Shown: one piece after another, positions 1 through 64,000 of the stretch
Layout: each line of letters starts with the position of its first letter
Position numbering within the stretch: position 1 is the stretch's first letter
Assembly (NCBI RefSeq): GCF_003841485.1
Contig: NZ_REFY01000001.1
Span: forward strand, 310,001 to 374,000
Length of the DNA: 64,000 nt
Source of the DNA: Natrarchaeobius halalkaliphilus
GTDB taxonomy: Archaea; Halobacteriota; Halobacteria; Halobacteriales; Natrialbaceae
Reading direction: 5' to 3'
Position numbers and translations under genes: made by a program
The notes under the pieces: model-generated
Database searches by the model: none
Seen by the model: the letters and a program-made list of their open reading frames with translations, nothing else
What the model was told of the DNA's origin: nothing

Positions 1-1025
1 ACCGACACGGTGCCATCGGCAAAGCGTTCGTCCTCGAAGACGCCGAGTGCGCCTTTGACGAAGACTGCGTCGGACTCGCGAACGAGATCGGCGTAGCGCC
101 GTGCGGTCTCGGAACCGACGTCGAGATAGGAGGTCTCTTTCTCGATGTTCTCGACGGCAGCTTCGGTGCGCTCGCCCGCGTCGCTCTCGGCGGCGAGATC
201 GCTCGCGAGCAGGAGTCGATCGCCGTACTCCGAGCGGACGCGCTCGATGGTCTCGCGATGGTCCGCCCACTGATGGTCGAAGAACTCGGTGCCGTCGACG
301 TCGTAACCGACGTCGTGGCCGTCAGCACGCAAAAAGAGTTCACCGACGATACCGCCGAGACAGAACCGATCCACGGTGTCGTCGACCTGCTCGATGACCG
401 GGATGAGGTCCTCGGCTTTCGTTCCGCCGAGTACCATGGTGACGGTGCCGTCGAACTCCCGGTCTCGAATCGCGGAGTTGGCGGTGTACTCCGTTTCCAT
501 CACGCGACCCGCGTGGGCGTCCATGACGAGCGGAAAGCCGACGAGTGAAGCGTGTGATCGGTGGGCCGCCGAATAGGCGTCGTTGACGTAGGCGTCGAAC
601 TCGGGCGCGAGCGTCCGGACGAGCTCCGTTTCGGCTTTGACCGCTGGCTCCTCTTCGGGCAGTTCCCCCTCGCACATTCGGCTGTTCTCGAGGAGGAGAA
701 CGTCGCCCGGTTCGAGGTCACGAATCGCCTCGAGGGCCTCCTCACCGAAGGTGTCGGAAACGAAGGCGACCTCGCGGTCGAGGTGCGCCGAGAGCACGTC
801 GGCGTGGCTCTCGAGCGAGACGAACGTATCCCGCCCCGGCCGGCCCTGGTGGGCGAGCAGGGCGAGGGCGTGGCCGTCTTCGAGCAGCTCCGAGATCGTC
901 TCCGCGTGGCGGGCGAACCGGCGGTTGTCCTGTGCGGTTCCGTCCTCGATGGGTGCGTTGACGTCGATGCGAACGAGCAGCCGCTGGGCCGGCTCGAGGT
1001 CGTCGATAGTGGTGAACGTGGGCAT
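1..1025 (-). CDS. pgk: Phosphoglycerate kinase, C-terminus cut by window edge
   Basis: Reading from the ATG at 1025 on the minus strand gives an open frame to base 1 with no stop, about 341 of roughly 400 residues. It begins MPTFTTIDDLEPAQRLLVRID and contains the PGK substrate-binding features RIDVNAP, the basic pair in DNRRF, the AHQGRPG loop and a GGTKAED segment, all typical of the family. The enzyme interconverts 1,3-bisphosphoglycerate and 3-phosphoglycerate with ADP/ATP in the cytoplasm. It lies 79 bp downstream of gapA on the same strand, so the two consecutive glycolytic steps are probably co-transcribed. The C-terminal ATP-binding part is outside the window. Confidence 0.95.
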   Translation of the reverse strand, partial: MPTFTTIDDLEPAQRLLVRIDVNAPIEDGTAQDNRRFARHAETISELLEDGHALALLAHQGRPGRDTFVSLESHADVLSAHLDREVAFVSDTFGEEALEAIRDLEPGDVLLLENSRMCEGELPEEEPAVKAETELVRTLAPEFDAYVNDAYSAAHRSHASLVGFPLVMDAHAGRVMETEYTANSAIRDREFDGTVTMVLGGTKAEDLIPVIEQVDDTVDRFCLGGIVGELFLRADGHDVGYDVDGTEFFDHQWADHRETIERVRSEYGDRLLLASDLAAESDAGERTEAAVENIEKETSYLDVGSETARRYADLVRESDAVFVKGALGVFEDERFADGTVS

Positions 1026-1104
1026 GCGTAACTGGTGTCGTCGAATGTGCTTAAAGCTGTGAACCGTCTCGGGAAATCCGGTCGATCGTTCTGTGAAAAT
1101 CGAG

Positions 1105-2178
1105 TCAGGGTGCGACCGCTCCCTCGGCGTCGACGCTGTCGGCTTCGGCGGCGACGTAGGTAGCCAGATCGAGCATCCGATTGGAGAAGCCGAACTCGTT
1201 GTCGTACCAGGTGAGGACTTTGACGAGACCGTCCTCAAGGACCATCGAGGACTCGAGGTCGACGTAGGACGAAAACGGCAGGCCGACGATATCGCGGGAG
1301 ACGATCTCGTCGTCGGTGTAGCCGAGCACGCCGGCGAGTTCGTCGTCGGCCGCTTCGCGGATGGCCTCGGCAAGTTCGTCTTCGGTCACGTCGGCCTCGA
1401 GGTCGACGGTGAGGTCCGTAATCGAGCCGTTGGGAACGGGAACGCGGATCGCCATCCCGTCGAGTTTACCCTCGAGCTGGGGGAGGACTTCGGTGGTGGC
1501 GATCGCAGCACCGGTCGACGTCGGGATGATGTTCTCCGCGGCGGCGCGACCGCGACGACGTTTGGCCAGTGGGCCGTCGACGAGGCTTTGCGTGCCGGTG
1601 TAGGCGTGAACCGTCGTGAGCAGCCCGGACTCGATGCCGAACTCGTCGTCCAGGACTTTGACGACCGGCGCGACGGAGTTCGTCGTACAGGACGCATTCG
1701 AGACGACGTCGGCACCGTCGTACTCGTCGTGATTGACACCGTAAACGATCGTCTGGACTTCCTTTTCCCCTTTCGGCGGAGCGGAGATGAGAACCTTGTC
1801 CGCACCGGCCTCGAGGTGCTGGGCGGCGTCATCGTGCGTCCGAAAGAGACCGGTTGCCTCGAACGCGACGTCGACCTCGAGGTCGTCCCAGGGCAACGCG
1901 GCCGGGTCGCGCTCGGAGAGTAACTGGATCTCTCGACCCTGGACGGAGAGGGCGTCGCCGTCGCGCGAAACGTCTTCGAGTCGGCCGTGGACCGAGTCGT
2001 ACCGAAGGAGATACTCCATGTCGTCGTTGTCCATGACATCGTTGATCGCGACGACCTCGACGTCGTCGTAGGAGAGAGACGCACGCAAAACGTTCCGACC
2101 GATCCGTCCGAAGCCGTTGAGCCCGATTCGCAGTGGCTCGCTGGATCCGTTATCACCGCTGTATGAATGTTCACTCAT
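1105..2178 (-). CDS. gapA: Type I (bacterial-type) glyceraldehyde-3-phosphate dehydrogenase
   Basis: 357 aa. N-terminal Rossmann motif GLNGFGRIGRN (about residues 19-29), catalytic Cys in the bacterial-type signature SCTTN (about 160-164), followed by TTVHAYTGTQ and a C-terminal WYDNEFGFSNR motif, all hallmarks of type I phosphorylating GAPDH. Oxidises glyceraldehyde 3-phosphate to 1,3-bisphosphoglycerate with NAD(P). It is upstream of pgk in a likely operon. The start at 2178 has a TTTTAA-type box (2203-2208 on the minus strand) about 27 bp upstream, consistent with a leaderless transcript. In Haloferax the equivalent type I enzyme serves sugar catabolism while the archaeal type serves gluconeogenesis; the same split is inferred here because both types are present back to back. 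The sequence is not archaeal-type and was presumably acquired from bacteria by an ancestor. Confidence 0.96.
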   Translation of the reverse strand: MSEHSYSGDNGSSEPLRIGLNGFGRIGRNVLRASLSYDDVEVVAINDVMDNDDMEYLLRYDSVHGRLEDVSRDGDALSVQGREIQLLSERDPAALPWDDLEVDVAFEATGLFRTHDDAAQHLEAGADKVLISAPPKGEKEVQTIVYGVNHDEYDGADVVSNASCTTNSVAPVVKVLDDEFGIESGLLTTVHAYTGTQSLVDGPLAKRRRGRAAAENIIPTSTGAAIATTEVLPQLEGKLDGMAIRVPVPNGSITDLTVDLEADVTEDELAEAIREAADDELAGVLGYTDDEIVSRDIVGLPFSSYVDLESSMVLEDGLVKVLTWYDNEFGFSNRMLDLATYVAAEADSVDAEGAVAP

Positions 2179-2202
2179 ATTTGAGTTGTATGATGTCCAC
2201 CG

Positions 2203-2209
2203 TTAAAAT
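2203..2209 (-). promoter_or_regulatory. TATA-like box of gapA
   Basis: The minus strand reads ATTTTAA here, 25-31 bp before the gapA ATG at 2178. That is the spacing expected for a leaderless haloarchaeal promoter. It is a positional inference; no transcription start can be seen directly. Confidence 0.5.
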
Positions 2210-2288
2210 GGTTGTCCCATTCGACCCGAGCGGTGATACGGTACTCCGTCGTCATCTAGGGCGTAAACGACTGCGGCCCTAGCCAGCT

Positions 2289-2315
2289 TATCACACATTC
2301 ATTATATGTGTGATA
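2289..2315. promoter_or_regulatory. Perfect 10-bp inverted repeat between the divergent gap genes
   Basis: TATCACACAT at 2289-2298 is exactly complementary to ATGTGTGATA at 2306-2315, with a 7-bp spacer. It sits roughly midway between gapA (start 2178) and gapB (start 2440), in a stretch richer in A/T than its surroundings. A perfect 10-bp dyad with a 17-bp centre-to-centre spacing is what a dimeric HTH regulator would use. The sequence does not match the published TrmB consensus (TACT-N7/8-GAGTA), so the binding protein is unknown. Confidence 0.5.
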
Positions 2316-2360
2316 TCAGTCAGGTATCCATAATTGGCGCTCACATCATGCGTTTTTCTC

Positions 2361-2382
2361 TATATAACTCAATTTCGAGTTA
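2361..2382 (+). promoter_or_regulatory. gapB TATA box with adjoining 6-bp dyad
   Basis: TATATAA at 2361-2367 is the best TATA box upstream of gapB. The dyad TAACTC (2365-2370), six bases, GAGTTA (2377-2382) overlaps its downstream edge, so a protein bound there would block TBP/TFB or polymerase. The half-site CTC/GAG resembles the half-sites of the TrmB sugar-sensing regulator of haloarchaea, but the outer bases differ. Assignment as an operator is inference. Confidence 0.4.
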
Positions 2383-2439
2383 ACATCTGTAATATTTTTG
2401 CGAAACGGTTATGAGTATCGACGGTGGAGAGTGAATCGT

Positions 2440-3507
2440 ATGTTACGGGTCGGAGTCAACGGATACGGAACCATCGGCAAACGAGTGGCCGATGCGATCC
2501 GTGCACAGCCAGATATGGTCGTCTGTGGCGTCGCAAAACGAAGCCCGGACTACGTCGCCGTGGGCGCGGCCGAAGAGAGCTATCCCGTCTACGCCGTCGA
2601 CGGCGAGCGCACCGAGGAGTTTCGCTCGATCGGAATCGATCTCGCGGGAACCGTCGACGAACTCGTCGACGAAAGCGACGTGATGGTCGATGCGACCCCG
2701 TCCGGAGTCGGCGCGGACAACCGATCGCTCTACGAACGCCACGATACTCCTGCACTCTTTCAGGGCGGCGAAGACGCGACGGTTGCCGAAGTGAGTTTCA
2801 ACGCCCGGGTGAACTACGAGGAGGCGACCGGCGCGGACTACGCGCGCGTCGTCTCCTGTAATACGACCGGCCTCTCCCGGTTCGTTGCCCCGATCGAAGA
2901 GAACTACGGCATCGAAAAGGCTCGAGCGACGCTGATCCGGCGCGGCGGCGACCCCGACCAGACGGGACGCGGTCCGATCAACGACGCGGTCCCCGACCCC
3001 GTCTCGATCCCCTCACACCACGGCCCCGACGTCCAGACGATCTTTCCGGACCTCGATATCGACACCATCGGGCTGAAAGTCCCGACCACGATGATGCACG
3101 TCCACGCGGTCAACGTGACGCTCGAGGAGGCCCCCGACGACGTCTCCGAGATCCGCGATCGACTCCGGGCCGAGGACCGACTCGTGTTGATTCCCGAGTA
3201 CGCCGGCATCGACGGTGCCGGTACGCTCAAGGACTTCGCGCTCGACGCCGGACGTCCCCGTGGCGACATCTGGGAGAACTGCATCTGGGAGGAATCGCTC
3301 ACGCTCGAGGGATCGGACCTCTATTGCATGCAGGCGATCCACCAGGAGTCCGACGTCGTTCCCGAAAACGTCGACGCGCTCCGCGCGCTCTCGGGACATC
3401 TCTCGGGTCCGGAGAGCAGATCGCTCACGAACGAGACGCTGGGAATCGGCCTCGGCCGCCTCGACGGACGAGAGGATCTGACGCTCGACAGACAGACCGC
3501 GGATTAG
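2440..3507 (+). CDS. gapB: Type II (archaeal) glyceraldehyde-3-phosphate dehydrogenase
   Basis: 355 aa from the ATG at 2440. N-terminal Rossmann motif [15 protein letters not shown], catalytic Cys in the archaeal signature SCNTTG (near residue 141), then RRGGDP and the HHGPDV segment characteristic of archaeal GAPDH. An upstream in-frame extension exists to 2398, but a GGTGGAG ribosome-binding site (2423-2429) and the conserved MLRVGVNG start favour 2440. Catalyses the same reaction as GapA; in Haloferax this type is required for gluconeogenesis. It is divergent from gapA-pgk and shares a regulatory region with two inverted repeats, which suggests reciprocal control by carbon source. A 7-residue ORF lies in the leader (2411-2434). 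Confidence 0.96.
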
Positions 3508-3590
3508 CCCGGTCGAGACGATCGGGATACAACTCGATTTCGACTCCGACTCGGGGAAAGTTTTTGCACCTCCCCTTCTTACCAACTCTC

Positions 3591-3992
3591 ATGCGTCGAG
3601 ATGACCGCGACGAACCCTTTGACGATCTCTTTCGCGAAATAGAGCGAATGATGAACGAAATGATGAACGGAGCCGATGCGAACGTCGACTTCAACTCCTC
3701 GAGTAACGTCGAGAGTGGCTTCGGAATGGACACGCACATCGATATCCACGAAACTGAGGGAGAGATTCGCGTCGTCGCTGATCTTCCCGGCGTCGCAAAA
3801 GAACACATCGACCTCGAGTGCGACGGCAAGACACTGACGATTTCGGCCGGAAGCGAGCATCACCAGTACGACGAACGCCTCTCGCTGCCCCAGCGAGTGA
3901 ACGAGCATACCGCCTCAGCGACGTACAACAACGGCGTCCTCGAGGTCGTCTTCGAACCGGCCGAAAAATCCTCGGATATCAGTCTCGAGTAA
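3591..3992 (+). CDS. Hsp20/alpha-crystallin small heat-shock protein
   Basis: 133 aa. A short N-terminal arm rich in Met and Glu (DLFREIERMMNEMMNG) precedes an alpha-crystallin domain (about residues 45-130) with the usual VVADLPGVAKEHIDL, LTISAG and YNNGVLEV segments. The C-terminal I-x-I/V anchor is present as DISLE. Small heat-shock proteins are ATP-independent holdases that bind unfolding proteins. The ATG at 3591 was chosen because the upstream in-frame extension is basic and overlaps gapB out of frame. The 3' end overlaps the convergent RimK-like gene by 14 bp. Confidence 0.9.
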   Translation: MRRDDRDEPFDDLFREIERMMNEMMNGADANVDFNSSSNVESGFGMDTHIDIHETEGEIRVVADLPGVAKEHIDLECDGKTLTISAGSEHHQYDERLSLPQRVNEHTASATYNNGVLEVVFEPAEKSSDISLE

Positions 3993-4902
3993 TCCGGGCG
4001 TCGCGGTCGCGGTCGTTTTCCGTCCGATCCGTCTCTGGGGCCATCGTCGACCGAATCGCAGCCGCCAGCCGGTCGTAAAACTCCGGTTCGTACTTCGTCT
4101 CCTCGTCGATCGTCGGCCGGGCGTTCGTCTCGTTGACGACGAGGCGACCGTCCGCCTCGAGCAGGTCGACGCCGAGTAACGGAATCTCGAGTTCGGCGGC
4201 GACCGCTTCCGCCAGTTCGCGATGAGAGGCGGGGAGGGAGACGCCGGTCGCCTCCGCGCCTCGATGGACGTTGTGTTTCCAGTGGCCGTCCGTGATGGCG
4301 TCGTCGGGAAGCCGACGTTCCACCGCGCCGACGTACTCGCCCTCGAGAACCATCACCCGGTAATCGGCGGCGTGTGGCAGGTACTCCTGGACGAGAAACG
4401 ACCGGTCGCCGGTCGCGCGATAGTCGTGGACCAGCGAGAGGTAGTCACAGATCCCCAGAAACGAATCGAGGTCGTGAGCCTTCGCGACGCCCACGCCGCG
4501 AGTCGTCGAGTTCGGTTTGACGACGACCGGCGGTTCGAAGCGATCGAAGACGGTCGCCAACTCCCCTTCGTCGACGTCGTTCGAGACGTACACCGATTTC
4601 GGCACCGGGAGGTCGGCCCGCTCGAGTCGCGCCAGCACCTCGGCTTTGTTGCGCGAGGTCAACACCGCCTCGTGATCGTTGAGCCACGGAATCTCGAGGA
4701 GTGCATCGGCAACCCCGCCCTCCATGAGTCGCCCGGGATAGACGAAGCCCGCGTCGTACTCGTCGGGAGACCACGGCGGATCGGTCAGATCAACCACGCG
4801 CTCGCTCGTGGGCACGTGGTGAACTCGAACGCCGCACTCGGCCAGTGGCTCCCGCATCCGCCGGAACGTCTGCGTCGCGTTGGCGACCGCGAGATCGATC
4901 AT
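3979..4902 (-). CDS. RimK-family ATP-grasp ligase
   Basis: 307 aa from the ATG at 4902, where the family start MIDLAVANA begins; an in-frame Met at 4953 is possible but less likely. ATP-grasp features are visible: a lysine in TSRNKAEVLARLE, the P-loop-like KPNSTTRGVGVAKA (about residues 125-140), VQEYLPHAADYRVMVL, and the metal-binding end LEADGRLVVNETNARPT. Members ligate amino acids or polyglutamate to proteins or cofactors such as F420, ribosomal S6 or LysW. The partner cannot be told from this locus. It overlaps hsp20 by 14 bp tail to tail. Confidence 0.8.
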   Translation of the reverse strand: MIDLAVANATQTFRRMREPLAECGVRVHHVPTSERVVDLTDPPWSPDEYDAGFVYPGRLMEGGVADALLEIPWLNDHEAVLTSRNKAEVLARLERADLPVPKSVYVSNDVDEGELATVFDRFEPPVVVKPNSTTRGVGVAKAHDLDSFLGICDYLSLVHDYRATGDRSFLVQEYLPHAADYRVMVLEGEYVGAVERRLPDDAITDGHWKHNVHRGAEATGVSLPASHRELAEAVAAELEIPLLGVDLLEADGRLVVNETNARPTIDEETKYEPEFYDRLAAAIRSTMAPETDRTENDRDRDARITRD

Positions 4903-4993
4903 GCTCGTGAATCGGTGATAGAGCGGTAAAAAGGTGCTCGAGACGACGGTCAACGGGGAAGACCTCGGTCCCGAACGACAGCGGAAAATCGCG

Positions 4994-5524
4994 TTACGCG
5001 ATTAGTTCTTCTTCGCCCTTCTCGACGACGATTCGACACGGCGGCGTGATCTTGTTGTACGCACGACGGAACGCCTCCTTGGCGAATTCGGCGTCGTCGA
5101 CGTCACACCAGATGGTAAAGATGCGGTCGCCCCGGTCGATTCGCGCCGCGGTACCGACGATTTTACCGAACGACTGGCGCATTCCGTCGGAAACACGGTC
5201 CGCTCCCGCACCGGTCGCCTGTTTGTTCTCCCGGATAACGTGGTGGGGGAACTTGCGAAGGATCATCTTGTAGTTGCCCTCGCCTGCGTTTTTCAGCATG
5301 TAGCGGTTGGCCGAAAGGCGCGAGGCCTCGAGGCTTCCGTGGCGGATCTGGACCTCCTCTTCGGTGACGAGGCTGATCTGGACCGGATAATCGTCTGCGT
5401 CGGCGGTGATGTCGCCCATCTTGTGCTGTGCGATCTTCGAACCAGGGATGCCGGTGATATACTCCCGGCGCGTATAGGCCGGTTTCGTGATCTCCCGGTA
5501 CATCGAGGCGGGTTTATCGGACAT
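4994..5524 (-). CDS. rpl10e: 50S ribosomal protein L10e (uL16)
   Basis: 176 aa, the normal archaeal length. The N-terminus [21 protein letters not shown], the core [17 protein letters not shown] and [12 protein letters not shown] are diagnostic of L10e/uL16. The protein sits at the base of the central protuberance of the large subunit, near the A site and peptidyl-transferase centre. It is a monocistronic-looking minus-strand gene; its upstream region holds a palindromic repeat. Its start ATG at 5524 is unambiguous. Confidence 0.96.
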
Positions 5525-5610
5525 GGTTGTGATTACTTAGGAAAACGGAAGCCTACCGAGCGGATAAAGCCTTCGAACCGCGAATTCGCTCGAGGGGGAC
5601 AACGATCGCC

Positions 5611-5634
5611 GATAAACCGTTACGGCAATCCGTA
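5611..5634. repeat. Degenerate half copy of the palindromic repeat
   Basis: This stretch reads TAAACCGTTACGGCAATCCGTA in its core, close to the right arm of the full element 120 bp away (TAAATCGTTACAGTAATCCGTA). No matching left arm is visible beside it. It looks like the remnant of a third insertion or duplication of the same repeat family. Confidence 0.5.
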
Positions 5635-5676
5635 CAAACCGGTGCAGCCGCTACGATATCGGAATACGGAGTCCTC

Positions 5677-5758
5677 ATACGGATTACTGTAAATCATTGC
5701 CGGCGCACCCGCGACCCGGGCGGCGGGTGCGCCGGTAAATCGTTACAGTAATCCGTAT
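5677..5758. repeat. 82-bp palindromic intergenic repeat, copy 1
   Basis: Two 36-bp arms (5677-5712 and 5723-5758) pair across a 10-base loop. The outer 16 bp (ATACGGATTACTGTAA and its complement) and the inner 13 bp (GCGGGTGCGCCGG) are perfect; five mismatches lie between them. A related element sits at 58446-58526 with the same ends but a different inner stem. The right end includes the last base of the stop codon of the small HTH gene on the minus strand, so in the RNA it would form a strong hairpin immediately after that gene and could act in termination or 3'-end stabilisation. No ORF is inside. Confidence 0.85.
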
Positions 5759-5994
5759 CACTCGACCGCGGGAATCGTCACGTACTCGTCGCCGCGTTTC
5801 TCGACGAGTGCGTCGCTCGAGAGCGTATCGAGAACGCTCAGGATCGACATTTTGTTCATCGCAAGCGTCCGGTTCAGATCGGTCAGCGTAGCGCCGCTTG
5901 TCGCGTCGAGGTAGAGATACACGAGCTTTCCCTGGGGGGAGTCGAGCTCGGTCGGGATTACGGTGGATCGGTCGGTCGTGAGTTGCTGTTCCAT
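5758..5994 (-). CDS. Small winged-helix-like protein
   Basis: 78 aa. Residues 20-75 have the look of a MarR/TrmB-type winged helix: a helix KLVYLYLDATSG, then the turn-recognition pattern LTDLNRTLAMNKMSILSVLDTLSSDALVEKRGD, ending in a wing-like YVTIPAV. It would be a DNA-binding protein or a regulator subunit without a sensor domain. A TATA-like box (CTTATATCGA, 6021-6030 on the minus strand) lies about 30 bp upstream, so the transcript is probably leaderless. Targets are unknown. The strong palindromic repeat directly follows the stop. Confidence 0.7.
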   Translation of the reverse strand: MEQQLTTDRSTVIPTELDSPQGKLVYLYLDATSGATLTDLNRTLAMNKMSILSVLDTLSSDALVEKRGDEYVTIPAVE

Positions 5995-6244
5995 CGTCCT
6001 ACCGAGAGCGTCAACGACGTTCGATATAAGAGTATGGTGTATTGAGTAAATATCATCTAATGAGCTAGTGTGTGATTATATGTATTGGTGTGTGTTTACG
6101 TGAGACCGGCTCGGCCGGCCGGCGAACGAACCGGAGACTGCGCGTCACGGGCCCGCTCGAGTTCGCCTCCTGCGGAGCGGGGCGACGGCGAAAAGTCGCG
6201 GAATCGGCGGCGCGTTTAATAGCGCTCCACCGATAGCATCGTGC

Positions 6245-7486
6245 ATGATTCGGAGTTTCAGGATCGGGTCGCTGTTCGGGATACCGATCAAGCTCGATCT
6301 CACGTTCTTGCTCGTACTTCCACTGTTTGCGTACCTCATCGGGTTACAGCTCGGCCCCGTTATCGAGATCCTCAACGCGAGTATGGGCGCGGGCATCGAC
6401 GCCGATTCGCTTACAGCCGAGTGGTGGCTGCCGTACGCCGTCGGACTCGTTGCGGCGATCGGGCTGTTCGTCGGCGTCGTCCTCCACGAGCTCGGCCACT
6501 CGCTGACCGCACAGCGATACGGCTTTCCCATCGACTCGATCACGCTCTGGCTGTTCGGCGGCGTCGCCGCGCTTTCGGAGATGCCCGAGGACTGGCGACA
6601 GGAGTTTACGATCGCCATCGCCGGCCCGATCGTCTCGATACTGGTCGGGGTCGTGTCCTACGCGCTCTTTCTCGTTACCCCAGTGGGCTTCGACGGTGCC
6701 AGATTCGTCCTCGCGTACCTGGCGATCCTGAACGTTGCACTCGCCGGATTCAACATGCTCCCGGCGTTTCCGATGGACGGGGGACGCGTCCTTCGGGCGT
6801 TTCTCGCGCGCTCGAAGCCGTACGCCAAAGCCACCCAGCAGGCCGCAGGCGTCGGCAAGTTCCTGGCGATTCTCATGGGACTGTTCGGATTGCTTGTCTC
6901 GTTCAACATCATCCTCATCGGCGTCGCGTTCTTCGTGTATATCGCCGCCTCGAGCGAGGCCCAGCAGGTGACGATGAAAGCGGCTTTTCAGGACGTCACG
7001 GTCTCGAATATCATGACGCCAGTGAGCGACCTTCACACGGTCGAGCCCGACACCACGATCGCAGACCTGCTCCAGCGGATGTTCAGTGAACGTCACACTG
7101 GCTATCCGGTCGTCGAGACGAGCGCCACCGACGAGGAGCGATTGATCGGCCTCGTAACGCTGTCCGACGCTCGAACGATCGATCCGGTCGAGCGGGATGC
7201 CTACACCGTCGAGGACGTCATGACGACGGACCTGAAGACGATTTCGCCGGAGTCAGATGCGATGACGGCGATCGAACGCATGCGCGAGAACAACATCGGC
7301 CGTCTGCTGGTGGTCGAGGGACCGAACCATCGTTCGACGGAGTACGCCTCCGACCCGGGACAACACGGTAGGGGTGACGGCGATCTCGTCGGGCTTATCT
7401 CCCGAACGGATCTGATGACTGCCTTCGATATCGTTCAAAAGAGCGGTGCGGTAACGCCGGCAGCACACCCACGAACCGCGGACTGA
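6245..7486 (+). CDS. M50 site-2 protease with two CBS domains
   Basis: 413 aa. Several membrane segments occupy residues 15-245. The zinc motif HELGH is at 81-85 and the third-ligand motif FPMDGG at about 175-180, both intact. Two CBS domains follow (about 253-310 and 322-395: VSNIMTPVSDLHTVEPD and VEDVMTTDLKTISPE), the usual adenine-nucleotide-sensing tail of prokaryotic SpoIVFB-like proteases. The enzyme cleaves transmembrane segments of substrates inside the membrane, here probably gated by nucleotide. A TATA-like box (CGTTTAATAG, near 6213-6221) is at leaderless distance. No anti-sigma-like substrate is next to it. Confidence 0.92.
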   Translation: MIRSFRIGSLFGIPIKLDLTFLLVLPLFAYLIGLQLGPVIEILNASMGAGIDADSLTAEWWLPYAVGLVAAIGLFVGVVLHELGHSLTAQRYGFPIDSITLWLFGGVAALSEMPEDWRQEFTIAIAGPIVSILVGVVSYALFLVTPVGFDGARFVLAYLAILNVALAGFNMLPAFPMDGGRVLRAFLARSKPYAKATQQAAGVGKFLAILMGLFGLLVSFNIILIGVAFFVYIAASSEAQQVTMKAAFQDVTVSNIMTPVSDLHTVEPDTTIADLLQRMFSERHTGYPVVETSATDEERLIGLVTLSDARTIDPVERDAYTVEDVMTTDLKTISPESDAMTAIERMRENNIGRLLVVEGPNHRSTEYASDPGQHGRGDGDLVGLISRTDLMTAFDIVQKSGAVTPAAHPRTAD

Positions 7487-7611
7487 GCCCCGGGTTCTTC
7501 GCTACGCTTTCGATCGCGTTTTCGGCGGATCGGGGCCGACACACCCGACGAGGCCGGCTCGAGGTTCCGCGATCAACATTCTTAACCGCGGTGGAGGCCG
7601 ATGATTTGGCG

Positions 7612-8661
7612 ATGCCACCGGCCATCGAGACCGTCGATCTCGTCAAGAACTACGGCGAGTTACGGGCTATCCGTGAGCTGTCGTTGACCGTCGAAGAGGG
7701 GGAGTTTTTCGGGTTGCTCGGTCCCAACGGTGCGGGGAAAACGACGTTCATCAACACGCTGGTCGGCCTCGTTCGAAAAAGCGGCGGTGAGGCTCGCGTC
7801 TTCGGTCACGATGTCGAGGACGACTATCAGCACGCCAGAAACGCGATCGGACTCGCCCCCCAGGAGTTCAACGTCGACCGCTTTTTTCCCATCAGAGAGG
7901 TGGTGATGCACAAAGCGGGTTATCACGGCGTTCCCGAGGAGGAAGCCGCAGAACGCGCCGAGGACGTGTTGAAGCGGGTCGGAATCTACGACAAGCGACA
8001 CGAACGCTTCGACTGGCTCTCCGGCGGCATGAAGCGTCGGCTCTTGCTCGCGCGAGCGCTCGTCACCGACCCCGATCTGCTCATCCTCGACGAACCGACC
8101 GCCGGGGTCGACGTTCAGCTCCGGCACGACCTCTGGGAACTCGTCACCGAACTCAACGAAGAGGGGACGACGGTCCTTCTGACGACCCACTACATCGAGG
8201 AGGCGGAACGGCTCTGCGATCGCGTCGCGATCATGAACGAAGGCCGAAAGGTGACCGTCGCAACGCCGGACGACCTGAAGACCCGCGGAACCGACACGAT
8301 CTCGGTTCGCCTCGAGTCCCCGCCGACGCGAACACCCGAGGTCGGATCGTACTCCCACGGGACGACGATGTCCGGCGATCGGATCGACGTTCGCGTCGAC
8401 GACGGCGGCGCAACCGCCCCGAAGCTGCTCAACGATCTCGAAGCGGCCGGCCACGAAATCGTCGATCTCGAGATCGCTCGAACCTCGCTCGAGGATATTT
8501 TCGTCGATCTGACGGAACGCGAGGACCGCTCCGTAACCCGGTCGGACGCGGAGACCGGGAAGAAAGCGGCGTCCGAAACCGGTGAGGGGACCGATGAAAG
8601 CGGAGAGACGGACGGGCGATCGCGCACTCAGGAGACGGAAGAGCGAGAGGGGATCGCCTGA
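7612..8661 (+). CDS. ABC transporter ATP-binding protein (ABC-2 type)
   Basis: 349 aa from the ATG at 7612. Walker A GPNGAGKTT (37-45), Q-loop LAPQEF, signature LSGGMKRR, Walker B LLILDEPTAGVD and an H-loop THYIEE are present. A C-terminal extension after about residue 220 carries the DUF4162-like region and an acidic Thr/Glu-rich tail. An in-frame GTG at 7591 is possible, but a TTCTTAACC box (7578-7586) 26-34 bp before 7612 supports leaderless initiation at the ATG. Its stop overlaps the permease start by one base (TGATG), so the two form an export operon; substrate unknown. Confidence 0.92.
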   Translation: MPPAIETVDLVKNYGELRAIRELSLTVEEGEFFGLLGPNGAGKTTFINTLVGLVRKSGGEARVFGHDVEDDYQHARNAIGLAPQEFNVDRFFPIREVVMHKAGYHGVPEEEAAERAEDVLKRVGIYDKRHERFDWLSGGMKRRLLLARALVTDPDLLILDEPTAGVDVQLRHDLWELVTELNEEGTTVLLTTHYIEEAERLCDRVAIMNEGRKVTVATPDDLKTRGTDTISVRLESPPTRTPEVGSYSHGTTMSGDRIDVRVDDGGATAPKLLNDLEAAGHEIVDLEIARTSLEDIFVDLTEREDRSVTRSDAETGKKAASETGEGTDESGETDGRSRTQETEEREGIA

Positions 8662-9458
8662 TGCTGTCCGTTGGGTTCCGGACGCTCTTTCGACGTGAAC
8701 TCCTGCGATTCATCCGCCGGCCCAAGAACACGTTCATGCCGCCGGCGATCACGAACGTGCTTTACTTCGCAGTCTTCGGGGTTATCCTCGGCGGTCGAAT
8801 CGACGAACCGGTCGCGGGGATCGGCTACATTCTCTTTTTGATTCCGGGACTGATCGTCCTCGGAACGATCTCGAACGCCTTCGAGAACGCCTCGTTTTCG
8901 ATCTTCCACGGTCGGTGGAACGAGTACATTCACGAAACGCTGACGTCGCCGCTTTCGTACGCCGAGATGGTTACGGCGTACGTCGCCGCCAGCGCCGTTC
9001 GCGGCCTGATCGTCGGCCTCATTATCGCCCTGATCGGCCGGCTTTTCGTCCCGATCAGCGTAGAGAACGGGCTCTTTCTCGTCGCGACGATGGTCGTCGT
9101 CGCCGCGCTGTTTGCGGGACTCGGGATTATCGGCGGCCTGGTCGCTCGAGACTTCGACGATCTCACCGTGATGAACCAGTTCATCCTTCGCCCGCTGGTC
9201 TTCTTCGGGGCGGTCTTTTACTCGCTGACGATGCTCGAGCCCGCCTGGCAGTACGTTTCGCTGTTGAATCCGATGGTGTACATGGTCGACAGCGTCCGGT
9301 ACGGACTGCTCGGATACTCGGATATGCTCGAGATCGCGCCGGCCGCGTACGCCGATATCGCACCCTTGCTCTCGCTTTCCGTCCTCGCCCTGTTGACGGC
9401 CGTCGTGTTGACGCTCGACGTCTACCTGTTCAAGATCGGCTACGGGCTGACGGATTGA
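8661..9458 (+). CDS. ABC-2 type permease
   Basis: 265 aa, six hydrophobic segments (roughly residues 28-45, 55-78, 105-128, 138-160, 172-190, 235-258) and the ABC-2 pattern FENASFSIFHGRWNEYIHETLTSP in the first loops, as in NodJ/DrrB-type permeases. It is translationally coupled to the preceding ATPase gene by a one-base overlap. Together they form a half-transporter pair that would dimerise for export of a drug, lipid or polysaccharide. Confidence 0.9.
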   Translation: MLSVGFRTLFRRELLRFIRRPKNTFMPPAITNVLYFAVFGVILGGRIDEPVAGIGYILFLIPGLIVLGTISNAFENASFSIFHGRWNEYIHETLTSPLSYAEMVTAYVAASAVRGLIVGLIIALIGRLFVPISVENGLFLVATMVVVAALFAGLGIIGGLVARDFDDLTVMNQFILRPLVFFGAVFYSLTMLEPAWQYVSLLNPMVYMVDSVRYGLLGYSDMLEIAPAAYADIAPLLSLSVLALLTAVVLTLDVYLFKIGYGLTD

Positions 9459-9540
9459 GTCGGTTCAGTTGTAGTACGTCAGCTCTACGGGGATATGAAT
9501 CGACATCTATCGAACGAACGCTTCCAAATTGCTCGAAAGG

Positions 9541-9551
9541 AAATATTAATA
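9541..9551 (+). promoter_or_regulatory. TATA box before the 9590 kinase
   Basis: AAATATTAATA is the clearest A/T box in this intergenic stretch. It lies 28-38 bp before the ATG of the 4-codon ORF at 9579 and about 40-50 bp before the GTG start of the kinase, so a leaderless transcript would begin at or near the short ORF. Confidence 0.5.
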
Positions 9552-9578
9552 CGCCGATCGCCACCACGTTTAACGGAA

Positions 9579-9593
9579 ATGAAGCACTGGTGA
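9579..9593 (+). other. Four-codon leader ORF overlapping a GTG start
   Basis: ATG AAG CAC TGG TGA encodes MKHW. Its TGA overlaps the GTG start of the kinase gene as GTGA. The ATG is at leaderless distance from the TATA box. It may serve as a ribosome loading site with re-initiation at the GTG. Function is inference; see the matching arrangements at 21815, 37654 and 38762. Confidence 0.4.
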
Positions 9594-10708
9594 TTCACGT
9601 GGATAACGATCCCCGCGAACGAGACGGCGGGCTCGAATCGACCCTTCCATCGAACCGCGATCCGGATCGATTCCGACACCTGATCGAACACATTCAGGAC
9701 GCCGTCGTCGAGTTCGAACTCGTCGACGGTGAGCCGATCGTGGGCGGCGTCAATCCGGCATTCGTCGACGTGTTCGGCTACGAGGCGGCCGAACTGATCG
9801 GCTCATCACTCAACCGGTACATCGTTCCGAAGTGGCTCGAGGACGAGGCGACGACGCTCGACGATCGAACGACGGCCGGAAAAGTGAACTATCGCCACGT
9901 TCGCCGAGAAACCGCCGACGGCCTTCGCGAGTTCCTCTACCGCGGCGTTCCTGTCGACACGAACGATGGAACGGATCGCGGATTCGCCGTCTACACCGAT
10001 CTGACGGAGGATCGCCGCAATAGGAGCCGAATAGACGTTCTCAACCGGGTGCTTCGGCACAATCTCCGTAACAAGGTCACTCTCGTCGCCGGTAGCCTCG
10101 AGGAACTACTCGACGAGCACGACTCGTCGTCGGTCGACTCGACCGATCAGCAATTGTACGAAAACGCCTGCGAAGGTATCGAGGAGCTTCGGACGCTGTC
10201 TCGAGAGGCGGGCGAGCTCTATCGAATCGTCGAAATGCCGGCGCTCTCCGATTCTTGCGTCGACTGCGTCCCACTGGCGCGGACGGTTGCGGATCGATTC
10301 GAATCGAGCCATCCGGCAGCGTCGATTGCACTCGATCTCCCGGAAACTCTTCCCGTCGGGGCGACCGAGCGACTCGAGGTTGCGATTACGAGCCTGGTGC
10401 AAAACGCTATCGAGCATAATCCGGCGGACGAACCGCAGGTCTGGATCGACGGAGGGATGGATGGTACCGAGTGGTGTTACCTCGCTGTCGACGATGACGG
10501 TCCGGGTATTCCACCGGTCGAACGGGACGTGATCACCGGCGACGCCGAGATTACCGAGACAACCCACGGAAGCGGCCTCGGGCTCTGGCTCGTCAAATGG
10601 AGCGTCGAGACGTTCGGCGGCGAACTCTCGTTCGTTCGAAGTCGCGCCGGAGGGAGTCGCGTCCAGTTGCGACTCCGACACTGTCGCGACGACGACCGGA
10701 GCCACTGA
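9590..10708 (+). CDS. PAS-domain sensor histidine kinase
   Basis: 372 aa from the GTG at 9590 (a second in-frame GTG is at 9599; no in-frame ATG is nearby). A PAS domain (about residues 22-140, LIEHIQDAVVEFELVDGEP through FAVYTDLTEDR) is followed by a haloarchaeal-type dimerisation box with the phospho-acceptor His near residue 157 (VLRHNLRNKV) and an HATPase domain with N box QNAIEHNP, G1 DDDGPGIP and G2 GSGLGLWLVKW. No membrane segment, so it is a cytoplasmic sensor. There is no adjacent receiver gene; it converges with another kinase on the minus strand. Confidence 0.9.
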   Translation: MIHVDNDPRERDGGLESTLPSNRDPDRFRHLIEHIQDAVVEFELVDGEPIVGGVNPAFVDVFGYEAAELIGSSLNRYIVPKWLEDEATTLDDRTTAGKVNYRHVRRETADGLREFLYRGVPVDTNDGTDRGFAVYTDLTEDRRNRSRIDVLNRVLRHNLRNKVTLVAGSLEELLDEHDSSSVDSTDQQLYENACEGIEELRTLSREAGELYRIVEMPALSDSCVDCVPLARTVADRFESSHPAASIALDLPETLPVGATERLEVAITSLVQNAIEHNPADEPQVWIDGGMDGTEWCYLAVDDDGPGIPPVERDVITGDAEITETTHGSGLGLWLVKWSVETFGGELSFVRSRAGGSRVQLRLRHCRDDDRSH

Positions 10709-10796
10709 CTCCGGACGGCCGATGTCGATGACGCTGGATCGCCGAAATTCCCGCACGTTCGCTCGAGTATGGGATGGGAAAACGATTCACAGCTCG

Positions 10797-12899
10797 CTAC
10801 GCGGCCGGCAGCGTCAACGAAACGGTCGTGCCTTCTCCCGGTTCGGATTCGACCCAGATCTCGCCGTCGTGGCGTTCGACGATCCGCTCACAGAGCGCGA
10901 GTCCGATCCCGGTCCCGGTGTGGTCCTCGGCGGCGTGTAATCGCTCGAAGACCTCGAAGATTCGATCCTGGTCGTCTTCGTCGATCCCGACGCCCTCGTC
11001 GCTGACGGACAGTATCCACTCCGCACCGTTTCGCTCCGCGGAGACGTGGACTCGAGGCGTCTCGTCGCCGCTGTACTCGATCGCGTTGGAGACGAGGTTC
11101 TGGAACACCTGGTGTAACTGTCGCGGGTCCCCCTCGACGCGCGGCAGCGACTCCGTCGTGATCTCCGCGTCGTGGTCCTCGATTTTCAGCCGAAGATCTT
11201 CCCGCACGTCATCGAGGAGCTGTTCGGTATCGACCGGTTCGAGCGATCCGCCCTGCGTTTCGACTCGGGAGTACTCGAGCAATCCATCGATCATCGACCG
11301 CATTCGGTCGGCACCGTCGACGGCGAACGCGAGAAACTCTTCGCCGTCCTCGTCGAGCTCGTCGCCGTAACGCCGCTCGATCAGTCGCAGGTAACTCGAG
11401 ACCATCCGCAGGGGTTCCTGCAAATCGTGTGACGCCGCGTAGGCGAACTGTTCGAGGCGTTCGTTCGACTCCGTGAGATCGGAGACCAGGCGCTCGAGTT
11501 CGTCCTGATATCGCTTTCGTTCGATCGCCTCCGCAAGGATGTTGGCGATGCTCTGGACGAAGTTTACGTCCTCGTCAGCGAACGTCCGGCTGGCGGTGTC
11601 GTGAGTTCCCAGGATACCCCACGGCTCGTCGGCCGGGCCGATGATCGTGCTAATTCCGCTGTGGACGCCGTGATCGATCAGCAGGTCGGGGCCACTGAAC
11701 CGCGATTCCGACTCGAGGTCTTCGACTACAACGGGGTGGTCCGTCGCGAGCGTGTAGGCGGCCTGCGAATCGGATTCGTCGGCGGAAACCGTCGCCTCTC
11801 CGACGATACCGTCCCTCCATCCGACGCCCTGTCGGACCAGGAGTTCCCCGTTCTCGTCGTCTAGGTCCAGTACCTTGCAGTACTCACACTCGAGGACGTC
11901 AGCCACCTGCCGGCTCGCTTCGGCCATGAGTTCGTCGAGATCGTCGGTTTCGAGGGCGAGCTGGCCGAGAGTGGCCACGACCCGTTGTTGACGGGTCCGT
12001 TGCTCGAGTTCGCGTTCGCGCATCGTGCGCGCGGAGATGTCGCGACCGACGCCTGCGAGCACCGGTTCACCGCGGGGATTCTCGAGCGTCGACGCGGAGA
12101 ACTCGTAGGGGATTCGCTCGCCGTTTTTGGGGACCAGGGCCGCTTTCACCTGAACGGTCCCGGCGGCGAACCCCTCCGCGATGGCGTTCGCAATTCGCTC
12201 GTGATCCTCCGCCGCGAAGAAGTCGATCGCGTTCATCGAGGCGATCTCCGCGTCCGAATAGCCCGTGACGTCGCCGACGCTCTCGTTCCACCGCTGGAGC
12301 GCCCCGGTCTCATCGATGACGTAAAAGACGTCGTGGATCGCGTCCAGAACGTGGTCGGTGTACCGCCTGGAGCGATCGAGACGCTCGTTCGAGCGCTCGA
12401 GTCGCGTATTTAGTTCTTCGAGTCTATCGACCGTCTCTCGAAGCTCCGTCTGGGCTCGCTCGAGTTCCCGGTTGCGGTGTTCGAGTTCGCGTGTCCGCGT
12501 TTCAGCGCGTCCGTTGTAGATACCTGCCCCGAGGCCGGCGACGCTCGCCAGCCCCGTCAGGATCGAGATCGTCGCCGGATCGTCGACGATCTCACCGGGC
12601 TGAAGGCTGTAGAGAACGAGTAGACCGATCATAAGACCGAGGCCGCCGAGACACCACGCTGCGACGGACGAGAGAAAATCGGCGTCGATATCCAATGCGG
12701 GCAGGCGGTATCCGTAGTAACAGAGGACGATCCCGGGGCCGGCAATGAGCGTCGTGATGACGAGGACGTTCGCGATCGGTGTTCCCCCCGAAAGTTGTAC
12801 GCCGGCGAGGGCTGTCGCGGAGACGAGATACAGCGCACCCAGACCGATGATAACGCGTCTGCCCCCCACGACAGCGATCAGGCGGTTCCGGAGAGTCAC
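10797..12899 (-). CDS. Membrane-bound PAS-GAF sensor histidine kinase
   Basis: 700 aa from the GTG at 12899; the longer open frame to 13253 overlaps the carbonic anhydrase gene on the other strand and is not protein-like. Four transmembrane helices (about 16-36, 41-62, 77-99, 109-129) are followed by a coiled coil (130-175), a PAS domain (about 180-295), a GAF domain (about 310-450), HisKA with His491 in AASHDLQEP, and an HATPase with NAIEYS, DEGVGID and TGTGIGLAL. The Asp-Leu-Gln-Glu-Pro box places it with phytochrome-like kinases. The short periplasmic loops suggest sensing within the membrane or cytoplasm. Orphan; the response partner is unknown. Confidence 0.9.
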   Translation of the reverse strand: MTLRNRLIAVVGGRRVIIGLGALYLVSATALAGVQLSGGTPIANVLVITTLIAGPGIVLCYYGYRLPALDIDADFLSSVAAWCLGGLGLMIGLLVLYSLQPGEIVDDPATISILTGLASVAGLGAGIYNGRAETRTRELEHRNRELERAQTELRETVDRLEELNTRLERSNERLDRSRRYTDHVLDAIHDVFYVIDETGALQRWNESVGDVTGYSDAEIASMNAIDFFAAEDHERIANAIAEGFAAGTVQVKAALVPKNGERIPYEFSASTLENPRGEPVLAGVGRDISARTMRERELEQRTRQQRVVATLGQLALETDDLDELMAEASRQVADVLECEYCKVLDLDDENGELLVRQGVGWRDGIVGEATVSADESDSQAAYTLATDHPVVVEDLESESRFSGPDLLIDHGVHSGISTIIGPADEPWGILGTHDTASRTFADEDVNFVQSIANILAEAIERKRYQDELERLVSDLTESNERLEQFAYAASHDLQEPLRMVSSYLRLIERRYGDELDEDGEEFLAFAVDGADRMRSMIDGLLEYSRVETQGGSLEPVDTEQLLDDVREDLRLKIEDHDAEITTESLPRVEGDPRQLHQVFQNLVSNAIEYSGDETPRVHVSAERNGAEWILSVSDEGVGIDEDDQDRIFEVFERLHAAEDHTGTGIGLALCERIVERHDGEIWVESEPGEGTTVSLTLPAA

Positions 12900-13103
12900 T
12901 ATTGCTAGTCCGGGAACCGCCGATATGAGGCTTTTGCAACGGTATCTCGAGGTCGAGTTCGCAATTGATCGAAGAGTTTTATCGCCAGCGATTCTCGTAT
13001 CCCGATTTTCTCGTTCGAGCCGACGATCCGTAGCCGTCAGCCACTCGTGTCGGGAACCGATAGAAAAGTAACTGTTTTGAGCGTCGTCCGTGGCCGTGGT
13101 AGT

Positions 13104-13850
13104 ATGGACGCTGACGGCGATTCCAGCAGTACGTGCGATCACGATCGTACCGGTAACCACGACGACGTCCTCTCCGAGCTTCTCTCGGGGAACCAACGCC
13201 ACGTCGAGGACCTCTCGAACGACTACTTCTCGTCGGTCCGGACCGGCCAACACCCCGAGGCCGTCTCGGTTTGCTGTTCGGATTCGCGCGTGCCACAGGA
13301 ACGAATGTGGGGCGTCGAGGATCCAGGAACGGTGTTCACGCCGAGCAACATCGGCAATCAGGTGTGGGACGACGACGGGGACGATCGGATCGTCGACGGT
13401 GGATTATTGTATCCGATCCACCACGCGGAGACCGAGGTCGCGACCGTCGTTGGCCACACCGGCTGTGGTGCGGTCACGGCCGCCTACCGCGTCGCAACCG
13501 GCGGCTCGAAGCCGGGTCCACGGGGCGTCGACAAGTGGGTCGACATGCTCGTCCCGGTCGTCGAAGACGGCCTCGAGAGCGACCTCATCGACGCGAGCGA
13601 GGACGAGGAGACGGTAATCAATCAACTCGTCGAATACAACGTCGACCGCCAGGCGACGTTCCTCCGGGAGTCGCCCGACGTTCCGGACGACGTGGACGTC
13701 TACGGCTTCGTCTATGACTTTCAGGGTATCTACGGCGACGACGACGGTCGCGCCTACCTCGTCAATCTAAACGGCGAGACGACGCCGGACGCGATCGCCG
13801 CGCGTCTCCCGGAGGAGTACGAGGCGGTAACGCGGAGCCTTCTCTACTGA
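13104..13850 (+). CDS. Beta-class carbonic anhydrase
   Basis: 248 aa from the ATG at 13104. Zinc ligands Cys58 (in CCSDSR, with the Asp60/Arg62 dyad), His118 and Cys121 (GHTGCGAV) match the beta class. An acidic N-terminal extension of about 20 residues is typical of haloarchaeal adaptation. It hydrates CO2 to bicarbonate, supplying carboxylases and pH balance. Upstream in-frame codons (from 13047) overlap a poorly coding stretch and were excluded. It stands alone on the plus strand, divergent from the large kinase. Confidence 0.93.
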   Translation: MDADGDSSSTCDHDRTGNHDDVLSELLSGNQRHVEDLSNDYFSSVRTGQHPEAVSVCCSDSRVPQERMWGVEDPGTVFTPSNIGNQVWDDDGDDRIVDGGLLYPIHHAETEVATVVGHTGCGAVTAAYRVATGGSKPGPRGVDKWVDMLVPVVEDGLESDLIDASEDEETVINQLVEYNVDRQATFLRESPDVPDDVDVYGFVYDFQGIYGDDDGRAYLVNLNGETTPDAIAARLPEEYEAVTRSLLY

Positions 13851-13919
13851 TCCGGCCGACTCGAGTTCGTCCCACCCGGTACCGTTTTATCGTCGTCGTC
13901 GGAACGTGCAGTAGCTACG

Positions 13920-14138
13920 ATGCGAGAGATTCTCAACTCCGACACCGGCTTCTATTACGCGATCGGCGCGTTTACCATCGCTGTCTTCGTCGTGGCAGTA
14001 ATCGCACTCTCGGTCGTCGCGCCGAGCGGCATCGGGACTCGCGAACTGATCGGGCTCGTCGGCGGGTTCGTTCTCTTCATGTTGGTCTATTTCGTCTCGG
14101 TGACGGTCCACCGGCTCGAGGAACGAGAAAACGTCTGA
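13920..14138 (+). CDS. Small two-helix membrane protein
   Basis: 72 aa with two clear transmembrane helices (about residues 12-34 and 42-63) and a charged C-terminus (HRLEERENV). A GTTTTAT box near 13888 lies about 30 bp before the ATG, fitting a leaderless promoter. I do not recognise a functional family; it resembles the many short membrane proteins conserved only in haloarchaea. No partner can be inferred from its neighbours (carbonic anhydrase and cold-shock protein). Confidence 0.75.
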   Translation: MREILNSDTGFYYAIGAFTIAVFVVAVIALSVVAPSGIGTRELIGLVGGFVLFMLVYFVSVTVHRLEERENV

Positions 14139-14245
14139 TCGCGAGTCTCCCCCAATATTCGGGTTTTCCGGCGTTTCCAGGACTGTCACGGCCACCGGGG
14201 AGAGTCGCAGTGCTTATACGTATGGGGGGACTTTGTTCAGAAGCA

Positions 14246-14440
14246 ATGGCGAAAGGAACCGTTGATTTCTTCAACGACACTGGCGGCTACGGATTCATCG
14301 AAACTGAGGACGCGGACGACGACGTGTTCTTCCACATGGAAGACATCGGCGGCCCGGACCTGGAAGAAGGACAGGAACTCGAGTTCGACATCGAGCAGGC
14401 CCCCAAGGGCCCGCGCGCGACGAACGTCGAGCGCCTGTAA
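14246..14440 (+). CDS. cspA: Cold-shock domain protein (CspA family)
   Basis: 64 aa, a single OB-fold cold-shock domain. RNP1 is present as GGYGFIE (about residues 13-19) and RNP2 as VFFHME (26-31). It binds single-stranded nucleic acid and acts as an RNA chaperone. The ATG at 14246 gives the canonical MAKGTV start, with TTATACG (14214-14220) 26-32 bp upstream; the longer frame from 14210 was rejected. A T-rich stretch follows the stop. Confidence 0.93.
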   Translation: MAKGTVDFFNDTGGYGFIETEDADDDVFFHMEDIGGPDLEEGQELEFDIEQAPKGPRATNVERL

Positions 14441-14581
14441 GGCGAATTTCGTAAGGTATCGGCACTTAATTACAGTATTTTGCATCGGCGAGCGGCGCCA
14501 CTCTCGTTATCGACCGAAACCGGATCGAACGTGCCGACCAGAACACAGCCCTTATGCTCGTCTCGCCGGTAGCTTGGATCG

Positions 14582-15208
14582 ATGCACGTCATCGGAACGG
14601 TGGGACTGCCCGGAAGCGGTAAGGGCGAGGCCGCCGCCGTCGCGCGTGAGGAAGGAATCCCCGTAGTGACGATGGGCGACGTCGTTCGCCAGGAGACGAC
14701 GGACCGGGGGCTCGATCCTACGAAAGACCACGGCACTGTCGCACAGGCCCTTCGTGAGGAGAACGGTCCGACGGCGATCGCAGAACGATCGCTCCCGATG
14801 ATTCAGGATCGACTCGAGGAGCACGAGACGGTGCTGGTCGACGGCCTCCGCTCGGGCGTCGAAGTCGACGTCTTCGAGGAGCGATTCGGGGACGAATTCA
14901 CCCTGATCAGTATCGAAGCACCGTTCGATGTTCGTGCCGACCGGATCGACGATCGTGGTCGGGACGCAAGCGAGGACGACGGGGGCGAGGGGCTCTCGGA
15001 ACGGGACGCGCGCGAACGTGACTTCGGAATGGACGACGCGATGGCACGCGCCGACGTCGTCGTCGAGAACACCGACTCACTCGAGTCGTTTCACGACAGG
15101 ATCCGATCGACCATCCGGAACGGGTCCGACGGACTCGAAACGACGACTCCCGAGAGTGTTTCGGGCTCACGGGACCAGGCCGAATCCGGCGCGGAGGGCC
15201 ATCGATGA
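14582..15208 (+). CDS. P-loop NMP-kinase-like protein (UPF0200 family)
   Basis: 208 aa. Walker A GLPGSGKG at residues 8-15 and an adenylate-kinase-like layout (MGDVVRQETTDRGL, then VLVDGLRSGVEVDVF) match the archaeal UPF0200 family, related to dephospho-CoA kinase and nucleoside monophosphate kinases. The C-terminal 30 residues are an acidic, Ser-rich tail. Its stop overlaps the next gene as ATGA, so the two are translationally coupled. That pairing suggests a joint but unknown role in nucleotide or RNA metabolism. Confidence 0.85.
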   Translation: MHVIGTVGLPGSGKGEAAAVAREEGIPVVTMGDVVRQETTDRGLDPTKDHGTVAQALREENGPTAIAERSLPMIQDRLEEHETVLVDGLRSGVEVDVFEERFGDEFTLISIEAPFDVRADRIDDRGRDASEDDGGEGLSERDARERDFGMDDAMARADVVVENTDSLESFHDRIRSTIRNGSDGLETTTPESVSGSRDQAESGAEGHR

Positions 15209-15618
15209 CCGATATCTATCGCGTCGACGTCGAGATCACTGCGCCGGTCTACGATACCGAGGTGACGAGTCGCGTTGCGGATGCGGTAGTCAACGTCTTT
15301 CCCAACGCCGATCTCGAGGAGGGCTTCGGTGAGATCAGCGCACAGACCCACTCGATGGATCACTTCTCCGACCTGCTCCACCGTCAAGAGATCCTCGATA
15401 CGGCCCGCGGCGAGTTCTTCGCTAACCGAGATGGGGACACGTTCTCGTTCGCGCTGAAAAAACAGGCCGCCTTCGAGGACAGAGTCAACTTCTCGGTCGG
15501 CACACCGGACGAACTCGGTGAGATCAGCGTCCGCGTCCGGGTCGAGGAGCCGACGCTCGAGGCCTACGTCGATCACATCGCGCCGCCGACGGAGGACGGC
15601 CGGCCGATCGAGGACTGA
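15205..15618 (+). CDS. UPF0201 family RNA-binding-like protein
   Basis: 137 aa, starting in a 4-bp ATGA overlap with the upstream kinase-like gene. The sequence (VDVEITAPVYDTEVTSRVADAVVNVFPNA, then HRQEILDTARGEFFAN and a second half with FALKKQAAF) matches the archaeal UPF0201 (DUF54) family, whose fold resembles ribosomal L5 and suggests RNA binding. It has no enzymatic motif. The coupling to the P-loop protein is the best available functional clue. Confidence 0.82.
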   Translation: MTDIYRVDVEITAPVYDTEVTSRVADAVVNVFPNADLEEGFGEISAQTHSMDHFSDLLHRQEILDTARGEFFANRDGDTFSFALKKQAAFEDRVNFSVGTPDELGEISVRVRVEEPTLEAYVDHIAPPTEDGRPIED

Positions 15619-15712
15619 TCCGAATCGGGACGACGCCGTTCTCTCGAACGGTGACCGACGAGCGCTTGACGACGCCTTCCCGTTCGTCTCGCGCTCGCGC
15701 GTAAAGGGTGGC

Positions 15713-15720
15713 TTTTTATG
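15713..15720 (+). promoter_or_regulatory. TATA box of the PCNA gene
   Basis: CTTTTTAT lies 25-32 bp before the PCNA ATG at 15745, the spacing of a leaderless promoter. It argues for 15745 over the in-frame ATG at 15718, which would fall inside the box itself. Confidence 0.55.
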
Positions 15721-15744
15721 GCGACCGTCCGTATCCCGACGCAT

Positions 15745-16488
15745 ATGTTCAAGGCCATCGTGAGCGCGGAAACGCTCACCAGCGCGCTCGATTCGGTGAG
15801 CGTGCTGGTCGACGAGTGCAAGATCCACCTCGAGGAAGGCGGATTGGAGATTCGGGCCGTCGATCCCGCCAACGTGGGGATGGTCGATCTCTCGCTCGAC
15901 GCGGCTTCGTTCGAATCGTACGAGGCTGACGGCGGGCTCATCGGCGTCGATCTCTCACGTCTCGAAGACATCGCCGGAATGGCCGAGTCGGGCCAGCTGA
16001 TCCAGCTCGAACTCGACGAGGAGACCCGAAAGCTCCACATCCAGATCGACGGGCTGGAGTATACGCTCGCGCTGATCGATCCCGATTCGATCCGTCAGGA
16101 GCCGGATATTCCGGACCTCGATCTCTCCGCCGAAGTCGTCCTCGAAGGAAAGGACGTCAACCGCTCGGTCACCGCCGCCGATATGGTTTCAGACCACATC
16201 GCACTCGGCGTCGAGGAGCCAGAGGAGTACTTCTACGTCGACGCGGAGGGCGACACCGACGACGTCCACCTCGAGTTGACCCACGACGACCTGATCGACC
16301 TGCAGGTCGGTCCCGCACACTCGCTGTTTTCGCTCGATTACCTCAAAGACATGAACAAGGCGATCCCCTCGAATACCGAGGTCACGCTCGCACTGGGCGA
16401 GGAGTTCCCGGTCAAGATCTACTTCGGATTCGCTGAAGGCAACGGCCAGGTCACCTACATGCTCGCACCGCGCATTCAGAGCGACTGA
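15745..16488 (+). CDS. pcn: DNA polymerase sliding clamp (PCNA)
   Basis: 247 aa, the standard archaeal PCNA length. It begins [25 protein letters not shown] and has the two-domain clamp fold, with the interdomain loop region [17 protein letters not shown] and the C-terminal VTYMLAPRI that forms part of the PIP-box pocket. As a homotrimer it tethers polymerase, ligase, FEN1 and other partners to DNA. An in-frame ATG nine codons upstream (15718) is excluded by the TATA box position. It is a single-copy-type core replication gene. Confidence 0.97.
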
Positions 16489-16599
16489 ACGCCGTCTCGA
16501 ATTTTTTCGGGCGGGCGATCGAGGAGTTACCGTCGCGTCTTCTCACCGGGGGTGGCGATCCCCGCCATTTATGAGGAGTATCGTGGTTATCGAGCACGA

Positions 16600-17289
16600 A
16601 TGGCGACACTGATCGACTTCGTCGTCTCGGCCGAGGAGTTTCCGTTCGGTGAGCTGTTCACCGCGCTGCCCGACGTGTCAGTCGAACTCGATCGGGTCGT
16701 CCCGACGAACGGGGCCCTGTTTCCGTACGTATGGATCAGCGGCGGCGATCACGCCGATATCGAGGCCGCACTCGAGCCGTCGGGGGCCACGTTCGTTCCG
16801 CAAACGGTGACGCTCGTCGACGAACTCGAGGATCGAGGCTCGCTCTATCGGGTTACCTGGGACCCTGAACCGACCGGCCTCATCGAGATCATCTCCGATT
16901 CGGGGGCGACCATGGTGTCCGCCGTCGGAGCGCGCGGTCAGTGGACGTTCACGCTCCGATTCGACGAGCACGCCGAGATCGGCGCGTTTCAGAACCGCTG
17001 TCGAACCACCGACATCCACCTCTCGCTCTCGAGATTGCAGCCTCTCGGGTACGCCGCTCGAGATCGAGAGCTCACCCCGGCACAGCTCGAGGCGCTCGAA
17101 CTCGCGTATCGATGCGGATACTTCGACGATTCGCGTCGGGTCACGCTCGACGACCTCGCGAGCGAGGTCGGTATCTCGCGCCAATCCGTCGCTGGTCGAC
17201 TGCGACGCGGTCACCGAAACCTGCTCGCCGGCCTGTTCTCCTCGAGTGAGCGAACCGTCGGCGGAGTAACGTCGTCAGCGGAAGAGTGA
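16600..17289 (+). CDS. BAT/HTH_10 family transcriptional regulator
   Basis: 229 aa from the ATG at 16600. Residues 1-165 form the bacterio-opsin-activator ligand-like domain (DFVVSAEEFPFGELF, then YRVTWDPEP). Residues 170-222 form an HTH_10 domain with LTPAQLEALELAYRCGYFDDS and the recognition part SEVGISRQSVAGRLRRGHRNLL. Such proteins activate haloarchaeal promoters. It lacks PAS/GAF or receiver inputs, so its signal is unknown. It precedes a HalOD1 protein on the same strand. Confidence 0.9.
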   Translation: MATLIDFVVSAEEFPFGELFTALPDVSVELDRVVPTNGALFPYVWISGGDHADIEAALEPSGATFVPQTVTLVDELEDRGSLYRVTWDPEPTGLIEIISDSGATMVSAVGARGQWTFTLRFDEHAEIGAFQNRCRTTDIHLSLSRLQPLGYAARDRELTPAQLEALELAYRCGYFDDSRRVTLDDLASEVGISRQSVAGRLRRGHRNLLAGLFSSSERTVGGVTSSAEE

Positions 17290-17406
17290 TCGATCGTCGA
17301 GGGTGCTCGGTAATGTTCGACCCGATGACAGCCGAACCAGTACCGACACTTAAAAATAGTACATAGTAAGGATCGCTCATATCAGCCGGTCCGCAGTAGT
17401 ACGCGT

Positions 17407-17727
17407 ATGCCCTCCGGTGACGAACCCGCAGACGCCACAGAATCGCGACAGCCGGCCGACGTAACGACGTTCGATCCATCAGCTGGACAGCAACCGAGCC
17501 TGGCGGTTCCCGTGGCGGTCGCATCGTTCACCGAGGAGGACCCGCTCGAGCTCACGCCGCTGTACGAGGTCGTCGAACCGGACGCGCTCGATTCGCTGTT
17601 CGAACACGCCGCTCGAACCGACGGAAACGGCGTCCATCAGCTGTGGTTCAGGTACGAAGGGGTCGACGTCGGCGTCCGAAGCGATGGACAGATCGAGATC
17701 GACGCACCGACAGCCGATCCGTCGTAA
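17407..17727 (+). CDS. HalOD1 output-domain protein
   Basis: 106 aa. After an acidic Thr/Ala-rich N-terminus, residues 35-100 carry the haloarchaeal output domain 1 pattern: PLYEVVEPDALDSLFEHA, then VHQLWFRYEGVDVGVRSDGQIEI. HalOD1 is found alone or at the end of haloarchaeal signalling proteins and has no known activity. An upstream A/T stretch (CTTAAAAATAG near 17350) may be the promoter; it is about 55 bp from the start, so a short leader is likely. Confidence 0.85.
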   Translation: MPSGDEPADATESRQPADVTTFDPSAGQQPSLAVPVAVASFTEEDPLELTPLYEVVEPDALDSLFEHAARTDGNGVHQLWFRYEGVDVGVRSDGQIEIDAPTADPS

Positions 17728-17788
17728 ACCACCCGACACTGTCCAACTCCGCTCTCTCCTACCCCAATCGTTCCCCACTCACACCTAC

Positions 17789-18727
17789 TCACTCGCCGCC
17801 GACGCGACCCGCTCGGAAGTCCGGCGTTTCCCCGCCAGGCTCGGAACTGTCCTCGAGAAACGTACCGAGCAGTTCGTTCACCCGATCGGCGGACTCGATG
17901 AAACAACAGTGTGAGCCGCCCTCGACGAGTTCGAGCCGGGCGTTCGGAATCGCTTCCTCGAGCAGCCGCGCGTTCCCGGACGGAACGATGCGGTCGTCGG
18001 TTCCGTGGATGACGAGCGTCGGCGCGCGGATCCGGTCGAGTCGATCGCGACCGTCGAAGGTGTCGATCGCGGCGATCTGCGCCTCCAGAGCCGGAGCGCC
18101 CGCGTCCTGCTCGCGTCGCCACTCGACGATTCGGTCCATCAGGTGCGGGTTTCGGTTGGTAAAGCGCTCGGAGAACGCGGGTCGCATCCGGTGACGGAGC
18201 CCCTCTCGTTCGTTGGCGCCCGATGGTCGCTCGAGCAGCGTCGAACGCGTTTCCTCGCTCATCGCGACCGCGTCGGTCCCGCCGTGACTCGTCCCACACA
18301 GCGTGAGCGTCTTCGCTCGCGAGTACTCGATCGCGTGTTGCTGGACGATCATTCCGCCCAGCCCCGCGCCGACGAGGTGGGCGCGTCGAACTCCCGCATC
18401 CTCGAGGACGGCCTCGAGGTCCGCGGCCAGCCCCGCGACCGAGTAGCTCGCGACGCCGGAGAGCAACGGCGTGCGGAGTCGGCGGGGAAGTCGGGGAACG
18501 ATCGGCGGCAAGCCGGCGCCCGAGCGTCCCGTTCCGCGGGTGTCCGGAGCGATGACATCCCCGGAGACGGCCTCGCGCTGCCAGCGCCACATCCACCGCC
18601 CGTATCCGAGGTCCTGGACGAAGACGATCGGCTCCTCGACGTCGATGGAGCCGGACCGACTCTCATCGGAGGCGTCCTCGTCGTACTCGTAGAAGATCGA
18701 CGCGTCGTCGCAGATCGCCCGTGGCAT
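17789..18727 (-). CDS. Alpha/beta-hydrolase fold protein lacking the nucleophile Ser
   Basis: 312 aa. The fold is clear: oxyanion-strand region VFVQDLGYGRWMW, PDTRGTGRSG after strand beta-4, the elbow HLVGAGLGG, the acid loop VIHGTDDRIVPS (Asp244/245) and a catalytic-type His at GGSHCCFIE (His273). The elbow should be G-x-S-x-G, but codon 122 is GGG (Gly), so no nucleophile is available. The cap region (150-215) is normal. It may be a non-hydrolytic family member, use another residue, or be a binding protein. It is divergent from hisS. Confidence 0.85.
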   Translation of the reverse strand: MPRAICDDASIFYEYDEDASDESRSGSIDVEEPIVFVQDLGYGRWMWRWQREAVSGDVIAPDTRGTGRSGAGLPPIVPRLPRRLRTPLLSGVASYSVAGLAADLEAVLEDAGVRRAHLVGAGLGGMIVQQHAIEYSRAKTLTLCGTSHGGTDAVAMSEETRSTLLERPSGANEREGLRHRMRPAFSERFTNRNPHLMDRIVEWRREQDAGAPALEAQIAAIDTFDGRDRLDRIRAPTLVIHGTDDRIVPSGNARLLEEAIPNARLELVEGGSHCCFIESADRVNELLGTFLEDSSEPGGETPDFRAGRVGGE

Positions 18728-18876
18728 ACCCGAAACGACGTGTCGGATCCTCTTGAAATCGATCCTCTCGGTCGAACCGGCCGCCTCGAGTCACGAGTTG
18801 GTTCGAGTCGAACGCTCCGTTCGACGGCCGCCGACGAACGAAAGGATAGAAGTTCGCCGTTCCCGAATCCACGTGC

Positions 18877-20178
18877 ATGTACGACCGAATCAAGGGCTTC
18901 CGCGACGTCTACCCGGCCGAGATGGCCGCCTGGCGGGAGACCATCGACACGCTCGAAGACACCGCCCGACAGTACGGCTTTCGCGAGATTTCGACGCCGG
19001 CACTCGAGCGCGCGGAGCTGTGGACCGACAAGAGCGGCGACGACATCGTCGACGAACTGTACGCCTTCGAAGACCAGGGCGGTCGCCACGTGACGTTGAC
19101 GCCCGAGCTAACGCCGACGGTCGCACGGATGGTCGTCGCCAAACAACAGGAGCTCTCGAAGCCGATCAAGTGGTTCTCGACGCGACCGTTCTGGCGCTAC
19201 GAACAGGTCCAGCAGGGCCGCCAGCGCGAGTTCTACCAGACCAACGTCGACATCTTCGGCTCGTCTGAACCCGAAGCGGACGCCGAGATCCTCGCGTGGG
19301 CCGCAGACGCACTGACCGGACTCGACCTCACCGAGGACCACTTCGAGTTTCGCATCTCCCACCGCGACATTCTCGGCGGCGTCCTCGAGAGCTACGAGAC
19401 GGACGTCGACGTCGACGACGCGATCCGGGCGGTCGACAAGTCCGATAAGCTCTCGACGGCCGAGTACCACGACCTGCTGATCGGTGCCGGCCTCTCGGCC
19501 GACCAGGCAGCCGAGTTCGCAGATCTCGTCGCGACTGGCGACCTCGAGGCGGTCCGGTCGTTCGCTGGAACCGAGCGCGTACGCGACGCCGTCGACAACC
19601 TCCAGGCCGTGCTCGGAGCGGTCGAGGATTTCGGTGCCCGCGAGCACTGTACGATTTCGCTCGAGACCGCACGCGGACTGGACTACTACACCGGCGTCGT
19701 CTTCGAGTGTTTCGACTCCGCGGGCGAGGTCTCGCGATCGATCTTCGGCGGCGGGCGCTACGACGACATGATCGAGAGTTTCGGCGGCCAGCCGACGCCG
19801 GCGGTCGGCGTCGCCCCCGGCCACGCGACGCTTCCCCTGTTGTTGCAGCGCGCCGGCGTCTGGCCCGACGAGCGGATCTCGACGGACTACTACGTCCTCC
19901 AGATCGGAGACACTCGAGCGGACGCGGCCCGAATCGTTCGAGAACTCCGCGAGCGTGGCCACGTCGTCGAGACCGACATCGCCGGACGTTCGTTCGGAGC
20001 ACAGCTCAACTACGCCGACTCGATCAACGCCGAGACAGTCGTGATCGTCGGGGAACAGGACCTCGAGAACGACGAAGTGACGGTCAAGGACATGGCCTCT
20101 GGCGACCAGACGCAGGTCCCCGTCTCTTCGTTCCCGGGTGATCGGACGCGGCCGACGATCGCGGATTTCGATCGATAG
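18877..20178 (+). CDS. hisS: Histidyl-tRNA synthetase
   Basis: 433 aa, normal length. Class II motif 2 (RPFWRYEQVQQGRQREFYQ) and motif 3-like GGRYDDMIESFGG are present, with the HisRS-specific histidine A motif ARGLDYYTG and N-terminus IKGFRDVYP. The C-terminal 90 residues form the anticodon-binding domain (YYVLQIGDTRADAARIVRELRERGH). The enzyme charges tRNA-His in the cytoplasm. A GGATAGAAG box is about 30 bp upstream of the ATG. Confidence 0.97.
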   Translation: MYDRIKGFRDVYPAEMAAWRETIDTLEDTARQYGFREISTPALERAELWTDKSGDDIVDELYAFEDQGGRHVTLTPELTPTVARMVVAKQQELSKPIKWFSTRPFWRYEQVQQGRQREFYQTNVDIFGSSEPEADAEILAWAADALTGLDLTEDHFEFRISHRDILGGVLESYETDVDVDDAIRAVDKSDKLSTAEYHDLLIGAGLSADQAAEFADLVATGDLEAVRSFAGTERVRDAVDNLQAVLGAVEDFGAREHCTISLETARGLDYYTGVVFECFDSAGEVSRSIFGGGRYDDMIESFGGQPTPAVGVAPGHATLPLLLQRAGVWPDERISTDYYVLQIGDTRADAARIVRELRERGHVVETDIAGRSFGAQLNYADSINAETVVIVGEQDLENDEVTVKDMASGDQTQVPVSSFPGDRTRPTIADFDR

Positions 20179-20251
20179 TCACTCCGCCAGGTTCGGCGTC
20201 GATTCGTACTGCCGGGCCCAGCATTAATTACGACGGCGGTGTACGACGGCT

Positions 20252-21739
20252 ATGTCAGACGCCGACGCTCGACCGAACGTCCTCTTCGTCCTCACCGACC
20301 AGGAGCGATACGACTGCAGCGCCCCGGACGGTCCGCCGGTCGAGACGGAGACGATGGATCGGCTCTCGAGCCAGGGAAAGCGGTTTTCGCAGGCGTTCAC
20401 GCCGATCAGCATCTGTTCGAGCGCTCGCGCGTCGTTGCTGACCGGACGGTTTCCACACGGCCACGGCATGCTGAACAACTGCCACGAGGCGGATGCGATC
20501 CGGACGGACCTGCCGCCCGATATTCCGACGTTTTCCGAAGCTCTCGAGGCGAACGGCTACGACTGTACCTACACCGGTAAATGGCACGTCGGGCGCAACC
20601 GGACCCCCGAGAACTACGGCTTCTCGTATCTAGGCGGGAGCGACACGCATCACGACGACATCGACGAGGCGTTCCGGGAGTACCGCCGTCAGCGCGGCTC
20701 GCCGCTGGACGAGGTCGATCTCACGGAGCGGATCTATACCGGGGCGGATCCGTACGACGACGAAAGCGGCACGTTCGTCTCCGCGAAGACGCCGACCGAC
20801 GTCGAGGAGACTCGAGCCTGGTTTCTGGCCGAGCGGACGATCGACGCGATCGATCGCCACTCGAGCGGGGCCGACGGTTCCGGCCCGTTCTTTCACCGGG
20901 CCGACTTCTACGGGCCGCACCATCCGTACGTCGTCCCCGAGCCCTACGCCTCCATGTACGACCCGGCCGAAATCGAGCCCCCCGAGAGCTACGCGGAAAC
21001 GTTCGACGGCAAACCCCGGGTTCACGAGAACTACCTCGCCTACCGCGGCGTCACCGATTTCGAGTGGGAGACCTGGGCCGACGCGCTGGCGAAATACTGG
21101 GGTTTCGTCACCCTGATCGACGACCAACTCGAGCGGATCCTCGACGCGCTCGAATCGAGCGGATTGGCCGAGGAAACCGTCGTGGTCCACAGCTCCGACC
21201 ACGGCGACTTCGTCGGCGGCCACCGCCAGTTCAACAAGGGACCGCTGATGTACGACGATACCTATCGCATCCCGCTTCAGATCCGCTGGCCCGGCGTCGT
21301 CGATCCCGGCTCGACGTGCTCGCGTCCCGTTCACCTCCACGATCTGGCGGCGACGTTTCTCGAGATCGCGGACGTGGCGGTTCCGGAGACGTTCGACGCC
21401 CGAAGCCTCGTCTCGCTTCTCGAGAACCACTCCGAGGAACGCCCGGTGTGGCCCGATTCGGTATTCGCCCAGTATCACGGCGACGAGTTCGGCCTCTACA
21501 GTCAGCGAATGGTTCGAACGACCCGATACAAGTACGTCTACAACGGCCCCGACGTGGACGAGCTATACGATCTCGAGGCCGACCCCGGAGAGCTTCAGAA
21601 CCTGATCGACCATCCCGACTACGAGGCGGTGCGCCACGGGATGCGAGAACGGCTGATCGAGTGGATGGACGACACGAACGACCCGAATCGCGGGTGGGTT
21701 CCCGACGTGCTCAGGGGAGCGTCCCAAGACGTCGGCTGA
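20252..21739 (+). CDS. Sulfatase/phosphonate-monoester-hydrolase-like enzyme
   Basis: 495 aa. Sulfatase family features: N-terminal NVLFVLTDQERYD (metal Asp16), the nucleophile segment ICSSARASLLTG (Cys55), a TGKWHVG motif, the HSSDHGDFVGGH metal/substrate motif and C-terminal TRYKYVYN. The modification signature is C-S-S-A-R rather than the canonical C-x-P-x-R, though Cys, Arg and the following LLTG are kept; such variants are known in the wider family. No signal peptide, so it acts in the cytoplasm, on an unknown sulfate or phosphonate ester. GCATTAATTA (20221-20230) is a likely TATA box. No maturase gene is in the window. Confidence 0.88.
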   Translation: MSDADARPNVLFVLTDQERYDCSAPDGPPVETETMDRLSSQGKRFSQAFTPISICSSARASLLTGRFPHGHGMLNNCHEADAIRTDLPPDIPTFSEALEANGYDCTYTGKWHVGRNRTPENYGFSYLGGSDTHHDDIDEAFREYRRQRGSPLDEVDLTERIYTGADPYDDESGTFVSAKTPTDVEETRAWFLAERTIDAIDRHSSGADGSGPFFHRADFYGPHHPYVVPEPYASMYDPAEIEPPESYAETFDGKPRVHENYLAYRGVTDFEWETWADALAKYWGFVTLIDDQLERILDALESSGLAEETVVVHSSDHGDFVGGHRQFNKGPLMYDDTYRIPLQIRWPGVVDPGSTCSRPVHLHDLAATFLEIADVAVPETFDARSLVSLLENHSEERPVWPDSVFAQYHGDEFGLYSQRMVRTTRYKYVYNGPDVDELYDLEADPGELQNLIDHPDYEAVRHGMRERLIEWMDDTNDPNRGWVPDVLRGASQDVG

Positions 21740-21782
21740 GACGAACCGCTGTAACGCGGTACAATCTCGACGCGGAAGCGTA

Positions 21783-21790
21783 CGTTTACA
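21783..21790 (+). promoter_or_regulatory. TATA-like box before the 21815 leader ORF
   Basis: CGTTTACA lies 25-32 bp before the ATG of the 12-codon leader ORF. This is the leaderless spacing, placing the likely transcript 5' end at the short ORF rather than at the downstream GTG gene. Confidence 0.4.
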
Positions 21791-21814
21791 GGTCTCAAGC
21801 GGGTATCTGTGACC

Positions 21815-21853
21815 ATGAGTGACGATGTCGAGAAACGGAGGGGGTCACGGTGA
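21815..21853 (+). other. Twelve-codon leader ORF overlapping a GTG start
   Basis: Encodes MSDDVEKRRGSR and stops at TGA 21851-21853, which overlaps the GTG start of the next gene as GTGA. The codons AAACGGAGGGGG inside it double as a purine-rich ribosome-binding site about 8 bases before the GTG. The composition (MSDD start) is protein-like, so it could be translated. Confidence 0.45.
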
Positions 21854-22272
21854 CCGGAGACGAGGACGACGCGTCGAGTCCGTCCGAACGCCGAGACGCC
21901 GCAGCGGAGTACGAGACGATGGCCGACGCGCTGGAGGATCTCGTCGTCGAACTCCGCGACGAGCCGATCGCGGAGTCGCGGCTCGAGGGGCTGTTCGACG
22001 AGGCGACCACGAGCGATCCGCGAATCTGGAACACCGTGACGGCGTTCATCGATATCGAAGACGGCGAGGCGGTCGTCACCGACGAGTCCAAGCTCGCGGA
22101 GGGAAGCTGGGCACCGGAGATCGTCGACGGCTGCGATGCGATGGTCACGGTCGACGTCCAGCGCGGACTGATGCCCGACGAGTTCACCTACGTCGTCGGC
22201 AAGGAACTGAGCGAACGGATCGATACGTTTCGAGAACGGGCGACAGAGGCGCGCCGACAGACGGAGAAGTGA
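21850..22272 (+). CDS. Acidic protein of unknown function
   Basis: 140 aa from a GTG at 21850, with a GGAGGGGG ribosome-binding site in the preceding short ORF supporting this start. The protein is highly acidic and largely helical (SERRDAAAEYETMADALEDLVVELRDEP) with a C-terminal helix ELSERIDTFRERATEARRQ. No motif or membrane segment is visible. It looks like a haloarchaea-restricted cytoplasmic protein. It lies downstream of the sulfatase by 110 bp but has its own likely promoter. Confidence 0.75.
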   Translation: MTGDEDDASSPSERRDAAAEYETMADALEDLVVELRDEPIAESRLEGLFDEATTSDPRIWNTVTAFIDIEDGEAVVTDESKLAEGSWAPEIVDGCDAMVTVDVQRGLMPDEFTYVVGKELSERIDTFRERATEARRQTEK

Positions 22273-22345
22273 TCGATACGCTCGAGGCGTCCCGACCGTC
22301 TCCTCGAGAGACGTCGCGGACCCCGCTGTGGATGGATCGTCCCGA

Positions 22346-23020
22346 TCAGGTCGTCCGGAACGCCCGGTCGCCGGCGTCGCCAAGACCGGGAACGATGAAT
22401 CCGTTGTCGTCGAGTCGATCGTCGATCGAGACGGTCAACAGATCGATGTCGGGGAACGACTCGTCGACGCGCAACAGTCCGTCCGGTGCGGAGACCGCGG
22501 AGAGGACGAAGAGGTTTTCGGGATCGGCCGAGCCGTCGATGTGATCCAGCACCGTACACATGGTACTTCCCGTCGCGAGCATCGGATCCGCGACGATCAC
22601 CGTATCCTCTTCGTGAATCTCCGGGAGTTTCACGTAGTCGACCGTGATCGGGAACGAGCCGTCCTCTCCCCGTCCCGCTTCTTCGTCGCGACTGGCGCTG
22701 ATCACGCCCTGTCGGGCGCGCGGGAACGCCTTCAGCAGCCCCTCGACGAACGGCGTCGCGGCTCGAAGCACGTTGATAATGACGACGTCATCGAGGCCCC
22801 GGACGCGTTCGCCCATCGTCGTCTCGAGTGGCGTCTCGAGTTCGACGTACTCGGTCTCCATGCGGCCGTCGATGATCTCGTAGCCACAGATCCGTCCGAG
22901 CTTGACGAGGCCCTTGCGGAAGCTGACCTGCTCGGTTTCGACGTCGCGAATGCGCGAGAGGGTGTCTTTCGCCAGTGCGTGCGTGATGAGATACGCGTTC
23001 TCCCGGTTTTCGATCGGCAT
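22346..23020 (-). CDS. upp: Uracil phosphoribosyltransferase
   Basis: 224 aa from the ATG at 23020 ([23 protein letters not shown] with the adjacent Arg-rich helix). The PRPP-binding motif appears as [14 protein letters not shown] (about residues 145-158) and the uracil-binding end as [16 protein letters not shown]. It salvages uracil to UMP with PRPP. The longer frame to 23173 runs through a GC-rich, structured non-coding stretch and was rejected. Confidence 0.95.
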
Positions 23021-23083
23021 ACCAGTAACGCCTTTCGCCGGGTAGTTCACAGTATCGATCGTTCGCGACCGGTCGGTCGGCGG

Positions 23084-23116
23084 CCGCACGGGTGACAGTG
23101 TGGGCCGCCCGTGCGG
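23084..23116. promoter_or_regulatory. GC-rich inverted repeat upstream of upp
   Basis: CCGCACGGG (23084-23092) pairs exactly with CCCGTGCGG (23108-23116) across 15 bases, 64-96 bp upstream of the upp start. A second small dyad, CGTGCT/AGCACG, follows at 23159-23174. The stretch could be an operator or part of a structured RNA leader if transcription begins farther out. I could not assign it to a known RNA family. Confidence 0.35.
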
Positions 23117-23224
23117 TGGTGGGTCGATGGTGGGATGCCCGCCGACGCGAGGTCCACCCGTGCTCGCCAGCACGAGTCGCCCGTTAGGGCACGCCGATCG
23201 AGAACGTCGATCTACCTTGAACCC

Positions 23225-23279
23225 GGGGATACTGTCCGTTATTTCTCGATAATTAATTCGAATTAACCCGAGTATCCCC
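23225..23279. repeat. 9-bp inverted repeat flanking an A/T palindrome
   Basis: GGGGATACT (23225-23233) and AGTATCCCC (23271-23279) are exact complements 37 bases apart. Between them lies the perfect 14-bp palindrome TTAATTCGAATTAA (23253-23266). The block lies in the 420-bp region between the divergent upp and HIT genes, about 160 bp from the HIT start. It has the outline of a tiny terminal-repeat element or of a regulatory site with nested dyads. Apart from this and the dyads near upp, I see nothing else in 23021-23440 except the HIT-gene TATA box (ACCTTATTACG, near 23408). Confidence 0.45.
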
Positions 23280-23440
23280 TCGATTGAGACGAGTGAGACG
23301 AACCGCCGTCAGTCAGTTTCGGTACGCCACCACAACGGTGGTAGATACGCCGGAAACCCGGGACAGCAATCCGGACGGCTTCCGACTCGGGTTCCCGGAC
23401 GCGGGTAACCTTATTACGATGACCCGAGACGTTCTCACGT

Positions 23441-23860
23441 ATGAGTACGATCTTCAGCCGGATCGTCGACGGCGAAATTCCCGCTCGAGTCGTGTACGAA
23501 GACGAGACGACGGTCGCGTTTCTCGACGCGAACCCGATGTCTCCCGGACACACGCTCGTTATTCCCAAATCCGAGTTCGAGCGACTGAACGACGTCCCGG
23601 ACGACGTCGCGTCGGACCTCTACGCCAGCATCCACCGACTGGTCCCCGTCGTCGAGGACGCAGTCGACGCCGACGCCTCCACCGTGGCGTTCAACAACGG
23701 CGAAGCGGCGGGTCAGGAGGTCCCACACGTTCACTGTCACATCATTCCACGCTTCGACGGCGACGGCGGCGGTCCCATCCACATGGTCGCGGGCGAACAA
23801 CCCGAACTCACCGACGACGAACTCGACGGAATCGCCGACGATATTTCGTCCGGCGTATGA
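23441..23860 (+). CDS. HIT family nucleotide-binding hydrolase
   Basis: 139 aa. The histidine triad HVHCHIIPR is at about residues 97-105, and the N-terminal FSRIVDGEIPARVVYEDE and PGHTLVIPK match the HINT branch, which hydrolyses adenosine phosphoramidates and related nucleotide conjugates. A TTATTACG box is 22-33 bp before the ATG (leaderless). The stop overlaps the next gene as ATGA. Confidence 0.93.
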   Translation: MSTIFSRIVDGEIPARVVYEDETTVAFLDANPMSPGHTLVIPKSEFERLNDVPDDVASDLYASIHRLVPVVEDAVDADASTVAFNNGEAAGQEVPHVHCHIIPRFDGDGGGPIHMVAGEQPELTDDELDGIADDISSGV

Positions 23861-24084
23861 TCGCCGGGCTCACCGACCGATTTCGAAGCCACCCCGTCGC
23901 GACGACGCTCGAACTCGGGAGCGTCATCACCTGCGTCTTCCTGTTCATCGGGACGTTCGTGCTCCTGGCGAGCGGACTCCCGCGGGGAGTGGGAACGCCG
24001 TGGCTCGTGATCGTCACCGTCGGTGCGGCGTTCGTGGTGTTCTGGACGGCGCTCGTGCCGCTGTACGAGCGAGCGGCCGAATGA
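23857..24084 (+). CDS. Small membrane protein coupled to the HIT gene
   Basis: 75 aa starting in the ATGA overlap with the HIT protein gene. Two transmembrane helices (about residues 18-39 and 46-68) and a short cytoplasmic C-terminus (YERAAE). It is of the haloarchaeal small-membrane-protein type with no assigned function. The overlapping start strongly supports it being a real gene co-translated with the HIT protein. Confidence 0.8.
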   Translation: MIAGLTDRFRSHPVATTLELGSVITCVFLFIGTFVLLASGLPRGVGTPWLVIVTVGAAFVVFWTALVPLYERAAE

Positions 24085-24144
24085 CACCGATCGTCGAGTT
24101 CGAAACCCGCGAGGCGAACGGACGGGTCACGATCACCGCGTCCC

Positions 24145-25149
24145 TCAAAAGAACGTTCCGAGCAACAGATCTCCGTAAACGAGTGCGATCACCAGTCCGA
24201 CGAAGACCGGGACGAGAAACGGCGTTCCCGGCGAGATCCAGACCGTCTCCTCGGTCGCGAGCACCTCGAGTCCGTCGCGGAGTTCGTCGGGCGTCGTTCC
24301 GTAGGCGGTACCCTCGATATCAGCGAGGAAAGCGTCGGCACCCCAGGGGTCCGTCCCGACCGACTCGTCTGTCAGTTCCGGCATTTCGACGTCTCCGCCA
24401 TCGCCAAGCGGCGGTCCGCTCGCGGTGACGGCACCGTCGGTCGGCGGGTTGGGCTCGTCGGGAAGGGTCGTCGGGTCGCGATAGCGCCCGGGCTGGTCCC
24501 GAATTTCGGTGAGCGAGAGCCCCCGCCATCGGAGGTACATTCTGAGGGCATCGAGGTCCAGTCCGCGACGCGTCAGTCCGGCGGGCGTCTCGAGGAGACT
24601 GCCGTGGGTTTGCGGAACGCGATTCCAGGCGGTGGGCCAGCCGATGAACATAACGGGGGCGATCCGTCCGGCCGCGGCGTTTCGGATCGCGAGCGCGACG
24701 GGGATGGTGACACCGACGAGGACGGCGTTCGTGAGGATCGTAAACGAGAACGCACCGATCGGCGTGATCGAAAGCGGCAGCGTCCACGAGCCGACGGCGT
24801 ACTGTGGAAACGTCGGGAAGAACAGCGCGATCACCAACAGCGCCTTGGCGTCCGCGCCGCCGAAACCGCCGAACCACCAGAACAGGTAGGCGATGGGGAC
24901 GACGAATCCCAGGCTGATCGCCGCGGGAACGAGAAACGCGAGCCAGCGACCGCCCCCTGCGTTCCAGGCGAGCACCCCGTCCCAGACGAGAAGGACGGCT
25001 CCGAGCAGCGAAAACGGAATCCAAACGCTACTCGAGACCCGCCTGGTCTTGACGTCGCGGATCGCGACCCAGGCGAAAACGGGGACGGCAACGAGCCGAA
25101 GGAGATCGGGAACCGTCGCGAACGTACCGGAAAGCGTCACATCCGCCAC
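24145..25149 (-). CDS. pibD: Prepilin/pre-archaellin peptidase (A24, PibD-like)
   Basis: 334 aa. Membrane aspartyl protease: first catalytic Asp in IRDVKTRRV (about residue 32) and the second in the GxGD-like motif GGADAKAL (about 97-104). Hydrophobic segments lie around 10-28, 42-60, 70-95, 105-150 and at the C-terminus (VFVGLVIALVYG). A large acidic cytoplasmic loop (about 185-300) with MYLRWRG and Asp/Glu/Pro-rich sequence is typical of the haloarchaeal form. It cleaves the class III signal peptides of pilins and archaellins. No pilin gene is adjacent. Confidence 0.88.
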   Translation of the reverse strand: MADVTLSGTFATVPDLLRLVAVPVFAWVAIRDVKTRRVSSSVWIPFSLLGAVLLVWDGVLAWNAGGGRWLAFLVPAAISLGFVVPIAYLFWWFGGFGGADAKALLVIALFFPTFPQYAVGSWTLPLSITPIGAFSFTILTNAVLVGVTIPVALAIRNAAAGRIAPVMFIGWPTAWNRVPQTHGSLLETPAGLTRRGLDLDALRMYLRWRGLSLTEIRDQPGRYRDPTTLPDEPNPPTDGAVTASGPPLGDGGDVEMPELTDESVGTDPWGADAFLADIEGTAYGTTPDELRDGLEVLATEETVWISPGTPFLVPVFVGLVIALVYGDLLLGTFF

Positions 25150-25512
25150 TCTCGAGCGCGGCGGTGTTATACTTTCGGACGACGGCGTTCGGCGCTGGCA
25201 TCTACGACACCCGTGACGCGTAACGGTTTCGTTCGGCGTTTCTTACCGCAAGTGCGGCCCTGGCGAAGTTCAGGGTTCGCTGCGTCGTCCGCCGCGCCTG
25301 GAACGTCCCAACATCGATCCCGGCGTCAGAAAGCACCCATCTTCCGTCGTTGTCGGGCCCCCGCTCTCGCCGGTCAAAACTGCTCTGGGCGCAGGTGAGC
25401 GAATTATCGCAGATAGTCACCAGAGGCGGTCTCAACCACAAAATTGGGCGTTTCGGGAGCATCAAATCTCCCGATCGGGAAGTTTGTTAAACGGTCGCTT
25501 TTACGCTATCAA
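25150..25512. other. Intergenic stretch with hairpin and a doubtful decayed ORF
   Basis: This 363-bp gap between the prepilin peptidase start and the ferredoxin stop contains no convincing gene. A minus-strand open frame (25202-25465) has a coding-like core near NFARAALAVRNAERNRYA but is not acidic and lacks a promoter, so it may be a gene remnant. The dyad CGGGAG/CTCCCG (25454-25459, 25468-25473) lies about 40 bp after the ferredoxin stop in its reading direction. Confidence 0.35.
25454..25473 (-). terminator. Possible terminator hairpin after ferredoxin
   Basis: On the ferredoxin strand the RNA would form CGGGAG-ATTTGATG-CTCCCG, with CCCAAUUUUG farther downstream. Archaeal termination depends mainly on U-tracts and this one is short and displaced, so the call is tentative. 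Confidence 0.25.
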
Positions 25513-25902
25513 TCAGATGACGCGGTTCTGGAGGTAGTCGAGGTGCTTTGCGTTGTACACGATCTTGACCTCGTCGGTTTCGGCCGAGCCGATACAGGTC
25601 AGGACGACGTTTTTCTCTTCGACTTCCTCGTCGGAGAGGATCTGCTGCATGTCCATGTCGATCTCGCCCTCGATGATGATCGCTGCACAGTTCGCACACG
25701 CGCCAGCACGGCACGAGAAGGGCCAGTCGTAGCCCTGTGCCTCTGCGGCCTCGAGGATGTACTCGCCTTCGTTGACCTCGAGCGTGCCGTAGTCTTCGTT
25801 GTCGAGGCCCGCGTCTGCGGCCTCCTCGAAGACGCCGTCGTCGTAAATGTCCCAGCCGTTGTCGTCCACTACTTCGTAGTTGAGGTATTCTACCGTGGGC
25901 AT
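25513..25902 (-). CDS. fer: 2Fe-2S haloferredoxin
   Basis: 129 aa from the ATG at 25902. Four cluster cysteines: Cys64, Cys69 and Cys72 in [11 protein letters not shown], and Cys103 in LTCIGSA. The acidic N-terminal insertion ([25 protein letters not shown]) is the well-known halophilic adaptation of Halobacterium/Haloarcula ferredoxin. It carries electrons for 2-oxoacid:ferredoxin oxidoreductases. TTTATAAA (25957-25964 on the minus strand) is a strong TATA box about 55-60 bp upstream, giving a leader of roughly 30 nt and presumably high expression. Confidence 0.96.
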
Positions 25903-26032
25903 CACCCGTCGATTCACGTCCCGCACTGGTATAGCTTGCTGTTCTGTCTTCAATCGTTTATAAAGGGAAACTCCTCGAGTACTGTGTACTACGCCAGCAC
26001 GTCTCAAAACGCACGATCCGCTCGGTTCAGAA

Positions 26033-27208
26033 TCAGAAGATTGGAACGAACCTGAACGTGAAGAAGGCACCGACGGTGGAGATAATCGGGACGACGTTTT
26101 GCATGAGGATCACGCGAGCGGTCGTCGAGGGATCGAAGAGGTCGGACGCCTTCGGAATGTCTGTCGGGTCTTCGGTCCCGATTTCGGGAGGTTCCTCGCC
26201 TTCCTCTTCGGCGGTAAGTGCACCGACGGAGACGCGTGTTTCCTCGCCGCGGGCGGCGTCCGGGATCGTGGTCGTCCTCGTTGCTCGGCCCCAGCCGAGC
26301 CCGATGATGCTCATGGTCGCGATGACGACGAAACTCGCCGGGATACCGATGAACGAGAGTCCGATGACGAGCGTCGAACTGATGACCGCGACGACGATCG
26401 CTGCCGTCAACGGAAGGTTCGTGATGTCGTTACCGAGCGTGTCGAGCGTTCGTCGAGCGATGGTGAAACAACCGACTGCGACGGCGATCGAGCCGAGCAG
26501 TATGAGCGGCATCATTTCGATTTCGCCGGTGCCGTAGATCGGGGCGATCGCGTTCGCGATGTTGCTCGTTCCCGAGGAAAAGCCCATCAGACAGCCGATC
26601 CCGACGACGATGAGTGCGCCGGTGATTTCGCGGCGGTTCGCGTCGTCACCGAACCGGAGCCGTGGGATCGCCCCCGATCGGTCGACGGTGATCATCTTAC
26701 GGTCGCCATCGCTGGCCTCGATCGCGATCCAGGCGTTGATGCGTGGATAGAAGTACCGACCGACGATGCCAGCCACCCAGAAGCCGATAATCGGGGCGAC
26801 GATCCACCAGATGACGATCTCGCCCAGAACGGCGAGGTTGAGTTGCCCGGTCGCGAGACCGAGTGCGGCGATCGCTCCGACCGCCGTCATCGACGTCGAC
26901 GCGGGGACGCCGGCGTAGTTGCCGACGAACAGCGCGCTGCCGATGAAAAAGAGAACGGCGACGTTCGCTCGAAGCGTGAAAATATCGGTCGTGTGGACGA
27001 GTTCGTCCCCGAGCGTCGTGACGACGTTCGGGCCGATCGTGACCGCACCGAGGAAGAAAAACACCGACATCAGGGCCGCGGCCATCAGCTTGGTGATTAC
27101 GTTGGCACCGACGGCAGGACCGAACGCAGGACCCGTCGTCGCGCCACCGATGTTGTAGCCGACGAAGACTGCGACGATGAGTCCGACGATCAGCAGTACT
27201 TCTGTCAC
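26033..27208 (-). CDS. pit: PiT-type inorganic phosphate transporter
   Basis: 391 aa. PiT family repeats are visible as [22 protein letters not shown] (about residues 16-38) and [15 protein letters not shown] (about 210-225), with about ten transmembrane segments and an acidic cytoplasmic loop before the last one ([15 protein letters not shown]). It imports phosphate or metal-phosphate with protons or sodium. The start is a GTG at 27208 that overlaps an upstream ATG as ATGTGA. A GTTTTTAGGG box (27231-27240, minus strand) lies at leaderless distance. A paralog is 1.5 kb away on the same strand. Confidence 0.92.
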
Positions 27209-27483
27209 ATCAGGTGTTCACACTGTCCGTCCCTAAAAACACGCCTATTCGGGATGGGTTCGTTTCGACGCGTCTCGGCCCGATCGGAGGCCGCCGGGAG
27301 GAGTCAATCCTAAAGAACTTCAATCGAGCGGACCGTAGAAGACAGTAACGTGTATTTCGACTCGAAACTCGATGCGAAAGACGATCGGAGGGGAACTGGA
27401 TCGTCGTTCCTGTGCCACGGCAGTGAGTACAGCTACCGACACGGTTTCGGAGCGCGGCTCGGACGTTCCGATGGTGATCGGTC

Positions 27484-28239
27484 ATGCTGAACCCCGTTCG
27501 GGTCGACGCGGCCGTCGACCTCGCGTACGGCGCATTGATCGGCCTCTCGATCCTTCTGATTCTGCTGGTCGGTACGAACGTCGGGATCGCCTTCGGCGTG
27601 GGCGTGTTCGCATCGTACGTGGTCCACGTCGTCTGGAAGATGGCGCGGTTCGATCCCGACTGGATGACCACGGCCGTCCAGGAGTCGGTCGAAGAGAGCG
27701 TCGGAGAAACGGTCGAGAAAACGGTCGGAGAAACGGTCGAGGAAAGTGTCGGTGAGACGGTCGAGGCGAAGGTTAGCGAGACGGTCGAGGAAAGCGTCGG
27801 AGAGACGGTCGAGGAGAGCGTGGGCGAGACGGTCGAGGCGAAGGTTAGCGAGACGGTCGAGAAAACGGTCGGAGAAACGGTCGAGGAAAGTGTCGGTGAG
27901 ACGGTCGAGGCGAAAGTCAGCGAGACGGTCGAGGAGAGCGTGGGCGAGACGGTCGAAGAGAGCGTTGGCGAGACGGTCGAAGAGACGGTCGAGAAAACGG
28001 TCGGAGAAACCGTCGAAGAAGCCGTCGAACGGACCGTTGGTCGACAACTCGAGGAGATGCAAGCGGAGGTCCAGGCCGTCGAGGACCGGGTCGATCGTCG
28101 TCCTCGCGAGGACGAAGTCGAGCAGTTGATCGATAGCTCCATCGACGAGGGATCGGACCGCGACGACGAGGAAGCGGCTCGAGACGACGAGGAAGCGGCT
28201 CGAGACGACGCCGAACGGTCAGATCACAACGACGAGTGA
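27484..28239 (+). CDS. Membrane-anchored protein with Val-tetrad/octapeptide repeats
   Basis: 251 aa. Two transmembrane helices (about 13-30 and 32-52) are followed by residues 68-186 built from repeated octapeptides such as SVGETVEE, TVGETVEK and KVSETVEA. The underlying unit is four residues with Val second and Glu fourth. A more ordinary acidic helix (QLEEMQAEVQAVEDRV) and a C-terminal DDEEAARDDEEAARDD repeat follow. The DNA repeats at 24-bp scale. The predicted shape is a long helical cytoplasmic rod anchored in the membrane. It lies between two PiT genes and a UspA gene, all on the other strand; function unknown. Confidence 0.8.
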   Translation: MLNPVRVDAAVDLAYGALIGLSILLILLVGTNVGIAFGVGVFASYVVHVVWKMARFDPDWMTTAVQESVEESVGETVEKTVGETVEESVGETVEAKVSETVEESVGETVEESVGETVEAKVSETVEKTVGETVEESVGETVEAKVSETVEESVGETVEESVGETVEETVEKTVGETVEEAVERTVGRQLEEMQAEVQAVEDRVDRRPREDEVEQLIDSSIDEGSDRDDEEAARDDEEAARDDAERSDHNDE

Positions 28240-28275
28240 TCGGAGCGGGGAGGGGAGGGGACGGACCGGAATCGA

Positions 28276-28701
28276 TCACCGAACGACGACGACCGGAACC
28301 GGTGACCGACGGACGATTTTCTCCGCGACGTTGCCGACGAACAGGCGATCGGATATCGATCCGCCATGAGCGCCGACCACGATCGTCTCGTAGTCGTCGG
28401 CGTGGGTGAGGATCGCACGAACGGGATGGCCCAGTTCGACGACGGTCTCTACGTCCGCGTCGCCGTCGGCGTTCGCGACGAGTTCGCGTGCACGGTCGAA
28501 CGTCGACTGTGCGTGATCCTGTACTGTCTCCTCGAGATCGTCCGCAAGCGCCAGTCCCGTCGCCTCACCCCACAGCGGCGACGGTTCGCCCACGACGTGC
28601 AAGACGGTTATCTCGGCGTCCGGATACGCCTCGAGCGCGTAGGTGAGGGCCTGCTCGCTCATGGCGGAGCCGTCCATCGGAACGAGGGCGCGCGAGATCA
28701 T
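28276..28701 (-). CDS. Universal stress protein (UspA family)
   Basis: 141 aa, a single Usp domain. The ATP-binding pattern G-x2-G-x9-G-(S/N) appears at GAHGGSISDRLFVGNVAEKIV (about residues 112-132), and the N-terminal RALVPMDGSAMSEQAL is typical. It probably binds ATP and modulates partner proteins. It is 51 bp downstream of the PiT gene at 28753 on the same strand; Usp domains next to transporters are frequent in archaea, so co-regulation is likely. Confidence 0.9.
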   Translation of the reverse strand: MISRALVPMDGSAMSEQALTYALEAYPDAEITVLHVVGEPSPLWGEATGLALADDLEETVQDHAQSTFDRARELVANADGDADVETVVELGHPVRAILTHADDYETIVVGAHGGSISDRLFVGNVAEKIVRRSPVPVVVVR

Positions 28702-28752
28702 ACGCGTTCTACGCGAGGGGAGCGAATAAACGCCCGGGTCGGATTCTGAAAG

Positions 28753-29919
28753 TCATCCCACGAAGGGGAAGATGCTGAAGAAGCCGTAGGCGAGTAGCGT
28801 CGACATCGACGGGCCGATGATCCACATCGAGACGTACTTGATGACGGCCCGCGGGTTGAAGAGATCCCCCGCATCCAGCGCCGATTCGGATTCCTCCGCG
28901 CCGATTTCGGTGACCGGGGCCTCGGGTTCGGCCGTCAGCGCCCCCATGGCGATCTCCGCGTCCGAACTCCCGCGAATCGCCTCGCGAGCCGTGATGGGAC
29001 GGGTCGCACGTCCCCAGCCGAGGCCGACGATCGTCATCACCGAGGACATCACGAGACTGATCGGAATGCCCATCCACGAGAGGGTGGTCGTGATCGTCGA
29101 GGCGGTTATCATGACGATCAGCGCCGCCAGAAGGGGAATGTCGCTCAGTTCGCTGCCGACGGACTCCATCGTTCGGCGCGCGATCGTAAACCCACCGAGT
29201 CCGATGGCGATCGTCGCGACGATGATCGCGGTGTTCGGCTCGAGCGCGTCGCTGCTGACCAGCGGCGCGACGGCGTTCGGGACGTTGCTCGCGCCGGCGC
29301 TGAATGCCATATAGCAGCCGATGACGAAGACGACGATCGTTCCCGCGAGTTCCTGCGTGGTGGTGTTCGGTCCGAATCCGATCGGCAGCCTCGAGCCGGC
29401 CGGGGAAAAGACGAGGAGCGGCCCCTCGGTGGACGTGATCTCGAAGCGTCGGTTGAGCTCCGGATAGACGTACCGCCCGATCGTCGCACCGACCCAGAAG
29501 CCGATGATCGGGGTGACGACCCACCACGAGACGATCCAGCCGATCGTCTCGAAGTTGAGCGTATCCGTCGCGAGGCCGAGTCCCGCGATCGCCCCGACGG
29601 TGGTCATCGACGTCGGAACGGGAACGCCGAAGACGTTCGCCACGAGTATGCCCATCCCGATAAAAAACAGGACGGCGACGCCGGCCGCCAGCGAGATTTC
29701 GATGTGGATGATGCCCTCGCTCAGCGTCTCCATGACGTTTCGTCCGACGGTCCAACCGCCGAGAAAGACGAAAAACGTCATGAGTCCGGCCGCGGTCGTC
29801 TTCCGCAAGAGCCCAGCACCGACGGCGGGCCCCCACGCGATCCCCGTCGAAGATCCGCCGATGTTGAACCCCACGAAAACGGAGGCCACAACTCCGACCA
29901 GAAGAAGGGTTTCCACCAT
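28753..29919 (-). CDS. pit: PiT-type inorganic phosphate transporter, paralog
   Basis: 388 aa, the same architecture as the 26033 gene: FNIGGSSTGIAWGPAVGAGLL near the N-terminus, FSAGASNVPNAVAPLV in the second half, about ten helices and an acidic loop (EAPVTEIGAEESESALDAGD) before the last helix. Signature residues in both PiT repeats are kept. It is followed 51 bp later by uspA in the same direction. The two paralogs differ at many positions, so this is an old duplication, and they may differ in substrate affinity or coupling ion. Confidence 0.92.
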   Translation of the reverse strand: MVETLLLVGVVASVFVGFNIGGSSTGIAWGPAVGAGLLRKTTAAGLMTFFVFLGGWTVGRNVMETLSEGIIHIEISLAAGVAVLFFIGMGILVANVFGVPVPTSMTTVGAIAGLGLATDTLNFETIGWIVSWWVVTPIIGFWVGATIGRYVYPELNRRFEITSTEGPLLVFSPAGSRLPIGFGPNTTTQELAGTIVVFVIGCYMAFSAGASNVPNAVAPLVSSDALEPNTAIIVATIAIGLGGFTIARRTMESVGSELSDIPLLAALIVMITASTITTTLSWMGIPISLVMSSVMTIVGLGWGRATRPITAREAIRGSSDAEIAMGALTAEPEAPVTEIGAEESESALDAGDLFNPRAVIKYVSMWIIGPSMSTLLAYGFFSIFPFVG

Positions 29920-30052
29920 CGGCCGACGATACGACTGTCCGCCTGAAATAGGTATTGGGCCCTACGGATACGTTATCTCGATTATCTCAGGTCCACCACT
30001 CGAGGCCGGCGAAGTCGGTGGCTTTAGGCGCACGCTCGACCAGCGTTCGGCC

Positions 30053-30784
30053 ATGACTGCATTTCCGGAGTTCGAGGTGATACCTGCGGTCGACGTACAG
30101 GACGGCGAAGTGGTTCAGCTCGTCCAGGGCGAACGCGGCACGGAGCGGACGTACGGCGACCCGGTCGAGGCCGCCCAGCGCTGGATCGATGCCGGTGCCG
30201 AGACCCTTCACCTTGTCGATCTGGACGGTGCATTCGACGGCGAGCGGGGGAACGCCGAGGCGATCGATTCGGTCCTCGAGGCCGTCGACGTGCCGACCCA
30301 ACTGGGCGGTGGGATTCGAACCGTCGAGGACGCCACGGGGCTGCTCGAGCGCGGGCTCGACCGCGTCATCCTCGGAACCGCGGCGGTCGAAACACCCGAG
30401 ATCGTCGACGAGATCAGCGCGGAGCACCCCGACAGCGTCGTCGTCAGCCTCGACGCGAAAGACGGCGAGGTCGTCGTCGAGGGGTGGACCGAAGGGGCGG
30501 GTATCTCGCCCGTCGAGGCGGCCGAACGGTACGAAGAACTCGGTGCCGGCGCGATCCTCTTTACGAACGTCGACGTCGAAGGCAAACTCGAGGGCGTCGC
30601 GACCGAGCCCGTTCGGATGCTGGTCGAAGCAACCGACGTTCCGGTGATCGCGAGCGGCGGCGTGGCGACCCTCGAGGACGTTCGGGCGCTCTCCGATGCC
30701 GGCGCGGCCGCGGTCGTCGTCGGGAGTGCGCTGTACGAGGGGAGGGTTTCGCTCGCGGAGGCACAGGCCGTAGTCGACGAATAG
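30053..30784 (+). CDS. hisA: Phosphoribosyl-formimino-AICAR ribotide isomerase
   Basis: 243 aa TIM barrel. The catalytic Asp lies in VIPAVDVQDGEVV (about residue 13) and the second Asp in SLDAKDGEVVVEGW (about 132). Phosphate-binding loops QLGGGIRT and IASGGVAT are intact. It performs the fourth step of histidine synthesis. GCTTTAGG (30021-30028) is a TATA-like box at leaderless distance. hisB lies 2.4 kb downstream on the same strand, separated by trkH, so the his genes are clustered but not an operon. Confidence 0.96.
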   Translation: MTAFPEFEVIPAVDVQDGEVVQLVQGERGTERTYGDPVEAAQRWIDAGAETLHLVDLDGAFDGERGNAEAIDSVLEAVDVPTQLGGGIRTVEDATGLLERGLDRVILGTAAVETPEIVDEISAEHPDSVVVSLDAKDGEVVVEGWTEGAGISPVEAAERYEELGAGAILFTNVDVEGKLEGVATEPVRMLVEATDVPVIASGGVATLEDVRALSDAGAAAVVVGSALYEGRVSLAEAQAVVDE

Positions 30785-30953
30785 TTCGCGAGTGTTCGAT
30801 CGGTGTCGCTCATCCCTCGCACGTCGTCACGTCGCGGCTCACCGTCGTTCACCGCGACCCAGCGTGCGCCAGCGAGAGGAGTACCAGAACGCGAGCGTCA
30901 GGGATGAACACAAGATCAGGAGGAACAGCCCCCGAGAAGCCTTTCACACGCGA

Positions 30954-32483
30954 TTACGACTTCCAGAACGCGGGTAACAGGAGTACGAGGACGGGAACGA
31001 TCTCGATCCGGCCGATCCACATCATGACGATCATGATAGCTCGAGAGCTGGCCGGAAAGCCGGCGTAGTTGTCCATCGGACCGGCCATTCCGAACGCGGG
31101 GCCGATGTTCAGGAAGATCGAGGCGGCGGCTCCGAGCGCTTCGAACTCGCTGACGAACTCGCCCGCTCGAGCGGCGTCGACGACGAGGAAGATCGTGAGC
31201 GCAAAGAAGATGACGAGGGCGAGCATGACGTAGCCGAAGATGTCGTTGATCGTTTCTTCGTCGACGACGCCACCGCTGACGCGCACTGGACGAACCGCGT
31301 TGGGATGGATCGCGGTAAAGAGGTTCCGACGGAACGCCTTGAAGACGACCAGCCAGCGAAGCGACTTGATCGAACAGGTCGTACTCCCGGCCATCCCGCC
31401 GAGGAACATACACAGGAACAGCGCGTGTTTCGCGCCGGGCGTCCAGAGATCGAAGTTCGTCGAGGCGTAGCCGGTCGTCGTCACCAGCGAGACGACGTTG
31501 AACAACCCGTGGCGAACCGTCGCCTCGAGTCCCATGTCGATTTCGGGATCGAACGCGAGAATGGAAACGACGACCACGCCGAAGAAGACGAGCGTTCCGA
31601 GATAGAATCGAAGCTCTTCGGATTCGAACGGTCGGGTGAACTCGCCCCGTGAGAGATAGTACAGAAGCACGAAGTTGGTCGAGCCGATGATCATGAACGG
31701 CATAATCGACCACTGAACGATCGGTGAAAAGGCGCCGATGCTTTCTGCCTCGGGCGAAAAGCCGGCCGTCGCGACGCTCGTCAACGCGTGGGAGACGGCG
31801 TTGAACAGCGTCATGTTCGGCGCGAGTCCGAGGAGGTAGAGCGCATAGAAGACCGCGACGGCGAGGACGGTGATGCCGACGTAGATCTGCCAGATCAGCC
31901 GCGCCGTCTCGGAGATGTGCGGCCGGAGTTTGCGGACGTTTCTGGTTTGAGTTTCGGTCTCCATCAACTGAGCACCACCGACCATGAGATGCGAGAGCAA
32001 TCCGATGGCAACGATCAAGATCCCCAGTCCGCCGAGCCACTGGATGAGCTGTCGCCAGAGCAAGGTGGCACGCGACTGGTTCTCGAAATCCCAGGCGTTC
32101 ATCACCGTTGCCCCCGTCGTCGTGAGGCCGCTCATGCTCTCGAAGAACGCGTTGACGGGACCGTTGACGACTCCCGAAAACGACGAGTTTCCGTCCGCGC
32201 CCAGCCCGACGAGAACGAACGGAATCGCACCGACGATTGCGACGGCGAACCAGGTGAGTGCGACCATCAGGAGCGATTCGCGCTGACCGAGGTCGGGATC
32301 GTCGCTCAGACGCTCGAGGGCGAGTCCGGAAACGATCGTGACGGCCATCGCGATGAGGAACGGAAGCGGATCGGTGCCGTCGAGGACGGCGAGCAGTGCA
32401 GGTGCTGCGAGCGGGACGGACAACCACTTGAGTACGGTCCCGGTAAGGCTGCAACTCGAGCGCCAGTCGACGCGAACTCTCAT
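30954..32483 (-). CDS. trkH: TrkH-type potassium transporter membrane subunit
   Basis: 509 aa with the four M1-P-M2 repeats of the SKT superfamily. Selectivity-filter segments read TTTGATV, TAGFS, TTTGYAS and NIGPAFG, each with its conserved Gly. About ten transmembrane helices. It forms the K+ pathway and normally requires a cytoplasmic TrkA/KtrA subunit, which is not adjacent. Potassium uptake is central to the salt-in strategy of this group. Confidence 0.94.
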   Translation of the reverse strand: MRVRVDWRSSCSLTGTVLKWLSVPLAAPALLAVLDGTDPLPFLIAMAVTIVSGLALERLSDDPDLGQRESLLMVALTWFAVAIVGAIPFVLVGLGADGNSSFSGVVNGPVNAFFESMSGLTTTGATVMNAWDFENQSRATLLWRQLIQWLGGLGILIVAIGLLSHLMVGGAQLMETETQTRNVRKLRPHISETARLIWQIYVGITVLAVAVFYALYLLGLAPNMTLFNAVSHALTSVATAGFSPEAESIGAFSPIVQWSIMPFMIIGSTNFVLLYYLSRGEFTRPFESEELRFYLGTLVFFGVVVVSILAFDPEIDMGLEATVRHGLFNVVSLVTTTGYASTNFDLWTPGAKHALFLCMFLGGMAGSTTCSIKSLRWLVVFKAFRRNLFTAIHPNAVRPVRVSGGVVDEETINDIFGYVMLALVIFFALTIFLVVDAARAGEFVSEFEALGAAASIFLNIGPAFGMAGPMDNYAGFPASSRAIMIVMMWIGRIEIVPVLVLLLPAFWKS

Positions 32484-32565
32484 CGGTTGATTGCTTCTGT
32501 GAGCGGAACAGAGATAATCGGTTCGGAGACGACCGCACCCTCACCGCGGGTTCGTGGACCCGAAC

Positions 32566-32832
32566 TCACTCTCGGTTGTAGCCGTGGCCGACGTACAGCG
32601 CGAGAACGTTGAGAACCAGCAGCGTGAAGAACGCGAGGGTCACGCGAGGGTCACCGAGTCCCCGCGAGAGGAGGGGGACGTGGACGAACGGGAGCGCGAT
32701 GGCGACCCAGAACGAGAGGAACTGTGCTGGCCCTTTGAGCGAGCGACGGAGGGGACGTCCCTCGCCCTGTGGGTCCGCGTCGGGGCTGGACGGACCGATA
32801 GATTCGTTGGGGAGTGGAGAGTGGTTTGACAT
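32566..32832 (-). CDS. Small two-helix membrane protein
   Basis: 88 aa from the Met at 32832 (MSNHSPLPNESIGPSS). A polar Pro/Ser-rich N-terminus of about 40 residues is followed by two transmembrane helices (about 42-60 and 68-84). A GTTATATGC box lies near 32877-32885 on this strand, giving a short leader. The longer frame to 32910 would start inside this promoter and was rejected. No family function is recognised. It is 82 bp upstream of trkH on the same strand. Confidence 0.7.
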   Translation of the reverse strand: MSNHSPLPNESIGPSSPDADPQGEGRPLRRSLKGPAQFLSFWVAIALPFVHVPLLSRGLGDPRVTLAFFTLLVLNVLALYVGHGYNRE

Positions 32833-33172
32833 CGAGTCGAGCGACCTCTTCGTACAACCGACATTCGTTGCGGATAGCATATAACGAGACGAATATTGGC
32901 TCAGTTTCACCCTATTTCAGCCCGGTAGCCACCACCAACCGATGTTTTGAGACCCTTCTAGAACGGAGGAGACGTTTTATCGGCGGATCTACTTCCGCCT
33001 GGTGATACTACAGTCTCACGCGTGCTGTGATCTACGGTCAACGCGCCGTCGAACGAACACAGCCGGCGGACCGGTGGCTCCGAGTCTCATCGGCCGCGGT
33101 CTCGAGCGGCGGACGGATTCGACGGCGGCGGCGAGCGCAATTTCCTTGTACTGGGGGAGAGATCGATCCGAT
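32833..33172 (+). promoter_or_regulatory. hisB upstream region with TATA and dyad
   Basis: Apart from the promoter of the small membrane gene on the other strand, this 340-bp gap holds TTTTATC (32974-32980) followed at once by the perfect dyad GGCGGA (32982-32987) and TCCGCC (32994-32999). If that is the hisB promoter, the leader would be about 170 nt, unusually long for haloarchaea. A GGGGGAGAG ribosome-binding site (near 33153) precedes the hisB ATG by about 12 bases, consistent with a leadered mRNA. Confidence 0.4.
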
Positions 33173-33763
33173 ATGTCTGAGCGAACGGCGACAGTGACGC
33201 GGGAGACGGCCGAGACGTCGATCGAGTGTGCGGTGGCGATCGACGGTGACGGTAGAGCCACGGTCGAGACCGGCATCGGTTTTTTCGATCACATGCTGAC
33301 GGCGTTCGCCAAACACGGGCTGTTCGACCTCGAGATCGACTGCGACGGCGACCTCGAGATCGACGATCACCACACGGTCGAGGACGTCGCGATCGTCCTC
33401 GGGACGGCGATCGACGAGGCGCTCGAGGATCGGTCGAGGATCGTCCGGTACGCCGACCGACGGGTCCCGCTGGACGAGGCCGTCGCAGGGGCCGTCGTCG
33501 ACGTCAGCGGTCGTCCACGATACTACTTCGAGGGGACGTTCTCCCAGGACGAAATCGGCGGGTTTACGAGCGATATGGCGAGACACTTCGGGGAGTCGCT
33601 CGCGATGAACGCCGGCCTGACGCTCCACCTCGAGGTCGACGGCGAGAACGCCCACCACGAGGTCGAGGCGTTGTTCAAAGCGCTCGCGCGCGCCCTCGAC
33701 GACGCGACCCGAGTCGACGACCGCCGAGAGGGAACGCCGAGTACGAAAGGAACGCTCGAGTGA
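33173..33763 (+). CDS. hisB: Imidazoleglycerol-phosphate dehydratase
   Basis: 196 aa. Manganese-binding motifs [14 protein letters not shown] (about 36-49), [11 protein letters not shown] (65-75), and the second-half copies [12 protein letters not shown] and [17 protein letters not shown] are all present. It dehydrates IGP to imidazole acetol phosphate. The gene is monofunctional (no HAD phosphatase domain), as usual in archaea. A strong hairpin follows the stop. Confidence 0.96.
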
Positions 33764-33765
33764 CC

Positions 33766-33809
33766 GCCGGTCGTCGTATCGCTCGCGATCGAGACGTTCG
33801 ACGACCGGC
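33766..33809 (+). terminator. Hairpin after hisB
   Basis: GCCGGTCGTCG (33766-33776) is perfectly complementary to CGACGACCGGC (33799-33809), an 11-bp stem with a 22-base loop, beginning three bases after the hisB stop and followed by TCAAAATTGT. It is suited to stabilising or terminating the hisB transcript. Confidence 0.5.
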
Positions 33810-33859
33810 TCAAAATTGTGGTGCGAATAGTCCGAGTTCCGCTAGTAGGCCGAGTTCCG

Positions 33860-34606
33860 CTACGATCGATAGAGCGTTCCGCCGCGCTCGCTGAACTCGT
33901 CGCGTTCGAGTGCGTGATCGACGATCGCTTCGGCCTCGCGAGTCTCGAGGTCGTACGCGCCGGCGGCCAGTTCTTCGACGGCCGTTCGCTCCATCGGGAA
34001 CTCGCGGTTTCGCAACAGACGGATGGTTTTGGCGTACGTCTGCGGCGCTCGTAGCCGACCGTCGTCGCCGCTCGAGTCGGCATCCACCGCAGTCTCGGAT
34101 TCGGTCCGTGCTGAGGAGTCGGACCCCGTCGCGCGTTCGTCTCGAGTGGACGGTTCTGGCGCGGGGTCGCTGTCTGAGCCGGCGTCGTCTGACTCACCGG
34201 AACCGGCCTCCTCGGACTCGGGGGTCATGATCCCGGTTTGTTCCGCCTCGCCCGCTCCCGGGTCGTCCGCCCCTTCGCGTTTGCCGGCCGGTTCGTCTTC
34301 GGCGGCCGCGCCAGCCTCGCGTTCGAACGTAATTCCGGTCCTCGAGTCCCCGGTGGAAGCGGGCTCAGAGCCAGCAGTGGACGCCCCGGCGTCTTCGTTG
34401 GCTGTCGATCCAGCGGCCGTTTCGTCGTCGTCCACCCCGAGGCGAGCGAGCAACGGCTCGAGGACGGTCTCGAGGCGTCCCTTGCAGTCTCGACAGAGGA
34501 CGACCCGTCGCCGCTCGTCTTCGGCGGGTTCGAGCTCGGCGGGGACGGCTTCGAAGGTCCCCGCCGCGTCGCCGTCACAGAAATCACAGCTTCGAAGTCC
34601 GCGCAT
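33860..34606 (-). CDS. Zinc-ribbon protein with disordered acidic linker
   Basis: 248 aa. The N-terminus has two CxxC pairs, CDFC (7-10) and CRDC (38-41), forming a probable zinc ribbon. Residues 60-185 are Ser/Glu/Asp/Ala-rich and surely disordered. The last 60 residues (TYAKTIRLLRNREFPMERTAVEELAAGAYDLETREAEAIVDHALERDEF) form a small helical, winged-helix-like domain. The gene looks haloarchaea-specific and could be a nucleic-acid-associated protein; no firm function. Confidence 0.75.
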   Translation of the reverse strand: MRGLRSCDFCDGDAAGTFEAVPAELEPAEDERRRVVLCRDCKGRLETVLEPLLARLGVDDDETAAGSTANEDAGASTAGSEPASTGDSRTGITFEREAGAAAEDEPAGKREGADDPGAGEAEQTGIMTPESEEAGSGESDDAGSDSDPAPEPSTRDERATGSDSSARTESETAVDADSSGDDGRLRAPQTYAKTIRLLRNREFPMERTAVEELAAGAYDLETREAEAIVDHALERDEFSERGGTLYRS

Positions 34607-34680
34607 GACCGGTGGTTGTTTCCGATCCCCTAAAAACGTCAGTCAGACGTGGTCGTTCCTCGAGTTCGCCGCGAATTCGA

Positions 34681-36984
34681 TCAGTCGAGTGCGTCCTGGA
34701 TGCGATCGGGAGTGATCGGGATTTCGCGGACTCGAGCGCCGACAGCGTCGTACACCGCGTTTCCGATCGCGGCGGCGGTCGGGCCCTGGGAGGCCTCGCC
34801 GGTTCCGAGGTACGGTTCGCCCGGCCGATCGATCAGCTCGACGTGAACGTCGGGAACGTCGGGGAACGTCAGGATCGGATACGATCCCCAGTCGGTGTCG
34901 GTGACGCCCTGTGCGTCGAAATCGACGTCCTCGAGCAACGTCCAGCTGGCCGACTGGATGATTCCGCCGCGGATCTGCTGTCGAACGCCGATCGGGTTGA
35001 CGATCTCTCCGGAGTCGTCGGCGGCGACGGCCCGGTCGACGGTCACCTCGCCCGAGTCGGAGTCGACGGTTACCTCGACGACGACGGCGGCGTACGCCGA
35101 GAGGTTCTTGTACTGGGCGAAGCCGATCCCGATCCCCTGATCGTCGTTCAGGTCCGGATCGGCCCACCCCGCTTCTTCGGCCGCCGTCTCGATGACGTCC
35201 CTGGCTCGCTCGTCCGCCATGTGCTCGAGACGGAACTCGACCGGGTCCGTTTCGGCGGCGTGTGCGAGTTCGTCGACGAACGACTCGAGCGCGAAGACGT
35301 TCGCGTAGCCGCCGAGGGCGCGAAGCGCCGAGACGCGAACGTCCGGCTCCGGAAGGAAGTGGTGCGTGATCTGCGTGTTCTCGAGTTCGTAGAGCGGGAT
35401 CGAGTTTCGAGTGCCGCCGCCGGTCGGAAGCGGAATGGGTGAGTTCTCGCGTGTCTCGATCGCATCCTCTCGGTACATGCCCGCCAGCAGCGGCTGTCCC
35501 GGCGGTCTCGTCGAGTGGGGATAGCTCCAGACGTCGTACTCCCAGCCGACGATCGTACCGTCGTCGGAGAGCCCAGCGCGGGGTTCCATCAGCATCGCGG
35601 AGCCGAGTGGTTCCCACTGGTTTTCGTCCTCGCGCATCCACTGGACGCGGACGGGCTGTCCCTCGACGGCGTAAGTGAGCATCGCGGCGTCACCGGCGAC
35701 GTCGTCGGCTCCGTTGTGGCCGTAACAGCCCGATCCCTCCAGATGGGTGCAGTTGACCTCGTCGATCTGTTTGGCCTCTACGAGCTCCTCGAGCGCTTCC
35801 TGGAGCGGGTAGACGCCCTGGCTGTGGGTCCAGACGTTGAGAACCCGTTCCTGGTCGTCCGCAACGATCTCGGCTACGGCGCAGGAGGGACCGATCGAGG
35901 CGTGCATCTGGTACGGCCGTCGGTACTCGGCCTCGAGTGTCTCGGCCGCATCCGAGAGGGCCGCCTCCGTGTCGCCGTCCTCTTCGACGACGGTGTCGTC
36001 CTGCGTGTCCTCGCGGAGATGATCGTAGAGGTCGTCGCGGCCGGGCAGGCTGTCTTCGACGTTCCACTCGGCGCCGTCTCGAAGCTCTTCCATCGCCTGA
36101 ATCGCTTGCCACTCCGTCTGCGCGACGACGCCGAGGAAGTCTCCGTCGCGGACGATTTCGATGACGCCGTCCATCTCGGCCACCTCCTCTTCGTCGACGG
36201 ACTCGAGTTCCGCGACGTAGCCGGGCGGTCGAACGACACGTCCGTGGAGTAGCTCTTCGGAACCGACGTCTTCCCGATCCTCGCCCTCGTCCTCGCCCTG
36301 GATGTCGGCACCGCCGCGAGCGTCCGATGGACGGCGCAGATCCTGGACGTAGCTGGGGTCGCCAAATATTTTGCCCGGAATGTCGACGCGCGCTCGCTCA
36401 CTCCCGACGATGGCCTTCTCGTCGGGCGGTTTCGTCTCGACATCCGCCGAAACGTCCGTCGCGAACGACTCGTCCTCGACGACGTCCCAGTAGGTGATCT
36501 CGTTTCCGCCGCCGTCGGTGATCGTTCCGTCCTCGACGGAGAGCTCGCCCGGCTCTCCCCCGAGTTCCTCCGCTGCCGACTCGAGCAAGATCCGTCGAGC
36601 CTGTGCCGCGGCGTACGTGATGGCCGTCCCGCTGTCTTCCATCGACTGGCTGCCCGCGGTGTATCCCTCGTCGGGCGTCGTCTCGGTCGCCGCGGTGACG
36701 AGATCGATTCGACCGAATTCGACCTCGAGTTCGTCGGCCGCGATCTGGGCAAGTGCGGTTTTGATCCCCTGGCCGAGTTCGACCTTTCCGGTGTACACCG
36801 TCACGGTGGCGTCGTCCTCGATTGCGATCCAGGCGTTCAGCTCCGGCGTGTCCTCGAGACTGCCGGGAAGCTCCTCCTGTGCGCTCGCGACGGCCGTGGT
36901 CGAGGGCGAGGTGAGGCTGAACGCCACGACGAGCGCGCTGCCCTGGAGAAATCGCCGCCTCGAGAGTGCTGTGTTCTCGGACAT
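34681..36984 (-). CDS. Molybdenum hydroxylase, Mo-cofactor subunit (IorB-like)
   Basis: 767 aa. A Tat signal peptide (MSENTALSRRRFLQGSALVV, cleavage likely after VASA near 35) is followed by the xanthine-oxidase-family domains: GKVELGQGIKTALAQIAADEL, the Moco loops GSGCYGHNGADD and ALRALGGYANVF, and the catalytic Glu730 in GTGEASQGPTAAAIGNA. It resembles the beta subunit of isoquinoline 1-oxidoreductase or aldehyde oxidases. With the Tat signal it works outside the membrane. An unusual acidic insert (about 235-250) is present. It follows the Fe-S subunit with only two bases between stop and start. Substrate unknown. Confidence 0.9.
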   Translation of the reverse strand: MSENTALSRRRFLQGSALVVAFSLTSPSTTAVASAQEELPGSLEDTPELNAWIAIEDDATVTVYTGKVELGQGIKTALAQIAADELEVEFGRIDLVTAATETTPDEGYTAGSQSMEDSGTAITYAAAQARRILLESAAEELGGEPGELSVEDGTITDGGGNEITYWDVVEDESFATDVSADVETKPPDEKAIVGSERARVDIPGKIFGDPSYVQDLRRPSDARGGADIQGEDEGEDREDVGSEELLHGRVVRPPGYVAELESVDEEEVAEMDGVIEIVRDGDFLGVVAQTEWQAIQAMEELRDGAEWNVEDSLPGRDDLYDHLREDTQDDTVVEEDGDTEAALSDAAETLEAEYRRPYQMHASIGPSCAVAEIVADDQERVLNVWTHSQGVYPLQEALEELVEAKQIDEVNCTHLEGSGCYGHNGADDVAGDAAMLTYAVEGQPVRVQWMREDENQWEPLGSAMLMEPRAGLSDDGTIVGWEYDVWSYPHSTRPPGQPLLAGMYREDAIETRENSPIPLPTGGGTRNSIPLYELENTQITHHFLPEPDVRVSALRALGGYANVFALESFVDELAHAAETDPVEFRLEHMADERARDVIETAAEEAGWADPDLNDDQGIGIGFAQYKNLSAYAAVVVEVTVDSDSGEVTVDRAVAADDSGEIVNPIGVRQQIRGGIIQSASWTLLEDVDFDAQGVTDTDWGSYPILTFPDVPDVHVELIDRPGEPYLGTGEASQGPTAAAIGNAVYDAVGARVREIPITPDRIQDALD

Positions 36985-36986
36985 GA

Positions 36987-37535
36987 TCAGTTCATCTCCT
37001 CGGCCGCGCGGTTGACGGCGGTTCTGATCTCGTCGTGGGTCCCGCACCGACAGAGGTTGTCCGCGAGAGCGTCGTCGATCTCCTCGTCGGACGGATCGGG
37101 GTTTTCCTCGAGGAGGGCGGCCGCCTCGACGATCATTCCGTGTATGCAGTAGCCACACTGGGCCGCCTGCGCCTCGATGAACGCCTCCTGTACCGGATGG
37201 GGATCGTCGCTCGTGCCGAGCCCTCGCGTCGTCGTCACCTCGCTTTCCGCGACGTCCTCGACGGGCGTCGTACACGAGATTACCGTTTCGCCGTCCACCA
37301 GCACTTCACAGGAGCCACACTGGGCGACGCCACAGCCGAACTTCGGTCCGTTCAGGCCGGCGTCGTTTCGAAGGACGTAGAGAAGCGGCTTCTCCGGATC
37401 GCCGGAAAACGACACCGCGTTCCCGTTTATGCTGAAGTCGATCCCCTCTTGGTTTTCGGTTTCCTGTACGCTCACACCGTCGGTCAGCGAACGGGACGCT
37501 CCCGGACTCGCCGCGTTGTACTCGTGTTCGCTCAT
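36987..37535 (-). CDS. Molybdenum hydroxylase 2Fe-2S subunit (IorA-like)
   Basis: 182 aa from the ATG at 37535. Two [2Fe-2S] clusters: plant-type Cys68, 73, 76 and 88 (FGCGVAQCGSC, SCTT), and a helical second domain with Cys127, 130, 162 and 164 (CGYC, CRC). It passes electrons from the Moco subunit to an unknown acceptor. It has no signal peptide of its own, so it probably travels through the Tat pathway bound to its partner. There is no FAD subunit, unlike xanthine dehydrogenase, and no XdhC-type maturation gene nearby. Confidence 0.92.
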   Translation of the reverse strand: MSEHEYNAASPGASRSLTDGVSVQETENQEGIDFSINGNAVSFSGDPEKPLLYVLRNDAGLNGPKFGCGVAQCGSCEVLVDGETVISCTTPVEDVAESEVTTTRGLGTSDDPHPVQEAFIEAQAAQCGYCIHGMIVEAAALLEENPDPSDEEIDDALADNLCRCGTHDEIRTAVNRAAEEMN

Positions 37536-37617
37536 GTCTGTCGTCCCACCCGAGCCGCGTCGGATCACGTCGGCCTCGAATGGCACGAGGAAGCCACCAC
37601 GATCAGTCCTTTATCAC

Positions 37618-37625
37618 TTTTTTAG
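37618..37625 (+). promoter_or_regulatory. TATA-like box before the 37654 leader ORF
   Basis: TTTTTTAG lies 29-36 bp before the ATG of an 8-codon ORF, at leaderless distance, and about 52-59 bp before the GTG start of the ACT-domain gene. Confidence 0.4.
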
Positions 37626-37653
37626 CCGCGAGAGGACAGTCATCGCGATTTTG

Positions 37654-37680
37654 ATGACTCGCTCACAGCTGCGCCGGTGA
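37654..37680 (+). other. Eight-codon leader ORF overlapping a GTG start
   Basis: Encodes MTRSQLRR; its TGA (37678-37680) overlaps the GTG start of the ACT-domain regulator as GTGA. Three of eight codons specify Arg. Position relative to the TATA box makes its ATG the likely transcript 5' end. A peptide leader ahead of an amino-acid-sensing regulator invites comparison with attenuation leaders, but no terminator/anti-terminator pair is visible. Confidence 0.4.
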
Positions 37681-38237
37681 CCGGCGAGAAAATAGAACGA
37701 AATGCTATTGGGATCAATCACGAAACACGAACCGTGTTCGACGAGATCATGGAGAAGTTCGAGGGGTCTCCGAGCCAACAGGCCGTTATTCGGCTGTTGC
37801 TCGAGCGCGGCTTCTCCGTCAACGACGACGGACGGGTGGTATCGGGCGGGATCGAGATACCGAACACGGGAATCGCCCGCGAGATCGACGTCGACCGACG
37901 GGTGGTCGACTCGACGACGGACGTAATCCTTGCCGATCCCGAACTCCGCCGCATCTTTCAGAACATCTCGCAGGTGCCGAGTCTGATGGATCTCGCACCC
38001 GTGTTGGATCTCACCGTGCTGTCGATCGCGGTTGCCGATCCCGAGCGCGAGGGCATCGTCGCCGGCGTCACCGGGACGCTTGCCGACAACGACATCTCGA
38101 TCCGCCAGGCGATCAGCGAGGATCCCGAGTTCACCGACGAGCCGAAGCTCTACCTCATTACGGATCATAACCTTCCGGGCGACGTCATCACCCAGATCCG
38201 AGATCTGGAGTACGTCCGAAAGATCGAGATTCAGTAG
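37677..38237 (+). CDS. ACT-domain regulator of amino-acid metabolism (COG2150-like)
   Basis: 186 aa from the GTG at 37677; no in-frame ATG fits. Residues 1-90 are a helical N-terminal domain (TVFDEIMEKFEGSPSQQAVIRLLLERGFSV, then DRRVVDSTTDVILADPELRRIF). Residues 108-182 form an ACT domain (LTVLSIAVADPEREGIVAGVTGTLADNDISIRQAISEDP). ACT domains bind amino acids allosterically. This archaeal family is predicted to regulate amino-acid metabolism. It converges with the next minus-strand gene with a single base between stops. Confidence 0.85.
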   Translation: MTGEKIERNAIGINHETRTVFDEIMEKFEGSPSQQAVIRLLLERGFSVNDDGRVVSGGIEIPNTGIAREIDVDRRVVDSTTDVILADPELRRIFQNISQVPSLMDLAPVLDLTVLSIAVADPEREGIVAGVTGTLADNDISIRQAISEDPEFTDEPKLYLITDHNLPGDVITQIRDLEYVRKIEIQ

Positions 38238-38238
38238 C

Positions 38239-38631
38239 TCACTCGTCCGACGAGCCGTCGACCTCGAGGAGCGACCTGAGAACGCTCGTGAGTTCCTCGA
38301 ACCGCTCCATCGAGAGCGAATCCGCCGTCACCCAGACGCCGTGATCGCCCCGGATGATCCGCGTCAGGTAGCCGTTTTCGAACATGCGAATCGTCGCGCC
38401 GTACTCGCCCAGTTGCGTGTTTCGGTACGCCGACTGCGAGCGAAAGCCCAGGCGCTCGTGATCAGCGAAGCCGATCAGATCCGCGGTCTGCTCGAGATCC
38501 GAGCGGAGGTACAGTTGATCGACGGTTTCGTCGGTAAAGTAGGTGATACTCCGCAGTTCGTCCCCGACGGCGGTTCGGCAGGCGCTGATCAGTTCGTCCG
38601 CAAACGCATCCTCGATCGATTCGCGACCCAT
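38239..38631 (-). CDS. Conserved haloarchaeal protein of unknown function
   Basis: 130 aa from the Met at 38631 (MGRESIEDAFADELISACRTAVGDEL); a Met nine codons upstream is possible. Mixed alpha/beta sequence with ITYFTDETVDQLYLRSDLEQTADLI and a middle segment GEYGATIRMFENGYLTRIIRG. No motif or membrane segment. It looks like a haloarchaeal stress- or redox-sensing-type small protein, but I cannot name a function. Tail-to-tail with the ACT regulator. Confidence 0.75.
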   Translation of the reverse strand: MGRESIEDAFADELISACRTAVGDELRSITYFTDETVDQLYLRSDLEQTADLIGFADHERLGFRSQSAYRNTQLGEYGATIRMFENGYLTRIIRGDHGVWVTADSLSMERFEELTSVLRSLLEVDGSSDE

Positions 38632-38761
38632 GTCACTGGTTAGCATTTGTAGGCACAATAGTATACTGGATCGATACTATCTGCCCCGTTTGGGCGGAAC
38701 GACGTCGGCTCCGGGGCCGGGGGACCGACGCGCTCTTTTTCGAGGCGACGGTACGGCCGGT

Positions 38762-38830
38762 ATGGTCGAAGACGGGGGGCTCACCGACGAGAACGGCGTG
38801 ATCGAATCCGGCCGCGGTGGCGGGCCGTGA
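38762..38830 (+). other. 22-codon leader ORF overlapping a GTG start
   Basis: Reads MVEDGGLTDENGVIESGRGG and two more residues, then TGA (38828-38830) overlapping the GTG start of the YigZ-like gene as GTGA. CTCTTTTTC (38733-38741) is a weak TATA box 21-29 bp before the ATG. The acidic composition is like that of real haloarchaeal proteins. Confidence 0.45.
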
Positions 38831-39435
38831 GCCGAAGTTATCGGACGCTCGAGGAACCAGCAACGGCCGAGTTCGTCGTCCGTGGCTCCGAGTTCTTCGG
38901 CCACGCCCGGCCCGTCGATTCCGTCGATGCCGCCGAGGAGTTCGTCGAAACCGTCGCGACGGAGTACGCCGACGCGACCCACAACGTCCCCGCGTATCGC
39001 GTTCGAGCCGATGCCGACGGCGACCTCCTTCGGGAGTACTCGAGCGACGACGGCGAGCCCTCCGGTTCGGCCGGAAAACCGGCACTGAACGTCCTCACAC
39101 GGCAGGATCTAGAGAACTGTGCGGTCGTCGTCACCCGCTACTACGGCGGCACAAACCTGGGCGTCGGCGGCCTCGTGAGGGCGTATTCCCGAGCGGTGAA
39201 AGACGCGGTCGAGGCGGCAGGAATCGTCGAGCGCCGTCCCCACGAAACCGTCTCAGTCACCGTCGCCTACGACGACTCGGGAACGGTCCGATCCGTCCTG
39301 GAAAGCGAGGGCTACGAGTTCGACGGGGAGTATCAAGCCGACGTCTCCTTTACCGTTCGCGTCCCCATCGCGGAGAGCGCATCTCTACGGGACCGGATTC
39401 GAAGCGCGACCAGCGGTCGGGCCGACCTCGCGTGA
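38827..39435 (+). CDS. IMPACT/YigZ family protein
   Basis: 202 aa from the GTG at 38827. The UPF0029 domain (about 15-120) has SEFFGHARPVDSVDAAEEF, DGEPSGSAGKPAL and the signature VVVTRYYGGTNLGVGGLVRAYSRA. The C-terminal 70 residues form the DUF1949-like ferredoxin-fold domain. Homologs associate with translation control or act on unknown substrates. Its start is embedded in the stop of an upstream 22-codon ORF. Confidence 0.9.
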   Translation: MSRSYRTLEEPATAEFVVRGSEFFGHARPVDSVDAAEEFVETVATEYADATHNVPAYRVRADADGDLLREYSSDDGEPSGSAGKPALNVLTRQDLENCAVVVTRYYGGTNLGVGGLVRAYSRAVKDAVEAAGIVERRPHETVSVTVAYDDSGTVRSVLESEGYEFDGEYQADVSFTVRVPIAESASLRDRIRSATSGRADLA

Positions 39436-39469
39436 TCGGTTGCACGCGGATGGCCCCCACTCGAAGGCC

Positions 39470-39541
39470 GGATCGATCGTCTCGAGCCCGGAGATCGGAT
39501 CGATCGTCTCGAGCCCGGAGATCGGATCGACCGTCTCGAGC
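39470..39541. repeat. 27-bp tandem repeat, 2.7 copies
   Basis: The unit begins GGATCGATCGTCTCGAG and ends CCCGGAGATC. Copies are at 39470-39496 and 39497-39523 (identical) and a partial third at 39524-39541 with one change. It starts 34 bp after the yigZ-like stop. The rest of the 410-bp gap to 39846 holds the promoter of the next gene (GCTATAAG, 39816-39823) and no gene I can support. Confidence 0.85.
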
Positions 39542-39845
39542 ATCTGGGCCTCGAGGACGTGCGGATGATACGCGTGAAGTTGGCCGTAGAGGGTTTATTA
39601 GCCTATACTTTGAAAGTCGAAGTAATAACTGTTGAACGCTCGATGGTCGGGGTCCTCGGTCCGGCGATCGGCTCGAGCGAATCCACTCTGTGGTCCCCGA
39701 CGGAAGCGTCCTCGAGCCGAAAAGTTCGCTACTGTCCGCGAAGTGGCCGTACACGGTATAGCGGTCCGTACGAGCACTGACGGGAGCGACAGCTGGGTAT
39801 TCTGTTCTGACAAGAGCTATAAGATTGGTGTTATGATATCGATTT

Positions 39846-40616
39846 ATGCCCGTCCCCGAAATCAGCGCGCCCCTCCCGCGCGATATCCTCCTCGGTGTGC
39901 TCGCACTCAGCCTCCTCACCGCACCACTGTGGGCCGGTGCAGTGGGCGTTGGTGACCCGGCGTACACGTACGATCGAGCGGAAGTGACGACGACTGACGC
40001 CGGAATCGAGTACGCGGATCCGGAAGAGGCCCCTCATAGAACGCCGATTAGCGATTCGATCGAGTGTGCCGGATGGGGCGGTGATATCCGCGCCTGTACC
40101 TTCGAGGAACACCTCCTCGAGGAAGGGGCGATTCCAACGGGAATTCACGCGACCAACCCGAACAGTACCTCGGTACCGTCCGTCGTTCAGGCCGACTATT
40201 ACCGGTACGTCCAGATCGAGAACACGGTCTACGAGCCATCGTACTCCCCCAACACCTCGGCACAGCGCGAGGACGGGATGTATCGAGTCGATATGACGCT
40301 CGAACCCGTTGCTCCCGAAGACGCGCTTTACTGGGTGTCGCTCGGCGGTGACAGGGCCCCATCCGTCGTTGCCGAAACTGCACGGGAGGGGACGACAACC
40401 ACCACAGCGGAGGTCGACGTCCCCGAGACTCCGATCAGACTCGAGGACGAGACGTACTATCGCGTCTATCAGGAGAGAGAGGTCGACGAGCCCTCGACGG
40501 CGGAGAGCGGACTTCGGTTCCTCCTCACGTACGTCGCTCCGTTCGGTAGCCTGTTCATCGCTGTTCGCCTCTCTCGACGGTTCCACGTCTCCGACACCGG
40601 TAGGCAGAACCGGTGA
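39846..40616 (+). CDS. Membrane-anchored extracellular-domain protein, unknown function
   Basis: 256 aa. An N-terminal transmembrane helix or uncleaved signal (about 13-35, DILLGVLALSLLTAPLWAGAVGV), an extracytoplasmic domain (about 36-220) with two Cys (IECAGWGGDIRACTFEEH) that could form a disulphide, and a C-terminal helix (about 223-242) before a basic tail. Tyr-rich strands (YYRYVQIENTVYEPSY) suggest a beta domain. GCTATAAG 23-30 bp upstream supports leaderless initiation at 39846. No family is recognised. Confidence 0.75.
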   Translation: MPVPEISAPLPRDILLGVLALSLLTAPLWAGAVGVGDPAYTYDRAEVTTTDAGIEYADPEEAPHRTPISDSIECAGWGGDIRACTFEEHLLEEGAIPTGIHATNPNSTSVPSVVQADYYRYVQIENTVYEPSYSPNTSAQREDGMYRVDMTLEPVAPEDALYWVSLGGDRAPSVVAETAREGTTTTTAEVDVPETPIRLEDETYYRVYQEREVDEPSTAESGLRFLLTYVAPFGSLFIAVRLSRRFHVSDTGRQNR

Positions 40617-40727
40617 GGGATGGCCGCTGTTGACAGTTGACGAAAGGTCCGACGAAACAGCCCCCGAGTAGCGTGCGCTCATTGCCCGATCTCTCGAGCC
40701 GTGGCGAAATCGCGCTCCCGACGGCTG

Positions 40728-42509
40728 CTACAGCCTCGAATGGATCGTCTCGGCCGTCTTCTCTCCGATCCCGGAGACGCTCTGGAGATCCTCGAGACTC
40801 GCCTCGCGGACGTTCTCGACGCTTCCGAACCGGCCGAGCAGCCGCTTTCGCGTCTCGGGTCCGATTCCCGGCACGTCGTCGAGAACCGTCTTCACCTCGT
40901 CGCGGATCGTCCGGTGGTACTGGACAGCAAAGCGGTGGGCCTCGTCGCGCACGCGCTGAAGGAGGTGCAGGTGGGGTGCGTCCGACGGCCAGGAGAACTC
41001 GCGATCGGGCGTGGTCACGCGCTCTTCGGCCTTGGCCAGCGCGATCGCGGGGACGTCCCAGCCGACGTCCGCAAGCGCCGACCGCGCGGCCTCGAGTTGA
41101 CCCTCGCCGCCGTCGATCACCAGCAGGTCGGGATCGGGCCGGTCGTCGCGGCCCTCGACGGCGCGGCGAGCGCGCCACTCGAGGAGTTCGCGCATGTTGT
41201 CGTAGTCGTCGTTCTGCTCGAGAAGCTTCTTGCGCCGGTAGTCGGCCGTCTCGGCGCTGCCGTCGACGAACGTCACGTTGGCCCCGACCGCGGCTTTTCC
41301 CTGGGCGTGGCTCACGTCGAAGCCTTCGATTCGGTTGGCAGCGCCGATCTCAAGTGCGTCCGCGAGCATGCCACACTCGTCGTGCCCGCCGACGTTTCGC
41401 CGGGCGTTCTTCAGCGCGAGGTCGACGAGCTTTGCCTCCCGACCCGCGCCCGGAACGCGAACGGAAACGCCCTCGGCCTCGAGCCAGGCCGTCACCTCGT
41501 CGTCGCCGTGGCGTTCGGGCAACAAGAGAGCGTCGGGGAGTTCGCGCTCTGCGTAGTACTGTACGAGGAAGGCCGCGAGAACCGCGGGAACGCCGCCGCG
41601 CTCGCCGCCTGCACCTGCGACGCCTCCGACCGGTCCGTCCGCACCGTCGACGCCCGGCGTCTCGAGCGTGTGTCGATCCCGATCGACCAGTTTTCCGTCC
41701 TCCGCGCGCAGGCGGGCGACCGTCGCGGACTCGCCTTCGATCGCCGCCCCGAGAACGTCGACGGTTCGCTCGTCACCGACCGACTGGACCGCTTCGCCGC
41801 CCTCGCCGTGGAAGGCCTCGACGGCCTCGAGTCGATCTCGAAGGTTCGCCGCGCGCTCGAAGTTCTGCTGGGACGCTGCGGTCTCCATCGACCGACGCAG
41901 TGGATCGGCCAGCGCTCCCGTCTCGCCCTCGAGAAAGCGCTCGACGGCGGTGACGTCCTCGCGGTAGCTCTCCCGGTCGATCTCGCCCGTACAGGGGGCA
42001 CTACAGAGTCCCATCTCGTAGTCGAGACAGGGGCGATCCCGGTTTTCGTACTTGTGGTCCGAACAGCCCCGAACGCCGTATCCCTCCCGCAGGGCCTTCA
42101 CGACCGTTTCGACCTGTCTCACGCTGGTGTAGGGTCCGAAGACCGTCGCGGACTCGGCCGGATCGCGGGTCAGTTCGATGCGCGGCGCGTCGTGGTCGGT
42201 GAGCTGAACCATCGGGTACGACTTGTCGTCTCTGAGTCGGACGTTGTAGCGAGGCTGGTGGCGCTTGATCAGGTTCGCCTCGAGCAACAGCGCCTGCGTT
42301 TCGGTGTCGGTGATGGCGATCTCGAGCCCGTCCGCCCGGTCGACCATCCGACCGATCCGGGCGCTCCGCGGGTCGGCGTACGATCGAACCCGACTCCGAA
42401 GATCGACGGCTTTCCCGACGTAAAGGGTCGTCTCACCCTCCTGGAACTGATAGACGCCCGGCTCTCGCGGAAGCGACTGCGCGTGCTCGCGAACCCCGTC
42501 AGCGTTCAT
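40728..42509 (-). CDS. uvrC: UvrABC system protein C
   Basis: 593 aa. GIY-YIG nuclease domain at residues 15-95 ([25 protein letters not shown]), cysteine-containing linker ([13 protein letters not shown]), UVR segment (about 195-230), the RNase H-like nuclease domain with [15 protein letters not shown] and [15 protein letters not shown], and C-terminal HhH motifs ([34 protein letters not shown]). It makes both incisions in nucleotide excision repair with UvrAB. Bacterial-type NER was acquired by haloarchaea. A Gly/Ala-rich insert (about 290-310) is a lineage feature. Confidence 0.96.
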
Positions 42510-42517
42510 CGACGGCC

Positions 42518-43165
42518 CTAGGGAGTCGGAGGCTTTGAGCCTGACCCATCGGCGTCGTCGCGTGTGATCTCCTCGAGGGAGGAATCAGGTCGGATCGCGT
42601 CCTCGAGTTCGAGCGCGACCGCTCCGACGTCGTCGATTTCGTCCGCGGCGAACGCGATGTCGTCGTCGCCGCGAACCTCGAGTACGAGTCGACGCGCTCG
42701 TGACCGCGCGTAGAGGAGACCACCGCCCGCGGCGACCGCGATCGCGAGGAGGCCGCTCGCGAGAATCGCGAGGTCGATCATCCGAAACAGGATTTCGACG
42801 GTCTCGATCGCGTTTCCGACGACGGCCCCGCCGGAGTCCGTCCGGGCGTCCGGCTGCTCGAGATCGGCACTCGGGACGAGGGCTGCGAAACTGACGAGCA
42901 GGTGCAGGCCGAGCAGAGAGACGCCGACGATCGCGCCACCGCCGGCTCGAAGCAGGTGGCGGGTCGCGCCGTCGGTTCGGATAGTCGCGCTCGCGACGTT
43001 CGGTCGATCGACGTGGCGGTAGGCCGAACCGACCTCGTCTGGTTCGAACGCGAGAACGCGGTGCGTCGTGACGAACACCGTCGCTCGACCGCACTCGACC
43101 CGCCGCTCGACGCGTTCGCCGTCGTACAGGAGCTGATCGACGCGGTCGGTCCAGGATCTCGACAT
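42518..43165 (-). CDS. Membrane protein with N-terminal PH-like region
   Basis: 215 aa from the ATG at 43165 ([42 protein letters not shown]), an N-terminus that resembles bacterial PH-like domains. Two transmembrane helices (about 78-98 and 128-155) and a C-terminal acidic domain ([32 protein letters not shown]). Eight bases separate its stop from the uvrC start on the same strand, so it is probably co-transcribed with uvrC. Role unknown. Confidence 0.78.
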
Positions 43166-43271
43166 CGGAAGTTCCCTCGGAGTCGGCTTCGGTACGAAGA
43201 ATCGGTCGCCGGGGATAAGTACGTCAGGGCCCGCCCGAATCACGAAGCCGGTACGACTGTTTCGCCAAAAA

Positions 43272-44522
43272 TCACGAAACTCGAACGACCGATACCCCGT
43301 GAATCACGAACCGGGCTCCGCCGACCCGGCCGTCGACGAGGTCGATCGTCCAGCCGTGTGCGTCAGCGATCGCGTCGACGATCGCGAGGCCGAACCCCGT
43401 CCCCTCCTGTGACGTCGTGTATCCGTGTCCGAAGACCTCCTCGCGTTCGTCCGCCGAAACGCCGGGTCCGTCGTCTTCGACGAACAACACGCCCTCGTCC
43501 CAGCCGACGCGAACCGTCACCGTCGGCTCACCGGTCACGGGATCGTCGGCGCGTCCGTGTTCGATCGCGTTGCGAAACAGGTTCTCGAACAGCTGACAGA
43601 GCCGGTCGCCGTCCGCTTCGATCGTAACGTCGCCCGAGAACTCCTCGACGAGTCGGGCATCCGCCGTCTCGACGTAGTGCCAGGATTTCGAGACGACGTT
43701 CGTCAGCCTCACCGGACCCGGATCGTCGACGATCCGTCCCTGGCTGGCGAGCGCCAGCAGATCGTCGATGAGCGACTCCATCCGATCCTGTGCGCTGATA
43801 ACTTCCTCGAGGTGCTCGGCTGCGTCCGAATCCGATAGAGAAGAGCGAGCGAGTTCGGCGTTTCCCTGTGCGACGGTCAGCGGGTTTCGAAGGTCGTGGC
43901 TTACGACGCTGACGAAGCGCTCGAGTTGTTCGTTCTGGCGCGTGAGCCGTCGTTCGCGTCGCTTGCGATCCGTGATGTCCGTATACACCCCGTAACCTTC
44001 GATCTCGCCGTCGAAACCCGAAACGATGACCGGCTGAAAGATGAACGTTCGCCGTTCGCGCTCGGCCGTCAACCGATCGACCTCTACCCCGCCGTCGGTA
44101 TCGGACCGAAACCAGACGTCGACCGGTTCCGAATCCGCATCCTCGGGGGCGATCAGCTCCGGGAGCGATCTGCCGATCACCTCGGTCCCGTAACCGAACG
44201 TCGCCTCGAACGCCGGGTTGAGACCGGTGACGGTCGGTACCGAGCCGTCGAACGACACCGTCACCACCGGATCGGGTATCTCCTCGACGAGCGTATCGAA
44301 CCGCCGGTGGGCTTTCTCACGAGCCTGAATCTCGGTCGCAACGATCTCGAGATAGCCGTCGGTCCTGTGGCCGATCGTCTCGCAGATATCCGCGACTTCG
44401 TGACTCGAGTACGACTCCGCGGGGGATATGTCGAGCTCGGCGAGCGTCTGCTGGATCAGCGATCGCGCCTTTTCGATACCGACGGTCTGACCGAACGTCG
44501 AAACGAGTTCGTCGTGGTCCAT
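43272..44522 (-). CDS. PAS sensor histidine kinase coupled to FIST protein
   Basis: 416 aa, soluble. An N-terminal helical region (about 1-75: TFGQTVGIEKARSLIQQTLAEL) is followed by a PAS domain (75-195), HisKA with His209 (SVVSHDLRNPL) and HATPase (NAIEHG, DDGPGVS, GTGFGLAI). Its ATG overlaps the FIST gene stop by one base (TAATG), so the two are translated together. The FIST protein probably supplies the ligand-sensing part of this pathway. No receiver gene is adjacent. Confidence 0.9.
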   Translation of the reverse strand: MDHDELVSTFGQTVGIEKARSLIQQTLAELDISPAESYSSHEVADICETIGHRTDGYLEIVATEIQAREKAHRRFDTLVEEIPDPVVTVSFDGSVPTVTGLNPAFEATFGYGTEVIGRSLPELIAPEDADSEPVDVWFRSDTDGGVEVDRLTAERERRTFIFQPVIVSGFDGEIEGYGVYTDITDRKRRERRLTRQNEQLERFVSVVSHDLRNPLTVAQGNAELARSSLSDSDAAEHLEEVISAQDRMESLIDDLLALASQGRIVDDPGPVRLTNVVSKSWHYVETADARLVEEFSGDVTIEADGDRLCQLFENLFRNAIEHGRADDPVTGEPTVTVRVGWDEGVLFVEDDGPGVSADEREEVFGHGYTTSQEGTGFGLAIVDAIADAHGWTIDLVDGRVGGARFVIHGVSVVRVS

Positions 44523-45712
44523 TACTCCGGGAGGAGGAGGGCAACGGTCGTCGTGTTGTGATAGCCGCTGAACTGGCCGGGACCCATACAGATCTCGCCG
44601 TAGGTTTCGAAGCCGACGAACGGCACCGAGAGCTCGCGTGCCATCTCCTCGACGGCGGTTTCGAACTCGTCTCCGAGGACGATGCCACGACAGGCACAGT
44701 CATAGATGAATCCGCCAGCCATCGTCACGTCGCCGGCATCCTGAAGCGCACGACGGACCGTCTCGCCCGCCGATTCGATCTGGGCATCGGGCCGGCCGTG
44801 CATCACCCGCAACACCGTTCCGTCGGGAATGTCGACGGCGAAGTGCATGGCTCCGTTTTCGTCCTCGATCCAGGGCCAGCGCATCTTGTACTGGCTTCCC
44901 TGGTCGATGCCGAACTCGAACTCACAGAGGATCTCCTGAAGGAGCGTCTCGCTTGCGTCGAGATCGTCGATCCGAACGTCGAACTCCTCGGAGACGGTCT
45001 CGCGAACGGCGTCCTTCCAGACCTCGAAGGCGGGGTCACCATCCAGTTCGTGGACGATCGGCCCGTCGGCACGCGTCACCTCGACCGGCTCCGACAGCGG
45101 CTCGTGGCCGTGTTCGACCGCGACGACCGGGCGCTGCTGTGCGCCGATCAGTCCCATCACGACCCCGTCTTCGACGACCTCGTCGTCGTGGAAGACGTAC
45201 GTCGCCTCGAGCTGGTGGTCGTCGGCGGCGGAGCCTCCGGCGATCGATACTTCGGGCCCGAGTTTCTGCTGGCTGATCAGTGCGAGTTTCTCCCCGACGC
45301 CGCTGAGCCCGTCGTGGAGGGTGATCGCCGCCGCGTACGGATGGTCGTTGACCTGCTCCGGCAGGTTCCCGATCGCCTCGCGGACGGCTCGAGAGACGTT
45401 TTCGCGGAGGCCGGTCCCGAGACCGGTGTAAAACGAGAGCGTATCGCTCGTCACGAGTCCGACGGCGACACCGCTTCCGACGGCATCCTGGGTGAACGAG
45501 CCGTTGGCCGAACAGCCGATCAGGTTCGCATCGGATCCGATGACGTCACGGATTCCCCCGAGAACCCGCTCGAAATCGTGTTCGACCGGACAGAAGACCT
45601 GGCAGAAGTCCACCCGTTCCCCCGGAAGTTGTGCCACGGCTTCTGTCGCCGCTCGTTTACCCGGATTTCCTTCCGAGTCAGTTACCAGTGCTGTACTAAC
45701 GGATGTGGACAT
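44522..45712 (-). CDS. FIST-domain sensory protein
   Basis: 396 aa. FIST N domain (about 20-215: LIGCSANGSFTQDAVGSGVAVGLV, then SIAGGSAADDHQLEATYVF) and FIST C domain (about 225-375: GDVTMAGGFIYDCACRGIVLGDEF, FVGFETYGEICMGPGQFSGYHNTT). FIST domains are predicted to bind small ligands such as amino acids, and the Cys-rich CAC segment is conserved in the family. It is the first gene of a two-gene unit with a histidine kinase. Confidence 0.9.
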   Translation of the reverse strand: MSTSVSTALVTDSEGNPGKRAATEAVAQLPGERVDFCQVFCPVEHDFERVLGGIRDVIGSDANLIGCSANGSFTQDAVGSGVAVGLVTSDTLSFYTGLGTGLRENVSRAVREAIGNLPEQVNDHPYAAAITLHDGLSGVGEKLALISQQKLGPEVSIAGGSAADDHQLEATYVFHDDEVVEDGVVMGLIGAQQRPVVAVEHGHEPLSEPVEVTRADGPIVHELDGDPAFEVWKDAVRETVSEEFDVRIDDLDASETLLQEILCEFEFGIDQGSQYKMRWPWIEDENGAMHFAVDIPDGTVLRVMHGRPDAQIESAGETVRRALQDAGDVTMAGGFIYDCACRGIVLGDEFETAVEEMARELSVPFVGFETYGEICMGPGQFSGYHNTTTVALLLPE

Positions 45713-45896
45713 GCAAGAAAGTGCGTGACCACCCTAATTGAATGTTTGGTTGGTCAACACCGTATCTCGTGAACCGACACCACGCCGAGGGTATACCGCA
45801 GATCGCGTCCCGGTCGGCGACCGGCGACGGTGGTGACTCGAGACGCCATCGCCGAAACGCGGTACATTCTCGGGGATCGACCGACAAGGGCCGAGT

Positions 45897-46166
45897 ATGG
45901 ATGACTCGAGCGAGCGATGCTGGCTCGTCGAACGCGAGTTCGGTGATCGAAACGTCGTGACCATCGTCTACGCGACTCCCGACGGGACGCGATATCACCA
46001 GCGGGAGCGCTCTGAGGCTGCGTTACGGACCGGATCACCGGTTACCGCCGCCGTCGACGTCGCCGAGGACGATCTCGAGGAGGTCCGGGACGAGCGGACG
46101 CGAGAGCGCTACGTCACGGAGGTCGAACGGACCGCACAGCGATACGGACCGGACGAGAAGATTTAG
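45897..46166 (+). CDS. Small acidic protein of unknown function
   Basis: 89 aa. The sequence has a strand-rich first half (RCWLVEREFGDRNVVTIVYATPDGTRYHQRERS) and a helical second half (DVAEDDLEEVRDERTRERYVTEVERTAQRYG). No cysteines, membrane segment or known motif. It looks haloarchaea-specific. It is divergent from the FIST gene and lies 89 bp before the ABC exporter operon, which has its own TATA box. Confidence 0.7.
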   Translation: MDDSSERCWLVEREFGDRNVVTIVYATPDGTRYHQRERSEAALRTGSPVTAAVDVAEDDLEEVRDERTRERYVTEVERTAQRYGPDEKI

Positions 46167-46255
46167 CCGATTTCGGTTTCTTCCCGCCCCGGTCAGCAGT
46201 ATATTATCGGCCTCGAGTGGCAAACCTTATCGGGAAACGGCGTCTGCACACAGGC

Positions 46256-47182
46256 ATGCCCGCTATGACAGTCGACAGTCTGACCAAGTCCTACGGTCGG
46301 ACGCTCGCGCTCTCCGAACTCTCCTTCGAGGTGAAAGAGGGGGAAGTGTTCGGGTTTCTCGGCCCGAACGGTGCCGGAAAGTCGACGACGATCAACGTCA
46401 TCCTGGATTTTATCCGACCGACGGCCGGCCGAGTGTCGGTGCTCGGAATGGACGCCCAGAAACGCAGTCGTGAGATCCGGGCTCGAACCGGCGTTCTCCC
46501 CGAAGGCGTCGAAACGTACGACCGCCTCACCGCCAGAGAGCACCTCGAGTTCGCGATCGACTCGAAAGGGGTCGACGAGGATCCCGAAACCCACCTGGAA
46601 CGGGTCGGCCTGCACGACGCGATCGACAAGAAAGCCGGCGGCTACTCGAAGGGGATGTCCCAGCGACTCATGCTCGCGATGGCACTCGTCGGTGAACCCG
46701 AACTGTTGATTCTGGACGAACCCTCGACGGGACTCGACCCGAACGGCGCACGCGAGATGCGCCGAATCGTCCGCGAGGAGAACGAACGCGGCGCGACCGT
46801 CTTCTTCTCGAGTCACATCATGGAACAGGTCGAAGCGGTCTGTGACCGCGTCGGTATCCTCCGCGAGGGCGAGATGGTGGCCGTCGACTCCGTCGAGGGG
46901 CTTCGCGACTCCGTCAGCGGCGGCGAGAGCCTCCGAGTGACGGTCGATCGGATCGACGACGACGCGGTTCAGGCGGTCCGGTCGCTGCCCGACGTCTCGA
47001 GTGCGTCCGTCGACGGCGACGCGCCGCCGACGATCGTCGTTCAGGTCGACGGCTCGAAGACGGCGGTCCTGTCCGAACTCGAAGATCGCGGGATCGACGT
47101 ACAGGACTTCTCGACGACCGAGGCGTCGCTCGACGACGTCTTCCGGTCGTACACCACGGACCGGGAGGTGGAAGCGCGATGA
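46256..47182 (+). CDS. ABC transporter ATP-binding protein (NatA-like)
   Basis: 308 aa from the ATG at 46256 (MPAMTVDSLTKSYG). Walker A GPNGAGKST, signature YSKGMSQRL (the NatA/CcmA-type variant), Walker B LLILDEPSTGLDP and H-loop SSHIMEQ. The C-terminal 80 residues form a DUF4162-like domain. ACCTTATCGG (46223-46231) is at leaderless distance, arguing against the in-frame GTG at 46217. Its stop overlaps the permease start as ATGA. Confidence 0.92.
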   Translation: MPAMTVDSLTKSYGRTLALSELSFEVKEGEVFGFLGPNGAGKSTTINVILDFIRPTAGRVSVLGMDAQKRSREIRARTGVLPEGVETYDRLTAREHLEFAIDSKGVDEDPETHLERVGLHDAIDKKAGGYSKGMSQRLMLAMALVGEPELLILDEPSTGLDPNGAREMRRIVREENERGATVFFSSHIMEQVEAVCDRVGILREGEMVAVDSVEGLRDSVSGGESLRVTVDRIDDDAVQAVRSLPDVSSASVDGDAPPTIVVQVDGSKTAVLSELEDRGIDVQDFSTTEASLDDVFRSYTTDREVEAR

Positions 47183-48054
47183 GTTCGGTCGACGTAGAAA
47201 GCGTCCGGGCAATCGCGACCAAGGATTTCCGAGATTCGATCCGATCGTGGGTGTTCTGGGGACTGAGCGTCTTCTTTTTCACGCTGCTCGTCACCGTCAC
47301 CGGATTTCTCGCGTACTTCGGTGAAGACATCGCAGCACAGGGTGCAACGACGGCGGCGCTCGTGGGCTACGTCAGCGAAATCACCCGGCTCGTGATTCCC
47401 CTGATCGCCCTGATACTGGGGTGGAAAGCCATCGCGGGCGAACGCGAGTCGGGGAGCATCAAGGTCTTGCTTTCGCTCCCGCACTCACGGACTGACGTCA
47501 TCCTCGGAAAACTGATCGGTCGGTCGACGGTTCTGTCCGTCTCGTTGCTCATCGGCTTTACACTCGCTGGCGCGATCGTCGCTGCGATGCTCGGAAGCTT
47601 CGACGTGACGGACTACGCCGGCCTGCTCGCGGTATCGATCCTCTACGGCATCGCCTACACCTCCATCGCCATCGCCGTCTCGTCGCTGACGCGGTCGACG
47701 ACGATCGCCGGGGCCGCCGTTTTCGCCGTATTCGTCCTGTTCTACATCGTCTGGGACGCCGTCGTCGGCGCCGTATCCCTCCTGATGGCTCTCGACTACC
47801 TCCCACAGGGGGAGAACACGGCCCAGGCCGTCCTCTTCTACCAGAGTCTCGATCCCGGAACGGCCTACACGTCCGTTCTCTCGCTGGTCACCTCCGTCGC
47901 CGAGATGGACGGCCAGACCGTCGCCATGCTCGAGACGATGTTCGACGCCGTTCCGTTCTACCTGACGGACTGGTTCGCACTCGTAGTGTTGCTGTTCTGG
48001 ATCGTCGTTCCGACGGCGGTCGCCGTCTATCGGTTCGATCGGGTCGATCTCTAG
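47179..48054 (+). CDS. ABC-2 permease (NosY/NatB-like)
   Basis: 291 aa. Six transmembrane helices and the ABC-2 maturation-type pattern FRDSIRSWVFWGLSVFFF near the N-terminus and WKAIAGERESGSIKVLLSLPHSRTDVILGKLIGR in the first large loop. Coupled to the ATPase gene by a 4-bp overlap. Its TAG stop and the TAG stop of ligA on the other strand share the palindrome CTAG at 48051-48054. Confidence 0.9.
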   Translation: MSSVDVESVRAIATKDFRDSIRSWVFWGLSVFFFTLLVTVTGFLAYFGEDIAAQGATTAALVGYVSEITRLVIPLIALILGWKAIAGERESGSIKVLLSLPHSRTDVILGKLIGRSTVLSVSLLIGFTLAGAIVAAMLGSFDVTDYAGLLAVSILYGIAYTSIAIAVSSLTRSTTIAGAAVFAVFVLFYIVWDAVVGAVSLLMALDYLPQGENTAQAVLFYQSLDPGTAYTSVLSLVTSVAEMDGQTVAMLETMFDAVPFYLTDWFALVVLLFWIVVPTAVAVYRFDRVDL

Positions 48055-50168
48055 CGGGAGTCGTCCGACGCCGTCTCGGGATCCACTCCCGCCTCGGAAA
48101 GCAGCCGTCGAAACTCCCCTTCCTCTAAAATCGGGACGTCGTCGTCCTCGGCGTCGTCGCGTTTGGTCTGACCCGGGTTCGTCCCGACCACGAGATAATC
48201 CGTGTTCCCGGAGACGCTTCCGGTCGCGTTCGCGCCGTGGGATTCGACCAGTTCCCGTGCTTCGCTCCGGGTGCCGGCCTCGAGCGAACCGGTGAAGACG
48301 AACGTCAGACCGTCGAGTTCGTCGCCGCCGTCGTCCGCTTCGAGCGCCTGCGGGGAGACGTATGCGAGTACGTCCTCGACCGCCGCCGCGTTGGCCTCGC
48401 TGGCGAAGAACTCGTGGATCGTCTCGGCGACGGTCTCGCCTACCTCGTCGACGTCCTCGAGTCGGTCCGGTGCGGACTCGGCGGCCTCCCTGAACGCGGC
48501 GAACGTTCCGAACTCGCGTGCGAGTTCGCGCGCCGTCGTCGGCCCGACGTGGGGGATACCGAGCGCCGAGAGGAAGTCAGAAAGGGGCGGCTCGCGGCTC
48601 GCCTCGATCTCACCGAGCAGGTTCTCGGCGCTCGTCTCGCCCCAGCCGGAGAGCGCGGTCAGTTCCTCGAGTTCGAGTTCGTAGAGGTCAGCGATCGACT
48701 CGAGGAGGCCGGCGTCGACGAGCTGGCGGACGCTCGTTTCGCCCAATCCCTCGAGATCGAGACCGGCGTCGCCCGCGTAGTACTCGATGGAGCGCCGGAG
48801 CTGTGCGTCACAGGCCAGGCCCCCGGTACAGAACGCCATCGGCCCGTCTCGTTCGATCGCGCTTTCACAGACGGGACAGTTCTCTGGGAGTTCGTAGTGA
48901 CCATCGCTCGCCTTCTCGACGACCGCTTCGACGTAGGGGATGACGTCTCCCGCACGCTGGACGCGGACGGTGTCACCGACGTTGACGTTCGTCTCCGCGA
49001 TCTCCTCGGGGTTGTGCAGGCTGGCTCGCGAGACGGTGACGCCGCCGACGTCGACCGGCTCGAGCAGTGCAACGGGCGTCACCCGCCCGGTTCGGCCGAT
49101 CTGGACCGCGACGTCGACGATCGGCGTGACCTCCGCGCGGGCCGGGAACTTGTAGGCGAACGCCCAGCGGTCGTGGCGCGCCGTTCGACCCAGCTCCTCG
49201 CGGGCGTCGCGGTCGTCGACTTTGATCACGACACCGTCGACCTCGAAGGGGAGCTCGTCGCGTTCTGCGAGCACGTCGTCGCGGTAGTCGATGGCGGCGG
49301 CGACGTCGTCGACGACGGCGACGTGGTCGGTGACCCGCAAACCGTACTCCCGTAACCGCTCGAGTTCCTCGCGGTGGGTCTCTTCCAGGTGACTCGCCGC
49401 GAGTACGTCGAAGTAAAACACCTCGAGCGGCCGGTCGGCGACGATCGAGGGATCGAGCTGACGGATGGTGCCGGCGGTCGCGTTTCGCGGGTTCGCGAAG
49501 GGCTCTTCGCCGCGTTCGATCCGCGCGCGGTTGTGGTCCTGAAAGGCGTCCCTGGGCATGTAGACCTCGCCGCGGACGGCGAGGAAATCGGGATGCTCGC
49601 CGTGGAGTTTCTGTGGAACCGAGCCGATGGTCCGCGCGTTCCGGGTCACGTCGTCACCCTCGCGCCCGTCGCCGCGAGTGACGGCCCGCTCGAGTCGGCC
49701 GTCCTCGTAGACGAACGCCATCGAGACGCCGTCGAACTTGGGTTCACAGACGTAGTCGACGTCGCCAGCGTGCCCGCTTTCGCGCAGCTCCCGGCGGACG
49801 CGCTCGTCGAACTCGCGGACGTCCACGGCCTCGCCGCTCTGGTCGATCGAGAGCATCGGGGCGACGTGTTCGACCGTCTCGAACGCCTCGAGCGGCTCGC
49901 CGCCGACGCGTCTGGTCGGGCTCTCGGGGTGGCTGAGATCGAACGCGTCCTCGAGCTCGATCAACCGCTCGAAGAGTGCGTCGTAGCGCCGATCAGCGAT
50001 GACCGGATCGTTCTCGACGTAGTACCGACGATCGTGCTCGCGGATCGCCTCGCGGAGTAATACGACCCGTCGCGTCGCATCGGCGTCGGAAAGCTCTTCG
50101 ACCGGCTCGAACGCTGTCGGGGGATCGCGAAGGTACGGGTTCTCGTCGGGCTCATCGGCGGCTGGCAT
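48051..50168 (-). CDS. ligA: NAD-dependent DNA ligase
   Basis: 705 aa, bacterial LigA layout. Domain Ia (RYDALFERLIELE), adenylation domain with Lys144 in CEPKFDGVSM, OB fold (VAVQIGRTGRVTPVA), Cys4 zinc finger (CPVCESAIERDGPMAFC, then C), HhH repeats (LSGWGETSAENLL, VGPTTARELAREFG, VDEVGETVAETI) and a C-terminal BRCT domain (about 618-700, GLTFVFTGSLEAGTRSEA). Seals nicks with NAD+. Archaea normally use ATP-dependent ligases; haloarchaea carry this bacterial enzyme as an additional, transferred gene. Confidence 0.97.
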   Translation of the reverse strand: MPAADEPDENPYLRDPPTAFEPVEELSDADATRRVVLLREAIREHDRRYYVENDPVIADRRYDALFERLIELEDAFDLSHPESPTRRVGGEPLEAFETVEHVAPMLSIDQSGEAVDVREFDERVRRELRESGHAGDVDYVCEPKFDGVSMAFVYEDGRLERAVTRGDGREGDDVTRNARTIGSVPQKLHGEHPDFLAVRGEVYMPRDAFQDHNRARIERGEEPFANPRNATAGTIRQLDPSIVADRPLEVFYFDVLAASHLEETHREELERLREYGLRVTDHVAVVDDVAAAIDYRDDVLAERDELPFEVDGVVIKVDDRDAREELGRTARHDRWAFAYKFPARAEVTPIVDVAVQIGRTGRVTPVALLEPVDVGGVTVSRASLHNPEEIAETNVNVGDTVRVQRAGDVIPYVEAVVEKASDGHYELPENCPVCESAIERDGPMAFCTGGLACDAQLRRSIEYYAGDAGLDLEGLGETSVRQLVDAGLLESIADLYELELEELTALSGWGETSAENLLGEIEASREPPLSDFLSALGIPHVGPTTARELAREFGTFAAFREAAESAPDRLEDVDEVGETVAETIHEFFASEANAAAVEDVLAYVSPQALEADDGGDELDGLTFVFTGSLEAGTRSEARELVESHGANATGSVSGNTDYLVVGTNPGQTKRDDAEDDDVPILEEGEFRRLLSEAGVDPETASDDSR

Positions 50169-50331
50169 TGCTGTCGGTTCGTGATCGAACGCGCCGATCC
50201 TAAAGGCCGCCGACTCGAGCGTGCCCGGAGAGGAAATTCACACCGGCCGGAACCGTCTCGAGGTCACACCAGCCGAAACCGTCTCGACCCGGTTCAATCG
50301 CCTTTTACGCACGTAGCCGTTATCGGACTCC

Positions 50332-50985
50332 ATGAGTGAAATACCGGATCGGGTTCCGACCGCCTGTCCGTCGTGTTCGCCGGACCTCGAGACGGTCCAC
50401 GAGGTGTTGACGACCGGCGGTGGAACCATCACCGTCCGCTGTAGCGAGTGTGCACACGTCCACAAAGTGCAGCCGGAGCGCGAGCGGGAGGTGACCCTCG
50501 ACGTCGTCGTCTCTCAGGAGGGAGAATCGTTCGCGGCCAACGTCACCACGCCGGAAGACGAGACCGTCTCGGTTGGCGACGAGTTCATCCTCGAGACCGA
50601 CGAGGTGCTCTCGACGGTCCGGGTCACCAGCGTCGAACTCGACCAGCAGCGGCGCAGGGACGAAGCCGCCGCGACGGACATCGAGACGGTCTGGACGCGC
50701 GAGGTCGACAACGTCGCGGTCAACGTCACCGTTCACCCGAAAGACGGCTCGCGAGACGATAGCCGGGGGATAACGGTTCACGTCCCCGGCGATTACGAGT
50801 TCGAAGTCGGCGCGATCGAGAGCTTCGGAGACGACGAGTTCGAAATCGACGCCGTCGTCGTTCGCGACGCCACCACGGGCTATCACCGCGACCGGTACGA
50901 AGAGCGCGGAGACATGGTCCTCGCAAAGGACGTAAAGCGAGTCTACGCCTACGACCAGACCTCGAGTGCCTGGTCTGCCTGGTAA
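50332..50985 (+). CDS. HVO_0476-type zinc-finger protein
   Basis: 217 aa. An N-terminal Cys4 ribbon (CPSCSPD near residue 12 and CSECAHVH near 37) precedes an OB-like or beta-rich domain (about 50-200). The family is conserved across haloarchaea and other Euryarchaeota with no established function; the architecture suggests RNA or ribosome association. A CTTTTACG box (near 50300) lies about 27 bp before the ATG. An imperfect duplicate of about 26 bp (CACCGGCCGGAACCGTCTCGA, then CACCAGCCGAAACCG) lies in its upstream region. Confidence 0.85.
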   Translation: MSEIPDRVPTACPSCSPDLETVHEVLTTGGGTITVRCSECAHVHKVQPEREREVTLDVVVSQEGESFAANVTTPEDETVSVGDEFILETDEVLSTVRVTSVELDQQRRRDEAAATDIETVWTREVDNVAVNVTVHPKDGSRDDSRGITVHVPGDYEFEVGAIESFGDDEFEIDAVVVRDATTGYHRDRYEERGDMVLAKDVKRVYAYDQTSSAWSAW

Positions 50986-51074
50986 CGGCTCGCCGGTTTT
51001 TCCGTCGGATCGTCGGCGTCGACGCCGGGCCGAGCAAGCGAGCTATTCATACCATCGGAGGAGGTAGCCCGACT

Positions 51075-51824
51075 ATGGACGCAGCGGTACTGCGAGAGGA
51101 CATGGTCGACGGCCTCGAGTCCCCGCCGCGGGAGGTGTTGACCGACGAGACCGTCGCCATCGCGATGCGCGACGTGCCCCGTCACGTGTTCGTGGGCGAC
51201 GAGCGAACGGCCTACGCCGACCGCGAGCACGAAATCCTCGGAACGCGCGTCCTCGCGCCCAAAACCACCGCCAGGTTGCTCCAGGCGCTGTCGATCGAGG
51301 AGGGCGAGAGTTCGGTGCTGATCGTCGGCGTCGGCGTCGGCTACACCGCGGCGATCGCCGCCGAACTCGCGGGTTCGCGAAACGTCCACGCCGTCGACAT
51401 CGCCCGGCCGCTCGTCTTCGAAGCCAGGGCGAACCTCCACGAGGCCGGCTACGACGAGGTTCTCGTCGACCGTCGCGACGGGGCCGACGGACTGCCCGAG
51501 TACGCACCGTTCGATCGGATCCTGCTCGAGGCTGCCGCCGTCGAACCGCCACGGGCGCTGCTCGAGCAACTGTCGGACGACGGCCGCCTGGTGTTTCCGC
51601 GAGGGACACACCGCCAGCGCCTCGAGGCGGTTTCTCCGGACGGAGGCCGTGAGCGGTTCGGCTCGGTTTCGTTCGATCCGTTGCTCGTCGAGGGCGAACA
51701 GCCGGGTGCCGTCGAACGAAACCGGACGGCCCGTGAGGACCGCGAACACGCCCGTCGCCACGCACGGTCGAGACGCGGCTGGGAACAGGAGTGGGTCCAG
51801 TGGGAGGAAACGATCGATTCGTAG
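51075..51824 (+). CDS. pcm: Protein-L-isoaspartate O-methyltransferase-like protein
   Basis: 249 aa. Rossmann-type SAM-binding motif I VLIVGVGVGYTAAIAAEL (about 80-97) and PCMT features VPRHVFVGDERTAYAD and an AVEPPRALLEQLSDDGRLVFP post-motif. The Ser/Thr-rich loop that usually precedes motif I in canonical PCMT (ISAPHM-type) is replaced by LGTRVLAPKTTARLLQAL. It is probably one of the two haloarchaeal PCMT paralogs, repairing isoaspartate or with a related substrate. Confidence 0.85.
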   Translation: MDAAVLREDMVDGLESPPREVLTDETVAIAMRDVPRHVFVGDERTAYADREHEILGTRVLAPKTTARLLQALSIEEGESSVLIVGVGVGYTAAIAAELAGSRNVHAVDIARPLVFEARANLHEAGYDEVLVDRRDGADGLPEYAPFDRILLEAAAVEPPRALLEQLSDDGRLVFPRGTHRQRLEAVSPDGGRERFGSVSFDPLLVEGEQPGAVERNRTAREDREHARRHARSRRGWEQEWVQWEETIDS

Positions 51825-51874
51825 GGGAGTGTTCACCCGCCGGGCGGGCACAGTGGTCCGTCGCCAGGACGCGA

Positions 51875-52144
51875 TCACGCGTCGGATTTCGACCGGTACC
51901 GTCGGTACACCGCGACCGTCAGGACCAGCCCGAGAGCGCCGACGACGACGACCGCACTCCCGACGACCCACCGTCCTCGGAACCCGATCAGCATCAGCCC
52001 GAGGCTGGTCGCGAACAGTCCGATGTGTGCGAACAGGACGGCGAACATGAACGCCAACAGAGTTTCGGAATCGATCTTCCGAACCGGGTCCTGGAGGTCC
52101 CCCGTCGGCTCGTCTTCGTCCAGCAGCGGGTCCAGGTCCAACAC
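51875..52144 (-). CDS. Small two-helix membrane protein
   Basis: 89 aa from a GTG at 52144 (VLDLDPLLDEDEPTG). An acidic N-terminus with a conserved-looking DPVRKIDSETLLAF stretch precedes two transmembrane helices (about 32-53 and 58-78) and a basic tail (YRRYRSKSD). The longer frame to 52252 is less acidic and overlaps the preceding gene's end. A haloarchaeal membrane protein of unknown function. Confidence 0.65.
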   Translation of the reverse strand: MLDLDPLLDEDEPTGDLQDPVRKIDSETLLAFMFAVLFAHIGLFATSLGLMLIGFRGRWVVGSAVVVVGALGLVLTVAVYRRYRSKSDA

Positions 52145-52248
52145 GCTAGTCGCTCGGTGAGCAACGCACAAGAGTGACTCGCCGCCCACACCGGTGAAAA
52201 ACGCAGAACCGCCCGTGTCGCCGTTTCCCGATTCTGTCCGCCTCTCGA

Positions 52249-52785
52249 TCACTCGGCAGTGTTGGCGGTGATCGTGATCGTACCGTCCATCTCGATGTCC
52301 TCGGACGGTGGCAGGTCTTCACCGAGCGTGTCGACCACCAGGCCGAGGCCGACGACGTTATCTCCGACGTCCAGATCGTCCTCGAGGATGTTCTCGTCGT
52401 CGGGATCAACCTCGAGCGTGCCGTGACTTCCCTCGTTCTGGTCCAGACTGAAGCTCAGGCTGGTGATATCCTGACTCCCGTTGTTCGTAAACTGGACGAG
52501 GTCGCTGAAGGTCACCCTCGCGTTTCGATTGATTCGGTTCAGACTGATCTGGATCTCTCCGTCCGTCTGGGAGACATCGAGTGTCTCCCCCTCACCGAAG
52601 TTATCATTACCCTCACGATCCGGATTCGGAACCATCGTCAGCGTCGCATCCGAGTCGTCACTGAACTCGACCGATACCTCTCGGTCCGCCTCGACCGTAT
52701 CGAACGCACCGGTCGCAGCGATCGCACCGGTTCCAGCGGCGAGCGTCCCCAGACCGAGAATCGCATTTCGTCGCGTGAGCCTCAT
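52249..52785 (-). CDS. Tat-like exported protein, DUF1102/SipW-type
   Basis: 178 aa from the ATG at 52785 (MRLTRRNAILGLGTLAAGTGAIAATGAF). The N-terminus has an RR pair and a hydrophobic core followed by ATGAFDTVEADR, the pattern of haloarchaeal surface proteins of the DUF1102/TasA-like kind. The mature part is Asp/Asn-rich and beta-rich (VTFSDLVQFTNNGSQDITSLSFSLDQ), suggesting an extracellular immunoglobulin-like domain. No signal peptidase W gene is in the window. Confidence 0.75.
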   Translation of the reverse strand: MRLTRRNAILGLGTLAAGTGAIAATGAFDTVEADREVSVEFSDDSDATLTMVPNPDREGNDNFGEGETLDVSQTDGEIQISLNRINRNARVTFSDLVQFTNNGSQDITSLSFSLDQNEGSHGTLEVDPDDENILEDDLDVGDNVVGLGLVVDTLGEDLPPSEDIEMDGTITITANTAE

Positions 52786-52909
52786 CAACTCTGGATAGCG
52801 ACCGGTCACCCATAGTATTACGCTCCCAGAAACCCCTCAGGCACTGCCTGGGCGGTCTCAGGCGGTGAGATCTCGGCGGCAGGCACAGCGAGATTTCGGG
52901 AATCAAACA

Positions 52910-53500
52910 TCACGCACCGTCGGAGGAAAGCGCATCGAATTCGTAGCTGACACCGGTGAGCGATTCGCTTTTCGTCCACAGCCGTTCGGCACCCGCTTCG
53001 TCTCGAGAGTCATCGCTCGAGGTCTGGCGCGTCGGCGTACCGCGCATGTTCAAGGGGCCGCCGGGGCCGTAGTACGTACCGCCGTCGGCTCGAGGCGCAC
53101 TCGCGGCGTACAGCATCGGGAGGACACCTCGAGCGGCCGACTGGGCAAAGATCGAGTTCGCGAGTTTCATCATCGCGTACCGGACCCGCGATCCCGATTC
53201 GCTGGGGCCACGATACTGCAGATCGGTGTCGGCATATCCGGGGTGACAGGCGAGGCTTTCGTCTCCGTGAGGCCCGAATCCTCGAGCCATCGCTCGAGTT
53301 CGTACGCAAAGAGGAGGGTTTCCAGCTTGCGTTGACCGTAGGCGCTCCACTTCCCGTAGGACTCCTCGCGGTGTAGATCGTCGAAGGCGATGGTTCCGAT
53401 CCGGTGTGCCTCGCTGGACTGCGTGACGATACGCGTTTCCCCGTCGGTCGTGACGAGGAGTTCCAGCAGGTGAAACGGACTGCTGTCGGTCAGTTCCGAC
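52910..53500 (-). pseudogene. Decayed short-chain dehydrogenase
   Basis: SDR sequence is split between two minus-strand frames. Upstream part (to about 53270): LLELLVTTDGETRIVTQSSEAHRIG through the active-site-like YGKWSAYGQRKLETLLFAYELERWLE, including a YxxxK-type motif (YGQRK). Downstream part: SLACHPGYADTDLQYRG through FAQSAARGVLPMLYAA, YYGPGGPLNMRG and LTGVSYEF. Insertion of one G between 53270 and 53271 restores T-E-S-L-A-C-H-P. The N-terminal Rossmann half (NAD-binding glycine motif) is missing, and sequence above about 53500 is unrelated. So it is both 5'-truncated and frameshifted. Confidence 0.85.
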
Positions 53501-53615
53501 GCGCCCCACGGTGGCGGGTACGCCGGTGATACTGGCTGGTCAGTGACGGCAATCCGCAAGTGACGCTGTAGCGAGGGCAGAGAGGACTCTCGAGGCAATG
53601 TAGCTCTCGGAAAGT

Positions 53616-53638
53616 GGGGGGTGGGGGATTGGGGGTGG
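53616..53638 (+). other. G-rich tract between pseudogene and response regulator
   Basis: Runs of six, five and five G separated by T and ATT, then T and GG. It is in a non-coding stretch beside the truncated end of the SDR pseudogene. A two-tetrad or intermolecular quadruplex is possible; a strict four-run G3 motif is not met. Confidence 0.4.
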
Positions 53639-53733
53639 CGACAGTCTGATACAGATCGCCATCTCTTGGTAAGGCAGGACGGTGGTTAATTATAGCTTCT
53701 ATCTGTTTAGAGGGTCGGGAACGCCTATTCTAA

Positions 53734-55857
53734 TTATTTAGAATTGGTGTCGAACACCAGCGTCGCGAGCTTTCGCTCGGCCGCACGGAGATGGTAGTGG
53801 TAGGTGGGAGCCGACACGTCGAGTGCTGCCGCGATGTCCTCGCCCGTACTTTCGCGAGGCCACTCGAAAAACCCGCTGTAGTGGGCTGCCTGTAGCGCTT
53901 CGAACTGTTTGTCGGTGAGTCTGTCCTCGAGCCGGGAGTCGAGGCGTTTCGTCGAACGAGTGTTGGTCGTCTCACGCCGTGCGAGCAGTTCCGTCTCCGG
54001 GTGTTCGTCCCTGATAGATTCGATTACTGCCCGTGCTTCGACGTGCTGTGGAAGCTCGAGAACGATGGTCGCGACGCCGTTTTCGGCCGTGGCCGCTCGC
54101 AAACGCACTTCGTACGCCCGGAGAACGCTCAGCAACGGCGTCGACGCGAGCGTTACTTCGTACAGCGTTTCGTCGTCGCCCTCGGAGACGACGGAAACCG
54201 TCTCGATGGACGCCTGACTCTCCTCGAGTCCAGTCAACTCCGCGGTCGGTGGAACGCTGACGAACGCGACGATATCGCCACCCTGATCGATGATTCCCTC
54301 GAGCGTTATCGGACCCTCGGCCAGCGTCGAGAGACGGTTGAACAGGACCCTGGCGTCGCGCATCTCGAGTTCGAGTTCGAGTCGGCTCTCGGTGAGTATC
54401 GCCCGGGTTCGCTCGACGCTTCGGATCGCGTGTCCGATCGTCTCACCGAGTTCGGCAAACACCTCGCGTTCGCTCTCGCTGATCGAATCGACGCCGCTGA
54501 CGTGAACGAGCAGGACGCCGTACCGGCGTTCACCGTCGACGAGAGGAACTGAAAGCACCGTTTGATAGCCGTATGTGAGCGCCTCCGTCCGTCGTCGATC
54601 CCAGCCGTCGGCCTCGAGGACGTCGGAGAGTACGACGATCTCCTCTCGTCGGAGCGTCTCGCGTACCAGCTCGGCTTCGGGTGCCAGCTCCCCGTCTGCG
54701 CGAACGTGATCGATGTACGTCGCGTCGATTCCGGCCCACTCGGTCGGCTCGGGCGGATCGTCCTCGCTCGCGGTGATCCAGGCGAATCGGTATCGCTCGG
54801 TGTCCGCGAGCCGCTCACAGACCGTCCGCTCGATCTCCGTCCGCGTCGAGGCCTGGGCGACGCCGTGGTTGATCTCGCGGATCACCTCGTTGATGTGGTT
54901 GAGTCTCGTCAGCTCCTCGTTCTGTCGAGCGAGCGTCCGGTCGTGCTCGCGGAGCAGCTCCTCCCGCTCTGCACGATCCAGGGCCGCTTCGGCGTTCGCC
55001 GCGAGGATGTGAAACAGCTCCGTCATCGTCTCGTCGAAACCGTCGACGTCCTCCGTTCCCGCGAGTAATACGCCGTGTGCTTCGAGCGGAACGATCAGCT
55101 CGCTCCGGCTCAGCGCCTCGGCCGCCAGTGCGTCCTCGCCCATCGACGTCTCGTTCGTGTCGTCGAAATAGGCACTGTCTCCCTCCGAGAAGACGTCCCA
55201 GACGTGGCCGTCCCCTCGACCGAACGTCGTCGTCGGGTCGAGGAACTGCCGTGTAGACTCGGTCGACGCGGCGTGTTTGAGGACGCCATCGGTCGGATCG
55301 AACGAGTACGCGGCCGCGATGGCGACGTCGAGGATATCGGCAGCGGTGTCGACCGTCTCTCGATAGATCTCGTCTTTCGTTTCGGCTCGCATCAGGTTCC
55401 TGGTCGTCTCGTGGACGGTCGCGAGCGTCCGTTCGTAGCGCCGTTTACTCGCCTGTAACTCCGCCTCGGTGCGATACTGGCGAACGGCGTTCGTCACCTG
55501 ATTTGCCAGCAGCGTATACTGTTCGTTGCCCGTCTCCTTCTGGAGATACTGGGTCACGCCCGCCGCGATCGCCTCGCTTGCGACCTCCTCCGAACCCCTG
55601 CCCGTAAAGAGGATAAACGGAAGGTCGGCGTCGACCGTTCGAACGCGCTCGAGCAACTCGATCCCGCTCATCTCGGGCATCTCGTAATCGCTGACGATGC
55701 AGTCGATCTCTCGCCCCTCGAGTATCTCGAGCGCTCGTGTGGCACTGGTCGTCGGCTCCGCGACGATCTCCTTGCGCTGGCGCTCGAGCATTTCGCCGGC
55801 GAGTTTCGCGAAGCCGGGTTCGTTGTCGACGACGAGAACGGCGATCGAGTTCTTCAT
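53734..55857 (-). CDS. Receiver-GAF-GAF-HTH_10 (BAT) response regulator
   Basis: 707 aa. A receiver domain (1-120) with phospho-acceptor Asp57 in CIVSDYEMPEMSG and the Lys in LQKETG; two GAF domains (about 150-300 and 330-490); a BAT-type domain (about 490-640); and HTH_10 (about 655-705, LTDKQFEALQAAHYSGFFEWPRESTGEDIAAALDVSAPTYHYHLRAAERKL). It directly couples phosphorylation and two small-molecule inputs to transcription. No kinase is adjacent; any of the orphan kinases in the window or elsewhere could phosphorylate it. Confidence 0.93.
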   Translation of the reverse strand: MKNSIAVLVVDNEPGFAKLAGEMLERQRKEIVAEPTTSATRALEILEGREIDCIVSDYEMPEMSGIELLERVRTVDADLPFILFTGRGSEEVASEAIAAGVTQYLQKETGNEQYTLLANQVTNAVRQYRTEAELQASKRRYERTLATVHETTRNLMRAETKDEIYRETVDTAADILDVAIAAAYSFDPTDGVLKHAASTESTRQFLDPTTTFGRGDGHVWDVFSEGDSAYFDDTNETSMGEDALAAEALSRSELIVPLEAHGVLLAGTEDVDGFDETMTELFHILAANAEAALDRAEREELLREHDRTLARQNEELTRLNHINEVIREINHGVAQASTRTEIERTVCERLADTERYRFAWITASEDDPPEPTEWAGIDATYIDHVRADGELAPEAELVRETLRREEIVVLSDVLEADGWDRRRTEALTYGYQTVLSVPLVDGERRYGVLLVHVSGVDSISESEREVFAELGETIGHAIRSVERTRAILTESRLELELEMRDARVLFNRLSTLAEGPITLEGIIDQGGDIVAFVSVPPTAELTGLEESQASIETVSVVSEGDDETLYEVTLASTPLLSVLRAYEVRLRAATAENGVATIVLELPQHVEARAVIESIRDEHPETELLARRETTNTRSTKRLDSRLEDRLTDKQFEALQAAHYSGFFEWPRESTGEDIAAALDVSAPTYHYHLRAAERKLATLVFDTNSK

Positions 55858-55937
55858 TGTATTCTATTTCGCACTCGTCATCGATGAAATATTCGATGAG
55901 CGGTTATATGCGTGTCGGATCAGTGTAATGAATTCGG

Positions 55938-56024
55938 CTAAAACGCCGCGAGCGCGCCCCAGGCGATCATCGACGTCATCATGAGGAGCGCAAAGACGAG
56001 CGCGATAACCTGATTCCGGTTCAT
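55938..56024 (-). CDS. 28-residue single-helix membrane micro-protein
   Basis: ATG at 56024 to TAG at 55938. The peptide begins MNRNQVIALVFALLMMTSMI and ends WGALAAF: almost all of it is one hydrophobic helix with a positively charged N-terminus. It is in the gap between the Trm5/Tyw2-family gene and the response regulator, same strand. Such tiny membrane proteins are plausible in haloarchaea, and the polarity pattern (Arg then uninterrupted hydrophobics) is unlikely by chance in this GC-rich DNA. Confidence 0.55.
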   Translation of the reverse strand: MNRNQVIALVFALLMMTSMIAWGALAAF

Positions 56025-56108
56025 ACCCAGCGTGACACACTCCGGAAGCATGAATGTCACGACCGGAGCGCATCCGGCACACGTCGGTTTCGACCGAGTC
56101 CAGCCCCC

Positions 56109-57263
56109 TCACTCGAACCGGGCGTCGACGACGACGTGAGCGACGCCGGCACTGTGACTTTTGACCCGCCGCCTATCGAGCACCGTCAGCTCACGTTCGG
56201 CTGTGTCAGCCGCGCTCTCGAGGCGCTCGAGCGGCCGATCCCAGAGACGGGGTTCCGGCGTCGCCTCGTGATAGTGGACGAGGCCGCCTGGGACCAGCGC
56301 CTCGAGCGCAGCCGGGAGAAACTCGGCGGCCTCGTCGGATCGCGTTCCGCCTCCCCGTCCACACTCGTCCTCTGGGGGGGCCGCCTCCGTCGAGCGCCCG
56401 TAATAGCCCATCACGACCCGATCGGCCTCGACGTCGGCTGCGATCTCCCGACAGTCGGACATGTAGGCGTCGACGCGCTCGCTGACGTCGTTCAACATCG
56501 CGTTCTCGACGAGATAGCGAAACGCGGTCGGATTGATCTCGGTCGCAGTGACGTCCGCGCCGGCCCGGACGAGCGGCAGGGTGAAGTAACCGATGCCGGC
56601 GAACATGTCGAACACCCGCTCTCCCGGCTCGCAGACGTCCCCCATCCGAGCGCGTTCGGCCTGGTTTCCGGGCGAAAACATCACCGCCGCAGGATCGAGT
56701 CCGTACCGCGTCCCGTGTTCCGTGTGGACCGTCTCAGTGTCCGGATCGCCGGCGAGCAGTCGCGTCCTCGGTTCACGATGGGTCCCCGCCACACCATCGT
56801 TTGCGATCCCCTCGTCGGCCAGGACGCTGTCGGCCTCGCCGTGAACCTCGAGTAACGCATCGGCCAGCTCGAGTTCGTCGGGACAGTCCGCTGGAACCGA
56901 GACCATCACGACCGAGCCGATGACGGCCCACGAACTCGGGACCGTCGCGAGGTCGTCGGTACTCCACCCGCGCGCTCCGAGAACGTCCTCGACGTCGGTG
57001 AGTCGCACCTCGGGGTCGAGCTGACGAACCACCTCGAGTACCGGCGTCTCCGATGGCGGCTCCGTCACCGGCAGCGCGATCGTTCCCGACTCGGTCTCGC
57101 GAACGCGCCTCGAGTCGTCGTAGACGCCTTCGGCGCGCAGCGATTCGATGGCCGTCTCCGTGCGAGGTTTCTCCACGACTGCGGCCAGCGCCGTCTCGCC
57201 GTCGGTCCGCCCGACGACGTCGCGGACGGACGGTGACTCGCTCGGGAAATCGTCGTCAGACAT
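56109..57263 (-). CDS. Trm5/Tyw2-family tRNA-modifying SAM enzyme
   Basis: 384 aa. An N-terminal substrate-binding half (about 1-200) and a C-terminal Rossmann half with motif I DMFAGIGYFTLPLVRAGA (about 228-245), the acidic residue in ATEINPTAFRYLVENA, and DRVVMGYYGRSTE where Trm5 enzymes have NPP. That replacement resembles Tyw2/Taw2, which transfer the aminocarboxypropyl group in wyosine synthesis at tRNA-Phe G37, rather than the m1G methyltransferase; the choice is tentative. It overlaps NMD3 by 8 bp. Confidence 0.82.
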   Translation of the reverse strand: MSDDDFPSESPSVRDVVGRTDGETALAAVVEKPRTETAIESLRAEGVYDDSRRVRETESGTIALPVTEPPSETPVLEVVRQLDPEVRLTDVEDVLGARGWSTDDLATVPSSWAVIGSVVMVSVPADCPDELELADALLEVHGEADSVLADEGIANDGVAGTHREPRTRLLAGDPDTETVHTEHGTRYGLDPAAVMFSPGNQAERARMGDVCEPGERVFDMFAGIGYFTLPLVRAGADVTATEINPTAFRYLVENAMLNDVSERVDAYMSDCREIAADVEADRVVMGYYGRSTEAAPPEDECGRGGGTRSDEAAEFLPAALEALVPGGLVHYHEATPEPRLWDRPLERLESAADTAERELTVLDRRRVKSHSAGVAHVVVDARFE

Positions 57264-58401
57264 CGTCGTCGGGAAGGATGTGCAGACCGGCGCGGCTTTT
57301 CAACACGGGAACCGTCTCCGAGCCGGGATCGAAGTAGTCCGGTCGGGAGACGGTCGTGGCGCGGTAGGTCTCGGGATCGAGAATCTGCACCGCGTTTTCG
57401 TCTTCGACCGTGACGACCGTCGTCTCGTCGGCGTCGTCGCGGGTGCCGAGCGCTCGCGCGTCCGGGGACGTTCCCTCCTCGTAACTCGCCTCGTAACGCT
57501 CGCCGGTCGTCACCCGAACGCCTTTCAGGTTGCCGCGTGCGCTGCGAACCAGGACCGGGCCACCGTCGTCGTTCTCGAGGTCGATGACGTCCCCCGACGT
57601 GTACGGTGGCAGGCGAACCGCGAAGGTGACGCGATACACTTCGTTGCCGTCTTCGTCCTCGGTGACGAGGGTTTCTGCGTCGGTGACCGTTCCGCCGAAC
57701 TCTTCGACGGTCTTGTTCGCGATCTTTTTACCGATCTTGTTGGTCGAGACCTTGATATTCAGCCCGTCGTCGACCTCACTGATTTCGGTCACGAAAGCGT
57801 TTCGATCGCCGGTTGCTACCATGTCAGCGACGATTTCGTGGGCGATCTCTTTGGCGCGGTCGGTCTCTTCGGACGCGGGGGTTCTACCCTCGGCACGGAT
57901 CTGGACGATACTCGCGTAGTAGTCCCCGGCGATCCGGCCACAGCGGGTACAGGTCTGTCGGGCGATCCTGACGAGCACGGTGGCTTCCTCGTCGACGGGC
58001 GTCCCTCGGACGACGCCGGTGAAATAACAGTGCATTCGGATCGTGTTCTCGTCGACTTGCTCGGGTTCGACCTGCCAGGCGACGTCCGCGACGTCGACGT
58101 GAACGGCGAGTGCGTCGCTCACCTCGTCGATCGCGACGTCGGTGTAGTCCTCCGCACCGACGTCGACCCATCGCCTCCCCCGGTGGACCGCGCCACACCG
58201 GGCACAGACCCGGACGTCGATCCGATCCGGCGCGTCGACGAAGTCGAAGTCATCGAAGTAACACGAATCACAGAGTTCGACCTCGGACCCCGGCCGAAGG
58301 GGGTCCGACGCGACGTCGTCGCCTTCGGCGGTCGCCTCATCCGCTGACCGCTCCGCCACGGGGTCCCCACACCGAGGACAGAACGCGCGCGACTCACTCA
58401 T
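57256..58401 (-). CDS. nmd3: NMD3-family ribosome-biogenesis protein
   Basis: 381 aa. Four CxxC pairs in the N-terminal half (CPRCG at 8, CDSC at 44, CARCG at 66, CTRCG at about 150) form the treble zinc ribbons of NMD3. The C-terminal half has the SH3/OB-like region (VSTNKIGKKIANKTVEEFGG). In eukaryotes NMD3 exports the 60S subunit; archaeal homologs act in large-subunit maturation. It is the first gene of an overlapping pair with the tRNA-modifying enzyme. Confidence 0.93.
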   Translation of the reverse strand: MSESRAFCPRCGDPVAERSADEATAEGDDVASDPLRPGSEVELCDSCYFDDFDFVDAPDRIDVRVCARCGAVHRGRRWVDVGAEDYTDVAIDEVSDALAVHVDVADVAWQVEPEQVDENTIRMHCYFTGVVRGTPVDEEATVLVRIARQTCTRCGRIAGDYYASIVQIRAEGRTPASEETDRAKEIAHEIVADMVATGDRNAFVTEISEVDDGLNIKVSTNKIGKKIANKTVEEFGGTVTDAETLVTEDEDGNEVYRVTFAVRLPPYTSGDVIDLENDDGGPVLVRSARGNLKGVRVTTGERYEASYEEGTSPDARALGTRDDADETTVVTVEDENAVQILDPETYRATTVSRPDYFDPGSETVPVLKSRAGLHILPDDDV

Positions 58402-58445
58402 TGATTCCCGTTCGAGTCTGAGGGAGTTAAGCGACGTGTTCTCTC

Positions 58446-58526
58446 ATACGGACTATTGTAAGCCATTGCCGGTGGGACCGCGACCCGTCTGCGGTCCCAG
58501 CGGTAAATCGTTACAGCAATCCGTAT
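58446..58526. repeat. 81-bp palindromic intergenic repeat, copy 2
   Basis: Starts ATACGGACTATTGTAAGCCA and ends TAAATCGTTACAGCAATCCG then TAT. Outer arms match copy 1 (5677-5758) at most positions, including TTGCCGG on the left and CGGTAAATCGTTACAG on the right; the inner stem has a different sequence (GGGACCGC paired with GCGGTCCC), so pairing is conserved although the bases differ. It lies 45 bp upstream of the nmd3 start. Confidence 0.85.
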
Positions 58527-58643
58527 CAGACGGTGAGAACTCCAGCCGAAACGGGAGGCTCGATGGATCGAACTCCCGTCGTTCGAGGCCCGGTTTCGAG
58601 CCCGATCGATCCCGTTCGAGCCGGAATCTTCGATCCAGAACCA

Positions 58644-58724
58644 GTGTCAGACGTTCGTCAGACACTGTGTATCGATCCGTGTCAGCCGCTCGTCAGACGG
58701 GGGCTCGTTCCACCGTGTCAGACG
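58644..58724. repeat. Short direct/inverted GTGTCAG repeats at 35-36 bp spacing
   Basis: GTGTCAGACGTTCGTCAGAC (58644-58663) recurs as GTGTCAGCCGCTCGTCAGAC (58679-58698), and GTGTCAGACG again at 58715-58724. Start-to-start distances are 35 and 36 bp. The first copy is itself nearly palindromic (AGTGTC-GACACT ends). This and the palindromic repeat are all that is notable in the 450-bp gap 58402-58851; there is no gene I can support there. Confidence 0.6.
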
Positions 58725-58851
58725 ATACCCTGTCATGTGGTTTCCATGCGAAACGAAGGGGTTGGAAATTCGGGTCGGGTTAGTCTAGAAACACCAATAA
58801 TTACGGCAGCCAAGCACGTCTGAGCGAACTGGTACGTTTATACCGACCGTC

Positions 58852-59016
58852 TCACCCGTCTCTGACGGGTCGAAACGAAGGGGTCGGACAGGGACACGCG
58901 TTGTGCCCGCTCACCGACCGAACCGATCCGTCCGGGTGGACCCAGACGACGGTCGGCTTTCCACAGCGCTCGCAGACGCCGATGGTTCGCCGTTTCTCCG
59001 GTGACGTCGTGGCCAT
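58852..59016 (-). CDS. 54-residue cysteine-rich protein
   Basis: 54 aa from the ATG at 59016. Cysteines in CERCG (near 15-18) and NACPC (near 40-43) could bind one zinc ion; VVWVHPDGSVRSVSGH lies between. CGATTAT (about 59042-59048, minus strand) is at leaderless distance, supporting this start over the longer frame to 59079. A haloarchaeal micro-protein of unknown function. Confidence 0.6.
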   Translation of the reverse strand: MATTSPEKRRTIGVCERCGKPTVVWVHPDGSVRSVSGHNACPCPTPSFRPVRDG

Positions 59017-59225
59017 AACACGAACCGAATTCGACAACAACAATAATCGTTTCCATCCTCGGTCGGAAAGCCACAACACGGCTGACAGTCGGTGCTGGCG
59101 AACAGTCGTATCACCGAGGATGTTGCGACTCGAGGGTGTTAGACGCTCGAGACGCGCCGTACTCGAAAAGAGGACGGTCGACCGTTCAGTTACGGAACGA
59201 AATACTCAGTTACGGAATCGAATAC

Positions 59226-60812
59226 TCAGTTCTGGCCGTTGAGCGTGATGTAGTTGACGCCGATGATTCGCTCGTCTTCGTTGAGTTCGTCCTTGGCCGC
59301 CTCGGGAACCTGTCCGTCGACGTTGTACACCGTCAGCGCCTCGCCGCCGATGGTTTCGCGGGCGTTGAACATGCCAGCGATGTTGACGCCGTGTTTGCCC
59401 ATGACGGTTCCGATGAGGCCGATGACGCCCGGTTCGTCCGTGTTTCGCGTCACGACCATCTTGCCGTGCGGAATGGCGTCGACGCGGTAGCCGTCGACGC
59501 GGACGATCCGAGGATCGTCGCCCGCAAAGAGGGTGCCGTCGACCGAGACCTCCTCGCCCTCGTTTCCGACGGTGACCGAGATCAGGCTCTGGAAGTCCTC
59601 GGCCCGGTGGCTCTTCGATTCGGTGACGTCGACGCCGCGGTCCTCTGCGATCTGTGGGGCGTTGACGGCGTTGACCTGCCACTCGAGCGGTTCGAAGACC
59701 CCCTTCAGCGCGCTCGCGGTGACGAACTCGACGTCCTCGTCCGTAATATCGCCCTCGTAGGCGACCTCGATGCGCTCGATGCGTCCGTCGAGCAACTGGG
59801 CGGCGACCTTGCCGGCGGTGTCAGCGATCTCGATGTACGGCTCGAGACGCGGGAACGCGCTCTCGTCGATCGATGGGGCGTTGAGCGCGTTCGCGACGGG
59901 TTCGCCGGCGAGTGCGGCATCGACCTGTTCCGCCGTCGAGGTCGCGACGTTTTGCTGTGCCGCTTCGGTCGACGCGCCGAGGTGGGGGGTAACGATGACC
60001 CCGTCCTGATCGAGCAACGGCGAGTCCTCGGACAGCGGCTCCTCCGCGAAGACGTCGAGCGCCGCTCCCGCGACCGTTCCGTCCTCGACCTTCGCGGCGA
60101 GTGCGTCCTCCTGGACGATCCCACCGCGGCCGACGTTGACGAGGCGGCCGCCCTCGAGCAACTCGAGTTCGTCCTCACCGATCATTCCCTCCGTTTCGGG
60201 AGTCAGGGGCGTGTGGATCGTCAGGAAATCGGCAGCGTCGAGACAGTCCTCGAACTCGACGAGTTCAGCACCGATCCGGTCGGCGCGTTCCTCGGAAATG
60301 TAGGGATCGAACGCGACGATGTCCATCCCGAGGGAGTCGAGTTTCTTTGCGACCTCCTGGCCGACGCGGCCGAGGCCGACGACGCCGAGGGTTTTGTTGT
60401 CGAGTTCAGCGCCGAGATAGTCGCTTTTTGCCCACTCGCCCGCTTTCAGTCGCGCGTGAGCCTGGGGGATCGAACGCGCGGTCGCGAACGTCATCGCGAC
60501 GGTGTGTTCGGCCGCCGCGCGGACGTTTCCTTCGGGTGCGTTCGCGACGATCACGCCGTGGTCGGTCGCGGCGTCGATATCGATGTTGTCGACGCCGATA
60601 CCCGCGCGTCCGACGATAACGAGTTCCTCGGCGGCTTCGAGCACCGCCTCGGTAACCTCGGTTCCGGAGCGAACGATCAGTCCGTTCGCGTCCGATACCG
60701 CCTCGAGGAGATCCTCGCCCTCGAGTTCGTAGCCCGTTTCGACGTCGTGGCCGGCGTCTCTGAGTACGTCCAGACCCGCGTCCGCGATCGGATCCGTGAC
60801 CAGCACCTTCAT
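59226..60812 (-). CDS. serA: D-3-phosphoglycerate dehydrogenase
   Basis: 528 aa, long-form PGDH. D-2-hydroxyacid dehydrogenase core with VIVGRAGIGVDNIDI, NAD-binding LGVVGLGRVGQEVAKKL (about 142-158), catalytic Arg in NVGRGGIV, Glu in ALDVFAEEP and His in TPHLGASTEAAQ. An intervening domain (about 310-450) and a C-terminal ACT domain (about 455-528, GVIGLIGTVMGKHGVNIAGM) for serine feedback follow. Committed step of serine synthesis; serB lies 2.5 kb away on the other strand. The frame above 60812 is non-coding. Confidence 0.96.
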   Translation of the reverse strand: MKVLVTDPIADAGLDVLRDAGHDVETGYELEGEDLLEAVSDANGLIVRSGTEVTEAVLEAAEELVIVGRAGIGVDNIDIDAATDHGVIVANAPEGNVRAAAEHTVAMTFATARSIPQAHARLKAGEWAKSDYLGAELDNKTLGVVGLGRVGQEVAKKLDSLGMDIVAFDPYISEERADRIGAELVEFEDCLDAADFLTIHTPLTPETEGMIGEDELELLEGGRLVNVGRGGIVQEDALAAKVEDGTVAGAALDVFAEEPLSEDSPLLDQDGVIVTPHLGASTEAAQQNVATSTAEQVDAALAGEPVANALNAPSIDESAFPRLEPYIEIADTAGKVAAQLLDGRIERIEVAYEGDITDEDVEFVTASALKGVFEPLEWQVNAVNAPQIAEDRGVDVTESKSHRAEDFQSLISVTVGNEGEEVSVDGTLFAGDDPRIVRVDGYRVDAIPHGKMVVTRNTDEPGVIGLIGTVMGKHGVNIAGMFNARETIGGEALTVYNVDGQVPEAAKDELNEDERIIGVNYITLNGQN

Positions 60813-60902
60813 GCGCGAGGAACTCGTGCGGAACGGGTAAACCCTTCCGTTGTGTCCGAAGGAGGCAAGAATTACCGTTCCGAACGGATAAATCAAACGC
60901 GT

Positions 60903-62369
60903 TCACGCATCGGTTGGCGGCCTGGGAAGGTGAATCGTGACGCGACTTCCATCGCCGTCGGAGCGCGGTTCGTACTCGAGAAAGCCGCCGTAGTCGTCGA
61001 GGATCAATTCGACCAGCCACAGGCCGAGACCGCTTCCGTGGTTCATCTGTGTCACCGGCTCTTCGTTGAAGATTCCCGTCCGTTCCGTTTCCGGAATACC
61101 GGGACCGTTGTCGGCAACGACGACGCCGATCGTCTCGTCGAACTCGGCTACCGAGATTTCGACGAGCGGATCGTCGTTGCGTGCGTGTACGATCGCGTTC
61201 TCGAGGATTTCGCTCAGAACGGTGTGCAGGCGACGGTCGGCGGCGACGGTCGACTCGAGGCGTCCGGTAACGGAAACCGTTCCAGACGGATACCGGTCAC
61301 GGAGATCCGAAACCACCTCGACGAGAACGTCGTCGAGCGCGATCGAACGCTGTATTCGGTCCCGGCTCAGCGTTGCGTCCGCGAGTTGTTTGGCGGTCTC
61401 GTTCATCCCGATTAGCTCGCGGGCTGCCGCGACGATCTCGGCCGCGTAGGCGGCGTGTTTTTGGTGTTCGAGTTCGGACTCGAGCGTCTCCGCGAAGCCG
61501 CTGATGACGTTGAGATCGTTGCGAAGGTTGTGCCGGAGGAGGCGGTGGAGGAGCTGCAAGTGCTGTTCGCGTAGCTTGAGGTCAGTGATATCACGTCCTT
61601 CGAGGACCAGCAACTGAACGTCGTCCTGACTGTCGGTCATCGGTCGGATCGAGAAGTCGATGATCGCCGTTCGATCGACGCCGCGGATCCGGACCTCCCG
61701 TCTGAAGAACTCGCCGTCTCGAGCGCGTTCGACTCCCTCTTTGGCGATCGCTCGTGCCTGCTCGTTCGACTGGAACCAGAAGGTTTCCCAGATCGGTTTG
61801 CCGACGATGTCGTCGCGGTCGATCCCGGCGAACTCGATCGCGGTTTCGTTGGCTTCGATCAGCGTTCCGTCCGGTTCGAGAAGGCCGGTGAACTGGAAGG
61901 TGTTGTTAAAGACGGCCTCGAACCGGCGCTCGCGGTGTTTCCGCTCGGAGATGTCACGAAAGAGGCCGGTGAACACGCGCCGTCCGCTGAGGCGATGCTC
62001 CCGGAGGCTCACCAACACGGGAACCTCGTGTCCGTCCCTGTGCAAGGCCGGGAGTTCGATCCCGCCCCAGTCGATATGCTTCTCGCCGGTTCGGATGTAC
62101 TTCTCGAGTCCGGCCGCGTGTGCGGGACGAAGTCGCTCCGGGATGATCGTCATCTTCGAGCGGCCGACCAGTTCCTCGGGCGCGTAGCCGAGGATCTCCT
62201 CGATCGCCGGGTTCGCAAACAGGATCGTACTCCCCTCGTCGATCGTGAGCAGTCCCTCCGAGGTGTTTGCGACGAGCTGTCGGAAGAAATCCGGCTCGTC
62301 GAACGGCGGACGTGGCAATCCGAGGGAATCGATCTCACCGGGGTCGTCCGACCTGTTCCCTCGAGTCAT
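60903..62369 (-). CDS. PAS-PAS sensor histidine kinase
   Basis: 488 aa, soluble. Two PAS domains (about 28-145 and 150-265: LVANTSEGLLTIDEGSTILFANP, and FEAVFNNTFQFTGLLEPDGTLIEAN), a haloarchaeal HisKA with His280 in LLRHNLRNDL and an HATPase with ENAIVHA, DNGPGIP and GSGLGLWLVE. The same HNLRN type as the 9590 kinase. It lies 90 bp upstream of serA on the same strand, which may be coincidence. Orphan. Confidence 0.9.
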   Translation of the reverse strand: MTRGNRSDDPGEIDSLGLPRPPFDEPDFFRQLVANTSEGLLTIDEGSTILFANPAIEEILGYAPEELVGRSKMTIIPERLRPAHAAGLEKYIRTGEKHIDWGGIELPALHRDGHEVPVLVSLREHRLSGRRVFTGLFRDISERKHRERRFEAVFNNTFQFTGLLEPDGTLIEANETAIEFAGIDRDDIVGKPIWETFWFQSNEQARAIAKEGVERARDGEFFRREVRIRGVDRTAIIDFSIRPMTDSQDDVQLLVLEGRDITDLKLREQHLQLLHRLLRHNLRNDLNVISGFAETLESELEHQKHAAYAAEIVAAARELIGMNETAKQLADATLSRDRIQRSIALDDVLVEVVSDLRDRYPSGTVSVTGRLESTVAADRRLHTVLSEILENAIVHARNDDPLVEISVAEFDETIGVVVADNGPGIPETERTGIFNEEPVTQMNHGSGLGLWLVELILDDYGGFLEYEPRSDGDGSRVTIHLPRPPTDA

Positions 62370-62421
62370 TGTCCGTCAGTTCAAGAAATTGGTCAGGCCT
62401 GAAATACCTGTGGGGTGCGCG

Positions 62422-63078
62422 TCATTCGACCGCGGCGACAGCTCGAATCGGAGAGCCGTCCGCGTTTTGTACCGCAAGCGGGAACGCATAGAGCCTGAAT
62501 CGATCGGGAAGCCCAGCGAGAGACGTCAGATTCTCGATGATCGGCAACTCGGCACCCAACAACGCGCGGTGGGCGGGAAAGCCGTCGGGTTCGTCGTCCG
62601 CGGCGTTCGCCGTCGGCGTCGGATCGGGGTTGAGCGTATCGAGTGCAACGCCACAGCCCAGTTCGCGGAGGGCAACGGCCGTCTCGGGTGCGAGGTAGGG
62701 GTGCTCGAGGTAGCGATCCGTGTTCCAGTGCTCGTCGAAGCCGGTTCGGACGACCAGGAGGTCCGGAGACTCATCGTCGTCGGCGAGCGCCGGAACCACC
62801 GCGTCGGGTTCGATCCGCTCGCGGCGCGAACACGGAGCGATGTCGACGAAGCGGGCGTCGAAGACGTACTCTCCGATGGGGCGGTCGTCGAGGTCGGTCC
62901 CGTCCGGTTCGGTGTGGCTCGGCGCGTCGATGTGGGTTCCCGTGTGACTGCCACAGCAGATCTCCTGGACGGCCACGCCGTCCTCCGAAACCGTCGCCGC
63001 GGGTGAGACGCTCACCTCGGGATCACCCGGATATATTTGAATTCCCGTTCGGATCGGGTGGGTCAGATCGCGGTACAC
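62422..63078 (-). CDS. Cyclase/kynurenine-formamidase-like metal hydrolase
   Basis: 218 aa from the GTG at 63078 (VYRDLTHPIRTGIQIYPGDPEV). The family metal motif HTGTHIDAPSH (about 44-54) and a later His/Asp set (GFDEHW, EHPYL) match the cyclase family PF04199, which hydrolyses amide or lactone bonds and includes formamidases. A longer GTG frame to 63207 was rejected because the family begins at the YRDLTHP segment. Substrate unknown. Confidence 0.85.
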   Translation of the reverse strand: MYRDLTHPIRTGIQIYPGDPEVSVSPAATVSEDGVAVQEICCGSHTGTHIDAPSHTEPDGTDLDDRPIGEYVFDARFVDIAPCSRRERIEPDAVVPALADDDESPDLLVVRTGFDEHWNTDRYLEHPYLAPETAVALRELGCGVALDTLNPDPTPTANAADDEPDGFPAHRALLGAELPIIENLTSLAGLPDRFRLYAFPLAVQNADGSPIRAVAAVE

Positions 63079-63296
63079 GTGAGTACTCGTTCGAACGGGG
63101 GACCAAAGCGGTATCGCAACGGCCGCTCGAGCGCCGTCTCGTCGAGAAGCCGAACTCGGAGAGTGTGGCGATACGGTTCCCCCAGTATCGTGTGAATGGG
63201 CGTCCACTGCTGGTCCCGGTCGAGTCGCACTGATCCGCCTCGTCGGCTAGATCGAAACCTGAACTGGTTTATTCGGGGCCCCACAATCGGGGATCG

Positions 63297-63932
63297 ATGA
63301 CAGTCGTCGCTTTCGATTTCGACGGAACGCTATCGGACTCCGAGATGACCGTGTTGCTCGGCAAGCGCTGTGGCGTCGCGGACGAGATGACCGAGATCAC
63401 GGAACGCGCGATGAACGACGAGATCGGCTACGCCGAGAGTCTACGCGAGCGTGCCGCACTGCTCGAGGGGCTTCCGGCCGAGGACGCAGACGCCGCGTTC
63501 GACGAGGTCGTCCTCCGTCCCGGTGCCGGAAACCTGATCGCGGAACTCAACGAGGCGGGCGTGACGACCGCGATTCTGACGGGGGGCTTCGAACGCGGCG
63601 TCGCGGCCGCACTCGAGCGCGAGGACGTGTCGGTCGATCACATCGTCTCGAACCGTCTCCCGATCCGTAACGACGAGTTAACCGGCGAGGTCGAGGGCTC
63701 GCTCGTCGAGGGGACCAAAGACGACGCCCTCGAGACGCTCGCCGCCGACGTCGGCGTCGATCTCGCGGAGACGGTCGCGATCGGTGACGGCGCGAACGAT
63801 CTTCCGATGCTCGAGGTGGCGGGTCTCTCGATCGGATTCGATCCGAAACCCGCGGTCGAACCACACTGTGAAGTCGTCGTTACCTCGATGGCCGAAGCTC
63901 GTCGAACGCTGGTCGACGAGGGCGTTCTGTAG
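63297..63932 (+). CDS. serB: Phosphoserine phosphatase
   Basis: 211 aa. HAD motifs: DFDGTLSDSE (Asp7 and Asp9), motif II AILTGGFERG, a lysine in VEGTKDDALE and motif III AIGDGANDLPML. The length and motif spacing match SerB, final step of serine synthesis. GGTTTATTCG (63267-63273) is at leaderless distance from the ATG at 63297. The last 68 bases of the window hold no feature I can support. Confidence 0.9.
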   Translation: MTVVAFDFDGTLSDSEMTVLLGKRCGVADEMTEITERAMNDEIGYAESLRERAALLEGLPAEDADAAFDEVVLRPGAGNLIAELNEAGVTTAILTGGFERGVAAALEREDVSVDHIVSNRLPIRNDELTGEVEGSLVEGTKDDALETLAADVGVDLAETVAIGDGANDLPMLEVAGLSIGFDPKPAVEPHCEVVVTSMAEARRTLVDEGVL

Positions 63933-64000
63933 GTACCCAGCCGTGACTCTCGTCGTGGCGTGAGTTTCCGGTGAAACAGCTGATTTCCGGACCGAGAAGG

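Follow-up and report, generated by a model that had tools for sequence, protein, structure and literature searches.

The two hairpins found in the window (the whole 64,000-nucleotide stretch analysed here, from contig NZ_REFY01000001.1 of Natrarchaeobius halalkaliphilus) belong to a dispersed family of mobile elements of about 80 bp. Our best reading is an apparently undescribed superfamily of fully palindromic MITEs, tolerated mainly right behind genes. More specifically, we consider it highly probable that the element is non-autonomous, is moved in trans, has been filtered to gene ends and flips its loop by extrusion. No description of such an element was found in the open-access literature, which is in itself weak evidence of novelty.

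Anatomy and distribution of the element

Copy 1 lies at positions 5678..5757 (80 bp, minus strand, the family orientation being that in which the TGTAAC arm comes first) and was recovered by folding, by a two-arm pattern and by a covariance model. It is enclosed by its target duplication, two TCA triplets (5675..5677 and 5758..5760, no strand assigned), the second of which, TCA on the plus strand, is the TGA stop codon of a 78-aa gene on the minus strand (5758..5994). No Pfam match was obtained for this gene. Copy 2 lies at 58447..58525 (79 bp, minus strand), has an inner stem unlike that of copy 1 and is likewise enclosed by a duplicated TCA target (58444..58446 and 58526..58528, again without strand). 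No stop codon stands against it; its position is the gap between the start of an NMD3-like gene (57256-58401, minus strand) and the stop of a 3-phosphoglycerate-dehydrogenase-like gene (59226-60896, minus strand). At both sites the element proper runs TACGG...CCGTA. The preliminary description had delimited copies of about 82 bp at 5677-5758 and 58446-58526; both hairpins do exist, but the outermost A...T pair that it counted belongs to the flanking TCA triplets.

Folded as RNA, copy 1 reaches -59.2 kcal/mol against a shuffled mean of -26.6 (z -10.2) and copy 2 -43.6 kcal/mol against -22.1 (z -7.1), with 0 of 200 shuffles as good in either case. The arm TACGGATTACTGTAA occurs five times in the window with up to three mismatches, versus 0.28 expected, the matches being both arms of copy 1, both arms of copy 2 and a half copy (5620-5634). 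Both window hairpins are confirmed as real, far beyond chance. The half copy is the decayed right half of another element, with 86% identity to the right half of copy 1 over 28 nt; its extent is 5607..5634 (no strand assigned) rather than the 5611-5634 given before. Rfam returned no match above the gathering score in the window. In the gap behind copy 2, at 58640-58740, a different motif, GTCAGACGTTCGTCAGAC, is repeated with variants, and similar motifs occur at the orthologous place in three congeners.

The anatomy of the element was read from 50 copies picked for difference (48 of the 132 foreign copies described below and the two window copies, restricted to lengths of 79-80). A 15-bp outer stem is followed by seven unpaired columns, a 13-bp inner stem and a 10-column loop, and then the way back, for a total of about 80 columns; the ends read TACGG....YTGTAA and the unpaired 7x7 stretch is conserved. 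This size of about 80 bp is near-constant across families of the order. As the conserved unpaired stretches are asymmetric (approximately TGTAAC-GATTTA-CCGG and, opposite it, CCGG-NAATGAC-TTACA), the element has an orientation.

On a plain MAFFT alignment of these copies, pairing holds in 93.7% of 1399 cells, and two-sided changes are seen in 15 of the 28 stem pairs. Cells changed on both sides number 122, versus 30.5 +/- 6.0 in shuffled data and at most 23 in slid structures; since ten invariant outer pairs are fixed by the search pattern, which also limits column 10 and its partner, the evidence for covariation comes from columns 6-9 (column 6 itself pairing poorly, with 24 of 50 not standard) and from the inner stem. 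The stems are shown to covary, keeping the hairpin while its sequence changes. The hairpin-preserving change of the inner stems that had been noticed between the window copies is thus upheld by these counts. As to whether it reflects compensatory change or replacement of the inner part, it is mostly covariation within one alignable 80-column element, to which the loop, present in both orientations, adds a feature that had not been foreseen.

The N. halalkaliphilus genome (3.51 Mb in 12 contigs) contains 53 forward and 57 reverse matches to the arm with up to two mismatches (control: 0 and 1). The two-arm pattern finds 35 copies there (reversed control: 0), and a covariance model, derived from 22 distinct copies, gives 150 matches that reduce to 101 distinct full-length places. 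The expectation, drawn from the window, of an archaeal family dispersed through the genome in many copies is therefore borne out, and further copies exist in relatives. Clustering is weak: 23 neighbours lie within 5 kb (13.4 +/- 3.2 expected, 7 of 2000 simulations as high), and the counts within 3 kb (13 versus 8.4) and 2 kb (7 versus 5.7) are not unusual. In seven regions with unpaired arms that were inspected in this genome, most such arms are visibly decayed copies and one is a lone arm. One further region (L012, 1436-1609, near C3:552952) holds two differently built hairpin elements separated by 15 bp, the second with decayed ends.

The exact two-arm pattern was detected in 65 of the 392 genomes sampled across the order, while the covariance model finds the element in 96 of 121 genomes of the same family, with matches per genome ranging from none to at least 38. 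In a sample of 392 genomes from the phylum, the exact pattern occurs in 14, all inside the order, and is absent from all 311 classed only as the same phylum. Among the matches listed, carriers belong to Natrarchaeobius, Salinadaptatus, Natrialba, Natrinema, Natronococcus, Natronorubrum, Halorhabdus, Halorientalis and Halostella, and the record titles listed (80 of 120) are all haloarchaeal. IMG/VR contained no full copy of the TACGG form among its viruses. Its 44 single-arm stretches were taken as chance (contigs of 30-50% G+C, without the partner arm), and a single TACTG match was set aside, its contig having 42% G+C and the family interior being absent.

A sister family with TACTG...CAGTA ends has the size and fold of the TACGG family. 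Of 392 genomes of the order, 49 carry it, and 34 of these carriers belong to another taxonomic family. A TNA duplication is present at 25 of 30 loci (24/27 and 1/3), and a stop codon adjoins 10 of 27. In these respects the TACTG family behaves like the TACGG family. One TACTG-type element (L304, 990-2510, genome G109) is apparently split by an insertion sequence, its halves flanking the insert.

Target duplication and position behind genes

The flanks could be analysed for 98 of the 101 copies. A test for target duplications had been proposed from the window, and the element does duplicate its target: a TNA triplet is repeated on both sides of 82 copies (TGA 41, TCA 40, TAA 1). The other 16 lack it (13 without duplication, 2 with TCG, 1 with GA), which we read as decay. 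A foreign set, taken from 120 stretches and 17 loci and limited to copies at least 300 nt from an end with duplicates removed, comprises 132 copies, of which 119 carry the duplication (TGA 60, TCA 58, TTA 1). The empty target is palindromic, approximately CGAC-TSA-GTCG over the 82 sites of N. halalkaliphilus, and its profile recurs at 51 non-stop sites of other genomes. This combination, 3-bp duplications at a palindromic target, is the mark left by staggered double-strand cutting.

Occupied and empty sites were compared at two loci in three congeners. At the locus of copy 1, the orthologous gene end is present in G341 and G220 but no element stands there; at the locus of copy 2, the element is absent from G344 and G341, and a decayed element lies nearby in G220. 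The elements are mobile, given this presence and absence between congeners, the TNA duplication and the palindromic target. With their inverted terminal repeats, they fit the earlier proposal of a MITE-like family. In G344, an element that is much decayed and differs in its inner stem was noticed by eye (L275, about 1400-1490), apparently at the copy 1 gene end; it may have landed there independently or go back to an insertion shared long ago.

Genes around the copies were called with a codon-usage caller trained on the window. In 48 of the 98 copies a gene's stop codon stands directly against the element (47 TGA, 1 TAA); 40 of these 48 keep the TNA duplication, i.e. 40 of the 82 TNA copies. 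The other 50, copy 2 of the window included, are away from a stop codon. The intergenic location described earlier holds for the family, no copy being called inside a gene, although the caller might split a gene interrupted by a copy into two, so that true insertions into genes could be missed. Neighbouring genes are convergent around 39 copies, tandem around 48, divergent around 9 and unclear around 2, and in only two cases do same-strand genes lie within 40 nt on both sides. Among the 132 foreign copies, 72 adjoin a stop codon and one lies inside a gene; of the 119 that have TNA, 68 are at a stop codon. In public annotation of plasmid copies, a CDS ends directly against the element in three of six cases (archease in Natrinema thermotolerans, an FAD-dependent oxidoreductase in Natrialba magadii and a PHP-domain protein in Halomontanus rarus) and not in the other three. 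The element, which marks many intergenic stretches, is without an annotated feature in the six plasmid records inspected.

Stop codons make up 6.6-14.7% of the TSA sites outside genes. Weighted by the target profile, learned from non-stop insertions only, this expectation rises to 26.5% in the window, 27.2% at the other loci and 29.7% at the N. halalkaliphilus loci, the last value being possibly raised by imperfect masking, which works against the stop-codon claim. The observed proportions exceed it (49% in this genome, binomial p 4.9e-5; 55% in other genomes, p 3.4e-11), and do so for the TNA copies alone (p 2.2e-4 and 6.6e-12), with the reservation that these tests treat copies as independent, which shared insertions would violate. 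Sequence preference thus accounts for about half of the stop-codon coincidence, and the remainder is selection or further targeting. The sequence rule CGAC-TSA-GTCG favours stop codons and would thereby allow the element to spread while doing little harm.

This position also invites a rival reading, namely that the elements are kept mainly for host use, the hairpin behind the stop serving as mRNA 3' end, terminator or stabiliser, with the transposon origin secondary. It draws on the proportion of copies at stop codons, about half where sequence preference predicts 27-30%, on the scarcity of copies between divergent genes (9 of 98) and their absence from called genes, and on the covariation of the stems. 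However, the window copies are missing in congeners whose genes do without them, a scan with a bacterial consensus gave no terminator-like site at copy 1, and the element has no clear orientation relative to the gene (24 same versus 14 opposite among 38 orientable stop-codon copies, p 0.14). Moreover, the pattern is explained as well by purifying selection that removes insertions elsewhere. We therefore regard host function as rather unlikely to be the main cause; the occupied and empty congener pairs make the effect of 3' hairpins on archaeal mRNAs testable.

The outer arm also offers an in-frame back-up stop: read in frame with the duplicated TNA it runs TAC GGN NNN YTG, followed at arm bases 13-15 by TAA or TGA (184 of 196 arms), and at C2:648308 of the N. 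halalkaliphilus genome a called gene terminates on it. Because those arm bases are conserved anyway, no conclusion is drawn from this.

Loop orientation and the search for a mobiliser

Loops were compared in those 77 N. halalkaliphilus copies that are exactly 80 nt long; the asymmetry of the outer arms served to orient each copy. Both orientations occur in each of four subfamilies: 11 and 11 (one orientation and its reverse) in subfamily I and 13 and 21 in II, the arms being near-identical in these two, 9 and 2 in III, and 3 and 2 in IV, with three more undecided there and two of the 77 copies in no subfamily. Subfamily II includes several copies whose arms are identical while their loops are exactly inverted. 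The presence of both orientations, seen between copies rather than at one locus, is what would be expected if the hairpin forms in vivo. An inversion that spans the inner stem, which is perfect, and leaves the imperfect outer part unmoved suggests that an extruded hairpin underwent strand switching or recombination. A parallel is reportedly found in chloroplast genomes, with their small hairpin-loop inversions, and the element may preserve in nature a record of how the loop of a DNA hairpin inverts.

A transposase bearing the family's ends was sought among two families, PF01609 (DDE_Tnp_1) and PF13359. The TACGG ends form the terminal-repeat pair of none of the six PF01609 loci of N. halalkaliphilus and of none of 30 foreign ones (from 98 matches in five element-rich genomes), several of the loci examined being cut by contig ends or N runs. 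Copies or pieces lie near four of the foreign loci (L303, L308, L316 and L317). At L308 a single arm runs into other DNA and its partner is absent; this is probably a copy interrupted by an IS. PF13359 had no match in any of seven genomes. A search of 1.5 Mb of overlapping locus sequence for long arm pairs with equal TNA flanks returned only neighbouring short copies and no larger element, and the stretches between five such pairs have no mutual similarity. Among 1053 clustered proteins encoded near copies, no transposase was recognised by eye except a TnpB-like cluster of six proteins from five loci. Thus no autonomous partner appeared among the PF01609 and PF13359 matches and the locus sequence examined, and the missing transposase constitutes a clear search problem. 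IS5-family subgroups of the IS1031 type reportedly make 3-bp TNA duplications, a rule that a literature search did not confirm. The hairpin family has this duplication in common with them; no IS5-type transposase with TACGG ends was present in the 36 PF01609 loci.

The mobile palindromic MITE that we favour would work as follows. A DDE-type transposase acting in trans would cut out or copy the element, which would be pasted at a palindromic site near CGAC-T[C/G]A-GTCG with duplication of the middle TNA, the target, duplication and dispersal being those observed above. Haloarchaeal gene ends such as ...GAC TGA look like this target, and the protein would stay unchanged where the triplet duplicated by an insertion is the stop codon itself; this would explain why about half of the surviving copies directly adjoin a stop codon. 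Selection against other insertions may account for what exceeds sequence preference. In vivo, the inner palindrome would be extruded to form a hairpin, across which the loop could be flipped by recombination or strand switching. If what the transposase sees is a foldable end or hairpin, selection for it would keep the stems paired despite drift. A bolder version, which we find doubtful, has order-wide hairpin transposons without any autonomous member, moved by a host-resident (domesticated) transposase that reads fold as well as sequence; with its built-in preference for TGA stop codons, it would systematically write hairpin 3' ends onto haloarchaeal genes.

REP elements often stand right behind genes. 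Together with the strong palindrome and the loop in both orientations, the place behind genes could suggest REP-like units moved by a REP-associated Y1 transposase, or IS200/IS605 relics (PATE-like), through a single-stranded hairpin. We judge this very improbable: the family has a 3-bp duplication and a palindromic target, whereas IS605-type elements and PATEs are described, in the part of PMC3119063 consulted, as having neither inverted terminal repeats nor target duplications, and the TnpB-like cluster mentioned above is the only one among the 1053 proteins near copies. Least probable of all is an immobile, dispersed host site bound by a chromosome-organising or regulatory protein, which would suit the conserved outer bases (partly fixed by the search pattern), the conserved unpaired stretch and the near-constant length across families of the order, but has against it the target duplications, the palindromic target, the presence and absence between congeners and the variation from 0 to at least 38 matches per genome within one family.

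Comparison with known systems

The features of MITEs are present: inverted terminal repeats, a target duplication of fixed length, a length too short for a transposase, many copies, and both occupied and empty sites. Like prokaryotic MITEs as presented in the portion of PMC10969869 consulted, the element is short and non-coding, has many dispersed copies and would depend on a transposase in trans. According to the same portion, type II MITEs have only their terminal repeats in common with autonomous IS. Unlike prokaryotic MITEs, nearly the whole element is an inverted repeat, its two nested stems enclosing a loop of about 10 nt, its parent IS was not found in the 36 PF01609 loci, and about half of its copies stand against a stop codon.

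Two further systems come from Haloquadratum. The PATEs of Haloquadratum are haloarchaeal, transposase-free and palindromic as well, but the hairpin family has both inverted terminal repeats and a target duplication (compared with PMC3119063 as far as consulted). The SMR-A and SMR-B elements of Haloquadratum walsbyi, of about 80-110 bp, have terminal inverted repeats untraced to a known transposon and an unknown mode of mobilisation, make no target duplication according to the part of PMC3119063 consulted, and in the case of SMR-A target PATEs and IS605-type palindromes. The hairpin family resembles these SMRs in its haloarchaeal hosts, its size, its untraced terminal repeats and its many copies, and departs from them in duplicating TNA and standing behind genes.

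The REP-like character also proposed by the preliminary description could not be retained. Like REP elements (for these and their RAYT transposases see PMC3733652 and PMC2817692), which are palindromic, extragenic and present in many copies, the family is widely dispersed between genes; unlike them, with their 20-40 bp and GTAG or CGTC tags, it consists of units of 79-80 bp with TACGG/CCGTA ends and target duplications. For haloarchaea the family would supply a repeat system that resembles REPs yet is a transposon duplicating its target.

Follow-up and report, generated by a model that had tools for sequence, protein, structure and literature searches.

Conserved micro-ORFs overlapping gene starts as putative leaderless ribosome-delivery leaders in Natrialbaceae and other haloarchaea

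Introduction

Coupled leaderless small open reading frames (ORFs) have been described in mycobacteria from transcription start site (TSS) and footprint data (Shell et al. 2015, PMC4633059). In the haloarchaeon Haloferax volcanii, overlapping gene pairs undergo termination-reinitiation (TeRe; Huber et al. 2019, PMC6728339; 2023, PMC10666635), for which −4, −1, and −8 are frequent overlaps in haloarchaea (PMC10666635), and Shine-Dalgarno (SD) motifs in Haloferax are inactive in de novo initiation and important for reinitiation (PMC6728339). Upstream ORFs (uORFs) of 15–31 aa are also known from long 5′-UTRs of H. volcanii, where they were sought only in leaders of 150–250 nt (Babski et al. 2016, PMC4983044). 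Leaderless GTG starts are very weak: a haloarchaeal test cited in PMC4983044 put them at 2.6% of the AUG level. Ribosome delivery via a short ORF ahead of the gene is mentioned in a 2025 review among the alternative initiation routes that have been proposed (PMC12548453). Here we evaluate a design in which a micro-ORF with its own predicted promoter ends on the start codon of the following gene. In the literature covered by our search, we found no description of this design in archaea, and the only haloarchaeal uORFs were those in 150–250 nt leaders (PMC4983044).

Results

Four micro-ORFs in the window and their predicted promoters

The window, i.e., the whole 64,000-nt stretch of DNA that was analyzed, comes from a 3.51 Mb genome in 12 contigs, which is most closely related, among named organisms, to Natrialbaceae (e.g., Natrarchaeobius chitinivorans and Natrialba swarupiae). 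Unless a contig is named, coordinates below are window positions on the forward strand. The original prediction described four GTG-start genes, each preceded by a micro-ORF of 4, 12, 8, or 22 sense codons (sites 1–4) whose TGA overlaps the start codon as GTGA, and each with an A/T box ahead of the micro-ORF ATG, where a leaderless transcript should begin. All four micro-ORFs are present at the stated positions and with these lengths and overlaps, and each of the genes is read in the −1 frame with respect to its micro-ORF. For the promoters, we used a matrix trained on leading ATG genes, partly from the same genomes as those tested, which scores BRE/TATA elements ~26–36 nt before the start, i.e., at leaderless distance. 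The matrix scores bore out the predicted box at sites 1, 2, and 4, but were low at site 3.

At site 2, a box (CGTTTAC within GAAGCGTACGTTTACGG; 21783–21789) lies ~27–30 nt before the ATG of the micro-ORF (21815–21853, encoding MSDDVEKRRGSR before its stop) and is kept in most orthologs, and the promoter score was 6.9 at ATG21815 vs −5.4 at GTG21850. The gene behind it (21850–22272) encodes a 140-aa protein for which a Pfam search returned no match, and its frame is closed by a TGA lying inside the micro-ORF. At site 4, the box (CTCTTTTTCG; 38733–38742) lies ~26 nt before the ATG of the micro-ORF (38762–38830, encoding MVEDGGLTDENGVIESGRGGGP), and both box and spacing are kept in orthologs. The matrix as first built missed this site; once a TATA-to-start distance shorter by 1 nt was allowed, as found in the site 4 orthologs, it scored 8.1 at the micro-ORF ATG vs −1.1 at GTG38827. 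The associated gene (38827–39435) encodes a UPF0029/DUF1949 (YigZ/IMPACT-like) protein by Pfam, with homology from residue 2 onward in most relatives.

Coupling is retained across orthologs of sites 2 and 4

Next, we evaluated conservation through a frame-blind test, in which the highest-scoring promoter ATG is picked irrespective of frame and the end of its ORF is then located. Upstream DNA was sampled for 22 ortholog loci of site 2, 30 of site 4, and 46 named Natrialbaceae loci of site 4 that overlap this set, and counts cover the loci at which the best promoter ATG and the gene lie in different frames. This ORF ended on the gene start at 19/19 loci for site 2 and in 23/23 relatives for site 4, and likewise at 35/35 loci among the named Natrialbaceae, a sample overlapping the 23 relatives. 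Coupling expected from shuffled sequences was 0.22–0.26 per locus at these two sites and 0.09–0.28 over all families; since the loci are related, tail probabilities are indicative only and do not represent true significance levels. The site 4 micro-ORFs span 6–31 codons in orthologs, with 19 distinct lengths and the stop still on the start codon, which indicates that many indels were tolerated only in threes. Overall, the predicted micro-ORFs of sites 2 and 4 are real, conserved features.

A coupled upstream ORF was found at 21/22 site 2 ortholog loci. Among the exceptions, the promoter ATG of L039 is fused in frame with the gene, i.e., a direct leaderless start, and a 59-aa gene occupies the place of the micro-ORF in L050/L051. 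The product of this gene (MPKISVEIPQELLDDLDEHVGDDGKFVNRSDAIRASIRKSLDIF...) looks ribbon-helix-helix-like by eye, and its ORF has an ATGA overlap with the start of the site 2 ortholog; other genera have only the micro-ORF at this position. For site 4, L080 and L082 show a similar in-frame fusion of the promoter ATG, the stop of the ACT-domain gene itself overlaps the UPF0029 start in L079 (direct coupling), and in L061 and L382 a short GTG micro-ORF is linked to the ACT stop at one end and to the UPF0029 start at the other. Outside the family Natrialbaceae, UPF0029 genes are coupled to the ACT gene or to another upstream ORF, or are directly leaderless. In other lineages, such genes are coupled to an upstream neighbor, which the micro-ORF would probably replace.

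Three further families were picked from the candidate list of the source genome itself, and all three proved conserved: out-of-frame promoter ATGs were coupled at 28/28 loci for KDG kinase, 9/11 for nitrite/sulfite reductase (NIR/SIR), and 5/6 for an MS-channel-like family, the latter two being less uniform than the other families. KDG kinase micro-ORFs come in 10 distinct lengths, and five additional families of the order share the arrangement (f3, f5, f7, f8, and f13). Upstream of the nitrite/sulfite reductase in L348, L349, and L357, two coupled micro-ORFs seem to stand in tandem, with the first stop on the second start and the second stop on the gene; the second peptide is alike in L348 and L349.

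Sites 1 and 3

At site 1, a TATA-like box (TATTAATA; 9544–9551) precedes a tentative micro-ORF (MKHW and stop; 9579–9593) whose TGA overlaps GTG9590, the start of a PAS/histidine-kinase gene (9590–10708; Pfam). The promoter score was 11.0 at ATG9579 vs −4.1 at the GTG. Conservation is weak: there are two close homologs only, one (G015) with an 8-codon ORF and an 8-nt rather than a 4-nt overlap, the other (G020) broken by a stop and without clean coupling. The histidine-kinase homolog in the latter genome (L085) is interrupted by a TGA and is probably a pseudogene. Coupling at site 1 is plausible and weakly supported.

Site 3 was rejected as a member of the set: in 29 other genomes, the orthologous gene starts with an ATG at residue 20 of the ORF originally proposed. 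The micro-ORF is present in the sequence (37654–37680), and orthologs and promoter scores mark it as spurious. The probable true start of this gene, which encodes a protein with a sub-threshold Pfam match to the ACT domain, is GTG37734 (gene at 37734–38237), itself predicted to be leaderless, with a promoter score of 7.4 vs 1.6 for the GTG originally proposed and 1.1 for the micro-ORF ATG. Nearly all ACT orthologs carry an ATTATA-like box 25–30 nt before their ATG, a leaderless distance, and the family served as a negative control: 28/30 loci were directly leaderless and none was coupled. The region upstream of the gene in the window (37677–37734) looks different from that of its relatives, where an ATG follows an ATTATA promoter.

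The design is in excess genome-wide

To look beyond individual loci, we scanned 1.97 Mb from four haloarchaea (827 kb of the source genome plus 381 kb apiece from three others), comprising 1,297 leading genes with starts from a home-made gene caller. Ahead of promoterless genes starting with NTGA, 18 promoter-bearing ATGs were open in the coupling frame as against 2 in the control frame (P = 0.0004). The corresponding counts were 12 vs 8 for promoterless NTG genes without a following A (NTGB), and the interaction between frame and NTGA/NTGB was borderline (P = 0.06). Among 79 promoter-bearing ATGs upstream of promoterless genes, the ORF stopped most often at the −4 (17) and −1 (5) overlaps, with at most 2 at any other stop position; upstream ATGs without a promoter also ended at the gene start in 82 of 648 cases. 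When coupled ORFs were counted without promoter information, the signal for ATGA genes was not separable from chance. Overall, the design as predicted from sequence is in genome-wide excess, and the 8 such genes in 827 kb correspond very roughly to ~30 per genome, part of them due to chance. Enrichment over chance in related genomes, on which the original prediction had staked its claim, was thus put to the test, and the claim survived. Its restriction to GTG starts, on the other hand, was too narrow: GTG starts are approximately threefold enriched among NTGA genes (11/86 vs 18/413, P = 0.009), but ATG genes share the design, e.g., the site 2 gene starts with ATG in 20/21 orthologs.

The scan also returned two ORFs that may encode functional small proteins. 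A 29-codon ORF near position 667911 of G000:C1, with one hydrophobic helix (MSTPTKIVLGTVAVSAVLSLLLVFQTVFV) and a TGATG junction with the next gene, could be a real small membrane protein. Upstream of G016:C1 156897–157409, a 39-aa ORF rich in Cys (CECCEESIPATRRLCPAC) shares an overlap with the GTGA start of the following gene and looks more like a small zinc-finger protein than a pure leader.

The arrangement rather than the peptide is retained

Between micro-ORFs of equal length, differences were spread evenly over codon positions in three families (75/59/83, 24/24/25, and 12/18/10; sum 111/101/118), whereas the genes showed the usual third-position excess (142/135/440 for UPF0029 and 32/21/102 for KDG kinase). 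The same analysis for the site 2 gene was uninformative because its N-terminus is too variable for an ungapped comparison. Stop/start overlaps were −4, −1, or −8 nt. An SD-like motif lies within the micro-ORF at both conserved sites of the window (GGAGG at 21837–21841 for site 2, GGTGG at 38816–38820 for site 4), and at 43/50 UPF0029 loci, 17/21 site 2 loci, and 21/26 and 8/8 loci of the other two of the four families. Candidates carried SD-like runs of at least 5 bases more often (9/22) than leaderless-type genes did (49/813; P = 5e-6). For the 3′ end of 16S rRNA, two exact patterns had no match in the G000 assembly, hence the anti-SD sequence was assumed; the 16S rRNA of G000 may be absent from the assembly or differ from these patterns. 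Given the role of SD motifs in Haloferax, a conserved SD-like motif in the short leader of a non-operon gene points to reinitiation. In the predicted micro-ORFs, then, the peptide is not conserved, while the frame, the stop/start overlap, and the internal SD-like motif are, and it seems to be this arrangement that is preserved over many related genera.

Discussion

Several genes of this salt-loving archaeon seem to lack a site of their own for ribosome entry. We consider it likely that at sites 2 and 4, and probably at site 1, a leaderless AUG micro-ORF loads the ribosome and the gene is reached by termination-reinitiation. Transcription would begin at the micro-ORF ATG or a few bases away, and a ribosome would initiate there as on any leaderless haloarchaeal mRNA, produce a short meaningless peptide, and terminate at the TGA overlapping the start codon of the gene. 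The same ribosome, or its small subunit, would then re-initiate on the gene, aided by the SD-like motif inside the micro-ORF, which would act as a cis-acting ribosome-delivery device on which the gene depends. This is the loading and restart mechanism put forward in the original prediction; it is strongly supported by conservation and excess at sites 2 and 4 and for the genome-wide class, is plausible and weakly supported at site 1, and is refuted at site 3.

Chance deserves consideration, as stops are rare in GC-rich DNA and short ORFs ending in the TGA of a GTGA will often arise and mean nothing. The shuffled expectation and the 82 promoterless upstream ATGs ending at the same place illustrate this background, which agrees with site 3 and may account for site 1. 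Coupling kept at 19/19, 23/23, 35/35, and 28/28 loci despite varying ORF length nonetheless refutes chance for sites 2 and 4, and the 18 vs 2 frame asymmetry also speaks against it, so that as an overall account chance is very unlikely. Alternatively, micro-ORF codons could sense an amino acid or another signal and control the gene as a regulatory leader peptide or attenuator, consistent with the leader position and with some Arg- or Gly-rich micro-ORF peptides. We see only a slim prospect for this reading: neither peptide sequence nor length is conserved, substitutions fall evenly over codon positions, conserved regulatory codons were not found, and the Arg/Gly richness would follow from GC content and the SD-like motif.

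A programmed −1 frameshift could instead fuse micro-ORF and gene into one longer protein. The gene frame is indeed −1, and an SD-like motif inside a reading frame can promote frameshifting in bacteria. Against this, a start codon always occupies the overlap, with GTG and ATG exchanged between species, the preceding bases vary, and neither the length nor the peptide of the micro-ORF is conserved, which together make a frameshift extremely improbable. At 22/49 UPF0029 loci, a stop moreover closes the gene frame at most 4 codons before the start, which favors initiation at the NTG and is still compatible with a shift at the stop. Finally, the gene could be initiated directly at its GTG or ATG, from a short leader or an undetected second promoter, with the micro-ORF as a translated bystander. 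UPF0029 leaders are short (17–92 nt), and Haloferax has native leaderless GUG genes (PMC4983044). The gene starts themselves score low for a promoter, however, and a stop held strictly on the start codon through many length changes is unexpected for a bystander, leaving direct initiation about as poorly placed as the attenuator.

Going further, we lean towards termination-reinitiation from 5′-terminal leaderless micro-ORFs as a general haloarchaeal class, with a few tens of members per genome. The sole task of these micro-ORFs would be ribosome delivery to genes whose coupled neighbor upstream was lost or never existed; the leader SD would act only in reinitiation, and the micro-ORF would be a stand-in for the first gene of an operon. 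If true, this would explain how GTG-start genes are supplied with ribosomes and provide natural minimal substrates for asking whether whole ribosomes or small subunits act in archaeal reinitiation. Because annotation pipelines overlook such leaders, catalogs of haloarchaeal 5′-UTRs and start sites would need revision.

Among described systems, the uORFs of H. volcanii share with the micro-ORFs a short ORF before a normal gene on one haloarchaeal transcript, but an overlap with the gene start was not described for them, whereas here the stop overlaps the start and predicted leaders are ~17–116 nt (11 nt at site 1). The TeRe pairs of H. volcanii share the −4/−1/−8 overlap classes and the SD-like motif before the downstream start. 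Both of their partners, however, are ordinary protein genes of an operon, while the upstream partner here has 6–31 codons, a predicted promoter of its own, and a peptide that is not conserved (exceptions L050/L051 and L079). The mycobacterial small ORFs are likewise unannotated and closed by a TGA overlapping an RTG start (RTGA), with an architecture conserved without the peptide and overrepresented genome-wide. They lie at the 5′ end of leaderless transcripts, a position for which the haloarchaeal loci have a predicted promoter box at leaderless distance. They differ in belonging to bacteria rather than to an archaeon with another initiation apparatus, and in being backed by TSS and footprint data, the present case being a prediction from sequence. 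The haloarchaeal micro-ORFs further stand out through an internal SD-like motif in organisms whose de novo initiation does not use SD. If confirmed, a design so far documented in mycobacteria would extend to archaea: the arrangement predicted in Natrialbaceae and other haloarchaea works like the mycobacterial class without being a member of it.
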